Assembly (NCBI GenBank): GCA_036381315.1
Contig: DASVDB010000160.1
Coordinates: forward strand, 1-47,479
DNA: 47,479 nt
Reading direction: 5' to 3'
From: Bacilli bacterium
GTDB taxonomy: Bacteria > Bacillota > Bacilli > Paenibacillales > KCTC-25726
Of this stretch, positions 1-47,479 are shown one piece after another. The stretch's first letter is position 1. Every line of letters starts with the position of its first letter. Under the pieces are notes generated by a model. The model was not told where the DNA came from and ran no database searches. It saw only the letters and a list, made by a program, of their open reading frames with translations. Position numbers and translations under genes: made by a program.

Positions 1-174
1 GGCAAGGTTTCCTGTTTCAAACTGGCGAAGAAAACCCGGGCGCTCGATAAAGCGTTGAAGCATAAAGTGGACGACCACATTTACGATCGTTTGGCGCAAG
101 ATTTCGTCCGGGTGGAAGACGATTTTCTCTCCGCGGCGGAGGCAGGCGGGCAGGAGGCGGAAAATGGATCGTAA
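1..174 (+). CDS. ylxR: YlxR/RnpM family RNA-binding protein, C-terminal part
   Basis: This is the 3' end of a gene that begins before the window. The open frame runs from base 1 to the TAA at 172-174 and encodes the last 57 residues. The lysine-rich segment KLAKKTRALDKALKHKVDD followed by HIYDRL resembles the C-terminal half of YlxR proteins, which are small basic RNA-binding proteins; the B. subtilis member RnpM has been linked to RNase P. It lies directly before ylxQ and infB, as in the nusA operon of Bacillales, and overlaps ylxQ by 11 bases. The N-terminal GRGAY-type motif is outside the window, so the call rests on position and the visible tail. Confidence 0.8.
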   Translation, partial: GKVSCFKLAKKTRALDKALKHKVDDHIYDRLAQDFVRVEDDFLSAAEAGGQEAENGS

Positions 175-490
175 CGCGCGGTCCTATCTTGGATTGGCTT
201 TGCGCGCCGGCATGCTGAAAAGCGGGGATGATACCGTCTACGACGCGATCAAAAACGGATCGGCAAAACTTGTGATCATCGCCAGCGATGCGTCGGCGAA
301 TGCGCTGAAAAAAGCAATGGACAAATGCCGGCATTACCGGATTCCGCTCGCTGAAGGCGGCACCCGGCAAGAACTGGGCGCGTGCCTGGGCAAAGCGGAG
401 CGCGTAATCGTGGCCATTACCGATAGCGGATTCGCAAACTTGATCGGCAAGCGTCTGAATTTCCTTACGGAGGTGGATCATATTGAGTAA
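164..490 (+). CDS. ylxQ: YlxQ, L7Ae-like RNA-binding protein
   Basis: This 108-residue protein has the compact length and pattern of the L7Ae/L30e/S12e family: an early GLALRAG segment, a [10 protein letters not shown] strand, and a C-terminal [12 protein letters not shown] segment. Family members bind kink-turn RNA; YlxQ is encoded with translation factors and its exact target is not settled. The ATG at 164 follows an AGGAGG site at about 152-157. The gene overlaps the ends of ylxR (by 11 bases) and infB (by 8 bases), so the three are probably translationally coupled in the nusA-infB operon. Confidence 0.88.
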
Positions 491-3176
491 ACAAGACAAC
501 AAGGATAAATTGCGGGTTTATGAATATGCCAAATCATTGAATATGAGCAGCAAGGAAATCATTACGATACTCAAGCGCCAAAATATATCCGTCAATAATC
601 ATATGAGCGTAATGGAACCGGAAATGATCAGCGCGGTGGAAAAGTTTTTTGTTGATGTGAAAACGAACGCTGCCGCTAAACGCGCCGCGCAGGAGTCCGC
701 GTCCAAAGCGGCGCAGAGCGCGGCAAAACGGGAAGGGCAGCAACAGCAGGCGAGCCACGGGCAGCATACGCCCGCGCGGCATCGCGACGATAACCGGGAA
801 CAGCGCCGGAATGCCGGAAACCGCCGGAACAGACCAACCAAAACGGCGGCAACAATAACGCCGGCAAGCGCCGCTCCGGCGCAGCCCGCGCCGGAGACGC
901 AAACAACCCAGCCCGCCTCAAAGAACGCGCATGTTCAGGAAAAACCCGGTGCGGCGGCAAGCGAAGCGTCAAAAGAGCAGCGGAACAATCAAATTGCAAA
1001 CCGCAAAGACAGAACTTCCGGGTTTCGCCCGCGCCCGGACGGGCAAAGGCAGCATCAATCCGACGACGCGTACCGGCATAAAGATCACGGCCAAACGGAC
1101 CAACGCAGCCAGAGGGGCAATTTTGGCCGCCGCCACGGCGGAAAGTCGCAGGATCGCCCGGGACAACATTTGGCTATTCCGCCTGCGCCCGTAACAGGGA
1201 AAGCCGACGGCAGGCAAAAGCAAGCGGCGGGCGGCAAGCCGCAGGCCGGGCAAAAGGCATTTGCCGGAGCGGATTTTGCCGGCAAGGCGAAAAACAACCG
1301 CAAGGCGAAAGCCGCGGATAAATGGTACGAAGACGGCAAAGGCGGGGCGTCCAAAGCCAACAGACAGTTCGGCAAAGGCAAAAACAAGGGGAACGATAAG
1401 CAACAACGGGATAAAGTCGATACGGCGCCGAAAAAAATCATTGTCCGCGGCACGATGACCGTTGGAGAATTGGCGAGCGCTTTGCACAGGGAAGCTTCGG
1501 AGATTATCAAAAAGCTGTTGTTCCTGGGCGTGATGGCGACGATCAATCAGGAAATTGATCTGGATACAATCCAATTGATTGCCGATGAATTCAACGTGGA
1601 AGTCGAGATCAAACTGCCTGTCGAAGAAGACAACTTCGAGACGGTGGAAGAGACGGATGATCCGGCGGATCTGGAAGAACGTCCGCCAGTTGTTACGATT
1701 ATGGGCCATGTCGACCACGGCAAAACAACCCTATTGGATGCGATTCGCCATACGCGGGTAACCGAAGGGGAAGCGGGCGGCATTACCCAGCACATCGGCG
1801 CTTATCAAGTGGAGATAAACGGCAAACGCATCACGTTTCTCGACACTCCCGGCCACGAAGCGTTTACGACCATGCGCGCAAGAGGAGCGCAGGTTACCGA
1901 TATTACGGTGCTTGTCGTCGCCGCCGACGACGGCGTGATGCCGCAAACGGTGGAAGCGATCAACCACGCCAAGGCGGCCAATGTTCCGATTATCGTGGCC
2001 GTCAACAAAATTGACAAGCCGGGCGCAAATCCCGACCGCATCAAACAAGAACTGACCGAACACGGGCTTGTTCCGGAAGAATGGGGCGGCGATACGATTT
2101 TTGTCAACATTTCCGCAAAACAAAAAATCGGGCTGGATTCTCTTCTGGAAATGATCTTGCTCGTTGCGGAAGTACAGGAATTTAAGGCCAATCCCAACAA
2201 GCGCGCCCGCGGCACCGTGATCGAAGCGGAGCTTGACAAAGGGCGCGGCCCGGTGGCGCGCGTATTGGTGCAGCACGGCACGCTCAAAATCGGCGACGCC
2301 TTTGTTGCCGGCGTCTGTTTCGGGCGCGTCCGCGCCATGGTCAACGATAAAGGACGCAGGGTGAAAGAAGCGGGGCCGTCCATGCCGGTTGAACTCACCG
2401 GCCTGACGGAAGTGCCGCAAGCCGGCGATCCGTTCATGGTCTTCGAGGACGAGCGCAAGGCGCGCGCGATCGCCGAAAGAAGGGCCAGCAAGCATCGGTT
2501 GAGCGAGCTTCGTTCCAACAAGCGCGTCACCCTGGATGATCTTTATACGCATATTAAAGAAGGCGAAATGAAGGAACTGAACATTATTATCAAGGCGGAT
2601 GTGCAGGGTTCGGCGGAAGCGCTGAAAGGCTCGCTGGAAAAAATCAATGTCGAAGGCGTGCGCGTGAACATCATCCATTCCGGCGTAGGCGCGATCACCG
2701 AATCAGATATTATTCTGGCGTCCGCGTCGAATGCGATTATTATCGGTTTCAACGTAAGGCCCGAACCCGCGGCCAAAGTAACCGCCGAGCACGAACATGT
2801 CGATATTCGCCTGCACCGGATCATTTACAATGTAATCGACGAAATCGAATCGGCAATGAAAGGCATGCTCGATCCGGAATACAAGGAAAACATTATTGGG
2901 CATGCGGAAGTGCGCAATGTATTCAAAATCAGCCGGATCGGCACCATTGCCGGATGCATGGTCACATCGGGCAAAATCACCCGGAATGCCGAAGCGCGCT
3001 TGATCCGCGACGGCGTAGTCATTTACGAAGGGAATGTCGAATCGCTTAAACGGTTCAAGGATGACGCCAGAGAAGTGGCGCAGGGATACGAATGCGGTAT
3101 TTCTCTCACCGATTACAACGATATTAAAGAAGGAGACATCATCGAGGCATTCGTGATGGAAACTGTTGAGAGGTGA
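483..3176 (+). CDS. infB: Translation initiation factor IF-2
   Basis: This GTPase brings initiator fMet-tRNA to the 30S subunit and promotes subunit joining. Residues about 8-50 form the first IF2_N domain ([14 protein letters not shown]). About residues 60-310 are a low-complexity linker rich in Q, A, K, R and G. A second IF2_N domain follows at about 325-380. The G domain has GHVDHGKTT near residue 407, DTPGHE near 453, NKID near 507 and a later SAK. The protein has 897 residues against 716 in B. subtilis (known value); the excess lies in the linker. The start is TTG at 483, with GGAGGTGG at 469-476 upstream, and it overlaps ylxQ by 8 bases. Confidence 0.98.
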
Positions 3177-3183
3177 GCGGGAT

Positions 3184-3540
3184 ATGGTCAAGTTTCGAAC
3201 GGGCAGAGTAGGCGAACAAATCAAAAAAGAAATCAGCCGGATTTTGCAAACGGAATTCAAGGACCCGCGGATTGGATTTGTTACGGTTACCGGCGTGGAA
3301 GTAACGAACGATCTGTCGCAAGCAACCGTCTATTTGAGCGTTTTGGGATCGCCGGAACAAAAAGAAGAATCGCTTCGCGCCTTGTCCAAAGGCATGGGGT
3401 TTCTCCGCTCGGAAGTCGGCAAGCGCGTCCGGTTGCGGCATACCCCGGAGCTTATGTTCAAGTTTGACACATCCATTGAATACGGCAGCAAAATCGACCA
3501 TCTCCTGAAGCAGATTCAAAATGAGGAGCACGGCAAATGA
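3184..3540 (+). CDS. rbfA: 30S ribosome-binding factor A
   Basis: RbfA binds the immature 30S subunit and helps 16S rRNA 5' maturation. The protein has the family's KH-like core: GRVGEQIKKEISRIL, then FKDPRIGFVTVT, then a strand with VYLSVLG and a C-terminal RLRHTPEL. I chose the ATG at 3184 (118 residues) because AGGTGAG at 3171-3177 lies 6 bases upstream and the protein then begins near the conserved RTGRVGEQ. A TTG at 3166 would add six residues inside the infB end. It starts 7 bases after the infB stop and overlaps nrnA by 4 bases. The ylxP gene found between infB and rbfA in B. subtilis is absent. Confidence 0.95.
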   Translation: MVKFRTGRVGEQIKKEISRILQTEFKDPRIGFVTVTGVEVTNDLSQATVYLSVLGSPEQKEESLRALSKGMGFLRSEVGKRVRLRHTPELMFKFDTSIEYGSKIDHLLKQIQNEEHGK

Positions 3541-4541
3541 GTGTTAGCGCGGCGAATCGCAAACCGAATCATGAACAGCCGTTTTTGGCGGCAAAACAAT
3601 TCATTCTGGATCATGACGATTTTCTCGTAGTTTCGCATGTGCAGCCGGACGGTGACGCCGCCAGTTCCACATGCGCGATGGGCTGGATGCTGCACAAGTT
3701 GGGCAAACGCTTTGTGATGATGAACGAAGAAAAGCTGCCGGAAAAGTTCCTTTATCTGTGGGGAAGCAGTGAAGTCGCAAGCTTTCAGCCGAATTTGGCA
3801 AACCGCAAATTCGCTTGTGTCATTACGGTTGACTGTGCCGATAAAGCGCGGGTTGGGCGGGTTTCGGAACTGTTTGCCAAGGACGCGAAAATTTTGAATA
3901 TCGATCACCATGCCACCAACGATCGCTTTGGCGATATCGCTGCCGTTTTGCCGGAAGCGGCGGCGACCGCGGAAATTTTGCATGACTTTGCCAAGCTTTT
4001 TTCGTTCACCTGGGACAAAAGCTTCGCCGAATGCATCTACACCGGCATTTTGACCGATACCGGCGGTTTTCGATATTCCAACACATCGCCCAAAGTGATG
4101 GAAATGGCGGCAGCGCTGTTGTCGTATGGCGTAAAAGGCCACGAATTGGCCGAGCGCTTGCTGGAAAAACTGACGATGCCGCATATCCGCCTTTTGCGCT
4201 GTGCCTTGAACAGCTTGCAATTTTATGCCGGAGGACGAATCGGGGCGATTCAGATTTCGCTTGCCGACTTGACCGAGTCGCAAGCGAAGCAGGAAGATTT
4301 TGAAGGAATCGTCAACTATCCCGTGCGCATCGACGGCGTCGATATCGGCCTTCTGTTCCGCGAAACGGCGGACGGAAAAGTGAAAGTGTCGTTTCGTTCG
4401 ACCGCCAACGCCGATGTGGCGGAAATCGCCCAACAGTTTGGCGGCGGCGGCCATGCGCGGGCGGCCGGCGCGACGGTCATGCTGCCGCTTGCGGAAGCCG
4501 TGCGGCAAGTCGTCGCCGTTGCCGAAAGGGTGCTTGCATGA
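3537..4541 (+). CDS. nrnA: DHH-family oligoribonuclease/pAp phosphatase NrnA
   Basis: NrnA degrades short RNA oligonucleotides (nanoRNA) and dephosphorylates 3'-phosphoadenosine 5'-phosphate. The DHH domain shows HVQPDGDAAS near residue 34, VDCAD near 99, the diagnostic NIDHHATN near 120 and DTGGFRYSNT near 180. The C-terminal DHHA1 substrate-binding domain ends in GGGGHARAAG near residue 301. The 334-residue length fits the family. It is joined to rbfA and truB by ATGA overlaps of 4 bases at both ends, so it is embedded in the translation operon between rbfA and truB. In B. subtilis nrnA lies elsewhere. Confidence 0.95.
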   Translation: MSVSAANRKPNHEQPFLAAKQFILDHDDFLVVSHVQPDGDAASSTCAMGWMLHKLGKRFVMMNEEKLPEKFLYLWGSSEVASFQPNLANRKFACVITVDCADKARVGRVSELFAKDAKILNIDHHATNDRFGDIAAVLPEAAATAEILHDFAKLFSFTWDKSFAECIYTGILTDTGGFRYSNTSPKVMEMAAALLSYGVKGHELAERLLEKLTMPHIRLLRCALNSLQFYAGGRIGAIQISLADLTESQAKQEDFEGIVNYPVRIDGVDIGLLFRETADGKVKVSFRSTANADVAEIAQQFGGGGHARAAGATVMLPLAEAVRQVVAVAERVLA

Positions 4542-5452
4542 AACAGGGCATTGAAGGAGTCATTCCGGTGTGGAAGCCTTCCGGATGGACGTCGCATGAC
4601 GTCGTGGCGAAGGCGAGGCGCATTTTACGGCAAAAAAAAATCGGGCACACGGGCACACTGGATCCGCAAGCGACCGGTGTGCTTCCGTTATGCGTCGGGC
4701 GGGCAACCCGATTCGTCGAATATTTGCAGGAACTCCCGAAGGAATACCGCGCAAAGCTGATTATCGGCTATGCCACCGATACGGAAGACATAACGGGCAA
4801 CGTAATCGAACAGGCGGAGTCCGTGCAATTGTCGGCCGCGCAAATCGAACAGGCGTTACGGTCGTTTCACGGAACGATTCGGCAAGTGCCGCCGATGTAT
4901 TCGGCGCTTAAAATAAACGGGAAGAAGCTGTATGAACTTGCCCGCGAAGGAAAAACAGTTGAACGAAAACCGCGCCTGGTTGAAATATACCGGATTGACA
5001 TGGTTGAGATGGATTTGCAAAGGCGTTATCCGGAAATCACGTTTGCCGTAACCTGTTCGAAAGGCACCTACATCCGCACGCTTTGCAAAGATATCGGACA
5101 AGCGCTTGGATATCCGGCCGTTATGGCCGATCTGGTGCGCACCATGACAGCGAATTTTCGCTCCGAACAATGTGTAACGCTCGGTCGTTTGGCTGAACTT
5201 GCCGAGGCGGGAGCGGCGCAAACGATTACGGTTCCGCCGGATCAGGCGATTGGCCATATGCCGGCCGTTATGGTTAGGCAAACGCACGCCGCAAAAGCGT
5301 TGTCCGGGCAAAAGATATCGTTTTCCGCATGTTCCAAAGTGCCGAACGGCAGCGTACTCGTTCGTCTTTATGACGAAGCGAACACGTTTCTCGGCGTATT
5401 CCAAACGAGTCCGGGCGATTCTTGCATGCAACCGGTAAAAGTTTTTCAGTAA
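4538..5452 (+). CDS. truB: tRNA pseudouridine(55) synthase
   Basis: TruB isomerises U55 in the T-loop of tRNAs. The N-terminal GVIPVWKPSGWTSHD motif is followed by KIGHTGTLDPQATGVLP, whose aspartate (about residue 42) is the catalytic residue. YSALKINGKKLYELAREG and the C-terminal CSKGTYIRTLCKDIG motif are also present. The protein has 304 residues, a normal length for the Bacillales type. It overlaps nrnA by 4 bases and is followed after 14 bases by ribF. Confidence 0.97.
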   Translation: MKQGIEGVIPVWKPSGWTSHDVVAKARRILRQKKIGHTGTLDPQATGVLPLCVGRATRFVEYLQELPKEYRAKLIIGYATDTEDITGNVIEQAESVQLSAAQIEQALRSFHGTIRQVPPMYSALKINGKKLYELAREGKTVERKPRLVEIYRIDMVEMDLQRRYPEITFAVTCSKGTYIRTLCKDIGQALGYPAVMADLVRTMTANFRSEQCVTLGRLAELAEAGAAQTITVPPDQAIGHMPAVMVRQTHAAKALSGQKISFSACSKVPNGSVLVRLYDEANTFLGVFQTSPGDSCMQPVKVFQ

Positions 5453-5466
5453 AAGCAGGTGTCGAC

Positions 5467-6417
5467 ATGAACGTAATCCGTTTTCAATACCCGTTTTCCC
5501 CCGAACAATTGGATATTCCCGCAACAGGCCAAGTGCTGGCGGTCGGTTTTTTCGACGGCGTGCATCGCGGCCATCAAAAATTGTTGCGCGATAGCGTTCA
5601 CCTGGCGAAAGCCAAAGGAATTCCCGCATCCGTGCTCACGTTTGATCCGCATCCGCGGGAAGTATTGCGAACTGTCGCCAATGCCAAATACATAACCCCG
5701 CTTGCCGAAAAATTGCGCTGTTTTCGTGAACTTAAGCTGGATCGGACGTATATCCTCGCGTTTGACCGGGGATTGTCCCAGCTTGCGCCGCGCGCATTCA
5801 TCGATAAGGTGATCATTCCCTTGCGCGCGAGCCACCTTGTTGTCGGGTTCAATTTTACGTTCGGCCATCTGGGGCGCGGCACGGCCGAAACGTTGCGGGA
5901 AGAGGCGGAAGGCCGCTATCAGGTTAACGTCGTCAGGCCGTTTCACGTGGACGGGGATCGCGTCAGCAGCACGCTGATTCGCGAACTGATGCACGAAGGC
6001 AGCATTGCCCGCGTCAATGAATTGCTGGGACGCCCTTACCGGATTGTTGGGCGAGTGGTTGCCGGCGAGGGGCGCGGCCGCACGTTGGGAATCCCGACAG
6101 CCAATTTGCGGCCGACCGATCCGTATTTCATTCCCGCCCGCGGCGTCTATGCCGTGCGCGCCATGCACGGGGACAAGCGTTACGAAGGCGTGATGAATAT
6201 TGGCGTCAAGCCGACTTTTCATGATACGGAAGCGCAGGCTTTGGAAGTGCATTTGCTTGATTTTTCCGGCGATTTATACGGCGAGGAACTTAAGGTCGAA
6301 ATCATCGACCGTTTGCGTTCCGAACGAAAGTTTGCTTCCGCCGAAGCGTTGGTCAAGCAAATCCATGAGGATATCATAAACGCCAGAAGCGCTTTGGAGC
6401 GCCCGAATTCGTATTAA
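5467..6417 (+). CDS. ribF: Bifunctional riboflavin kinase/FAD synthetase
   Basis: RibF makes FMN from riboflavin and then FAD from FMN. The N-terminal nucleotidyltransferase domain has GFFDGVHRGHQ, FGHLGRGT and SSTLIREL. The C-terminal flavokinase domain begins near residue 185 and shows TLGIPTANLRP, RGVYAV, MNIGVKPTF and EVHLLDF. I chose the ATG at 5467 (316 residues), which has AGGTG at 5457-5461 upstream; an ATG at 5422 would add 15 residues inside the end of truB and lacks family similarity. It is the last gene of the translation operon before the rpsO promoter. Confidence 0.96.
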   Translation: MNVIRFQYPFSPEQLDIPATGQVLAVGFFDGVHRGHQKLLRDSVHLAKAKGIPASVLTFDPHPREVLRTVANAKYITPLAEKLRCFRELKLDRTYILAFDRGLSQLAPRAFIDKVIIPLRASHLVVGFNFTFGHLGRGTAETLREEAEGRYQVNVVRPFHVDGDRVSSTLIRELMHEGSIARVNELLGRPYRIVGRVVAGEGRGRTLGIPTANLRPTDPYFIPARGVYAVRAMHGDKRYEGVMNIGVKPTFHDTEAQALEVHLLDFSGDLYGEELKVEIIDRLRSERKFASAEALVKQIHEDIINARSALERPNSY

Positions 6418-6441
6418 CTGCGGCGGAAACCGCAAAAAATG

Positions 6442-6470
6442 TTGTTTCAATATGGACACTATGATATACT
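6442..6470 (+). promoter_or_regulatory. Sigma-A promoter for rpsO
   Basis: TTGTTT at 6442-6447 and TATACT at 6465-6470 are separated by 17 bases. The pair lies just after the ribF stop and gives a leader of about 105 bases before rpsO. The leader contains GCCGA...TCGGC and other short inverted repeats, so S15 autoregulation is possible but not shown. Confidence 0.75.
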
Positions 6471-6581
6471 ATTTCTCGTTGCCGATCGACATTTCGGCGT
6501 TTAGCCGCGGCTTGGAATGCCGATAACTCCAACGGATTCTCGGCTGCAGGCGGTCCATTCGAATTTAAGGAGGTGAACGGG

Positions 6582-6851
6582 ATGGCAATTTCGCAGGAAC
6601 GCAAACAAGAGTTGATACAAACTTACAAGACGCACGAAACGGACACGGGGTCCCCGGAGGTGCAAATCGCTATCCTGACCGAGAGCATTGAAAAACTGAC
6701 GGAACATCTGCGCTTGCACAAAAAAGACCATCACTCCCGTCGCGGGTTGTTGAAAATGGTCGGTCAGCGCCGCAAACTGTTGACGTATTTGAAAAACAAA
6801 GATGTGAACCGGTACAGTTCTTTGATCGAAAAGCTTGGCTTGAGGAGATAA
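6582..6851 (+). CDS. rpsO: 30S ribosomal protein S15
   Basis: S15 binds the central domain of 16S rRNA early in 30S assembly. The 89-residue protein matches the family in length. It has the conserved [18 protein letters not shown] segment, then [15 protein letters not shown] and the RRKLLTYLK helix. The ATG at 6582 is set by a full AAGGAGGTGA site at 6567-6576. It has its own promoter and a strong terminator at 6864-6919, so it is mainly a single-gene unit between ribF and pnp, as in other Bacillales. Confidence 0.98.
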
Positions 6852-6863
6852 CGGTTTTCCGCC

Positions 6864-6919
6864 AGCAACCAGGTTGTCGGGCCCTTGACGAAAACGGGCC
6901 TGAAACATGGTTGCTTTTT
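6864..6919 (+). terminator. Intrinsic terminator of rpsO
   Basis: AGCAACCA at 6864-6871 pairs with TGGTTGCT at 6908-6915. An inner GGCCC/GGGCC pair sits between them, and a short T run follows at 6915-6919. Confidence 0.85.
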
Positions 6920-7043
6920 ATCATTGAAGCGATGGAGCAGGAAATACTATACGCAATGCCGAAAAAGTTTTGCGTAGGAAGTTTCGCAAATCGATTGCAG
7001 ACGATGCAGCTTCCTGACGGAAGCATTTAGGAGGGAGTACATA

Positions 7044-9131
7044 TTGGATAAAGTGGAAATGAACCTGGCCGGCAGGCCGTTGATTTTGGAAACGGGCCGG
7101 TTGGCCAAACAGGCGAACGCGGCAGTGACGGTGCGCTATGGCGACACTGTCGTGCTTTGTACGGTCACGGCTTCGCCGGAGCCGAAAGATCTGGACTTTT
7201 TTCCGTTGACGGTCAACTATGAAGAACGGCTGTACGCGGTCGGGAAAATTCCGGGAGGCTTCATCAAACGTGAAGGAAGGCCAAGTCAGAAAGCCATTCT
7301 GGCCAGCCGCCTGACAGACAGACCGATTCGTCCGCTCTTTCCGGATGGATTCCGCAACGACGTGCAAATTGTCGATCTCGTGCTGAGCGTGGATCAGGAT
7401 TGCTCGCCGGAAATTGCCGCGATGATTGGCACATCGGCGGCGCTCAGCATTTCCGATATACCGTTTAAAGGGCCGATCGGCGGCGTCATTGTCGGCCGGG
7501 TTGACGGGCAATTCGTCATCAATCCGACGGTGGAACAGGCAAAGGTGAGCGATATTTTCGCTGTTGTCGCCGGAACGAAAGATGCCGTGATGATGGTTGA
7601 AGCCGAAGCCAACGAAGTGCCGGAAGATGTCATGCTGGAAGCGATCATGTTCGGGCATGAGGAAGTCAAGAAAATTGTCGCAATGCAGGAAGAACTGGTG
7701 GCAATCGCGGGCAAACCGAAAATGGAAGTAAAACTGCATGAGATAAACCCCGAGATAAACCGGACAGTGCGCGAATTTGCCAAGGACCGGCTTATCGCGG
7801 CCATCCGCATACCGGAAAAGCAAGCAAGGCAAGATGCGATTGACGCCATCAACGCGGAGGCGATCGAGCATTTTACGGAAACATATCCGGAAGAGCTCGC
7901 TGATGTAAAAGAAGTGCTGCATGATATCGTGAAAGAAGAAGTGCGCCGCTTGATCACCCACGAAAAAATCCGCCCGGACGGCAGAGCGTTGACGGAAATT
8001 CGCCCGATCGAATGCGATGTCAGCCTGCTGCCGCGCACACATGGTTCCGGCCTGTTTACGCGCGGACAAACCCAGGCTTTAAGCGTTTGCACGTTGGGGG
8101 CGCTCGGTGATGTGCAAATTTTGGACGGACTGGATTTGGAAGAATCAAAACGGTTTATGCACCACTACAATTTCCCGCCGTTTTCCGTCGGCGAAGCAAG
8201 GCCGCTGCGCGCTCCGGGCCGCCGCGAGATCGGTCACGGCGCATTGGGCGAACGGGCGCTGGAGAAAGTGATTCCGCCGGAATCGGAATTTCCTTACACC
8301 ATTCGGCTTGTTTCCGAAGTGTTGGAATCGAACGGCTCCACCTCGCAAGCGAGCATTTGCGCCAGCACGATGGCCTTGATGGATGCGGGCGTGCCGATTA
8401 AAGCGCCGGTAGCAGGCATCGCGATGGGACTGATCAAAGACGGCGAACATTTTTCCATCCTGACCGACATTCAGGGCATGGAAGACCATCTGGGCGATAT
8501 GGACTTTAAAGTCGCCGGAACCGCCGCGGGCGTCACCGCGATTCAGATGGACATCAAAATCGACGGCATCAACCGTGAAATACTCAAGCAAGCGTTGCAG
8601 CAGGCGCACGAAGGCAGAATGTTCATTTTGCAAAAAATGCTGCAGTGCATCGACAAGCCGCGGGCGAATTTGTCGCCGTATGCGCCCAAAATCATCACAA
8701 TCCAGATTAACCCTGATAAAATCCGTGAAGTGATCGGTCCGGGAGGAAAGGTCATCAACAAGATCATTGACGATACCGGCGTAAAAATCGATATCGAACA
8801 GGACGGTCGCGTATTCATCGCATCTCCGGACAGCGAGAAAAACGAAAAAGCGCGCAAGCTGATCGAGAATATCGTGCGCGAGGTCGTTGTCGGCGAAACG
8901 TATCTCGGAACGGTCAAACGGATTGAAAAATTCGGCGCCTTTGTCGAGATCCTGCCCGGCAAAGAAGGTCTGGTCCATATTTCGCAAATCTCGCCGGAGC
9001 GCATTGCCAAAGTCGAGGACGTTTTATCGCTTGGCGATACGATCACGGTTAAGGTGACGGAAATCGATGCGCAGGGCCGTGTGAACTTGTCGCGCAAGGC
9101 CGTGTTAGCGGCGCAAAATCGCAGCAATTGA
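7044..9131 (+). CDS. pnp: Polyribonucleotide nucleotidyltransferase (PNPase)
   Basis: PNPase is the trimeric, phosphate-dependent 3'-5' exoribonuclease of the RNA degradosome. Two RNase PH-like domains are visible; the first has [20 protein letters not shown] and the second starts near residue 310 ([15 protein letters not shown]). A KH domain starts near residue 559 ([15 protein letters not shown]), and an S1 domain near 616 ([17 protein letters not shown]) ends at NLSRKA. The length of 695 is normal. The start is TTG at 7044 after AGGAGGGAG at 7029-7037. The 124-base gap from the rpsO terminator holds a weak promoter-like pair (TTGAAG 6924, TATACG 6948) and an ACGCAA/TTGCGT inverted repeat that could act in the leader. 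Confidence 0.98.
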
Positions 9132-9163
9132 AAAATTGCCAGGAAAATCGCATCTTTGCACGC

Positions 9164-9195
9164 AAAAGAGCCAGAGTTCGTTCTGTCTCTTTTTT
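9164..9195 (+). terminator. Intrinsic terminator of pnp
   Basis: AAGAG and CAGA before a short loop pair with TCTG and CTCTT after it, with one central mismatch. The 3' arm runs into a T run at about 9190-9195. Confidence 0.88.
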
Positions 9196-9262
9196 CATTG
9201 TTCTAACGGGTGCGGCAATTTCATACATATGAGGACAAACCGCCTGCGGAGGGACGAGGCGA

Positions 9263-10288
9263 ATGCCGCTCAAAAAACTTGCCGTGTACACTTTGGGCAC
9301 GATCTTTCTTGTTTGGTTGTTTGCCCAGATCGGGTCGGTGAACGCGTTTATCAAGACAGTCAAAATGCTGGCGTACCGCGAGCAGGGGGAGCTTTTGCGA
9401 TACGGCGGCGCATCCGGGACAGCGCCGATTACGAAAAAACAAAAAGAGGAGTTGTACAACCGGATTGAACAGGCGGCGAAAGCGCACAGGCAAGCCCCGA
9501 TCAACGCCAAAATCGACCGCGTATGGAAGGCGATACCCGGCCTTAACGGGCGCGAGGTGGATGTTGAAAAAACGTATAAGCTTGCGCTTGACCGCGGGGA
9601 AACGGAGCCGATTTCGTTTGTGTACCGGGAAATTCCGCCGCGGATTAGCCTTGACGATCTGCCGCCCAACCCGATTTACCGGGGAAATCCGCATAAGCCG
9701 ATGGTCGCCCTTATGGTCAATGTCGCTTGGGGCAACGAATATATTGCGCCGCTGCTTAGAACGCTTGCGGATGCGAACGTGCGCGCCACTTTTTTTCTCG
9801 ACGGAACCTGGTTATCGAAAAACGAAAGAACCGCCCGGGAAATGTTGCGGCAAGGGCATGAATTGTCCAATCACGGCTATTCGCATAAAAATATGAGCAA
9901 GCTTGCGGCTGCGCAAGCGGAATATGAAATTGTGCGGACGGAACAATTGCTGAGCGGTCTGGGCGTAAAAAATGCGCTGTTCGCCCCGCCATCCGGCGAT
10001 TTCTCGGCGGAAACGGTGCAACTCGCCGCCAAACACGGGTTGAAGACAATCTTGTGGACGCTTGATACGGTCGACTGGAAAAACCCCGCGCCGGAAACGA
10101 TCATTCGCAAAATTACGCGCGGGCTGGAGCCCGGTTCGCTAATCTTGCTGCACCCGACCGCCGCGTCGGCCAAAGCGCTGCCTGAACTGATCCAAAACAT
10201 CAAAAACAAAGGCTTGGTAATCGGCACGGTCAGCGATCTGATTTCGCCGCGGCGCGTGCCCGAAGTTGAGGCGCCAATCGATTTTTGA
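9263..10288 (+). CDS. ylxY: YlxY-like polysaccharide deacetylase-family protein
   Basis: This 341-residue protein has an N-terminal hydrophobic anchor (about residues 6-28) followed by a NodB/CE4-like domain from about residue 150. The zinc-binding motif 2 is present (SNHGYSH), as are APPSGDFS and the late LILLHPT. Motif 1, normally TFDDG with the catalytic and metal-binding aspartates, reads MVNVAWGNE here, so classical deacetylase activity is doubtful. The position between pnp and mlpA matches ylxY of B. subtilis, whose role in sporulation is not well defined. It is probably exported and membrane-anchored. The ATG at 9263 follows GGAGGGACGAGG. Confidence 0.85.
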   Translation: MPLKKLAVYTLGTIFLVWLFAQIGSVNAFIKTVKMLAYREQGELLRYGGASGTAPITKKQKEELYNRIEQAAKAHRQAPINAKIDRVWKAIPGLNGREVDVEKTYKLALDRGETEPISFVYREIPPRISLDDLPPNPIYRGNPHKPMVALMVNVAWGNEYIAPLLRTLADANVRATFFLDGTWLSKNERTAREMLRQGHELSNHGYSHKNMSKLAAAQAEYEIVRTEQLLSGLGVKNALFAPPSGDFSAETVQLAAKHGLKTILWTLDTVDWKNPAPETIIRKITRGLEPGSLILLHPTAASAKALPELIQNIKNKGLVIGTVSDLISPRRVPEVEAPIDF

Positions 10289-10326
10289 TAGTATGGTAAT
10301 GATATACGCAGATTAGGGGGACGCCT

Positions 10327-11580
10327 GTGGAAAAGACAGTATTGTCTAATGGGCTTCGCATCGTGTACGAGAAAATTCCCGGGGCGCGCTCCGTATCATT
10401 CGGCATTTGGGTAAAAAACGGTTCGCGAAATGAAACGCTTAAAAACAACGGGATCTCGCATTTTATCGAACATATGTTGTTTAAAGGCACGCCGCGGCGC
10501 AGTGCGGCTGAAATCGCCGAAATATTCGACCGTTTGGGCGGCAATGTAAATGCCTTTACCGCCAAAGAATATACGTGTTACTACGCAAAAGTGCTGGATG
10601 AGCATCTGCCGATCGCGGTGGATGTTCTTGCCGACATGTTTTTTCATTCCGAGTTTGCCGAAAGCGAAATTGAAAAAGAGAAAAACGTCATCATCGAAGA
10701 GATTTCCATGTATGAGGATACGCCGGATGATTTGGTGCACGATCTTGCCGCCAAAGCGGCTTACGGCGCCCATCCGCTCGGATTTTCCATCCTCGGGAGC
10801 GCGGAAAATCTGCATGCGTTTCGGCCGGAGGATTTATTTTCCTACATGCGGAACACTTACACGGTAGACAACACGGTTATCAGCATGGCCGGCAATGTCG
10901 ACAAGGAGACGCTTCAGCTCATGAATCGGCATTTCGGCGACTTTATGCGGCGCGGCACGAGCGAACATACGGTATCTCCCGAATATCGCGGAGATTATAT
11001 CGCGTATGCGAAAAAGACGGAGCAAAATCATTTGTGCCTGTCATTGCCCGGCTGTTCGGCGGACGATCCGCTGCTGTATGCCATGATCTTGCTTAACAAC
11101 GCCGTCGGCGGCGGCATGAGTTCGCGGTTGTTTCAGGAAATACGCGAGAAGCGCGGTCTGGCATATTCGATTTATTCGTATCATTCGTCGTTTGTCGACA
11201 GCGGCCTGTTTACCATTTATGCGGGAACGGCTCCCAGGCAAACGGAGGAAGTATTAAAGCTTGTGCTTGCCGTCATGGATGAAATCCGCGCCCACGGGCT
11301 CACCGAAAAGGAATTGGCGCAGGGCAAGGAGCAAATGAAAGGCAGTTTGATTTTAGGCCTGGAAAGCGCCTCCAGCCGGATGAACCGACTGGGCAAAAAC
11401 GAACTGCTGCTTGGCGAGCATATGACATTGGATGAACTGATCACGAAAATTCAGGGCGTTACAATGGATGATATCAGGCAACTGATCGACCGTCTGTTTG
11501 CCGATCCGTATTCCGCATCGATTGTCGGCGAGACGGGAGCAGCGGCGGAAAAATGGAGGAGATTGATATGTCGTACCTAG
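10327..11580 (+). CDS. mlpA: M16-family zinc peptidase (MlpA/YmxG)
   Basis: This is an inverzincin-type metallopeptidase. The inverted zinc motif HFIEH lies at residues 45-49, and the third ligand is in EKNVIIEEI near residue 120. The C-terminal half has the M16 signature [20 protein letters not shown]. The 417 residues fit the YmxG/MlpA group. The start is GTG at 10327 with AGGGGG just upstream. It follows ylxY and overlaps dut by 13 bases. In B. subtilis mlpA is followed by ymxH and then dpaA; here dut takes that place. Confidence 0.93.
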
Positions 11581-12014
11581 TCCAATTAAAGCGGCTTCCC
11601 GGCAATGAAGATATACATGCGCCGGCGCGCATGTCGGAAGGCGCAAGCGGTTATGATTTGTACGCGGCTGTGGCGGAGCCGGTTGTCATCGGGCCGGGGG
11701 AGCGGGCGCTGATCCCGACCGGTTATGCAATTGCCATGCCGCCGGGCCTTGAGGCGCAAATTCGTCCGCGCAGCGGACTGGCGCTGAAGAACGGCATTTC
11801 CATGGTCAATGCGCCGGGAACGATCGACGCCGACTACCGCGGCGAAATTAAAGTGATCGTAATTAACCACGGCAATGAGCCGTTTACGGTAAAACGCAAT
11901 GAGCGGATCGCGCAAATGGTTTTCCAGGTCGTCCCGCAAGTCGATCTTTGTCCGGTTGACGAATTGGATGAGACAGCACGAGGCGCCGGGGGATTCGGCC
12001 ATACCGGGAAATAA
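11568..12014 (+). CDS. dut: dUTP diphosphatase
   Basis: Dut hydrolyses dUTP to dUMP and keeps uracil out of DNA. All five motifs of trimeric dUTPases are visible: [42 protein letters not shown] and the C-terminal [11 protein letters not shown], whose glycine-rich tail closes over the nucleotide. I chose the ATG at 11568 (148 residues), preceded by GGAGGAGA; an ATG at 11553 would precede that site and add five residues. The gene overlaps the end of mlpA and is followed by 533 non-coding bases. Confidence 0.96.
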
Positions 12015-12096
12015 ATGGCGCAAATTACCCATGCACACCGCTAAATGGGTGGATTACCTCCCTGCGCAACGCAGCGTTGCCCTCGCCACCCAGCGC

Positions 12097-12279
12097 TAAC
12101 GGACGCTGCAGAGGCTATTTGCCGTAAAAAGGCTGATTCGAAATTTTAACGTACGCCACAGCGGCTATTTGTCGTTTCCGTGCCCGAATATCAGGAAACA
12201 TGCCAGAATAGGCTCTGTCACGACCGTTAGAATAATAAAGCGGGCCATTTGCGCAATATAAGCTCTCCTACGTCCGTTA
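12097..12279 (+). repeat. Four-copy symmetrical intergenic repeat
   Basis: Two 29-base direct copies (12097-12125 and 12147-12175; 24 of 29 positions identical, both starting TAACG and containing GGCTATTTG) are followed by two inverted copies (12202-12229 and 12251-12279, ending CGACCGTTA and CGTCCGTTA). Start-to-start spacing is 50 bases on each side, so the block is a palindrome made of two-unit arms. The preceding bases 12015-12096 also hold inverted repeats (GGGTGG/CCACCC around GCAACGC/GCGTTGC). No open frame of note is present. It looks like a dispersed intergenic repeat; its family could not be checked. Confidence 0.8.
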
Positions 12280-12316
12280 AAATATTGGGGCCGGCAAACA
12301 AAATGAGATTCCAGGC

Positions 12317-12410
12317 AAAAAAGGCCGCCAGCCGACAATCCGACCGGGTTTTTGTTGGCAAACTGTGCCATACTTAAATTTCGCCTCCCCATTTGGGGCG
12401 GCCTTTTTTT
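12317..12410 (+). terminator. Structured terminator-like element upstream of dpaA
   Basis: A local hairpin of GCC.CCCC and GGGG.GGC runs into a T run at 12404-12410, which is a good intrinsic terminator. The same GGCGGCCTTTTTT (12397-12409) is also fully complementary over 13 bases to AAAAAAGGCCGCC at 12317-12329. Between them lies another hairpin, GCCGACAA (12331-12338) with TTGTTGGC (12352-12359). The two pairings of the 3' segment are mutually exclusive, as in an attenuator, although it could be only a bidirectional terminator. Confidence 0.6.
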
Positions 12411-12438
12411 ATGTAAACGAAACTTCCCGACATTGCTC

Positions 12439-12466
12439 ACCACCAAATAGGCGACGGCATAAGTTA
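12439..12466 (+). promoter_or_regulatory. Sigma-K-like promoter for dpaAB
   Basis: CATAAGTTA at 12458-12466 fits the sigma-K -10 consensus CATAnnnTA exactly. An AC at 12439-12440 lies 17 bases upstream, the expected -35 position. It is 81 bases before dpaA, whose B. subtilis homologue is known to be sigma-K-dependent in the mother cell. Confidence 0.6.
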
Positions 12467-12547
12467 TACTAAAAAGCGGCCTTGGGGAAATGAGGGACGC
12501 TCGCTGGTCCAACTGTTGAAACGGTGTTGGGAAGGAGGTTTTCCTGC

Positions 12548-13447
12548 ATGTTGACCGGCACGCAAATTGCCATTGTTGGCGGTGACGCAAGGCAAATCGA
12601 AGTGATCAACAAATTTTCCGATATGGATGCCAATGTGCTGTTGATGGGGTTTGACGATTTGCAGATCAACATGGGCGGCGTACGCAAAGTAGAAATGTCG
12701 CCGGCTCATTTTGCCTCCCTCGATGCTGTCGTCCTGCCTGCCGTTGGCTCGGATGATACGGGGATCGTAAGCACCATTTTTTCATCCGAAACACTGAAAA
12801 TCACGGAATCCCACATTGCCAGCCTCCCCGGACATGCCAAAATTTATACCGGATTGGCGAAGCCTTATCTTCGGCAAATTTGCGAAAAAGAAAATGTCGA
12901 TCTTGTCGAATTGTTCGAGCAAGATGATGTGGCCATATACAATTCCATTCCGACCGCCGAAGGCGCTATAATGATGGCCATTCAAAATACGGATATCACG
13001 ATCCACGGAGCAGTGAGCATGGTGCTGGGATTGGGCAGAACAGGCATGACGCTATCGCGCCTTTTGCAGGGAATGGGCGCAAAGGTGAAGGTTGGGGTGC
13101 GCCGCAAAGAGCATTTTGCACGGGCAATGGAAATGGGCTTCAAGCCGTTTTTCCTGCAAGACTTGGGGAAAGAAGCAGCCGAAATTGACTTGCTTTTTAA
13201 TACAATTCCTACTATGATAGTCACATCACAGGTTATTGCCAACATCCCTCATCAGGCGCTCATTATCGATCTGGCTTCCAAGCCGGGAGGCACGGATTTT
13301 CGTTATGCGGAAAAAAGAGGCATTAAAGCTCTTTTGGCTCCCAGCTTGCCCGGAATCGTCGCACCCAAAACGGCGGGGCGCATCATTGCCAACGTGTTGT
13401 TTGACATGATCTTGGAAGATTCCAGGAAGCGGAGGGATGAGCAATGA
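12548..13447 (+). CDS. dpaA: Dipicolinate synthase subunit A
   Basis: With DpaB, this mother-cell enzyme oxidises the lysine-pathway intermediate dihydrodipicolinate to dipicolinic acid, the spore-core calcium chelator. The N-terminal part (IAIVGGDARQIEVI) and a second Rossmann motif GLGRTGMT near residue 160 mark the dinucleotide-binding fold. The 299 residues match B. subtilis SpoVFA closely in length. The ATG at 12548 follows AAGGAGGT at 12532-12539; an upstream start at 12524 would place the ribosome site inside the gene. It overlaps dpaB by 4 bases. Confidence 0.97.
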   Translation: MLTGTQIAIVGGDARQIEVINKFSDMDANVLLMGFDDLQINMGGVRKVEMSPAHFASLDAVVLPAVGSDDTGIVSTIFSSETLKITESHIASLPGHAKIYTGLAKPYLRQICEKENVDLVELFEQDDVAIYNSIPTAEGAIMMAIQNTDITIHGAVSMVLGLGRTGMTLSRLLQGMGAKVKVGVRRKEHFARAMEMGFKPFFLQDLGKEAAEIDLLFNTIPTMIVTSQVIANIPHQALIIDLASKPGGTDFRYAEKRGIKALLAPSLPGIVAPKTAGRIIANVLFDMILEDSRKRRDEQ

Positions 13448-14049
13448 GCTGGAACGGGACGACGGTAGGTTTTGCTCTATCCGGATCACATTGCACGTTT
13501 GCGGAAGTGATGCCCCAAATCAAGCGGTTTGTGGAATCGGGCGCCAATGTGGTACCAATTGCTTCATATACACTTATGACTACGGATACTAGATTCGGGA
13601 AATCGGAAGATTGGCAAAAACAGTTGAAAGAAATAACGGGTAATGATATTATTTCTTCAATTGTTGATGCGGAGCCGCTTGGTCCTAAAAAACTGCTCGA
13701 TGTGCTGGTCATTGCGCCGTGCACGGGCAATACGACGAGCCGGTTGGCCAACGCGATTACCGATACCCCGGTGCTGATGGCGGCTAAAGCGCAAATGCGC
13801 AACCAGCGGCCTGTGGTGCTGGCGATTTCTACAAATGACGGATTGGGGCTTAATGCCGCCAACATCGCCAAATTATTGGTGGCAAAATATATTTATTTCG
13901 TGCCGTTTGGGCAGGACGCACCCGACAAAAAACCGAATTCGCTCGTAGCCAGAATGGATTTGATCGTCGAAACCTGTGCGGAGGCGTTGTCCGGGAGACA
14001 ACTTCAGCCGATGATCATCGAACGGTTTCGCTACAATTCGGCGGTGTGA
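13444..14049 (+). CDS. dpaB: Dipicolinate synthase subunit B
   Basis: DpaB is the flavoprotein-like partner of DpaA. The 201-residue protein has the phosphopantothenoylcysteine decarboxylase-type fold signature: GFALSGSHCTF at the N terminus, then VIAPCTGNTTSRLANAITD and PVVLAISTNDGLG. It starts at the ATG inside the dpaA stop region (ATGA, 4-base overlap), so the two subunits should be made in step. asd follows after 47 bases. Its codons look somewhat richer in A and T than the neighbours, without other signs of transfer. Confidence 0.97.
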   Translation: MSWNGTTVGFALSGSHCTFAEVMPQIKRFVESGANVVPIASYTLMTTDTRFGKSEDWQKQLKEITGNDIISSIVDAEPLGPKKLLDVLVIAPCTGNTTSRLANAITDTPVLMAAKAQMRNQRPVVLAISTNDGLGLNAANIAKLLVAKYIYFVPFGQDAPDKKPNSLVARMDLIVETCAEALSGRQLQPMIIERFRYNSAV

Positions 14050-14096
14050 CTGTTTTTTAGCGACGCATTCATTATTTTTAAGAGGAGTAGGGGCAT

Positions 14097-15143
14097 ATGT
14101 CGACGCAAAAATTGGTAAACGTTGCTGTGGTGGGCGCTACTGGTGCTGTTGGGCAACAAATTTTAAAATTGTTGGAAGAGCGGAATTTTCCGCTTAAAAA
14201 TTTGAAACTGTTGGCCTCAGCCAATTCCGCCGGAAAAAAAGTCGCATTCAAAGGACAGCAACTAACGGTGGAAGAAGCTACTCCGGAAAGTTTCGCAGGT
14301 GTCGAGATCGCGCTGTTCAGCGCCGGCGGAGACAGAAGCAAATGGCTGGTGCCGCATGCCGTTGCCGCGGGCGCCGTATGCATCGACAATACAAGCGCGT
14401 TTCGGATGGATCCGGAAACTCCGCTCGTGGTCCCGGAAGTAAACCCGGAAAAAATCAAGGAGCATAAAGGAGTTATCGCCAACCCGAACTGTTCCACGAT
14501 TCAGATGGTCGCCGCGTTGAAGCCGCTGTATGACCGCTACGGCTTTAAACGCGTCATTGTTTCAACTTATCAGGCCGTATCCGGCGCCGGGGCCAAGGCG
14601 ATCGCCGAAACGCTTGCGCAATCGCGCCGGGTTTTGGACGAAAAACCCGCCGATCCGCAAATTTTGCCGGTTTCATCTTTGCCGGTAAAACACCAAATCG
14701 CGTTCAACGCGATTCCGCAAATTGACAAGTTTCAGGACAACGGCTTTACGTTTGAAGAAATGAAAATGGTGAACGAGACGAAAAAAATCATCGGCGACGA
14801 AAACATTGAAGTTACCGCAACGTGCGTGCGCATTCCGGTTCTGTACGGCCATTCCGAATCGGTGTATGTCGAGTTGAACGATGAATTTGATCTCGAAGAG
14901 GTAAGATCATTATTGGCGAATGCGCCCGGCGTCGTTGTCATCGATGATCCCGCCAGCCAGCAGTATCCGCTGGCTACAGACGCGGCAGGCAAGTTGGAAG
15001 TGTTTGTCGGCCGGCTGCGGAAAGATTTGTTCAATCCGAAGGCGCTCAATATGTGGATTGTTTCGGATAACCTGTTGAAAGGCGCGGCTTGGAACGCTGT
15101 GCAAATCGCCGAATATATCGTCGCCGGCAAAGCCGCATCGTAA
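14097..15143 (+). CDS. asd: Aspartate-semialdehyde dehydrogenase
   Basis: Asd reduces aspartyl phosphate to aspartate semialdehyde with NADPH, the branch point to lysine, diaminopimelate and dipicolinate. The NADP motif VAVVGATGAVGQQ is at the N terminus. The active-site cysteine is C132 in NPNCSTIQM, and YQAVSGAGA is also conserved. The 348 residues fit the Gram-positive type. The ATG at 14097 has AGAGGAG upstream. It feeds dapA and, through it, dpaAB; the clustering supplies precursor for spore dipicolinate. Confidence 0.97.
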   Translation: MSTQKLVNVAVVGATGAVGQQILKLLEERNFPLKNLKLLASANSAGKKVAFKGQQLTVEEATPESFAGVEIALFSAGGDRSKWLVPHAVAAGAVCIDNTSAFRMDPETPLVVPEVNPEKIKEHKGVIANPNCSTIQMVAALKPLYDRYGFKRVIVSTYQAVSGAGAKAIAETLAQSRRVLDEKPADPQILPVSSLPVKHQIAFNAIPQIDKFQDNGFTFEEMKMVNETKKIIGDENIEVTATCVRIPVLYGHSESVYVELNDEFDLEEVRSLLANAPGVVVIDDPASQQYPLATDAAGKLEVFVGRLRKDLFNPKALNMWIVSDNLLKGAAWNAVQIAEYIVAGKAAS

Positions 15144-15243
15144 CAGGTTCTTTTCGGAGCGAAAGCACGTGCGCAATATAGCTGCGCAATCGCTTGCGAA
15201 GCCGGATTGTCTTGCAACACGTTGAAGTCTGGGGGGCATATAA

Positions 15244-16113
15244 ATGAGTTATGGAAAAATTGTAACGGCCATGGTTACGCCTTTTGACGGGCAATTGCGG
15301 ATTAACTGGGATGAAACCGGCAGATTGGTTGATTATTTGATTGCCGAACAAGGCACCGACAGCATCGTCGTATCCGGTACAACCGGGGAGTCGCCGACTT
15401 TAACCGACGAAGAAAAGCTCGAACTGTTTCGGTTTGTGGTGAAACGCGCTGCCGGACGCTGCAAAATTATCGCGGGAACTGGCAGCAATAATACGGCGCA
15501 TTCCATCCATTTGACACGGGAAGCGGAAAAGTGCGGCGTCGATGCGGCGTTGTTGGTTGCGCCTTATTACAACAAGCCTGATCAGGAAGGCCTATACCGC
15601 CATTTCAAAGCGATTGCGGAAAAAACTTCGTTGCCGATAATGCTGTACAACATTCCCGGACGCAGCATCGTGCAAATTCATACGGAAACCATTTTGCGTC
15701 TTGCGGAAATTGAAAACATCGTGGCGATCAAAGAATGCGGCCCGTTGGACCATATTGCCGAACTTTACGGCAAAGCGCCGGAACATTTCCTCATTTACAG
15801 CGGCGACGATTCCGCCCTGCTTCCCGTTTTGTCCATTGGCGGAGTGGGAATTGTAAGCGTTGCTAGCCATGTGATCGGGCGCCGGATGCGCGTCATGATC
15901 GAGGCGTTTTTCGCGGGCGATTACACGAAAGCGGCGAAACTGCATGCGGAATTGCTGCCGATTTTCAAAGGATTGTTTGTGACGCCAAGTCCGGGGCCTG
16001 TCAAAGCCGCCTTGAAACTGCACGGGATTGAGGCCGGGGAAGTGCGTCTGCCCTTGGTGATGCCGAACGAAGACAAATTGCGGCAGATCGCGGCTTTGTT
16101 TCACCGGCCATAA
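15244..16113 (+). CDS. dapA: 4-hydroxy-tetrahydrodipicolinate synthase
   Basis: DapA condenses pyruvate with aspartate semialdehyde. The class I aldolase fold shows SGTTGESPTL near residue 44, the catalytic tyrosine Y135 in MLYNIPGRS and the Schiff-base lysine K163 in VAIKE. The 289 residues are normal. The ATG at 15244 follows CTGGGGGGCA. It is separated from asd by 100 bases without a gene; in B. subtilis the aspartokinase gene dapG sits there. A terminator follows at 16149. Confidence 0.97.
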   Translation: MSYGKIVTAMVTPFDGQLRINWDETGRLVDYLIAEQGTDSIVVSGTTGESPTLTDEEKLELFRFVVKRAAGRCKIIAGTGSNNTAHSIHLTREAEKCGVDAALLVAPYYNKPDQEGLYRHFKAIAEKTSLPIMLYNIPGRSIVQIHTETILRLAEIENIVAIKECGPLDHIAELYGKAPEHFLIYSGDDSALLPVLSIGGVGIVSVASHVIGRRMRVMIEAFFAGDYTKAAKLHAELLPIFKGLFVTPSPGPVKAALKLHGIEAGEVRLPLVMPNEDKLRQIAALFHRP

Positions 16114-16148
16114 CAAACGAATTTGTTGGATGTCTGCTCAATTCCGAT

Positions 16149-16177
16149 CGATGCCGACCCCCCGGCATCGGTTTTAT
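16149..16177 (+). terminator. Intrinsic terminator of dapA
   Basis: CGATGCCG at 16149-16156 and CGGCATCG at 16163-16170 are perfectly complementary around a C-rich loop and are followed by GTTTTAT. Confidence 0.85.
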
Positions 16178-16213
16178 TGTGTGTGGGCAAAATATGCCTG
16201 AACATCCCGCGAC

Positions 16214-16243
16214 TTGTGCGACAATCGGCTGATCATGTATAAT
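16214..16243 (+). promoter_or_regulatory. Sigma-A promoter for the RNase J gene
   Basis: TTGTGC at 16214-16219 and TATAAT at 16238-16243 are separated by 18 bases, downstream of the dapA terminator. This gives an untranslated leader of about 120 bases. Confidence 0.7.
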
Positions 16244-16370
16244 GGATTGCAAACGATTGGTTCGGGTTTTGCTTTTTAAGTCGTGGGGAATGTGCGGATA
16301 TATTTCGTCTAACACTTCGATTCTGCAAACGTACGAAGCCGATATCGAAAAAATATAAGGAGGAAACCAC

Positions 16371-18047
16371 TTGTCCAAAAAGAACGTGGAAAAGCTGTCC
16401 ATTTTCGCCTTGGGCGGCGTAGGCGAAATTGGCAAAAACATGTATGTTATTCAGTATGCCAATGATATTGTTGTCGTTGATTCCGGCTTGAAATTTCCGG
16501 AAGAGGAAATGCTCGGCGTTGATATCGTAATCCCCGATATTACGTACTTGCTGGAAAATCGGGACAAAGTAAGGGGCATTTTACTAACTCACGGACACGA
16601 AGACCACATCGGCGGGTTGCCGTATGTGTTGAAAAGTTTGAATGTGCCGGTATATGGCACCAAATTAACGCTTGGCCTAGTTGAAAGTAAACTTAAGGAA
16701 GCGGGTTTGCTGGGCGAAACGAAGCGCATTTTGATTACGGCCGATTCGGTCGTTCAATTGGGCTGCATTACCGCAACGTTTTTCCGCACCAATCACAGCA
16801 TACCGGACTCCGTCGGGATTTGTCTCGAGACGCCGGAGGGCATCGTCGTGCATACCGGCGACTTTAAATTTGATCATACGCCGGTGAATGACCAATTCGC
16901 CGATTTGCACAGGATGGGGGAAATCGGCAAAAGAGGCGTGCTGGCGCTGTTGTCCGACAGCACGAACGCGGAACGTCCGGGCTTTACCGGTTCGGAGCGA
17001 ACGGTCGGCGCGGAACTGGAAGAAGTGTTCCGCAAAGCGAAACAGCGCGTTGTCGTCGCCACCTTCGCCTCAAACGTACACCGGATCCAACAGGTTGTCG
17101 AGGCGGCCGCATCCACGGGCAGAAAGCTGACCGTCGTTGGGCGCAGCATGGTGAATGTCGTTACCATCGCTTCCGAACTCGGGTACTTGCACATTCCCGA
17201 CGGTATGCTGATCGAGCCGGAAGAAGTCAACAAACTCGCGTCTGACCGCGTCGTTATTTTATCAACCGGCAGCCAGGGCGAACCGATGTCCGCACTTACC
17301 CGCATGGCGCGCGCCACGCACAAAAAAGTGGACATTATGCCCGGCGATACCGTCGTAATCGCCGCCACCCCGATTCCCGGCAATGAAAAATATGTGGGCC
17401 GTACGGTCGACGAGCTTTTCCGGTTGGGCGCCAACGTGATTTATGGCCCCGGCACGGTTTCCGGCGTGCATGTTTCGGGCCATGGAAGCCAGGAAGAATT
17501 GAAGCTGATGCTGAACTTTATGCGCCCGCAATATTTTATTCCGATTCACGGCGAGTACCGGATGTTGCGCCAACATGCGCGGCTGGCCGAATCGGTCGGA
17601 GTGCCGCGGGAGAACATCTTTATTATCGACAACGGGGATATTGTCGAGATTCAGGACGGGGTTGCCCGCAAAGGCGCCAAAGTGCAAGCCGGCAACGTGC
17701 TGATTGACGGCCTTGGCGTAGGCGATGTCGGAAACATCGTGCTGAGAGACCGCAAACTGCTCTCGCAGGACGGCATCCTGGTTGTCGTCGTCACGCTGAG
17801 CAAGCAGGACGGCAATATTTTATCCGGCCCCGACATTATTTCCAGAGGATTTGTTTATGTCCGCGAATCGGAAGGCTTGCTGGAAGAAGCAAACCGCATC
17901 GTAACCATGACGATGAACAAGCTGATGAGCGAAAATGTAAACGAATGGGCTTTGCTTAAAACGCATGTAAAAGAAGCGTTGGGCAGATTTCTTTATGAAC
18001 AAACGAGGAGACGCCCGATGATCTTGCCGATCATTATGGAAGTTTGA
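16371..18047 (+). CDS. rnj: Ribonuclease J
   Basis: RNase J is a metallo-beta-lactamase/beta-CASP enzyme with endonuclease and 5'-3' exonuclease activity in mRNA decay and rRNA processing. The zinc motif HGHEDHIGG is intact at residues 74-82, with HTGDFKFD and PIHGEYRM further on and the family C terminus RRPMILPIIMEV. The 558 residues fit. The gene occupies the place of rnjB (RNase J2) after dapA, but the intact HGHEDH motif is of the catalytically competent J1 type; in B. subtilis J2 this motif is degenerate. The start is TTG at 16371, 7 bases after AAGGAGG. Confidence 0.95.
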   Translation: MSKKNVEKLSIFALGGVGEIGKNMYVIQYANDIVVVDSGLKFPEEEMLGVDIVIPDITYLLENRDKVRGILLTHGHEDHIGGLPYVLKSLNVPVYGTKLTLGLVESKLKEAGLLGETKRILITADSVVQLGCITATFFRTNHSIPDSVGICLETPEGIVVHTGDFKFDHTPVNDQFADLHRMGEIGKRGVLALLSDSTNAERPGFTGSERTVGAELEEVFRKAKQRVVVATFASNVHRIQQVVEAAASTGRKLTVVGRSMVNVVTIASELGYLHIPDGMLIEPEEVNKLASDRVVILSTGSQGEPMSALTRMARATHKKVDIMPGDTVVIAATPIPGNEKYVGRTVDELFRLGANVIYGPGTVSGVHVSGHGSQEELKLMLNFMRPQYFIPIHGEYRMLRQHARLAESVGVPRENIFIIDNGDIVEIQDGVARKGAKVQAGNVLIDGLGVGDVGNIVLRDRKLLSQDGILVVVVTLSKQDGNILSGPDIISRGFVYVRESEGLLEEANRIVTMTMNKLMSENVNEWALLKTHVKEALGRFLYEQTRRRPMILPIIMEV

Positions 18048-18111
18048 AAAAGGCTTCCCGAATTTCGCAAGCCGGTATTTTGCAGGTATACTGCGGCACC
18101 TCAACAACCTG

Positions 18112-18135
18112 GCCGTTCCGATCCGGAACGGCTTT
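18112..18135 (+). terminator. Probable terminator of the RNase J gene
   Basis: GCCGTTCCG and CGGAACGGC are perfectly complementary around a 3-base loop. Only a short TTT follows, so the U tract is weak. Confidence 0.6.
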
Positions 18136-18149
18136 CGCATACATATACT

Positions 18150-18292
18150 AAATAGTTGGATTTTATCCAACTATTTGATTCTGTTAGCCTATTCCATCAA
18201 GCATTAGAAGGATTTCATCCAATTAATTATAGGTAAACTGCCCCATTTTCGGGTTTACTTGCAGAAATAAGTGGACGAAATCCACTTATTTC
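18150..18292 (+). repeat. Cluster of three related short palindromes
   Basis: Bases 18048-18379 carry no gene. Three palindromes share a GGAT...ATCC or GGA...TCC core. The first (18150-18176) has perfect 12-base arms AAATAGTTGGAT and ATCCAACTATTT. The second (18203-18227) is imperfect, with GGATTTCATCC at its centre. The third (18264-18292) has perfect 12-base arms GAAATAAGTGGA and TCCACTTATTTC. Their centres are about 52 and 63 bases apart. A GTAAAC/GTTTAC pair lies between the second and third. Each could form a hairpin; I see no coding capacity and cannot name the family. Confidence 0.75.
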
Positions 18293-18379
18293 CGTTTATA
18301 CGGTAAATCCGAACGCCGCATAAATCGCTCCCGCCAACCCATACTATACTGGACTAAACATGACGGGAGGATAACGGAT

Positions 18380-19135
18380 TTGGGCGAAAACACGTTTCAC
18401 AACGAGGCGCCGCCGGCGCCGGTACAGGACGAAAATGCGAAAGCGCAATCTGTCGACGCGATCCAGCAATTGGGCCAAACGAGCACGCCGGCGACCGACT
18501 CCAACATCTACTGCCTGACGATTATCGGGCAGGTTGAAGGGCATGTGGTGCTGCCGCCGCAAAACAAGACGACGAAATACGAGCATTTGATTCCGCAGTT
18601 GGTGGCTGCCGAGCAAAACCAGAAAATCGAAGGCGTGTTGGTGATACTGAATACCGTAGGCGGAGATGTCGAGGCGGGCTTGGCAATAGCGGAGTTGATC
18701 GCTTCGCTGTCCAAGCCGACGGTTACGCTGGTGCTGGGCGGCGGGCACAGCATCGGTGTGCCGATCGCGGTTGCCGCGCAGCATTCCTTTATCGCCGAGA
18801 CGGCGACGATGACGATTCATCCGATCCGTTTAAACGGCATGGTCATTGGTGTTCCGCAAACGTTTGAATACCTGGAAAAAATGCAGGAGCGTGTCAACCG
18901 TTTCGTGGTCAATCATTCGCGTATCAGCGAAGAGAAACTGAAAGAATTGATGTTCAAAACGGGCGAATTGGCCAGAGATATCGGAACGACGGTGGTCGGC
19001 GCGGATGCGGTGAAGTACGGTCTCATTGACGCAATCGGCGGTATCGGCGAGGCGATCGCCGAATTGAACCGCCGCATTGAAGCGGCACGAGGCGATAACC
19101 CAATCGGCAAAACCGCGGGAGGGATCGTCCAGTGA
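18380..19135 (+). CDS. tepA: ClpP-like serine protease TepA/YmfB
   Basis: This is a ClpP-fold protease of the TepA group; the B. subtilis protein has been linked to protein translocation and to degradation of small acid-soluble spore proteins on germination. After an unconserved tail of about 45 residues comes [14 protein letters not shown]. The oxyanion segment [15 protein letters not shown], the nucleophile S124 in GGGHSIGVP and the histidine H147 in [10 protein letters not shown] then follow. The 251 residues match. The start is TTG at 18380 with GGGAGGA upstream. A TATACT at 18345-18350 could be a -10 box but lacks a clear -35. It overlaps the next gene by 4 bases. Confidence 0.9.
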
Positions 19136-19362
19136 TTTTGTATACGCCTGTCCCGGCGGAATATGTTTTTCCGCAAAAAAACGATGAGCAGAAACCGTTG
19201 CAGGAAATCCAGGTGAACGGCGTCATCATGCAGGTGGAGCCGCTCTCGGCAAAACAAGCGAAAATCGTCAGGCTGATCAGCCCGAACCCGTCCGATTTTT
19301 TGAACCCCCGGTATGCCCCGGGGCAAATCATCGACTTTGCGCCGGTTTTTCACAACCGATAA
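19132..19362 (+). CDS. ylzJ: YlzJ-like small protein
   Basis: This 76-residue protein begins [14 protein letters not shown] and carries [24 protein letters not shown] and PGQIIDF, the pattern of the YlzJ-like family. Its function is unknown. It starts at a GTG overlapping the tepA stop (GTGA) with GGGAGGG upstream, and it precedes spoIIIE as in B. subtilis, which supports the call. No signal peptide or membrane segment is seen. Confidence 0.85.
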
Positions 19363-19421
19363 AACGGACTCCCGTATTACTGCCATATGCCTCTTTCCCC
19401 ATGTAATGGAATCCAATCCTG

Positions 19422-19430
19422 TGATATAAT
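19422..19430 (+). promoter_or_regulatory. Extended -10 promoter for spoIIIE
   Basis: TGaTATAAT gives a consensus extended -10 element 21 bases before the start codon. No good -35 is visible, which is usual for this promoter type. Confidence 0.6.
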
Positions 19431-19450
19431 GTTGGACGGGGGTGTGGGCA

Positions 19451-21961
19451 TTGGCGCGAAAACGCAAAAAATCCGCGAAACGGCATGCCGTGTTGAAATA
19501 TGAAGTATACGGCATCCTCATGATCGTACTCTCCGTTATCTCCGTCGCCGGAAAGGGCCTGCTGCCCGGACTGGGCACGGTTGGCCGCAGCCTTAGCTAT
19601 ATCAACTTCTTTTTGCTGGGCAGATGGTATTTTGTCATCCCGATGTTTTTTATTTTCCTCGGATTTTTAACGATGACCCGCAAAAAGATGTCTCCATTGT
19701 GGCGGTACCGGCTTTCCGGTACATTCGTGTTTATTTGGGCGCTTGCGATTTTTACCCATTTGCAGCTTATCGAGCTTATGTTTCCGAAAGGGAATATCGC
19801 TTACGCGCAATTGTTTGCCGAGCCTTTTGACAATTTGCGGCAGCTGCTCGCTTCATCCCGTACGGAACTGGATGTGCGCATGTTCAAACAAAACCTGGGC
19901 GGCGGCATGATCGGAGCGATTTCAACCGTACTATTCGTTTATTTGTTCGGATCCACGGGCACGAGCCTGATCGATTATGCCTTGTTCGCCATCGGATTCA
20001 TCTACATAACCGGGCTTTCTTATGTTGAGCTTGGCGGAAAAATCAAGCGTGCGGCCGCTTTTTTGGCCGGTTTATTGCTAAACAAGTTGGCGGCGTTTAT
20101 CAAGCTGTTCCGCATCAAGCAATCAGCTTTGCAAAAACAACGGGATATCCGCCGGCGCACGACGATTACGCTGGCAACAGACGAAGATTTGAACGAAGAG
20201 ACGCTTAGACCCCGGCATGCGGGGAAGTCCGTTTTCGGGCTGTTGCGGGAATTGCTGGCAAAAGATCAAAGCGACCCGCCTGAGCAAACGGAAAACAGCG
20301 ACGCGGCCGATGACGGCGAGAATGTGACACACATTGCGCCGGTTCTTGCTGAAGCGGATTCGCGCGCCGACGCGGAGGAGTCCGATCTGCCGCGATTTCA
20401 CGACAGCGCGGCGTATGCGGAAACAGAGCGTTACGGCGCGATTCCGCGGCATCAAGCGCACGATCACGGCGCCGCAGATGCTTCGCTTGACGAGGAAGCG
20501 GACAAGGTGGAGTTTTCCGGATCAAAACCGGGAAGAGACACGACCTACACGCTGCCGCCGTTTCATTTGCTGAACAAACCCGCTCCGGGGAAAAGCGGCG
20601 AACAGTTTGACTTCAAAAGCAACGCCCGCAAGCTGGAAGCCACGTTGGAAAGCTTTGGCGTACGCACGAAAGTGCTGGATATTGTAAAAGGACCCGCGGT
20701 GACCCGTTACGAAATTCAACCCGATGTCGGCGTGAAAGTAAGCCGCATCGTCAATCTGGCGGACGATATCGCGCTGGCGCTGGCGGCAAAAGATTTGCGC
20801 ATGGAAGCGCCGATTCCGGGGAAATCGGCGATCGGCATCGAGGTGCCGAACTCGGAAATCTCCATGGTAACGATACGCGAAGTAATGGAAAGCGCGGCGT
20901 TCAACGAAGCCGAGTCGAAGCTGTCGATCGTGTTGGGCCGGGATATTTCCGGTGTCACAATCGTCGCCAATCTGGCGAAAATGCCGCATTTGCTTGTGGC
21001 CGGCGCAACCGGATCCGGCAAATCGGTGTGCATCAACGGCATGATCACGAGCATCTTATACAAGGCGAAACCGGATGAAGTAAAGTTTCTCATGATCGAT
21101 CCGAAGATGGTGGAATTGAACGTTTACAACGGTATTCCCCACCTGCTCGCCCCCGTTGTCACTGATCCGCGCCGCGCTTCGCTGGCATTGAAAAAAGTTG
21201 TGCAGGAGATGGAAAAGCGCTACGAGCTGTTTTCCAAAACGGGTACGCGCAACATGGAAGGTTACAATGCGATCGCGGCGGAAATAGGGGAAGAAACGCT
21301 CCCGTATATTGTCGTCATCGTCGATGAATTGGCGGATTTGATGATGGTTGCGGCAAACGACGTGGAAGACGCCATCTGCCGCCTGGCGCAAATGGCGCGC
21401 GCCGCCGGCATTCATCTGATTATCGCCACCCAGCGTCCGTCCGTCGACGTCATCACCGGATTGATCAAAGCCAACATCCCTTCGCGTATCGCCTTCGGTG
21501 TTTCTTCGCAAGTGGATTCCCGCACAATACTGGATACGGCGGGCGCGGAAAAACTGCTGGGCAGAGGGGACATGTTGTTTTTGCCCGTTGGCGCGTCCAA
21601 GCCAATTCGCGTGCAAGGGGCGTTCGTATCGGATCACGAAGTGGAAGCGGTCGTGCAATTTGTCCGTTCGCAGGAACAAGCCTCTTATCGGGAAGAAATG
21701 GTGCCCGAGGTCGAGGAAACGGCGGAAGAGGCGCACGAACCGTTGGATGAATTGTTTAACCAGGCGGTGCAAATTGTGCTGGAAGCCAGACAAGCCTCCG
21801 TTTCGCTGTTGCAGCGCAGGCTGCGCATCGGCTATACACGGGCTGCCCGTTTGATCGACGCGATGGAAGCCTCCGGCATTGTGGGCCCCTATGAAGGGAG
21901 CAAACCACGAGAAGTGTTGATGACGCTGGAGCAATTTCAACGGGGAAGAATGAGTTCATAA
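19451..21961 (+). CDS. spoIIIE: FtsK/SpoIIIE family DNA translocase
   Basis: This hexameric ATPase pumps the chromosome through the sporulation or division septum. About four membrane segments lie in the first 200 residues. A variable acidic linker (about 230-370) precedes the motor. Walker A GATGSGKS lies near residue 517 and Walker B is [12 protein letters not shown]. The C-terminal gamma winged helix ([18 protein letters not shown]) reads the chromosome's orienting sequences. I chose TTG at 19451 (836 residues) because GGGGGTG lies 6 bases upstream and the product then begins MARKRKK, as in homologues; GTG at 19442 would overlap that site. Confidence 0.95.
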
Positions 21962-21965
21962 CGAA

Positions 21966-21996
21966 TGCATATTGCCGTCCGGCTTTTCTCATAATA
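21966..21996 (+). promoter_or_regulatory. Sigma-G-like promoter for sleB
   Basis: TGCATA at 21966-21971 and CATAATA at 21990-21996, 18 bases apart, fit the sigma-G pattern (-35 like TGnATA, -10 CATnnTA). It starts five bases after the spoIIIE stop. B. subtilis sleB is known to be made in the forespore under sigma-G. Confidence 0.6.
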
Positions 21997-22049
21997 TTGT
22001 CGAATTCCCTTATTAAAGCGAGTTCAGACAGAGAAAGGTTGGACAAAAC

Positions 22050-22793
22050 ATGCATAAACGGCTTGTTTGGATTACCGCAGCCATCATCTTGGTACTGCTT
22101 GGCGTTATGCAAATGAAAGCTTCGCTGCACGATGCAGGAGCATTCAGTCATACAACTCTCAAATACGGCTCAACGGGCGCGGATGTCCGGGAACTGCAAG
22201 GCCGGTTGCAGCATTTGGGGTATTACCGCGGGGATATCGACGGCGATTTTGGCTATGCCACTTTGCAGGCGGTCAAAACCTTTCAATGGAAATTCGGCAT
22301 GAAGGTGGACGGCATTGTCGGCGCCAAAACCAAACTGAAATTGTGGAAGGCGACCAAAAACTGGCGGCCAGGCGCGGATATGGCGCGAGCGCAAGCGGCC
22401 GGCGGCCGGATGCTGGGAAACAGCAATTCGTTCGGTTTATCCGCCAATGATATGCGGATTATGGCCAACGCGGTGTACGGCGAGTCGCGCGGGGAACCGT
22501 TTTTGGGGCAGGTAGCGGTGGCGGCGGTCATTTTAAACCGGGTCAAATCACCCAAATTCCCCAACACGGTGCATGGCGTTATCTTTCAGCCCGGCGCTTT
22601 TACAGCCGTCTCGGACGGGCAAATATGGCTTACCCCCAACGAAACGTCGAGGCGGGCGGTGGAACTGGCGCTGCGCGGATTTGACCCGACCGGCGGCAGC
22701 ATCTATTATTTCAATCCGGCAACGGCGACTTCCGGATGGATTTGGAGCAGACCGCAAGTGAAAAAAATCGGGAAGCATATTTTTTGCAAATAA
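22050..22793 (+). CDS. sleB: Spore cortex-lytic enzyme SleB
   Basis: SleB is a lytic transglycosylase that cuts cortex peptidoglycan containing muramic delta-lactam during germination. An N-terminal hydrophobic signal (about residues 5-22) is followed by a peptidoglycan-binding domain ([27 protein letters not shown]). The hydrolase domain from about residue 133 has the catalytic glutamate E145 in [10 protein letters not shown], then [12 protein letters not shown]. The 247 residues are slightly short for SleB. No ypeB, its usual partner gene, follows; here sleB lies alone between spoIIIE and ymfF. The ATG at 22050 has only AAAGGTT upstream. Confidence 0.9.
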
Positions 22794-22805
22794 CGATAGA
22801 TTGGA

Positions 22806-22841
22806 AAGCGGGTTCCCGGATGTGCCGGCGACCCGCTTTTT
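22806..22841 (+). terminator. Intrinsic terminator of sleB
   Basis: AAGCGGGT at 22806-22813 and its complement ACCCGCTT starting at 22831 enclose a GC-rich loop; TTTTT follows. Confidence 0.85.
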
Positions 22842-22850
22842 CGCTCAGGA

Positions 22851-22879
22851 TTGGGAAAAAACGGCGAATCGTTTATAAT
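22851..22879 (+). promoter_or_regulatory. Sigma-A promoter for the ymfF operon
   Basis: TTGGGA at 22851-22856 and TATAAT at 22874-22879 have 17-base spacing, right after the sleB terminator. Confidence 0.75.
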
Positions 22880-22932
22880 GGTATAAGACTGTTTACGGAA
22901 AAGAAAGAGCACAATACGGGAGGAGAATCATC

Positions 22933-24246
22933 TTGCGGCCATTTCGTTTCGAGCGCGGCGCCGTCAGGCAAATCCGCATCCATGTGCTGCCGACCAGCCG
23001 CTTTAAAACTTTCGCGATCGCTTTGTTTATCGGCACGCCGCTTACGGAACTTAACGTTACGGCGACAGCGCTCATTCCGCATGTGCTGCGCCGGGGCAAT
23101 GCGCTGTACCCCGAGACCAAGGCGTTCCGCGAACGGCTGGACGATCTGTACGGAGCCGGGTTCGGCTTTGATGTTTTTAAACGCGGCGACATGCAAGTCG
23201 TGCAATTTCGCATGGATGTAATCCATGACGCGTTTGTCGGCGGGGAAAAACGCCTGTTGGCGGAAGCGCTGGAATTTTTGGGCGCGACTGTTTGCCGACC
23301 CGCCGAGGAAAACGGACGCTTTATCACCAAATATGTTAAGGCGGAAAAAACGACGCTGCAAAACCGGCTCAGGGCGATCGTCAATGACAAAGCCCGGTAC
23401 GCCGCGGAACGCTGCATCGCGGAAATGTTCGCAGGCCAGCCCTTTGGCTTAAGCGCGTACGGCAGAAGTACCGATTTGCCGGAAATGGACGCCGCTTCAT
23501 TGTTTGCCCATTATTCGGATTTGCTTGAACATGCGGCCATGGATTTGTATGTCGTGGGTAATGTCGATCCGGAACAAGTAAGCAGCCTTGTCGAAAAATA
23601 CTTTTGCCTGAAAAAATCATCGCCTGTAGGCTATGCGACGAATCCGGCGCATGCTGCGCGGCCGCAAATCAAAAAGGTGGTCGAAGAGATGGCGGTTACC
23701 CAGGGCAAATTGAATCTGGGACTTATCACGGGGATAACTTACGGAGATAAGCTGTACGTTCCGGCGCTTATGTACAACGGAATTTTGGGCGCGTATCCGC
23801 ATTCCAAGCTGTTTCAAAACGTGCGGGAAAAAGCAAGCCTCGCCTATTACGCGGCTTCGCGCCTCGACGCCCATAAAGGGATCATGAACATTTTTTCCGG
23901 CATCGAGGTCCGCAATTACAAACAGGCTTTGCAAATTATCCGCGAGCAGCTGGCGGCAATGGAAGCGGGCGAGATCAGCGAAACGGAAATCAGCCAAACG
24001 CGGGCTATGCTGACAAATGCGCTGCGGGAAATTTGCGATTCCGCCTATGAAATGATCTCGTTCGACTTTAACAACCGCGTGGCGCATGTTGAGCGGAGCG
24101 TTCCGGAACTGCTCGACAGGCTGGCCGGCGTAACCGCCGCCGCTATCCAACAAGCGGCGCAGCAAGTGCGATTGGATACGGTTTATTTTTTGCGGGACGA
24201 TCAAAAGGCGCAAGGAGGGAAGAACGTTGCAGAAACTTCCGTATGA
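22933..24246 (+). CDS. ymfF: YmfF, M16-like peptidase homologue without zinc motif
   Basis: The 437-residue protein has the M16 fold pattern, with a C-terminal RNYKQALQIIREQL helix and LFQNVREKASLAYYAASR. It lacks the inverted zinc motif HxxEH expected near the N terminus, so it is probably a non-catalytic partner. It is paired with the HxxEH-containing ymfH, which begins inside its last 20 bases; such active/inactive pairs are common for M16 enzymes. The start is TTG at 22933 after GGGAGGAGA. It heads an operon running through ymfH, ymfI and ymfJ. Confidence 0.9.
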   Translation: MRPFRFERGAVRQIRIHVLPTSRFKTFAIALFIGTPLTELNVTATALIPHVLRRGNALYPETKAFRERLDDLYGAGFGFDVFKRGDMQVVQFRMDVIHDAFVGGEKRLLAEALEFLGATVCRPAEENGRFITKYVKAEKTTLQNRLRAIVNDKARYAAERCIAEMFAGQPFGLSAYGRSTDLPEMDAASLFAHYSDLLEHAAMDLYVVGNVDPEQVSSLVEKYFCLKKSSPVGYATNPAHAARPQIKKVVEEMAVTQGKLNLGLITGITYGDKLYVPALMYNGILGAYPHSKLFQNVREKASLAYYAASRLDAHKGIMNIFSGIEVRNYKQALQIIREQLAAMEAGEISETEISQTRAMLTNALREICDSAYEMISFDFNNRVAHVERSVPELLDRLAGVTAAAIQQAAQQVRLDTVYFLRDDQKAQGGKNVAETSV

Positions 24247-25513
24247 ACGCCTGCAAGAAACGTTATATTCCGAAACGTTGGCCAACGGGCTGACCGTGTA
24301 TGTACTCCCGAAGCCGGGGTTCCAAAAAACGTACGCGACGTTTTCCGCCAAATTCGGCTCCATCGACAACCATTTTCAATCCGGCAATAAAGCAGCGTCC
24401 CGCGTGCCGGACGGAATCGCCCACTTCTTGGAACATAAACTGTTTGCCGAACCGACCGGGGACGTCTTCGCCACTTTTTCTGCGCAAGGCGCCGCCGCCA
24501 ATGCGTTTACCAGCTTCGACCGGACGACTTATCTGTTTTCCGCAACCGGCAATATTGCAAAGAATCTGCAAACACTGCTTGATTTTGTGCAAAATCCGTA
24601 TTTCACCGATGAAAATGTGGAAAAAGAAAAAGGGATTATCGGCCAGGAAATCAACATGTACCGGGATAATCCGGATTGGCGCAATTATTACGGCCTGGTT
24701 AAAGCGTTGTATCAGCAGCATCCGATCCGCATCGACATAGCCGGTTCGCTCGATTCGATCGCCAGCATCGACAAACAACTGCTATACGATTGCTACCACA
24801 CGTTTTACCATCCCGCCAACATGCAACTGTTCATCGTCGGCGGCGTGGATGCCGCAGAGATCATCGAGCTCGTCAAAAAAAATCAGGAACGAAAGACTTT
24901 CGCCGCCGCGGAGAAGATCAACCGATATTTCCCGCAAGAGCCGGCAAACGTAAAGACGCGGGAAATTGTCGTACAATTGCCCGTCTCGCTGCCGAAATGT
25001 TTGCTCGGCATCAAGGAAGAGCCGCTTGCCGGCAATGGAAGCGATTTGTTAAAGCGGGAATGCGAAATGAAAGTGCTGCTGGATATGCTGTTTGGCGGAA
25101 GCTCCAGACTTTACCAGGAACTGTATGAAGACAATCTGATTTCCGATCAATTCGGTTACGAATACCAGTGCGCGCCGGGTTACGCATTCTCGGCTGTCGG
25201 CGGCGAAACGCGCGATCCGCATCTGTTGGTGGAACGAATCAAGGAACGGGTCGATCAATTAAAAGAAAGCGGCCTCAAAGAAAGCGATTTTGAACGCAAC
25301 CGCAAAAAACGAATCGGCCATTTTTTGCGGTTGCTGAATTCGCCGGAAGCGATTGCCCATGAATTCACCAAGTACCGTTTTCGCGGCGCCGATCTGTTTG
25401 CCATGCTGTCGATTTATGAAAACATGCGGTTTGCCGACGTAACAAAACGGCTTAAACGGCATTTCGATTGGGATCGCCTCGCGGTTTCGATTGTGCGGGG
25501 CGATGCTACATGA
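24227..25513 (+). CDS. ymfH: YmfH, M16-family zinc peptidase
   Basis: This 428-residue protein keeps the inverted zinc site HFLEH at residues 66-70 and a downstream EKEKGIIGQEINMY segment with the third ligand. The C-terminal M16 domain has FGGSSRLYQELYEDNLI. It is probably the catalytic partner of YmfF; the substrate is unknown. The start is TTG at 24227, after AAGGAGGGA at 24212-24220, overlapping ymfF by 20 bases. It ends in an ATGA overlap with ymfI. Confidence 0.92.
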   Translation: MQKLPYERLQETLYSETLANGLTVYVLPKPGFQKTYATFSAKFGSIDNHFQSGNKAASRVPDGIAHFLEHKLFAEPTGDVFATFSAQGAAANAFTSFDRTTYLFSATGNIAKNLQTLLDFVQNPYFTDENVEKEKGIIGQEINMYRDNPDWRNYYGLVKALYQQHPIRIDIAGSLDSIASIDKQLLYDCYHTFYHPANMQLFIVGGVDAAEIIELVKKNQERKTFAAAEKINRYFPQEPANVKTREIVVQLPVSLPKCLLGIKEEPLAGNGSDLLKRECEMKVLLDMLFGGSSRLYQELYEDNLISDQFGYEYQCAPGYAFSAVGGETRDPHLLVERIKERVDQLKESGLKESDFERNRKKRIGHFLRLLNSPEAIAHEFTKYRFRGADLFAMLSIYENMRFADVTKRLKRHFDWDRLAVSIVRGDAT

Positions 25514-26259
25514 ACAAACCGTTTTCCCAAATGAATGTGCTGGTCACTGGAGCGAGCAAAGGAATCGGCGCGGCGATTGCGCGCCGGTTCGCCGTTGCCG
25601 GAATGAATGTCGTGATCCATTATTTGCATTCGCATGAAGCGGCCAATGAAGTGGCGCGCGATTGCCTTGCGTTCAACTGCAACGTATTGACGGTTGCCGC
25701 GGATATACGCTCCCGCGAGCAGATCATGCGCATGCGCGACAAATTGGCGGAACACGGCATGATGCCCGACATTTTGATCAACAATGCCGGCATTTCCCAT
25801 TACGGTTTGCTGACCGACGTGACCGAAGCCGAATGGGACGATGTGATGAACGTCAATTTGAAAGGCCTGTTTCTTTGCACGCAAACGTTTTTGCCCGGCA
25901 TGATCGCCCAAAAGTACGGCCGAATTGTCAACGTGTCCTCCATTTGGGGGATTACGGGAGGAGCGTGCGAAGTGGTGTATTCGACGACCAAGGGCGGAAT
26001 CAATGCGTTCACCAAAGCGTTAGCCAAGGAACTGGCGCCTTCGGACATTACCGTAAACGCCGTCGCGCCGGGAGTTGTCGATACGGATATGTTAAAAACG
26101 TTTGACAGCGCGGAAAAACAGCTGTTGGCGGAAAAAATTCCGGCGGGCAGATTCGCGCAGCCGGAAGAAATCGCTTCACTGGTCTATTTTTTGTCATTGC
26201 CTGAATCCGGTTACATTACCGGACAAATTATCAGTCCGAACGGGGGCTGGCTCACCTGA
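25510..26259 (+). CDS. ymfI: YmfI, short-chain dehydrogenase/reductase (FabG-like)
   Basis: This SDR enzyme is annotated in homologues as a 3-oxoacyl-ACP reductase-like protein, though the substrate is not established. The cofactor motif TGASKGIG is at residues 13-20, NNAG is present, and the catalytic residues are in VSSIWG (S143/S144) and YSTTK (Y157, K161). The C terminus has the usual ITGQIISPNGG. I chose ATG 25510 (249 residues), which overlaps the ymfH stop as ATGA; a longer frame upstream would lie wholly inside ymfH. Confidence 0.9.
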   Translation: MNKPFSQMNVLVTGASKGIGAAIARRFAVAGMNVVIHYLHSHEAANEVARDCLAFNCNVLTVAADIRSREQIMRMRDKLAEHGMMPDILINNAGISHYGLLTDVTEAEWDDVMNVNLKGLFLCTQTFLPGMIAQKYGRIVNVSSIWGITGGACEVVYSTTKGGINAFTKALAKELAPSDITVNAVAPGVVDTDMLKTFDSAEKQLLAEKIPAGRFAQPEEIASLVYFLSLPESGYITGQIISPNGGWLT

Positions 26260-26323
26260 ATAACATCACCGTTACAAGCGGATATTAATATTGCGATTCA
26301 TCAAAATTCAAGGAGGGATACTG

Positions 26324-26575
26324 ATGGCCACGGTGTTGGAGACCTTCGACAAATGGAAGTCGTTCCTTAAAGAGCGGGTGAATGCCGCGCAAAACAAAGG
26401 GATGAGTGAAGATACAATCACAAATCTTGCCACGGAAATCGGCGATTTCTTAAGCAACCATGTCGACCCGGAAAATAAAGAACAGCGGCTGCTGAAAGAA
26501 TTGTGGGACGTTGCCGATGCCACCGAGCAGAAAACAATAGCCCGTCTGATGATCAAACTGGTTGAGAAAAAATAA
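26324..26575 (+). CDS. ymfJ: YmfJ, DUF3243 family protein
   Basis: This 83-residue, largely helical protein begins MATVLETFDKWKSFL and has GDFLSNHVDPENKEQ and ELWDVA, the signature region of DUF3243. Its function is unknown. The ATG at 26324 is set by AAGGAGGGA at 26310-26317. It follows ymfI and ends at a terminator, as the last gene of the ymfF unit. Confidence 0.88.
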   Translation: MATVLETFDKWKSFLKERVNAAQNKGMSEDTITNLATEIGDFLSNHVDPENKEQRLLKELWDVADATEQKTIARLMIKLVEKK

Positions 26576-26581
26576 CAAAAT

Positions 26582-26604
26582 AGCCTCCGCCATGGAGGCT
26601 TTTT
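26582..26604 (+). terminator. Intrinsic terminator of ymfJ
   Basis: AGCCTCC and GGAGGCT are separated by five bases and followed by TTTT. The structure begins six bases after the ymfJ stop. Confidence 0.92.
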
Positions 26605-26621
26605 CATTTGCATTTTGGTTA

Positions 26622-26630
26622 TGTTATACT
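26622..26630 (+). promoter_or_regulatory. Extended -10 promoter for ymfK
   Basis: TGtTATACT gives an extended -10 element downstream of the ymfJ terminator. The -35 region (TTTCAT 26602-26607) is poor. The leader would be about 100 bases. Confidence 0.55.
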
Positions 26631-26735
26631 AGATGGCAGGAAGGACTCGGCAAACGGATGTAGAAGTCTAATGAAGGAAGAGCAGTAGATACGCGCCCTT
26701 TTGACCATTTTATGGTTTTTTTACAGGTGAATTGC

Positions 26736-27500
26736 ATGAAGCAAAAGCGGTGGTACATGGAATATCGGATCGCCCGCAATCGCCCCGGTTTATTAGGCGA
26801 TATCGCATCGCTGATGGGGATGTTGAAAATCAACATTTTAACGATCAACGGAGTGGAAGACCGCACCCGCGGCATGCTGCTGCAATCGGATAATCCGGAA
26901 AAAATCCGCTTGTTGGGCGAAATGCTGCAGATGGTTCAAGATATTACGGTTACCAAATTGCGCGAGCCAAAGCTTGTCGATATCGTAGCGATGCGGCATG
27001 GGCGGTTTGTCGAACGTGATTTGGACGACCGCAGAACATTCCGGTTTGTGCGCGCGGAATTGGGAATGCTGGTGGACTTTTTGGGGGAAATATGCAAGCG
27101 TGACGGCCACCAGGTGATTGGGCTAAGAGGGATGCCGCGCGTCGGCAAAACCGAATCGATTATCGCCGGCAGCGTCAGCGCAAGCAAGCGTTGGATATTC
27201 GTCTCTTCAACGTTGTTGCGGCAAACGGTGCGCAGCCAACTAACGGAAGAGGAAATGAATCCGGATCATATTTTTATCATCGACGGCATCGTCAGCACGA
27301 CCCGTTCAAACGAAAAGCATGATCATCTGCTGAAGCAAATCATGGAAATGCCCGCCACGAAAATTATTGAACACCCCGACATGTTTGTGCGCGAGTCCGG
27401 GTATGATTATCGTATATTTGACTGTATGATTGAATTGCGAAACGCTCCGGAAGAAATCATCGATTATGACGCCATAACGAACAATTTGGAGGCTTTTTGA
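26736..27500 (+). CDS. ymfK: YmfK, DUF3388 family protein
   Basis: The 254-residue protein starts with an ACT-like region (RNRPGLLGDIASLMGML). A P-loop-like motif GMPRVGKTES lies near residue 133, with a hydrophobic IFIIDGIVS strand after it. This suggests ligand sensing joined to nucleotide binding, but no function is known for the family. I chose ATG 26736 because AGGTGA lies 5 bases before it; an ATG at 26712 lacks such a site. The gene sits between ymfJ and ymfM as in B. subtilis. Confidence 0.88.
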   Translation: MKQKRWYMEYRIARNRPGLLGDIASLMGMLKINILTINGVEDRTRGMLLQSDNPEKIRLLGEMLQMVQDITVTKLREPKLVDIVAMRHGRFVERDLDDRRTFRFVRAELGMLVDFLGEICKRDGHQVIGLRGMPRVGKTESIIAGSVSASKRWIFVSSTLLRQTVRSQLTEEEMNPDHIFIIDGIVSTTRSNEKHDHLLKQIMEMPATKIIEHPDMFVRESGYDYRIFDCMIELRNAPEEIIDYDAITNNLEAF

Positions 27501-27556
27501 CTGGTCGGGCCGTCCCGGAACATTCACACATCAAACAATTCCTAGGAGGAAAATGA

Positions 27557-28408
27557 ATGTCGGACCTGGGTAATTTGTTGCGGAAGGCAAGGTTGGAAAA
27601 AGGAATTACGCTTGACGAGCTGCAGGAAATGACGAAGATCCGCAAACGGTATCTGGAAGCGATCGAAGAAGGCCAATTTTCGGTGCTGCCCGGCAATTTT
27701 TACGCGCGCGCGTTTGTCAAAAGCTATGCCGAAGCTGTCGAGTTGAATGTTGACGAAGTGCTGCGCCTGTTAAGCGGAGAAATTCCCGCGCCGCAGCAGG
27801 AAACCCATACCGAGCATCTGCATCGCGCCAAACGCCGTTCCGTAAGTTCGGAAACATGGAGCAAATGGACATCGTTTGCCATCGCCATCGCTTTTCCCAT
27901 CCTGATCTTTGCGGTCATCTATTATTTCTTTTTTTATAACGCCGAACCGAAGCACAATGCGGACAACGGCAATCCTTTAACCACGGAGACGGAAATCATC
28001 GACGCTACGCCGACGCCGACGCTTACGCCGACAGCCGCAGGCACGCCGACGCCAACGCCGACGCCGGAACAAACCGAATTTCAATTATTGAAAACCGACG
28101 AAGCGACCAATACGGAATTTTACGAGATTGTAGCAAGCAAGCTGGACATTGTCTTAACGCTTACCGGCGAGGAATGCTGGGTGGGGTTGAACAAGGACAA
28201 CAGTCACGGCGAAGTGTTGCAGCAGATAAAATTGCAAAAAGGCGGAAAAGAGTTTGCGGAATGGACGGTTGACAATACGACAGCCAACGCGTTTTATTTG
28301 AATATCGGCAATCCCAGATCGATCGAAGTGACGATCAACGGCAAGAAAATGGATATGGGAACGAATCCGAGCTTCCCGAAACGATTCCAAATGACCTTGC
28401 GCCCGTAA
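27557..28408 (+). CDS. ymfM: YmfM, RodZ-like membrane protein
   Basis: The 283-residue protein has an N-terminal helix-turn-helix of the RodZ type (residues about 3-65: [19 protein letters not shown]). A basic stretch precedes one membrane segment near residues 115-132. A linker with repeated TP dipeptides follows at about 150-175, and then an outside beta-rich domain with CWVGL near residue 211. RodZ ties the MreB cytoskeleton to the wall machinery; the same role is inferred here. The TP-rich linker comes from near-tandem ACGCCG hexamers. The ATG follows AGGAGGA. Confidence 0.88.
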
Positions 28409-28464
28409 CCGTTTTCAAAGATTGGGATGAAAAACTAAGAAACTGGTTAAGGAGGAAGCCGACC

Positions 28465-28956
28465 ATGGCGGCGGAAAATTCGTTTGATATTGTGTCCAGG
28501 CTGGACATGCAGGAATTGCAAAATGCCATTGCGCAAGCGGAAAAGGAAATCGCCAACCGCTTTGATTTTAAAGGCAGCAAAAGCAGCATTACGCTGGATA
28601 AAGAGGCGTTGGTGATCGTTTCCGATGATGAATATAAGCTGGGTAGCGTGATCGATATTTTGCAATCCAAAATGATCAAGCGGGGCCTCTCGCTGAAAGC
28701 GTTGGAATATGGAAAAATCGAGCCGGCGGCGGGCAAAACGGTGCGCCAACGGGTGAATTTGAAACAAGGTTTGGACCAAACGACCGCCAAAAAGATCAAC
28801 GAGTTGATCAGAGACAGCAAACTGAAAGTGAAAAGCCAAACGCAGAAAGACCAAATACGGGTTTCCGGCAAAAGCAAAGACGATTTGCAAAAAGTGATGC
28901 AACTGCTAAAGTCGCAAGATTTGCCGGCGGACTTGCAATTTGTAAATTTTCGCTGA
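28465..28956 (+). CDS. yajQ: YajQ family nucleotide-binding protein
   Basis: The 163-residue protein carries the family pattern: [15 protein letters not shown] at the N terminus, then [29 protein letters not shown], and a C-terminal [13 protein letters not shown]. YajQ proteins bind nucleotides; some bacterial members bind cyclic di-GMP. The ATG at 28465 has AAGGAGGAAG upstream. It lies between ymfM and pgsA, a place where B. subtilis 168 has no such gene as far as I recall. A long terminator follows. Confidence 0.93.
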
Positions 28957-28975
28957 ATGGCCGCGTTATTCGTTG

Positions 28976-29031
28976 CAAAACCTCTTTTCCAAGCGGAAAA
29001 TTCGCTTGGCCAAAAGGGGTTTTGTTTTTTT
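28976..29031 (+). terminator. Long two-stem terminator of yajQ
   Basis: An outer stem (CAAAACCTCTTTT with AAAAGGGGTTTTG) and an inner stem (CCAAGCG with CGCTTGG) form one long hairpin with a T run at 29025-29031. The end of the T run is also the start of the pgsA -35 box. Confidence 0.92.
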
Positions 29032-29059
29032 GACACTCCCTTTTCCGATGGTTTATACT
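29030..29059 (+). promoter_or_regulatory. Strong sigma-A promoter for pgsA
   Basis: TTGACA at 29030-29035 is a perfect -35, and TATACT at 29054-29059 follows after 18 bases. Confidence 0.85.
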
Positions 29060-29181
29060 TGATGCAGCATCCCGGTTTTCTAGCAGCCGTCTGGCGGCCG
29101 GATAAGAAAATATCATATTGGAGAAGTGATTCAGGTGCTGGCGAATCGTTTTTGTGCGCGTCTTTTCGGGGGTGAAGCGGC

Positions 29182-29778
29182 ATGAATCTGGCCAACCGCA
29201 TTACGTTGGCAAGAATTTTTCTCGTTCCGATCATCATGCTGTTTTTATTGGTGAAAATCGACTTGCCCCCCATCCATATTCCGGAAATAAACGGCACCGA
29301 TTTTTCGATAACCTATAATCAAATTATCGCTTGCCTTATTTTTATTATTGCCGCCAGTACGGACAGTCTGGACGGCTATATCGCCCGCAAGCATAAACTG
29401 GTGACGAATTTGGGCAAACTGCTGGATCCGCTTGCCGACAAATTGCTGATAGCGACCGTGTTGGTCTCGCTTGTCGAAATGGACAAGCTGGACGCCTGGA
29501 TCGCCATCGTCATTATCAGCCGAGAGTTTGCGGTGACGGCGTTGCGCCAGGTGGCGCTATTGGAAGGCGTGGTGATACCGGCAAGCAAATGGGGAAAATG
29601 GAAAACGGCCACGCAGATCGTCGCGATCATCGCGTTGTTGATCAATAATTTTCCGTTTCTGTATATCGGGATTCCGTTCGATTTGATTGCGGCTTGGGTA
29701 GCCGCGGCAATTACGATTTATTCCGGCATCGATTACTTTATCAAAGCGAAAGATGTAATTAATTTGACGGGAGCATAA
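29182..29778 (+). CDS. pgsA: CDP-diacylglycerol-glycerol-3-phosphate phosphatidyltransferase
   Basis: PgsA makes phosphatidylglycerol phosphate at the membrane. The CDP-alcohol phosphotransferase signature is complete: D61, D64, G65, A68, R69, G78, D82 and D86. Several hydrophobic helices cover the 198 residues, the normal length. The ATG at 29182 follows GGGGGTGAA. It is followed after only four bases by cinA, the order seen in B. subtilis. Confidence 0.96.
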   Translation: MNLANRITLARIFLVPIIMLFLLVKIDLPPIHIPEINGTDFSITYNQIIACLIFIIAASTDSLDGYIARKHKLVTNLGKLLDPLADKLLIATVLVSLVEMDKLDAWIAIVIISREFAVTALRQVALLEGVVIPASKWGKWKTATQIVAIIALLINNFPFLYIGIPFDLIAAWVAAAITIYSGIDYFIKAKDVINLTGA

Positions 29779-29782
29779 GCGC

Positions 29783-31030
29783 ATGAAAGCTGAAGTAATC
29801 GCGGTCGGAACCGAGCTGTTAATGGGGCAGATTGCCAATACCAACGCGAAATATTTGGCGGAACGGTTGGCGGCGCTCGGCATTGACCATCATTTTCAAA
29901 CTGTAGTGGGAGACAATCGAAAGCGCGTCAAGGAAGCGTTGGCAATTGCCGTTAAACGGGCGGATTTGCTCATCCTGACCGGCGGTTTGGGACCGACCGA
30001 GGATGACTTGACGCGGGAAGCGGTGGCTGATTTTTTGGGAAGGGATGTGGAGATCGACACGGCCGCCGAAGAGCGGATTGTCCAGTATTTTCGCAGGCAG
30101 AACAGGCAAATGACGGCCAACAATTTGCGGCAAGCGGAAATTATTGCCGGCGCACGGCCGCTGCCGAACGACAACGGGCTGGCCGTGGGATCGGCACTGT
30201 CGGACGGGGATCGGCATTATTTGCTGCTGCCCGGCCCGCCGCGCGAGCTTATCCCGATGTTCGCCCATTATGCGGAGCCATGGCTGCGCTCGCTTATTCC
30301 CGATACGGCGCCGCTTTTTTCCGTGATCATCAAGTTTGCCGGAATCGGTGAATCAGCATTGGTGGAACAAATTGCCGATCTCATTTCCGAACAGACCGAT
30401 CCTTCGATCGCGCCGTACGCGAAGGACGGGGAAGTCGCATTGCGATTGACGACCCGCGCGGAAAGCAAGCGGCAAGCCGATGCCGCGTTTGCGCCGATCA
30501 TTGCCGAACTGGAAAAACGGCTGGGCAACTTTTTATATGCAAAAGCGGATATTCCGCTCGAGCAGGCGGTCGTTGACGAATACGCAAGCATGGGGCTGAC
30601 ATTGGCCGTCGCGGAAAGCTGCACCGGCGGCATGATAGGCGAACTGATTACATCCGTGCCCGGAAGTTCGGCTGTTTTTGCCGGAGGTTTCATTACCTAC
30701 TCCAATGAATGGAAGCATAAGTGGCTGCATGTTCCGTTATCGCTGCTGGAAGGCGAGGGCGCTCCCGGAGCGGTGAGCGGCGAAACGGCGGCGAGCATGG
30801 TCGAAGGCTTGCTGGCTTCGACGGACGCTAAAATCGGTGTCGCCGTCACCGGCGTGGCGGGACCTGCGCATTCCGAGCGCAAGCCCGTCGGTCTGGTGTA
30901 TATCGCGATCGCCAAACGGGGGGCGCCGGCGCGTGTCGAGGAATGCAGGTTCGGCGGGAACCGCGAAGGCATTCGTATACGCGCGGCCAAGCGGGCGTTA
31001 TATTTGTTGTGGCAGGCTGCCAGGGAATAA
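29783..31030 (+). CDS. cinA: CinA family competence/damage-inducible protein
   Basis: The N-terminal MoaB-like domain has [16 protein letters not shown] and [17 protein letters not shown]. The C-terminal PncC-like amidohydrolase domain has [11 protein letters not shown] and AVTGVAGP. CinA proteins act in pyridine nucleotide recycling (ADP-ribose pyrophosphatase, NMN deamidase) and are co-transcribed with recA in several Firmicutes. The 415 residues match. The ATG at 29783 lies 4 bases after pgsA with a modest GGGAGC site. recA follows after a 232-base gap with its own promoters and LexA-like box. Confidence 0.95.
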
Positions 31031-31046
31031 GAACCGGAAAAAACGA

Positions 31047-31075
31047 TTGCCTGAATCTGGAATCGCGTGTATAAT
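31047..31075 (+). promoter_or_regulatory. Candidate upstream promoter for recA
   Basis: TTGCCT at 31047-31052 and TATAAT at 31070-31075 are 17 bases apart, just after the cinA stop. The transcript would pass through the LexA-like site at 31144. Confidence 0.55.
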
Positions 31076-31143
31076 AATATGTACGGAAGCACCGTATCGG
31101 CAAATTTTTTGTTGCATGCGGTGTTTTTTGGTGGCCAAAAAAA

Positions 31144-31157
31144 CGAATGTATGTTCG
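31144..31157. promoter_or_regulatory. LexA (SOS) box upstream of recA
   Basis: CGAATGTATGTTCG matches the Gram-positive LexA consensus CGAACnnnnGTTCG at nine of ten defined positions. It ends 9 bases before the downstream recA -35 box. Confidence 0.8.
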
Positions 31158-31166
31158 AAAAAGTGC

Positions 31167-31195
31167 TTGGCAACACCGGCAAAAAACGTTATCAT
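31167..31195 (+). promoter_or_regulatory. Sigma-A promoter for recA, next to the LexA box
   Basis: TTGGCA at 31167-31172 and TATCAT at 31190-31195 are separated by 17 bases, which puts the LexA box just upstream of the -35 element. Confidence 0.6.
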
Positions 31196-31262
31196 ATACC
31201 TGAGACAATCACGCGATTATCCGGGTATTGGAACGGGATCAATGAAAAGGGATGTGAAGAAA

Positions 31263-32300
31263 TTGACAGATCGACGCGCTGCACTGGAAATGGCGCTACG
31301 CCAAATCGAGAAACAATTCGGCAAAGGTTCTATCATGAAACTGGGGGAAAACGCCCATATGCAGGTTGAGACCGTTCCGAGCGGTTCGCTTGCCCTTGAT
31401 ATCGCGCTGGGTACCGGCGGGTTGCCGCGCGGAAGAATCATTGAAATTTACGGACCGGAATCATCCGGCAAGACGACCGTTGCGCTGCACGCGATCGCCG
31501 AAGTGCAAAAAAGAGGCGGCCAAGCCGCTTTTATTGATGCGGAACATGCGCTTGATCCGCTGTATTCCAAAAATCTGGGCGTCAACATCGACGAATTGCT
31601 GCTGTCGCAGCCGGACACCGGCGAGCAAGCGTTGGAAATTGCCGAAGCGCTTGTCAGAAGCGGAGCGGTCGATATCATCGTCATCGACTCCGTCGCGGCG
31701 CTCGTGCCCAAAGCGGAAATCGAAGGCGAAATGGGCGATTCGCATGTCGGTTTGCAGGCGCGGCTCATGTCGCAAGCATTGCGCAAACTTTCCGGGGCCA
31801 TCAGCAAATCGAAAACAATCGCCATCTTTATTAACCAGCTTCGCGAAAAAGTCGGCGTCATGTTCGGCAATCCGGAAACGACACCAGGCGGCCGTGCGCT
31901 CAAGTTTTATTCCTCTGTCCGGCTGGATGTGCGGCGAGTGGAGTCGATCAAACAAGGCAATGATGTGGTAGGCAACCGCACGCGCATTAAAGTCGTGAAA
32001 AATAAAGTCGCGCCGCCGTTTAAACAGGCGGATATCGATATCATGTACGGCGAAGGGATATCCAGGGAAGGCAGCATCATCGACATTGGCACGGAGCTCG
32101 ATATTGTGGAAAAGAGCGGCGCCTGGTATTCATTTGACGGCGAACGGCTCGGACAAGGTCGGGAAAACGCCAAGCAATATTTGAAAGATAACCCGCAAAT
32201 TGCCGATACAATCGAACAAAAGATTCGCGAGGCGAGCCAGTTGTCCGCAATGTCGAAAAGTTTGGCGGATGCGGACGACGATGCGGCCATGCCGGAATGA
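31263..32300 (+). CDS. recA: Recombinase RecA
   Basis: RecA forms filaments on single-stranded DNA, drives strand exchange and triggers LexA self-cleavage. Walker A GPESSGKT is at residues 64-71. [17 protein letters not shown] and the DNA-binding loop 2 region [22 protein letters not shown] follow, and the C terminus is acidic. I chose TTG at 31263 (345 residues), so that the protein begins [12 protein letters not shown] like Bacillales homologues that begin MSDR; GGGATGTGA lies upstream. The alternative ATG at 31242 would add seven residues and has only a weak ribosome site. It overlaps recX by 4 bases. Confidence 0.97.
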
Positions 32301-32995
32301 TGGCTCATCACGAGCAAATTCAGATTTTGCGGATTGAACGGCTTAAGGCGCGGCAATACTTGATTATGGCCGATGATGGGCAATCGTTCACGATACATGA
32401 AGATTTGCTTGTCCGCTTTGGGTTAAGCAAAGGAAAACTGCTTTCGCGCGAGCAAATCGAACAGTTACTATCTGAAAATTCGGCACATGCCGCGTATCGG
32501 CTGGCGCTGCGGTTTATCGGCATAAGACAGCGGAGCGCCCGGGAAGTCCGCAAAAAACTGACGGAAAAACAATACACAACCGCCATCATCGATCAGGTGA
32601 TCGCCAAACTGACGGGGCAAGGTTTTCTCAATGACCGCGCCTATGCGGAAAATGTAAGCGAACAGCGCATGCTCGTGCAAAAAAAAGGGCGCAGATGGGT
32701 CGCGAACGAACTGCGGCAAAAAGGCGTCGGCAACGCGCTGATTCAGGAAGCGTTAAATAAAATCGACGCGGAATCCGAATATCGCGCGGCTTTGCTGCTG
32801 GCAGAGAAAAAGTGGCGCATGAGCAGCGGGGACAACCGCAAAAAGGCGGAAAAAACCGCGGGGTTTTTGCTGCGGCGCGGTTATAGCGGCAGTATTGTCG
32901 CGCGCGCATTGCGGGAAATCCGCGGCAGCATGTCGGAAAATGATGATGACGGGCTAACCGAAGAAGCCTTTACGGACATGTTCCCCGAAGACTAA
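32297..32995 (+). CDS. recX: Regulatory protein RecX
   Basis: RecX binds RecA filaments and tunes their activity. The 232-residue helical protein has the repeated three-helix pattern: [19 protein letters not shown], then [16 protein letters not shown], then a further repeat and a final [13 protein letters not shown]. It is joined to recA by an ATGA overlap (ATG at 32297; a second ATG at 32300 is equally possible). In B. subtilis recX is not next to recA; the linked arrangement is common in other bacteria. Confidence 0.92.
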
Positions 32996-33028
32996 ATGAC
33001 GCTGCGGCGTGCCGAAAAGCAGATTTTC

Positions 33029-33058
33029 TTGACAACAACATTTTTGTACGGATAAAAT
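33029..33058 (+). promoter_or_regulatory. Sigma-A promoter for rny
   Basis: TTGACA at 33029-33034 and TAAAAT at 33053-33058, spaced 18 bases, follow recX. The leader before rny would be about 255 bases. Confidence 0.75.
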
Positions 33059-33201
33059 AGTACTATGTTCCTTTCATAATGGAATCATTTCATCCTTTTT
33101 GGGGTCCATTTGAAATGTTTCCATAGCGCTTTATGGTCGATTGCCATTTTGTTTACAGGGAAAAAGTGGATAACGCTATTTGCCGGCGTGAATTCCACAC
33201 T

Positions 33202-33238
33202 TGACCGCGAGCATTGTCAAGCTCGGTCATGATTTTTT
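33202..33238 (+). terminator. Terminator-like hairpin in the rny leader
   Basis: TGACC plus GAGC pair with GCTC plus GGTCA, with a GC bulge on the 5' side. A run of six T follows at 33233-33238. It lies inside the long untranslated leader, about 80 bases before the rny start, so it may act as an attenuator. The rest of the 325-base gap 32996-33320 holds the promoter and short inverted repeats (CCAT/ATGG, GTGGA/TCCAC, CCAAG/CTTGG), and no gene. Confidence 0.5.
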
Positions 33239-33320
33239 AAAGAATGGAAATAAATACGGATTAAAAACCAAAAAGACCCAAGCTAACCCCTTGGAGATAG
33301 CACGAGGAGGTGAATCAGGG

Positions 33321-34862
33321 ATGCCCGCATTCATCTGGATCCTGATCGTTCTCGTTGCTGGAGTAATAAGCTTTGGGATTGGTTATTTTATCCGCAAATC
33401 TCTTGCTGAGGCTAAAATTTCTAGTGCCGAGCAGGCTGCTGAACAAATTGTCCAGCAGGCATATAAAGACGCTGAGGCATTGAAGAAAGAAACGGTGCTG
33501 GAAGCGAAAGATGAAGCCTATCGCTTGCGGACCGAAGCTGAAAAAGACATTCGTGAGCGTCGCAATGAAATCCAACGCCAAGAAAGACGACTGTTGCAAA
33601 AAGAGGAGTCGCTGGATAAAAAATTAGAATCTCTAGAGCGAAAAGAAGAAAAGCTTACCAGCAAAGAGAAGCGAATTGAAGAAATACAGACGCAAATTGA
33701 AGAAGCGTTAAGAAAGCAGACAGCGGAATTGGAAAGAATTTCGGGTCTGACATCGGAAGAAGCGAAGCAGATTTTGCTCGCTACTGTCGAACAGGAAATC
33801 AAGCATGAAACAGCGCAAATGATCAAGGATATTGAAGTTGCGGCCAGGGAAGAAGGGGATAAAAAAGCGCGAGAAATTATATCCCTGGCGATTCAGCGTT
33901 GTGCTGCAGACCATGTGGCGGAAACGACCGTTTCGGTCGTTACGCTGCCTAACGATGAAATGAAAGGCAGGATTATCGGGCGTGAAGGAAGAAATATTCG
34001 CGCGTTGGAAACGTTGACCGGTATCGATCTCATTATTGACGATACCCCGGAAGCCGTAATCTTGTCCGGGTTTGACCCGATTCGTCGGGAAATTGCCCGC
34101 AACGCGTTGGAAAAACTGGTTGCAGACGGCCGAATTCATCCTGCGCGCATCGAGGAGATGGTTGAGAAATCCCGCAAGGAAGTGGATGAGCGCATTCGCG
34201 AATACGGCGAACAAACCACTTTCGAAGTGGGCATTCACGGCCTTCATCCCGATATGATCAAGATTTTGGGCCGATTGAAGTTCAGGACAAGCTACGGTCA
34301 AAATGTGCTGAAGCATTCCATGGAAGTAGCGTACTTGACCGGATTGATGGCTGCAGAATTGGGAGAAGATGTTACCCTGGCAAAACGTGCAGGATTGCTG
34401 CACGATATTGGCAAAGCATTAGACCATGAAGTGGAAGGTTCACATGTTGAGATTGGCGTCGAATTGGCAAAGAAATACAAAGAGCATCCGGTTGTGATCA
34501 ACAGTATCGCATCCCACCATGGGGATTGTGAGCCGACTTCCGTAATCGCCATACTGGTCGGAGCGGCTGACGCGTTGTCCGCAGCCCGCCCGGGAGCGCG
34601 GCGGGAAACTTTGGAAACTTACATCAAACGGCTGGAAAAGCTGGAAGAGATTTCGGAATCGTTCGAAGGCGTGGAAAAATCTTACGCCATTCAAGCAGGA
34701 CGCGAAGTGCGCGTAATGGTGCAGCCTGAGAAGATTGACGATCTTGAAGCGTTCCGCCTGGCCCGCGAAATTACGAAAAAAATCGAAAGCGAACTCGATT
34801 ATCCCGGTCACATCAAAGTCACGGTTATCCGGGAAACGCGCGCTGTCGAATATGCTAAATAA
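33321..34862 (+). CDS. rny: Ribonuclease Y
   Basis: RNase Y is the membrane-anchored endonuclease that starts mRNA decay in many Firmicutes. A membrane helix (residues about 3-24) is followed by a long charged coiled coil to about 200. The KH domain begins near 213 ([17 protein letters not shown]). The HD domain has [13 protein letters not shown] near 332 and the HD pair in [11 protein letters not shown] near 360. The 513 residues are normal. I chose the ATG at 33321, 7 bases after GAGGAGGTGA; an upstream GTG would put unrelated leader sequence into the protein. The first half is visibly richer in A and T than flanking genes. Confidence 0.97.
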
Positions 34863-34876
34863 CGGCGGAATTTGTG

Positions 34877-34903
34877 AAAAGTGGCTTGCAAAAGCCACTT
34901 TTT
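34877..34903 (+). terminator. Intrinsic terminator of rny
   Basis: AAGTGGCTT and AAGCCACTT are perfectly complementary around GCAA and are followed by TTT. Confidence 0.92.
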
Positions 34904-34911
34904 GCTATACT
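34903..34911 (+). promoter_or_regulatory. Extended -10 promoter for ymdB
   Basis: TGcTATACT is an extended -10 element directly after the rny terminator, 42 bases before the ymdB start. No good -35 is seen. Confidence 0.55.
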
Positions 34912-34952
34912 ATGAGACGAGCCAGAAGTAAGGTACTTGGGAGGTAGTAAAC

Positions 34953-35747
34953 ATTAACATCCTGTTTATCGGCGATATCGTGGGGGCGGCTGGCCGCAGA
35001 GCGGTTCTGCAGGTTTTGCCGGTGCTGAAACGCAAATTCGCTCCCGCCTTTATTATTGCGAATGCGGAAAATGCCGCGCATGGGCGCGGCATTACGGGGA
35101 AAATCGCCAACGAATTGTTCGAAGCCGGCATCCACTGCCTGACGATGGGCAATCATACGTGGGACAACAAAGAAATTTTCGCCTTTATCGATCGGGAAAA
35201 GCGCATGGTGCGTCCGGCCAATTATCCGCCGGGGGTGCCGGGAACGGGCGTGACGGTCGTGCGCTCGGAAAACGAGGAGTTGGCGGTCGTCAATTTGCAG
35301 GGAAGAACGTTCCTTCCCGCCATTGATTGCCCGTTCCGCACCGCGGATCAATTGCTCGCCGATTTGCGCAAAAAGCATAAACTGATTTTGGTCGATTTTC
35401 ACGCCGAAGCAACATCCGAGAAAATTGCCATGGGCTGGTATTTGGACGGCCGCGTTACCGCGGTGGTAGGTACGCACACGCATGTGCAGACGCATGACGA
35501 ATGCGTGCTGCCGAATGGGTCGGCCTATGTGACGGACGTCGGGATGGTTGGATCATTTGAAGGCGTGCTGGGCATGGAAAAAGATGCTGTCATTCAGAAG
35601 TTTTTGACCCAGCTGCCCATGCGGTTTCAGGTCGACGACGGCAAATGGCAATTCCACGCTTTATTGATTTCCGCGGACCGGACAACGGGCAAAGCAAACT
35701 CCGTTTCGCTCATTCGCTTTAGGGAAAATGAATTGATTATGGAATAA
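34953..35747 (+). CDS. ymdB: YmdB metallophosphoesterase, apparent ATT start
   Basis: YmdB is a 2',3'-cyclic nucleotide phosphodiesterase that affects biofilm and motility decisions in B. subtilis. Metal-site motifs are visible: FIGDIVG at the N terminus, NAENAAHGRG, MGNHTWDNKE, DFHAEATSE and GTHTHVQT. An ATG start is absent. A GTG at 34980 would cut off the FIGDI motif with its metal-binding aspartate. Reading from ATT at 34953 gives NILFIGDIVG after the start and 264 residues, the same as B. subtilis YmdB; GGGAGGT at 34939-34945 lies 7 bases before the ATT. The frame is closed by a TAA at 34929-34931. Confidence 0.9.
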   Translation: MNILFIGDIVGAAGRRAVLQVLPVLKRKFAPAFIIANAENAAHGRGITGKIANELFEAGIHCLTMGNHTWDNKEIFAFIDREKRMVRPANYPPGVPGTGVTVVRSENEELAVVNLQGRTFLPAIDCPFRTADQLLADLRKKHKLILVDFHAEATSEKIAMGWYLDGRVTAVVGTHTHVQTHDECVLPNGSAYVTDVGMVGSFEGVLGMEKDAVIQKFLTQLPMRFQVDDGKWQFHALLISADRTTGKANSVSLIRFRENELIME

Positions 35748-35793
35748 AATGTTTTTGATCTTTCTAAATATTTTGAAACTTCGCTCCGGGAAA

Positions 35794-35821
35794 GCAGGAA
35801 TTTTTTACGGGTTCCGCGAAT
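35794..35821 (+). promoter_or_regulatory. Sigma-H-like promoter for spoVS
   Basis: GCAGGAATT at 35794-35802 fits the sigma-H -35 consensus RnAGGAwww. GAAT at 35818-35821 gives the -10 core with 12-base spacing between elements. B. subtilis spoVS is known to depend on sigma-H. Confidence 0.6.
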
Positions 35822-35869
35822 AGTTATCTGTAGTGGAAATCATCCATCTTTCCCGAGGAGGTACTGTTC

Positions 35870-36130
35870 ATGGAGGTATTAAAAGTTTCCGCAAAATCCA
35901 ATCCAAACTCCGTAGCCGGGGCACTTGCAGGCGTTCTGCGCGAGCGTGGAGCGGCAGAATTACAGGCAATCGGCGCCGGTGCTCTCAATCAAGCAATTAA
36001 AGCAGTTGCGATCGCCAGAGGATTTGTTGCGCCTAGTGGTGTCGACCTCATCTGTATCCCGGCATTTACAGATATAAAGATTGACGGGGAAGATCGGACT
36101 GCTATCAAATTAATCGTTGAGCCGCGGTAA
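35870..36130 (+). CDS. spoVS: Stage V sporulation protein S
   Basis: SpoVS is a small Alba-like protein needed for septation control and coat assembly in sporulation. The 86 residues are highly typical: MEVLKVSAKSNPNSVAGALAG, then LQAIGAGALNQAIKAVAIARGF, ending in KLIVEPR. The ATG at 35870 is set by GAGGAGGT upstream. It lies after ymdB as in B. subtilis and is a single-gene unit between a sigma-H-like promoter and its own terminator. Confidence 0.98.
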   Translation: MEVLKVSAKSNPNSVAGALAGVLRERGAAELQAIGAGALNQAIKAVAIARGFVAPSGVDLICIPAFTDIKIDGEDRTAIKLIVEPR

Positions 36131-36164
36131 TGTTGTATAAGCCCGCCAATATACGTTTTGTATG

Positions 36165-36193
36165 AGCCTGTTTACGATGTAGACAGGTTTTTT
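36165..36193 (+). terminator. Intrinsic terminator of spoVS
   Basis: CCTGTTTAC and GTAGACAGG pair (one T-G) around a three-base loop, followed by six T. Confidence 0.9.
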
Positions 36194-36220
36194 GTGTATA
36201 CGTTAATGAACTAAACGACA

Positions 36221-36300
36221 ACCGGCTAAAGCCGCAGGCTTCTGTCAGACGCCGAAAGCCGACTGTTCAGGCTAGAGCCTGGCAGGGTGGCTTTCCGTTC
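36221..36300 (+). ncRNA. Structured RNA candidate upstream of the dipeptidase gene
   Basis: The stretch can fold into GGC-TAAA-GCC (36224-36233) and a long arm: GAAAGCC (36254-36260) with GGCTTTC (36289-36295), CTG (36263) with CAG (36283), and CAGGC (36268-36272) with GCCTG (36277-36281). No T run follows the arm, so it is not a normal terminator. It ends about 40 bases before the next start codon. It may be a cis-acting leader, or the 3' end remnant of a mobile element such as an IS200/IS605-type element; neither is shown. No known riboswitch consensus was recognised. Confidence 0.4.
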
Positions 36301-36337
36301 TCGCGTGGAAATTAAATTGGAAAGAGGTTTTTTAGAT

Positions 36338-37297
36338 ATGAGGGTATTTGACGCGCACTGCGATGTGTTGAGCAAAATGTTCGAGCAGGATGTGGCGTTT
36401 GACGACGCCGCCGCATTGGATGCGGCATTGCCCCGTTTGATCAGCGGCAATGTTCAAGTGCAGACGTTTGCCCTGTTTTTGCCCGAAGAGCAAAGCGTTC
36501 CCACCTTTCGAAAGCTGATTCGTTTGACCGATCTCTTTTACGAACGGGTGGCAAGCTTTCCGGAAATACGGGTTTTGCGCTGCCGGGAGGATCTTGCCGC
36601 GTTAAAAAAAGGCGAGATCGGGGCATTGTTAAGCCTTGAAGGCGTGGGCGGATTGGAAGGCGATTTTGCGTATTTGCGCACGCTGTATCGGCTTGGTTTG
36701 CGCGTTGTCGGGCTAACCTGGAATTTTGCCAATTGGGCGGCGGACGGCGTTCGGGAAACGCGGCAGGGAGGTTTGACGCAAAAAGGACGGGCGCTCATTG
36801 CGGAATGTGAACGGTTGCAGCTTATTGTGGATGTGTCGCATTTGACCGAGCGCGGATTTTGGGAAGTGGCGGAACTCAACGCGCGCCCATTTATCGCGTC
36901 ACACTCCAATGTTTACGAATTGTGCGCGCATCCGCGCAACCTGAATGAACGGCAAATCAAAGAAATCATCAGGCGCGACGGGCGCATTGGCCTGACATTT
37001 GTGCCTTACTTTTTGCATGAATCGCACCAAGCGACAATCGGCACGCTGCTTTTGCATCTCGACCATATTTGCGCCATGGGCGGGGAACATCATGTCGGGT
37101 TCGGCTCGGATTTTGACGGCATCACGGAATGGACGGAAGGCTTGCGGCATGCCGGAGATTATCAGCGCCTGGCTAACGCTTTGACAAAATATTTTAATCA
37201 GGAGCAGGTAGAAGCTTTTCTGTATGGGAACTGGCGCCGTTTTTACGAAAACAATCTGCCTTCGTGCGGCGATTCCGCGAATCTATCGAAAAATTAG
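36338..37297 (+). CDS. Membrane dipeptidase (peptidase family M19)
   Basis: The family are zinc dipeptidases related to renal dipeptidase; in bacteria they cleave dipeptides, including some with D-residues. Metal ligands are seen in DAHCD at the N terminus, SLEG near residue 104, VDVSHL near 165, ASHSN near 187 and the late GFGSDFDG near 255. The 319 residues are normal, and no signal peptide is present, so it acts in the cytoplasm. I chose ATG 36338, with AAAGAGG at 36320-36326; a GTG at 36287 would run through the structured element. The 153 bases after it hold only a weak promoter-like pair (TTGATT 37344, TAAGAT 37367). Confidence 0.92.
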   Translation: MRVFDAHCDVLSKMFEQDVAFDDAAALDAALPRLISGNVQVQTFALFLPEEQSVPTFRKLIRLTDLFYERVASFPEIRVLRCREDLAALKKGEIGALLSLEGVGGLEGDFAYLRTLYRLGLRVVGLTWNFANWAADGVRETRQGGLTQKGRALIAECERLQLIVDVSHLTERGFWEVAELNARPFIASHSNVYELCAHPRNLNERQIKEIIRRDGRIGLTFVPYFLHESHQATIGTLLLHLDHICAMGGEHHVGFGSDFDGITEWTEGLRHAGDYQRLANALTKYFNQEQVEAFLYGNWRRFYENNLPSCGDSANLSKN

Positions 37298-37450
37298 CTT
37301 ATTTCAATCGAAAATAGTTATTCAACGCTTTTTGCGAAAACCCTTGATTTTTATCACGTTAAGTCATAAGATTTACAGAGAGCTATGAAAAGTATTTTTT
37401 ATTGCCTTTTTTTATGCGCATTTATCGCAATTTTAAGGAGCTGACTTTAC

Positions 37451-39187
37451 GTGATCAGTCAATTGTCGTGGAAGATCGGAGGACAACAGGGCGAGGGTGT
37501 CGAAAGCACAGACCGCATTTTCTCCACCTCGCTGAATCGGCTCGGCTATTATTTGTACGGGTACCGGCATTTTTCCTCGCGGATTAAAGGAGGACATACG
37601 AACAACAAGATTCGGATCAGCACCAAGCCGATTCGTTCGATTTCCGATGATCTGGACATTTTGGTTGCGTTTGACCAGGAAACGATTGATTTCAATGCCC
37701 ATGAGTTAAGGCCGGGCGGCATTATTATTGCCGATGCGAAATTCAATCCGACCGTACCGGAAAACGTGCAGGCACGCCTGTTCCCGGTGCCGATTACGCA
37801 AATCGCCGAAGATTTGGGCACGTCGCTGTACAAAAACATGGCGGCATCCGGTGCGTCCTGGGCGATTTTAGGACTGCCGTTGGAAGTGTTTACAAAAGCG
37901 GTTGAGGAAGTATATGGAAGAAAAGGCGCGGTCATTGTCGAAAAAAATGTGGAAGCCGTCAAGCGGGGTGCGCAGTTCATCCTGGATCAGGCCGGCGGTC
38001 CGTTGGAAGAATTCCGGCTGGAGCAGCCCGACGGCAAACAAAAATTGTTCATGATCGGCAACGAAGCGGTAGGGCTTGGCGCCATTGCCGCAGGATGCCG
38101 ATTTATGTCGGCGTATCCGATTACGCCCGCATCGGAAATTATGGAATATATGATTAAAAAGTTGCCGAAATTCGGCGGCGCGGTCATTCAAACCGAAGAT
38201 GAAATCGCCGCGATAACGATGGCGATCGGCGCGAACTATGGCGGCGTGCGGGCGTTTACGGCTTCATCCGGCCCCGGCCTGTCCCTCATGATGGAAGCGA
38301 TCGGGCTTGCCGGCATGACGGAAACGCCCGTCGTCATTGTGGATGCGCAGCGCGGCGGACCGAGCACGGGATTGCCGACCAAACAGGAGCAAAGCGATCT
38401 GAACGCCCTGATTTACGGGACGCACGGGGAAATTCCGAAAATCGTGATTGCGCCAAGCACGATTGAGGAATGTTTCTACGACACGGTTGAGGCGTTCAAC
38501 CTGGCGGAAAAATTCCAATGCCCGGTCATTGTGATGACGGATTTGCAACTGGCAATGGGCAAACAGACAGCCGAGCAGCTTGACTTCAGCAAAGTTGTAA
38601 TCGACCGCGGCAATCTCGTATCCAATTTGCCGCCGCTTACCGATGACAAATTGTTCAAACGCTATCAGTTTACGGAAACGGGAATTTCCCCGCGCGTTCT
38701 GCCCGGCGAAAAAGGCGGCTTGCACCATGTGACCGGGGTCGAGCACGACGAGGAAGGCCGTCCGTCGGAGAAAGCGGCCAACCGCAAATTGATGATGGAA
38801 AAACGGATGCGCAAACTCAAGCATGTCAAAATCACAAACCCGATTCTGGTGGACGCGCCGCATGAAGAACCCGACCTTCTCTTAATCGGCATGAATTCGA
38901 CGGGCGGCACGATCGACGAGGCGCGCGACCGACTGGCCAAAGAAGGAATTCGCACCAATCATATCACGGTGCGGCTCATCCATCCGTTCCCGACCGAGGA
39001 AATCACGCCATACCTGGAAAAGGCGAAAAAAATAATCGTGGTTGAAAACAACATTACCGCGCAATTGGCTGCCCAGATCAAACTGCATGCGGGCTTTGCG
39101 GATAAAATACAAAGTTTCCTGAAATATGACGGAACGCCCTTCCTGCCTTCGGAAATCGAAAAAGAATGCAAAAGAGGTGTAAAATAA
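37451..39187 (+). CDS. korA: 2-oxoacid:acceptor oxidoreductase, fused gamma-alpha subunit
   Basis: With KorB this enzyme oxidises a 2-oxoacid (2-oxoglutarate is the usual assignment) to the acyl-CoA, passing electrons to ferredoxin. Residues about 1-185 form the gamma domain (GGQQGEGVESTDRIF, YRHFSSRIKGGHT). The pyrimidine-binding alpha domain begins near 198 (GNEAVGLGAIAAGCRFMSAYP) with EDEIAAI; the C-terminal transketolase-like part has TGGTIDEARDRL. The 578 residues match the fused type. The start is GTG at 37451 after AAGGAGCTGA. Its stop overlaps the korB start by one base. No ferredoxin-like delta subunit is encoded nearby. Confidence 0.93.
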   Translation: MISQLSWKIGGQQGEGVESTDRIFSTSLNRLGYYLYGYRHFSSRIKGGHTNNKIRISTKPIRSISDDLDILVAFDQETIDFNAHELRPGGIIIADAKFNPTVPENVQARLFPVPITQIAEDLGTSLYKNMAASGASWAILGLPLEVFTKAVEEVYGRKGAVIVEKNVEAVKRGAQFILDQAGGPLEEFRLEQPDGKQKLFMIGNEAVGLGAIAAGCRFMSAYPITPASEIMEYMIKKLPKFGGAVIQTEDEIAAITMAIGANYGGVRAFTASSGPGLSLMMEAIGLAGMTETPVVIVDAQRGGPSTGLPTKQEQSDLNALIYGTHGEIPKIVIAPSTIEECFYDTVEAFNLAEKFQCPVIVMTDLQLAMGKQTAEQLDFSKVVIDRGNLVSNLPPLTDDKLFKRYQFTETGISPRVLPGEKGGLHHVTGVEHDEEGRPSEKAANRKLMMEKRMRKLKHVKITNPILVDAPHEEPDLLLIGMNSTGGTIDEARDRLAKEGIRTNHITVRLIHPFPTEEITPYLEKAKKIIVVENNITAQLAAQIKLHAGFADKIQSFLKYDGTPFLPSEIEKECKRGVK

Positions 39188-40053
39188 TGGCGACCTATAA
39201 AGATTTCCGCAATAATGTGAAACCGAACTGGTGCCCGGGTTGCGGCGACTATTCCGTGCAGGCCGCTATCCAAAGAGCTTGCGCAAACGTAGGGCTGGAG
39301 CCGGAACAACTGGCGATCATTTCCGGGATCGGATGTTCGGGGCGCATTTCCGGTTATGTGAATTGCTACGGCTTTCACGCCATTCACGGCCGGGCGTTGC
39401 CGATTGCGCAAGGCTTGAAAATGGCCAACCGCGATTTGACGGTAATCGCCTCCGGCGGCGACGGCGACGGTTTTGCCATCGGAATGGCCCATACGATTCA
39501 CGCAATCCGCCGCAATATCGATATTACTTATATTATTATGGATAACCAGATTTACGGGTTGACCAAAGGGCAAACTTCGCCGCGCAGCGCGGCCGGGTTC
39601 GTTACCAAGAGCACCCCGACGGGATCGGTCGAACAAGCGCTCATGCCGCTTGAATTGGCGCTTTCAGCCGGAGCGACGTTTGTGGCGCAATCGTTCTCCA
39701 GCAACTTAAAACAACTGACCGAACTGATCGAAGCGGCTATCCACCATAAAGGTTTTTCCATCGTCAATGTGTTCAGCCCTTGCGTCACGTTCAACAAAGT
39801 GAACACATACGATTGGTTCAAGGAGCATATTGTTGACGTCAACGGATTCCCGGATTACGATCCGTCCGACCGCAAGATGGCGTTGAACAAATTGATTGAA
39901 ACAAACGGTCTCGTGACCGGCCTGCTTTATCAGGACAAAGAAAGAAAAAGCTATCAGGATCTGCTGAACGGTTACCGCGAAGAGCCATTGGTGAAACAAA
40001 ACATCCAATTAACCGAAGAGGAATTCAACAAGCTCGTTAAAGAGTTTGTTTAA
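39187..40053 (+). CDS. korB: 2-oxoacid:ferredoxin oxidoreductase beta subunit
   Basis: KorB binds thiamine pyrophosphate. The N terminus has NWCPGCGDYSVQ, with cysteines for the iron-sulfur cluster, then GIGCSGRIS. The TPP motif is SGGDGDGFAIGMAH followed by DNQIYGLTKGQTSPRS. The 288 residues fit. I chose ATG 39187, which shares one base with the korA stop (TAATG) and has GAGGTG upstream; a start at 39166 would only add unrelated residues. Substrate preference cannot be read from the sequence alone. Confidence 0.94.
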   Translation: MATYKDFRNNVKPNWCPGCGDYSVQAAIQRACANVGLEPEQLAIISGIGCSGRISGYVNCYGFHAIHGRALPIAQGLKMANRDLTVIASGGDGDGFAIGMAHTIHAIRRNIDITYIIMDNQIYGLTKGQTSPRSAAGFVTKSTPTGSVEQALMPLELALSAGATFVAQSFSSNLKQLTELIEAAIHHKGFSIVNVFSPCVTFNKVNTYDWFKEHIVDVNGFPDYDPSDRKMALNKLIETNGLVTGLLYQDKERKSYQDLLNGYREEPLVKQNIQLTEEEFNKLVKEFV

Positions 40054-40098
40054 AACCTCTCGCGCATTCAGAAAATAAAAATGAATTTTTGGTGAGCA

Positions 40099-40114
40099 TG
40101 TGACCAACGTCACG
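40099..40114. promoter_or_regulatory. FNR/CRP-type operator before the pduL-like gene
   Basis: TGTGACCAACGTCACG matches TGTGA-N6-TCACA, the Fnr/CRP-family consensus, at nine of ten positions. It also forms most of a 10-base inverted repeat. Its centre lies about 40 bases before the start expected from the TATAAT at 40135, a class II activator position. Confidence 0.6.
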
Positions 40115-40134
40115 TGCTTATCTCGTTTTACCGA

Positions 40135-40140
40135 TATAAT
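40135..40140 (+). promoter_or_regulatory. -10 box of the pduL-like gene
   Basis: TATAAT is perfect, but the bases at the -35 position (about 40112-40117, within and after the operator) do not resemble TTGACA. This fits activator-dependent transcription. Confidence 0.6.
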
Positions 40141-40180
40141 GTTGCTCGGAGAAAACCATTCAGAGAGGTTGGTGCGAACT

Positions 40181-40750
40181 ATGCGCAACGTACCGATAGG
40201 CGTTTCGGCGCGCCATATTCATTTATCCGCTGAGCATATCCGCCAATTGTTCGGAGACCATTACGAACTGCATGAATTGAAGCCGTTATCCCAACCGGGC
40301 CAATATGCCGCCGAGGAAACGGTGGCGGTGATCGGGCCGAAAGGCCAATTTGCGAAGGTAAGAATCCTGGGTCCGGCCAGGTCGTTAACGCAGTTGGAGA
40401 TTTCGCGCACGGACGCCTTTTTCCTGGGCGTGGACGCCCCGGTGCGGCTATCCGGGAATATCGCGGGAACGCCGGGCATTCGCATCGTGGGACCGAAAGG
40501 CGAACTAACAATCGAAGAAGGCGTCATTGTCGCGGCGCGGCATATTCATTTTCACACTGACGATGCGGCGCGGCTTCATATTCGGGATGGGCAGCTGCTG
40601 CGCGTGAAAGTGTCCGGCGAACGTTCGCTTATTTTTGAAAATGTGGTGGCCCGCGTCTCACCGCAATTTGCGCTGGATATGCACATCGATACGGATGAGG
40701 CGAACGCAGCCGGCGTCAAAACCGGCGATACGGCGACTATTTTGGATTGA
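40181..40750 (+). CDS. pduL: PduL-like phosphate acyltransferase
   Basis: PduL-family enzymes interconvert acyl-CoA and acyl phosphate (propanoyl or acetyl). The two histidine motifs that build the zinc site are present: GVSARHIHLS near residue 7 and VAARHIHFHTDDA near 115, followed by the C-terminal DMHIDTDEANA. The 189 residues are short, without the encapsulation peptide of microcompartment members, so it is a free cytosolic enzyme. I chose ATG 40181; GAGAGGTTGG lies upstream, and GTG 40172 is a possible alternative. An FNR-like site precedes it, consistent with a role in anaerobic acetate or propionate formation. Confidence 0.88.
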   Translation: MRNVPIGVSARHIHLSAEHIRQLFGDHYELHELKPLSQPGQYAAEETVAVIGPKGQFAKVRILGPARSLTQLEISRTDAFFLGVDAPVRLSGNIAGTPGIRIVGPKGELTIEEGVIVAARHIHFHTDDAARLHIRDGQLLRVKVSGERSLIFENVVARVSPQFALDMHIDTDEANAAGVKTGDTATILD

Positions 40751-40765
40751 TGCGCAAAATTCCCT

Positions 40766-40795
40766 TTTGAAATGATCGCTTGAAAAATGATATAA
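40766..40795 (+). promoter_or_regulatory. Strong promoter for miaB-ricA
   Basis: TTGAAA at 40766-40771 and TATAAT at 40790-40795 are 18 bases apart, and TGa before the -10 makes it an extended -10 element. Confidence 0.8.
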
Positions 40796-40848
40796 TAAAC
40801 GAATGAATGTTTCATTTTCGCGATTTTCAAAGGGAAAGGAAGGTTGAG

Positions 40849-42330
40849 ATGGACAACAACCAAACGTTTTCCGGCAAACCGTCTGCCAACTTTCAACCGC
40901 CTTCTCTTTTCGCCGCCAAACGGCGGGGCAAAGAGAAGATTCGTTTTTCATATGATTTTGCCATTCCTGAAGATATGAAAATGTTCGGCGCCGGCCGAAA
41001 GTATTTGATACGCACATACGGATGCCAAATGAACGAGCATGATACGGAAACGATGAAGGGCATCCTGGAGATGATGGGCTATACGGAAACGGAAGACAAG
41101 CAGGAAGCCGACATCATTCTGTTGAATACGTGCGCCGTGCGCGAAAATGCCGAAGATAAAGTATTCGGCGAACTCGGGCATCTAAAACCCTTGAAGATGG
41201 AAAAACCTTCGCTTGTGCTGGGCGTATGCGGCTGCATGCCGCAGGAAGAAGCTGTTGTGCACCGCATCCTGCAAAAACATTCATTTGTCGATCTTGTTTT
41301 CGGCACGCACAACATTCACCGGCTGCCGCAGTTGTTGCGCAACGCGGTGTACAGCAAGGAAGTCGTCGTCGAAGTTTGGTCCAAGGAAGGCGACATTGTC
41401 GAAAACCTGCCAAAGAAGCGCACCGGCTTGAAAGCATGGGTCAACATCATGTTTGGCTGCGACAAATTTTGCACATATTGTATCGTACCGTATACGCGCG
41501 GCAAGGAACGCAGCCGTCGTCCGGAGGACGTGATCAACGAAGTGCGCGACTTGGCGCGCCAGGGTTTCAAGGAAATTACGCTGCTCGGGCAAAACGTCAA
41601 TGCTTACGGCAAAGATTTCACAGACATCAACTACAGGTTCCCGGATTTGATGGATGATATCCGCAAAATCGGCATCCCGCGCGTCCGTTTTACCACATCG
41701 CATCCACGCGATTTTGACGATCGCCTGATTGAAGTGTTGGCAAAGCGGGGCAATCTGGTCGAGCACATTCATTTGCCGGTGCAGTCGGGCAGCAATGAAG
41801 TGTTAAAAATGATGAGCCGCAAATATACGCGGGAGTCTTATCTGGAACTCGTCCGCAAAATCAGGCAGGCAATCCCCGATGTGGCGCTGACGACGGATAT
41901 TATTGTCGGCTTCCCGGGCGAAACCGCCGAGCAGTTTGAGGATACGATGTCGCTTGTGGCCGAAGTCGGCTACGATTCGGCGTTTACGTTCATTTACTCG
42001 CCACGCGAAGGAACGCCGGCGTCGGAAATGCCGGATAACGTGCCGGAAAGCGAGAAGAAGGAGCGACTTCAGCGATTGAACGCGCTGCTCGCGGATTTAA
42101 GCCGCAAGAGCAACGAAAAGTTGATCGGCACGGAAGTGGAAGTGCTGGTCGAGGGCGCAAGCAAAAATAATCCCGACATGCTGTCCGGCAGAACGCGCAC
42201 GAACAAGCTGATTCACTTTGCCGGTCCGGAGCAGCTTGCCGGCGAATTTGTCCGCGTTAAGGTCACCGAAGCGCAATCATATGTGATTAAAGGCGAATTG
42301 GTGGCAACCGATGCCGCTGCGGCCGTGTGA
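40849..42330 (+). CDS. miaB: tRNA methylthiotransferase MiaB
   Basis: MiaB adds the 2-methylthio group to i6A37 in tRNA. The N-terminal UPF0004 domain carries three cluster cysteines, in YGCQMNEHD (C59), NTCAVRE and GVCGCMPQ. The radical SAM motif is C204, C208 and C211 in [22 protein letters not shown] domain closes the protein. The 493 residues include a low-similarity N-terminal extension of about 50, usual in Bacillales. I chose ATG 40849, after AAAGGAAGG; an ATG at 40807 is upstream of that site. It is joined closely to ricA. Confidence 0.96.
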
Positions 42331-42344
42331 TTGAGGTGGAAAAT

Positions 42345-42806
42345 ATGTCTGAAATCCAGCATATGAACAACGGCGTGCCGTTTGAAATCGAACGGTATAA
42401 TTTGCGGGACCTGGTCGTGAAAGAAGACATCATGGCCAAGGCGAAAGAATTGGCGCAAATGATTTACGAATCGGAAGACGTGCAGATGTACCGCAAAGCG
42501 GAACAATTGATCAAGGAAAACGAACGAGTGCAGAGCCTCATTGCGCTCATTAAAAAAAGGCAAAAGGAAGCCGTCGCCTTTCAGCATTTTCAGAATCCGA
42601 AAATGGTGGAGAAAATCGACGGCGAAATCAAGGAATTGGAAGCGCAATTGGACGCGATTCCGATTGTCAACCAGTTCCGCCAGACGCAAGACGATCTGGA
42701 CTATTTGCTGCAAATGGTGTTCTCCGTCATCCGCGACTCGGTGTCGGAGAAGATCGCCGTGGAAGGCGCATCCAGTCCGCCGCCGCCCGCTTCGTGCAGC
42801 GACTGA
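42345..42806 (+). CDS. ricA: RicA (YmcA), RNase Y specificity factor
   Basis: RicA works with RicF and RicT in the Y-complex that steers RNase Y maturation of operon mRNAs and affects biofilm, competence and sporulation. The helical YlbF/YmcA domain covers about residues 25-140: AKELAQMIYESEDVQMYRKAE, then ENERVQSLIALIKKRQKEAV and IPIVNQFRQTQDDLDYLLQ. The 153 residues end in a proline-rich tail with a single cysteine. The ATG at 42345 has GAGGTGGA upstream; an ATT/TTG region nearer the miaB stop is less likely. rny and ymdB are encoded 7 kb upstream in the same window. Confidence 0.9.
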   Translation: MSEIQHMNNGVPFEIERYNLRDLVVKEDIMAKAKELAQMIYESEDVQMYRKAEQLIKENERVQSLIALIKKRQKEAVAFQHFQNPKMVEKIDGEIKELEAQLDAIPIVNQFRQTQDDLDYLLQMVFSVIRDSVSEKIAVEGASSPPPPASCSD

Positions 42807-42863
42807 TTGTCATTTCTTGCGAACATCCAAGCCTCCCGATATCGGACAGTTTCGGCACACGCC

Positions 42864-42889
42864 AACTCTCCGGTTTGGGGGGTTTTTTT
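42864..42889 (+). terminator. Intrinsic terminator of ricA
   Basis: AACTCTCC pairs with GGGGGGTT (two G-U pairs) around a five-base loop and runs into a T stretch. Confidence 0.85.
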
Positions 42890-42956
42890 GTGCATGATTT
42901 TATTTGCGCGGGAAATAATGTGAAATGACATATTGCGGAAACGAGGCGAGCGGGAT

Positions 42957-43352
42957 ATGTATTGGGACGGTTGGAATACGGAGCGAATCGTCATCTTATT
43001 TGTCAGTTTGGCCTATTTGCTGATCGGCATCCAGGTTACCATGTTTCATTACCGGCAAAATTTTCACCGCAAAATCATGTGGGCGCCTGTGCTGGCATCG
43101 CCGCTGTTTTTTGTTTGCGGGATGGCGTACGTGTTTTACCGGGTTGATTGGCTGCATTCGTTATTTGTCGTGCTGATGTGGGTCGGCGTCATTGCCGGAG
43201 TCGTCGGTTTTTACATGCATACGCAAGGCGTTCGCGTTCGCGTGGGCGGCTGGTCGGTGCGCAATTTCCTGATCGGACCGCCGGTCATATTGCCGCTTTT
43301 GTTTGGTGCGTTGGGCGCGCTGGGGCTGATAGCCGCATATATGCTGCCGTAA
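42957..43352 (+). CDS. Four-helix membrane protein of unknown function
   Basis: The 131-residue protein has four hydrophobic segments at about residues 9-28, 40-61, 66-86 and 105-128, with a short basic cytoplasm-like loop between the last two (TQGVRVRVGGWSVRN). I do not recognise the family. It starts at ATG 42957 with a weak GAGGCGAG site, and it ends 27 bases before the subunit 3-like gene, so it may be a membrane anchor or quinone-facing partner for the GMC flavoprotein. It has no CXXCH haem motif and no conserved histidine pair that would suggest a cytochrome. Confidence 0.7.
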   Translation: MYWDGWNTERIVILFVSLAYLLIGIQVTMFHYRQNFHRKIMWAPVLASPLFFVCGMAYVFYRVDWLHSLFVVLMWVGVIAGVVGFYMHTQGVRVRVGGWSVRNFLIGPPVILPLLFGALGALGLIAAYMLP

Positions 43353-43379
43353 AATATGGAACCAAGGGAGGCGCATCCG

Positions 43380-43970
43380 GTGACGCAAGAAAGCCGATAT
43401 CCCGGATACGACGTATTAAAAGAACAAACGGAATGGGACGACCATACGCGCTCCATTGTCGTCGGGCGGACGGAACCGGCGCCATTAAAAGCGTTGACGC
43501 AAGAGGAAGTGGACACGCTCAGACACCTTTGCCCGCTGTTTGTGGATGATTATCGGGCCGAGGTGATCGATTATGTGATTCGCCATGTCGATGAAACGAT
43601 TACCTCGAAAACCGGCGAAAGTGAGCGCAAGCTTAATGTGCCAAAAGCCGCCGAGCTGATTCGCGGCGGTTTGCAGCGGATTGAAGAAGACGCGTTAACT
43701 TTATGGCATAAACGATTAGCGGGGTTAACCGTTTCGGAGCGCGCGGAAATGATCCAAAAGTTGCTGCACAATCAAGGAAACGCGTCCGTTTGGGAGCAAT
43801 TTCCCCAGGCGGAATGGGCGCAAAAAATATTGCGGCTGACGGTAGAGGCATATTGTTCGCATCCCATCGTATGGTCGGAAATGGGCTATGGCGGCCCCGC
43901 TTATCCGCGCGGCTATGTGCGTATGGAAATTGGGATCACGGATCCATGGGAGGCAAAGAAAAGTCAATGA
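43380..43970 (+). CDS. Gluconate 2-dehydrogenase subunit 3 family protein
   Basis: The 196-residue helical protein has the pattern of the small subunit of membrane-bound sugar and gluconate dehydrogenases: LTQEEVDTLRHLCPLFVDD, a conserved C-terminal YCSHPIVWSEMGYGGPAYPRGY and a final GITDPWE. In Proteobacteria this subunit carries a Tat signal that exports the flavoprotein; here no signal is present, so the complex probably stays inside the cell. I chose GTG 43380, 7 bases after AAGGGAGGC; an in-frame ATG at 43356 has no ribosome site. It overlaps the GMC gene by four bases (ATGA). Confidence 0.85.
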   Translation: MTQESRYPGYDVLKEQTEWDDHTRSIVVGRTEPAPLKALTQEEVDTLRHLCPLFVDDYRAEVIDYVIRHVDETITSKTGESERKLNVPKAAELIRGGLQRIEEDALTLWHKRLAGLTVSERAEMIQKLLHNQGNASVWEQFPQAEWAQKILRLTVEAYCSHPIVWSEMGYGGPAYPRGYVRMEIGITDPWEAKKSQ

Positions 43971-45538
43971 AGCGAAAATACGGCGGAGAAACAGTCGATG
44001 CTGTGATCGTGGGCGCTGGCGCCGCCGGGGGCGTGCTGGCGAAAAATTTGAGCGTGGCGGGGCTGAAAGTGGTCGTGCTGGACGCCGGGCCGTTTCGCGA
44101 TCCGCAGCATGATTTTGCGAGCGACGAATTGGCCATGAAAAATCTTGGCTGGCAGGATACGCGCATCGTAGCCGGGCAAAACCCGCTCACCATGGGGCAC
44201 AACAACTCCGGCCGCGGAATCGGCGGCGGAACGGTGCATTTTACCGGCGTATTTTTACGGTTTCACGACGCCGATTTCAAAGCGCGCACATTGGACGGGG
44301 TGGCGGACGATTGGCCGATTGCCTACAAAGACCTCGAACCTTATTATGACAAGGTGGAAAAAGATATTGCCGTTTCCGGTCCCAAACATTTTCCCTGGGG
44401 AGAATTCCATGGCCCGTATCCATATCCGGAACGGGATCCGTTAAGTCCGAATGCATACATATTCCGGCGCGGTTGCGAAAAATTGGGCATTCGTTCATCT
44501 GTAGCGCCGCTGGCAATTTTGTCCGCGCCGTTCGACGGCCGGCCGCCTTGCATCAACCGCGGATTCTGCAATCAGGGCTGCATGCCGAACGCCAAATTCA
44601 GCACGTTAATCGTGCATATCCCGCAAGCGATCAAAGCGGGCGCGGAAGTGCTCGCCGATTGCATGGTGACCAGGGTGAACGTGGATAAGCGGGGAAGGGC
44701 GACCGGCGTCACCTTCGTGCATCAAGGCAAAGAATATGAGCAAAAAGCCAAACTCGTCATTTTATCCGCGTTTGTGGTCGAAACGCCGCGTTTGCTGCTA
44801 AATTCGGCGACGCCGCAATTTCCCGACGGATTGGCGAATTCAAGCGGCTGGGTCGGCAGGGCCATCATGACACACAGCAGCCATGACGTGTACGCCAAAT
44901 TTGCCGAAGAGATAAGGCTGTATAAAGGGACACCGGTGCTGGCGACAACCCAGGATTTTTACCGGACGCAAGCAGGCAACGATTTTGTCCGCGGCTATAC
45001 GCTGCATGCGCATGGCGCAAGGCCGGTGGAATTTGCCTCCGGCATCGCCAAAGCCGAAGGCGGCCCTGTCTGGGGCGGCAAGTTGCGGTCGACGCTGTTG
45101 GATTACAATCTGTATGGGCGCGTTACGCTGGTCGGGGAAGTGCTGCCCAACCCGGAAAACCGGGTTACATTGGCAGCGGAGAAGGATGAGTATGGTTTGC
45201 CGCGGGCGCAAGTTACGTTCAGTTATGGCGACAACGACAAGCGGCTAATCGCGCACGCCGTAAAAAAGATGAGCGAAATTCTGGAAGCGGCGGGCGGCAA
45301 AACCGAATATGTCGTGCCGGATACGGCGCATTTGATGGGCGGCTGCCGAATGGGGAACGACCCCGGCAATTCGGTGGTCAACAGCTACGGCCAAACGCAC
45401 GATATCAAAAATTTGTTTATTTGCGATGCGAGCATTTTCGTGACATCCGGCGCGGGCAATCCGACCAATACGGTCATGGCGCTCGCCGAACGCGCATCGG
45501 AATATATTGTCGAACAGGCCAAAAAGCGCGAACTGTAA
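43967..45538 (+). CDS. GMC-family FAD-dependent dehydrogenase
   Basis: This 523-residue flavoprotein begins with the FAD motif VIVGAGAAGGVLAKNL and a GRGIGGGTVHFTG segment. It ends with the GMC C-terminal signature HLMGGCRMGNDP and GNPTNTVMALAERASE, with the catalytic histidine/asparagine region. C195, C201 and C205 (PPCINRGFCNQGCMPN) are spaced like the ligands of the 3Fe-4S cluster in bacterial FAD glucose dehydrogenase (established knowledge from that enzyme). No signal peptide or cytochrome c subunit gene is present. It pairs with the subunit 3-like protein; the substrate (gluconate, glucose, sorbitol or a cyclitol) cannot be told from the sequence. Confidence 0.88.
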   Translation: MKRKYGGETVDAVIVGAGAAGGVLAKNLSVAGLKVVVLDAGPFRDPQHDFASDELAMKNLGWQDTRIVAGQNPLTMGHNNSGRGIGGGTVHFTGVFLRFHDADFKARTLDGVADDWPIAYKDLEPYYDKVEKDIAVSGPKHFPWGEFHGPYPYPERDPLSPNAYIFRRGCEKLGIRSSVAPLAILSAPFDGRPPCINRGFCNQGCMPNAKFSTLIVHIPQAIKAGAEVLADCMVTRVNVDKRGRATGVTFVHQGKEYEQKAKLVILSAFVVETPRLLLNSATPQFPDGLANSSGWVGRAIMTHSSHDVYAKFAEEIRLYKGTPVLATTQDFYRTQAGNDFVRGYTLHAHGARPVEFASGIAKAEGGPVWGGKLRSTLLDYNLYGRVTLVGEVLPNPENRVTLAAEKDEYGLPRAQVTFSYGDNDKRLIAHAVKKMSEILEAAGGKTEYVVPDTAHLMGGCRMGNDPGNSVVNSYGQTHDIKNLFICDASIFVTSGAGNPTNTVMALAERASEYIVEQAKKREL

Positions 45539-45552
45539 CGTCAACAAGCAAA

Positions 45553-45600
45553 TGGCGGGGAATCCCCGTATCATTTCGGCTGCTTCCCCGCCACGCTTTT
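45553..45600 (+). terminator. Terminator of the GMC cluster, probably bidirectional
   Basis: TGGCGGGGAA at 45553-45562 and TTCCCCGCCA at 45584-45593 are perfectly complementary over ten bases. CGCTTTTT follows, with a second T run at 45608-45614. The symporter gene ends 18 bases downstream on the minus strand and could use the same stem. Confidence 0.85.
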
Positions 45601-45617
45601 TCTCGCTTTTTTTTCGG

Positions 45618-47096
45618 TCAGGCTTTTTTTCGGCTTAAGCGCAGTTCTTCTTTTAATTCGTCAATAAAGGCATAGGCTTTTTGCTCCGGTGCTTTCGTCA
45701 GCAAGCTAACAACCACGAACAGTACGGTGGAAACGATCAGCCCCCAGATGCCCGCGCCCAATTTCCACGGAACCAAACCGGTAAATTGCAAGTACAGCAC
45801 GAATGCTGAGCCGATCACGACGCTCGCAATGGTGCCCGCTGCCGTCCCGCGCCGCCAGAAGAAGGCGCCGACAATGGAAGGCACGACGACGATCAATCCG
45901 GCCGAGGATGCGACCGACAAAACGGCAATCATATTCAAATTCAACGTCGCAAAAATAAAGGCAAGGATCGCGATGACCGGAATGACGATTTTACCGACCA
46001 ATAGTTGCTTGCGGTCATCGGCTTTCCGTGAAACATTGCCGTAAACGTCGCGTGAGAACAAAGACGACAATGTTAAAATAATTGACTCGATTGTGGACAC
46101 AGCCGCCGCCAAAATTCCGATCATGACGATCACGCCCAGCACCGGCGGCACAAGATCCGACGACAAAAGCTGCGGCGTCGCCAAATCGGCGTTGTCGAGG
46201 CCGGGGAATTTAATCAATGCGGAAAAGCCCCACAGGATGGAAACAAACGTGTAGATAAAGCCGAAAACAAGAAAGCCGAGCAGCATCCGCCGCATCGCTT
46301 TCAGCGACGTCGGCATGAACAGGCGTTGGCTGACTTGCGGATTCGAAAGGCTGAAGAAAAACCACGGGATCGTCAGCCCAAGGAACGTGAAGATGTTGAA
46401 ATATCCGTTGCCGGGCACGGCCAGCATTTCGGGATGCTGTGTTTGCAACGTATGGAAAAACGTCCCGAAACCGCCCAATTTGCTGATGACCAGGAGCACC
46501 ACAATCGTGGAAGTGACAATCATGATGAGCGCTTGCAGCGAGTCCGTCCACATGACGGAACGAATGCCTGCTATATTGGAGAAAATGATGGCCAGCAAGG
46601 TGGCGATTATAACGCCGGTTAAAAATGGAATCGCGTGGTTGGTGATCCCCTCCAGCAAATAACCGACGCCCATTAACTGCACGGCGCTGTAGGGAATGAG
46701 AAAAAGACAACTGAATAAGGAAATGACGGCGGCGCTCGTTTTGCTTTGATAGCGGTCACCTATCATTTCCGACGGGGTGATATAGCCGAACTTTTTGCCC
46801 ACCAGCCAAAAACGCGGGCCAAACAACGCGACCAGCGAAACGCCGGTAAAATAAATGATTTCAAAGCCGAGTGCGCCGACGCCGCCTTTATAAGTCAACC
46901 CGGCCAAACCGACCATCATAAAAGCGCTGTAAGTAGTCGAACTGTAACTTAACGCCGAAACCAGACCGTTCATCCGGCGATTGCCGACGAAAAACGCGTC
47001 CATGTTGTTTTGTTTGCCTTGCCGGGACAAAAATGCGGTAATCAATGATATAACGATAAAGATTGCCAGACCCGTCCAAACCAGCGTTGTGCTCAT
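45618..47096 (-). CDS. Sodium:solute symporter family transporter
   Basis: The 492-residue protein has about 13 hydrophobic segments and the SSS-family pattern: FFVGNRRMNGLVSALSYSST near the N terminus, TPSEMIGDRYQSK, and SNIAGIRSVMWTDSLQALIM in the middle with the usual conserved GIRSVMWTDxxQ motif. AAVSTIESIILTLSSLFSRDVY is the late sodium-site region. It resembles the B. subtilis YhjB/PanF-like branch; the substrate is unknown. The ATG at 47096 follows the upstream small gene by one base with a GGAG site, so the two are translated together. Confidence 0.9.
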   Translation of the reverse strand: MSTTLVWTGLAIFIVISLITAFLSRQGKQNNMDAFFVGNRRMNGLVSALSYSSTTYSAFMMVGLAGLTYKGGVGALGFEIIYFTGVSLVALFGPRFWLVGKKFGYITPSEMIGDRYQSKTSAAVISLFSCLFLIPYSAVQLMGVGYLLEGITNHAIPFLTGVIIATLLAIIFSNIAGIRSVMWTDSLQALIMIVTSTIVVLLVISKLGGFGTFFHTLQTQHPEMLAVPGNGYFNIFTFLGLTIPWFFFSLSNPQVSQRLFMPTSLKAMRRMLLGFLVFGFIYTFVSILWGFSALIKFPGLDNADLATPQLLSSDLVPPVLGVIVMIGILAAAVSTIESIILTLSSLFSRDVYGNVSRKADDRKQLLVGKIVIPVIAILAFIFATLNLNMIAVLSVASSAGLIVVVPSIVGAFFWRRGTAAGTIASVVIGSAFVLYLQFTGLVPWKLGAGIWGLIVSTVLFVVVSLLTKAPEQKAYAFIDELKEELRLSRKKA

Positions 47097-47097
47097 A

Positions 47098-47280
47098 TTA
47101 TCTGCTCCAATCTCTCGTGACGATAAAATTGATGATTATGGTGAAAAGCGCAGTCAACCCCCACCACAAAAAGCTGCCGTACCAAGCGTGCGTATCGGTT
47201 AACGCCGTGTACGGAACAATGTATGCCAACGCAACGATCAGGGCTATCAGGATGCCCCAGAACATTTTGGAACGCTGCAA
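47098..47280 (-). CDS. Small membrane protein, YhjC-like (symporter partner)
   Basis: This 60-residue protein has two hydrophobic segments (about 6-24 and 34-53) and ends RDWSR. In B. subtilis a similar small protein, YhjC, is encoded with the YhjB symporter; small subunits of this type occur with several SSS transporters. The start is TTG at 47280, with GGGGAGGA seven bases upstream on the minus strand. It is probably needed for assembly or function of the symporter, which is inference from the one-base spacing. Confidence 0.8.
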   Translation of the reverse strand: MQRSKMFWGILIALIVALAYIVPYTALTDTHAWYGSFLWWGLTALFTIIINFIVTRDWSR

Positions 47281-47305
47281 GATATGTCCTCCCCTTCGAT
47301 GTGAA

Positions 47306-47335
47306 ATTTTGAACTTGAACCGATGATTCTGTCAA
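47306..47335 (-). promoter_or_regulatory. Candidate promoter of the symporter operon
   Basis: On the minus strand TTGACA (47335-47330) is a perfect -35; CAAAAT (47311-47306) 18 bases on is a poor -10. A weak basal promoter needing help would fit. Confidence 0.45.
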
Positions 47336-47338
47336 TAC

Positions 47339-47357
47339 ACTTGACATGACATCAAGT
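47339..47357. promoter_or_regulatory. Palindromic operator candidate
   Basis: ACTTGA and TCAAGT form perfect six-base arms around seven bases, directly upstream of the symporter -35 box. The position suits an activator or a repressor; none is encoded in view. Confidence 0.4.
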
Positions 47358-47433
47358 TTGCCACACATTTTCCGAAAATGCAATATTGTTAAAGAAAAAA
47401 GTGGTGTGTAATGCAGCATTTTTTTCAATCCGT

Positions 47434-47479
47434 TATAATAAAAAGAGCATCGATGAATGTTGGAAGGAGCGTTGCCGAT
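47434..47479 (+). promoter_or_regulatory. Promoter -10 and ribosome site of a gene beyond the window
   Basis: TATAAT at 47434-47439 lacks a clear -35. GGAAGGAG at 47462-47469 is a good ribosome site, and the window ends in AT at 47478-47479, eight bases on, which could be the start of an ATG. By synteny with B. subtilis the next gene could be mutS or a neighbour; this is not shown. Confidence 0.55.

Follow-up and report, generated by a model that had tools for sequence, protein, structure and literature searches.

How does a GMC flavoprotein of the iron-sulfur type pass on its electrons when its paired subunit carries no export signal and there is no cytochrome c beside it? The question is raised by a three-gene cluster in a Bacilli bacterium. 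The window that we analysed, the whole stretch of 47,479 nucleotides, is an entire contig of a 2.78-Mb genome, in which the GMC gene of the cluster is present as a single copy. An earlier note on this DNA had described a small cluster of redox genes at 42957-45538; three genes, here called mem, s3 and GMC, lie exactly there, all on the forward strand:

42957..43352, + strand: mem, a four-transmembrane (four-TM) protein of 131 aa from an unnamed family
43047..43049, + strand: codon of mem H31, a histidine that never varies and sits at the end of TM1 predicted to be cytoplasmic
43218..43220, + strand: codon of mem H88, likewise a histidine that never varies, at the end of TM3 predicted to be cytoplasmic
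43356-43970 by the longest open reading frame (204 aa), likely 43380..43970 (196 aa), + strand: s3, a homolog of gluconate-2-dehydrogenase subunit 3 (hitchhiker; PF13618) without a Tat signal
43967..45538, + strand: GMC flavoprotein, the catalytic subunit, 523 aa (PF00732/PF05199)
44549..44581, + strand: C195-x5-C201-x3-C205 of GMC, predicted 3Fe-4S ligands aligned to Cys212/218/222 of BcGDH (codons: C195 44549-44551, C201 44567-44569, C205 44579-44581)

Downstream, a sodium:solute symporter gene (PF00474; 45618-47280, minus strand) converges on the GMC gene and is preceded by a gene for a 60-aa membrane protein; the pair recalls YhdT-PanF and is not conserved near other GMC copies. In many draft assemblies the contig breaks off some 0.5-1.5 kb after GMC, which would fit a long repeat, for instance an rRNA operon, at this place (among them G055, G091, G145, G067, G151, G165, G043, G101, G121 and G107).

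The catalytic subunit and s3 are of an already known kind. Both GMC_oxred_N and GMC_oxred_C score above their cut-offs in the window protein, and a PDB search gave fructose dehydrogenase (FDH) as its best solved relative (E 4e-61) and also matched the FAD glucose dehydrogenase of Burkholderia (BcGDH, E 1e-58), with alignments spanning more than 430 aa. The cysteine motif, which had been likened to the 3Fe-4S site of FAD glucose dehydrogenase, proved exact in its positions: all three cysteines align with those of FDH and BcGDH, and in BcGDH they have been assigned as the 3Fe-4S ligands (PMC6719666). This spacing is not a matter of chance, since C195, C201 and C205 are invariant in 53 distinct orthologs (66-82% identity). 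The same is true of the catalytic pair H455/N498. H91 aligns with BcGDH His105, which may form a covalent link to FAD, and position 91 is a histidine in 42 of the 53 orthologs. GMC is thus a member of the 3Fe-4S GMC family with predicted cluster ligands.

The s3 protein matches Gluconate_2-dh3 at 51 bits (cut-off 23.4; E 2.3e-13), and a PDB search with it yielded chance matches only. Its ATG start at 43356 is probably eight codons too long, as a strong Shine-Dalgarno sequence (AAGGGAGG, approximately 43364-43371) stands in front of an in-frame GTG at 43380 and homologs begin near the equivalent position. The choice of start leaves the main point unchanged, namely that no Tat or Sec signal is present in the window s3 from either position. 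Orthologs likewise have no N-terminal Tat-type signal and only incidental RR pairs; what they share at the N-terminus is a Y-x11-WD-x2-T-x6-R block. The earlier picture of a subunit 3-like protein that lacks a Tat signal and overlaps the GMC gene (by 4 nt, ATGA) is therefore retained. In four loci (L003, L004, L005 and L007) s3 is degraded or deleted and mem and GMC are kept under constraint, with pairwise dN/dS of about 0.03-0.06 for GMC and 0.04-0.18 for mem, from which it follows that this hitchhiker subunit may be dispensable.

How closely, then, does mem belong with this pair? Among 399 Bacilli genomes, a GMC ortholog was found in 51 and mem in 52, with both in 50; the one GMC-only and two mem-only exceptions are all fragments. 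The co-occurrence (Fisher p of about 5e-60) is overstated by its p value, as the genomes are not independent. Within the order (201 genomes), GMC occurs in 82, mem in 73 and the two together in 72. The gene order mem-s3-GMC recurs with near-constant spacing across 22 genera and again in a broader sample of the phylum (L195-L204), and the three genes adjoin one another at almost every locus. Paenibacillus koleovorans and P. mesophilus are among the named carriers. The linkage on which the earlier interpretation had been made to depend is hence conserved. Its statement that a cytochrome c subunit is missing also held up, with no open reading frame carrying at least two CxxCH motifs in 57 GMC neighbourhoods, the window included. 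Some genomes also carry second copies of GMC and mem that are frameshifted or truncated (G147:C13, G199:C15, G171:C1:4998248, G175:C8 and G280:C27), a sign that the cluster has been gained and has decayed more than once.

The membrane protein itself fits no established family. It had been described as an unknown four-helix protein, and its AlphaFold model (pLDDT 91) indeed contains four TM helices (residues 8-34, 42-61, 64-95 and 111-129), with no Pfam or NCBIfam model above cut-off. The N-terminal domain of ethylene receptors (ETR1_N, PF25487) was considered and set aside, having scored 17.8 bits against a cut-off of 27 and in only one of 40 members. A PDB sequence search with the mem profile found no relative, and a Foldseek search of the model against the PDB found no fold relative (best E 0.23). 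In an alignment of 31 diverse homologs, 24 columns are invariant. H31 and H88 are invariant in two alignments and sit about equally deep towards the ends of helices 1 and 3; further polar residues are invariant or nearly so (Q26, R33, Q34, N35, R95 and N103). Lysines and arginines number 2.1 in loop 1-2 and 2.7 in loop 3-4, whereas the opposite side has 0 and 0.4. From these positive-inside charge counts alone, the histidine ends are predicted to be cytoplasmic, that is, on the side where an unexported s3-GMC pair would have to be. We propose that mem is the electron-accepting membrane subunit, with either a heme b or a menaquinone site, keeping in mind that two conserved histidines in a sequence are not proof of a heme.

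A second line of evidence comes from a duplicated relative of mem. A search of the phylum detected open reading frames of about 290 aa that contain two mem units, each of which matches the mem profile (HMM 67-89 bits); a comparison of the two families by hhalign gave a probability of 98.7% and E 2.1e-16. All four histidines of these 8-TM proteins (H48, H106, H182 and H240) are invariant and correspond to H31 and H88 in both repeats. Next to the tandem gene, 7 of 9 loci (L187, L188 and L190-L194) have a gene for an anchored cytochrome in which CxxCH occurs eight times, and the other two (L186 and L189) have one for a monoheme cytochrome c. Several copies of the octaheme cytochrome c/tandem pair can be present per genome, and literature searches found no published description of it. 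The tandem protein (L186-L194) is hence a homologous membrane domain with both histidines per repeat kept, but it differs from mem in its exported c-type cytochrome partner, in the lack of a GMC gene nearby and in its predicted topology: positive charge is found at the N-terminus, in loop 2-3 of repeat 1 and in the linker, the reverse of mem, with repeat 2 less clear. The histidine ends of its first unit would accordingly point out of the cell, to the side of the exported cytochrome. The tandem model, built from nine sequences, is of moderate confidence (pLDDT 74), and Foldseek searches of the mem and tandem models against the PDB identified no known cytochrome b fold for either, with no match better than E 0.2. 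As in both families the histidines seem to lie on the side of the redox partner, the simplest reading is that this is the face of electron exchange, which supports an electron-transfer role for mem.

The genes next to the trio offer indications of its substrate. Clustering of flanking open reading frames showed a LarA homolog 0-53 bp upstream and on the same strand in 25 distinct loci, and an ortholog of B. subtilis YitF, of the enolase family, in 16 loci, where it is usually divergent. The two never occur at one locus; at L146, YitF is inserted between s3 and GMC. The identification of YitF is from neighbour c10, which matches it at 502 bits (PDB 2gdq). The upstream gene c14 and the LarA of the window's own genome score best to the LarAH5/LarAH6 malate racemase groups of the nickel-pincer LarA superfamily, although the LarA homologs reach only about 400-415 bits against NCBIfam NF052593 (LarAH6), below its 500-bit equivalog cut-off. 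A TPP enzyme, closest to pyruvate oxidase and acetolactate synthase, is found near 19 loci, and at L136 it lies 35 bp behind GMC and is followed by an SDR gene. Given that the LarA homologs characterised so far are racemases or epimerases of 2-hydroxy acids, and that 2-oxo acids are the substrates of this class of TPP enzymes, the conversion of a 2-hydroxy acid to a 2-oxo acid is the best-supported substrate class, as judged from these neighbours. A mandelate pathway was not adopted, as the similarity of the TPP enzyme does not establish it as a benzoylformate decarboxylase. UgpC, HprK, Lgt, NlpC and TIGR00106 genes near Paenibacillus copies represent a conserved chromosomal region, and a sugar-transport context was therefore dismissed.

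None of the genes assigned here to the putative pathway adjoins the trio in the window. LarA, TPP and SDR genes are present in the same genome but dispersed: LarA (L185 9918-11183) still occupies its ancestral site next to hprK, lgt and a regulator of the family that accompanies it in Paenibacillus, and the TPP-SDR pair (L210 6385-8943) adjoins cotE- and mutS-like genes, named from sequence. The placement of these genes looks as if one ancestral cluster had been split. A YitF ortholog was not found in the genome. Literature searches for YitF, and for a GMC protein with a membrane subunit, returned no functional description.

Our main reading, to which we would assign a probability of roughly 55%, is that the trio is a cytoplasm-facing, membrane-attached 3Fe-4S GMC dehydrogenase that passes electrons from a 2-hydroxy acid through mem to menaquinone. 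GMC would oxidise its substrate at C2 with FAD, and the electrons would move to the 3Fe-4S cluster and from there to mem, with the cytoplasmic side of mem around H31/H88 as the docking surface. The cofactor of mem could be a bis-His heme b, or menaquinone could be held directly as in complex II, and mem would in turn reduce the menaquinone pool. LarA or YitF may provide the right stereoisomer or a precursor, the TPP enzyme and SDR may process the 2-oxo acid product, and s3 would act as the assembly (hitchhiker) subunit. The idea of a cytoplasm-facing dehydrogenase whose electrons leave via mem had been put forward before; it gains from the linkage, the histidine pattern and the tandem homolog, but the loss of mem in one Paenibacillus clade, to which we return below, weighs against it.

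Other explanations of the same data have to be considered. The complex could be as described with mem having no redox cofactor at all: mem would be an anchor with a quinone pocket, and menaquinone would receive its electrons straight from the 3Fe-4S cluster, on the model of complex II or ETF:QO. Such an arrangement, which strikes us as rather unlikely, would be consistent with the presence of just two conserved histidines, both on one face, with conserved polar residues (the six listed above) that could bind a quinone head group and with the position of the BcGDH cluster, which is on the surface of the protein (PMC6719666); on the other hand, the histidine pair is exactly duplicated in the octaheme-linked tandems, which looks more like bis-His heme sites. 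It is doubtful, and somewhat more so, that the trio is a sugar, polyol or gluconate dehydrogenase, even though its nearest solved relatives are fructose and glucose dehydrogenases, s3 bears the name of a gluconate dehydrogenase family, YitF resembles acid-sugar dehydratases and gluconate is itself a 2-hydroxy acid. The known activities of LarA homologs and TPP enzymes argue against a sugar, and gluconate, glucose, sorbitol and inositol, the substrates suggested in the earlier note, are not favoured by recurrent neighbours that are LarA or YitF, a TPP enzyme and an SDR.

A further alternative to a role of mem in electron transfer would be that it is a transporter, a maturation factor or an anchor for the substrate pathway, with GMC electrons going to a soluble acceptor or oxygen. 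Here the relevant cases are 11 Paenibacillus-type loci with s3-GMC and no mem (L081-L091, from 10 mem-less genomes plus one second copy), a clade that makes up 10 of the 82 genomes with GMC in the order. At L091 the last 16 codons of mem persist just upstream of s3, and sister loci carry LarA at the place where L091 has none, which means that mem was deleted along with LarA. Mem is thus not indispensable everywhere: one Paenibacillus clade lost it and retains s3-GMC, with GMC intact and under purifying selection (dN/dS of about 0.05). Paenibacillus also has a second cytosolic s3-GMC type (L096-L099), about 43% identical, with the C-x5-C-x3-C motif and no membrane gene; in three of these loci the following gene is maybe a cupin-type regulator. 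Both sets of loci are what one would expect if mem were not an electron carrier, but the near-perfect co-occurrence of mem and GMC elsewhere and the linkage of mem homologs to c-type cytochromes are not. Moreover, GMC of the mem-less clade carries the substitutions A454Q (beside the catalytic His), H91N and N202L (in the Fe-S loop), which suggest that it has changed function. We regard a non-carrier role as the least likely of these alternatives.

Returning to the dehydrogenase with mem as electron acceptor, the catalytic pair is familiar, and what is new here is the cytoplasmic setting, the absent cytochrome c and the unnamed membrane module. This suggests that the trio is an undescribed respiratory entry point in many Gram-positive bacteria. 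If so, many Paenibacillus-, Brevibacillus-like and other Bacilli would have an extra respiratory dehydrogenase, the unnamed mem family would gain a function and YitF, a structurally solved orphan, would gain a context; the linked racemase, decarboxylase-type and reductase genes would make the substrate directly testable. A broader proposal, which we hold more tentatively and at somewhat less than even odds, is that mem founds an unrecognised family of bis-His, quinone-reactive modules used in both orientations: as a single unit facing the cytoplasm under a 3Fe-4S GMC protein, and as a tandem facing outward under an octaheme cytochrome c. The Bacilli form would then be a 2-hydroxy-acid:menaquinone oxidoreductase whose substrate is supplied by LarA or YitF.

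Two known systems are useful for comparison. Complex II (succinate:quinone oxidoreductase) shows no subunit homology with the trio and resembles it in function only, having a cytoplasmic flavoprotein, a 3Fe-4S cluster as the last one and a small membrane anchor that bears histidines. Closer by descent are the BcGDH, fructose (FDH) and gluconate (GADH) dehydrogenase complexes, which share with the trio a GMC subunit with the C-x5-C-x3-C motif, the catalytic His/Asn and a paired subunit 3. While subunit 3 of these complexes has a Tat signal, that of the trio has none; while they have a multiheme cytochrome c subunit, the trio has a four-TM protein instead; and while they are periplasmic, the trio is predicted to be cytoplasmic. 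If our main reading is correct, the trio would represent a periplasmic, cytochrome-c-coupled type of enzyme that has been rebuilt to work in the cytoplasm with quinone.
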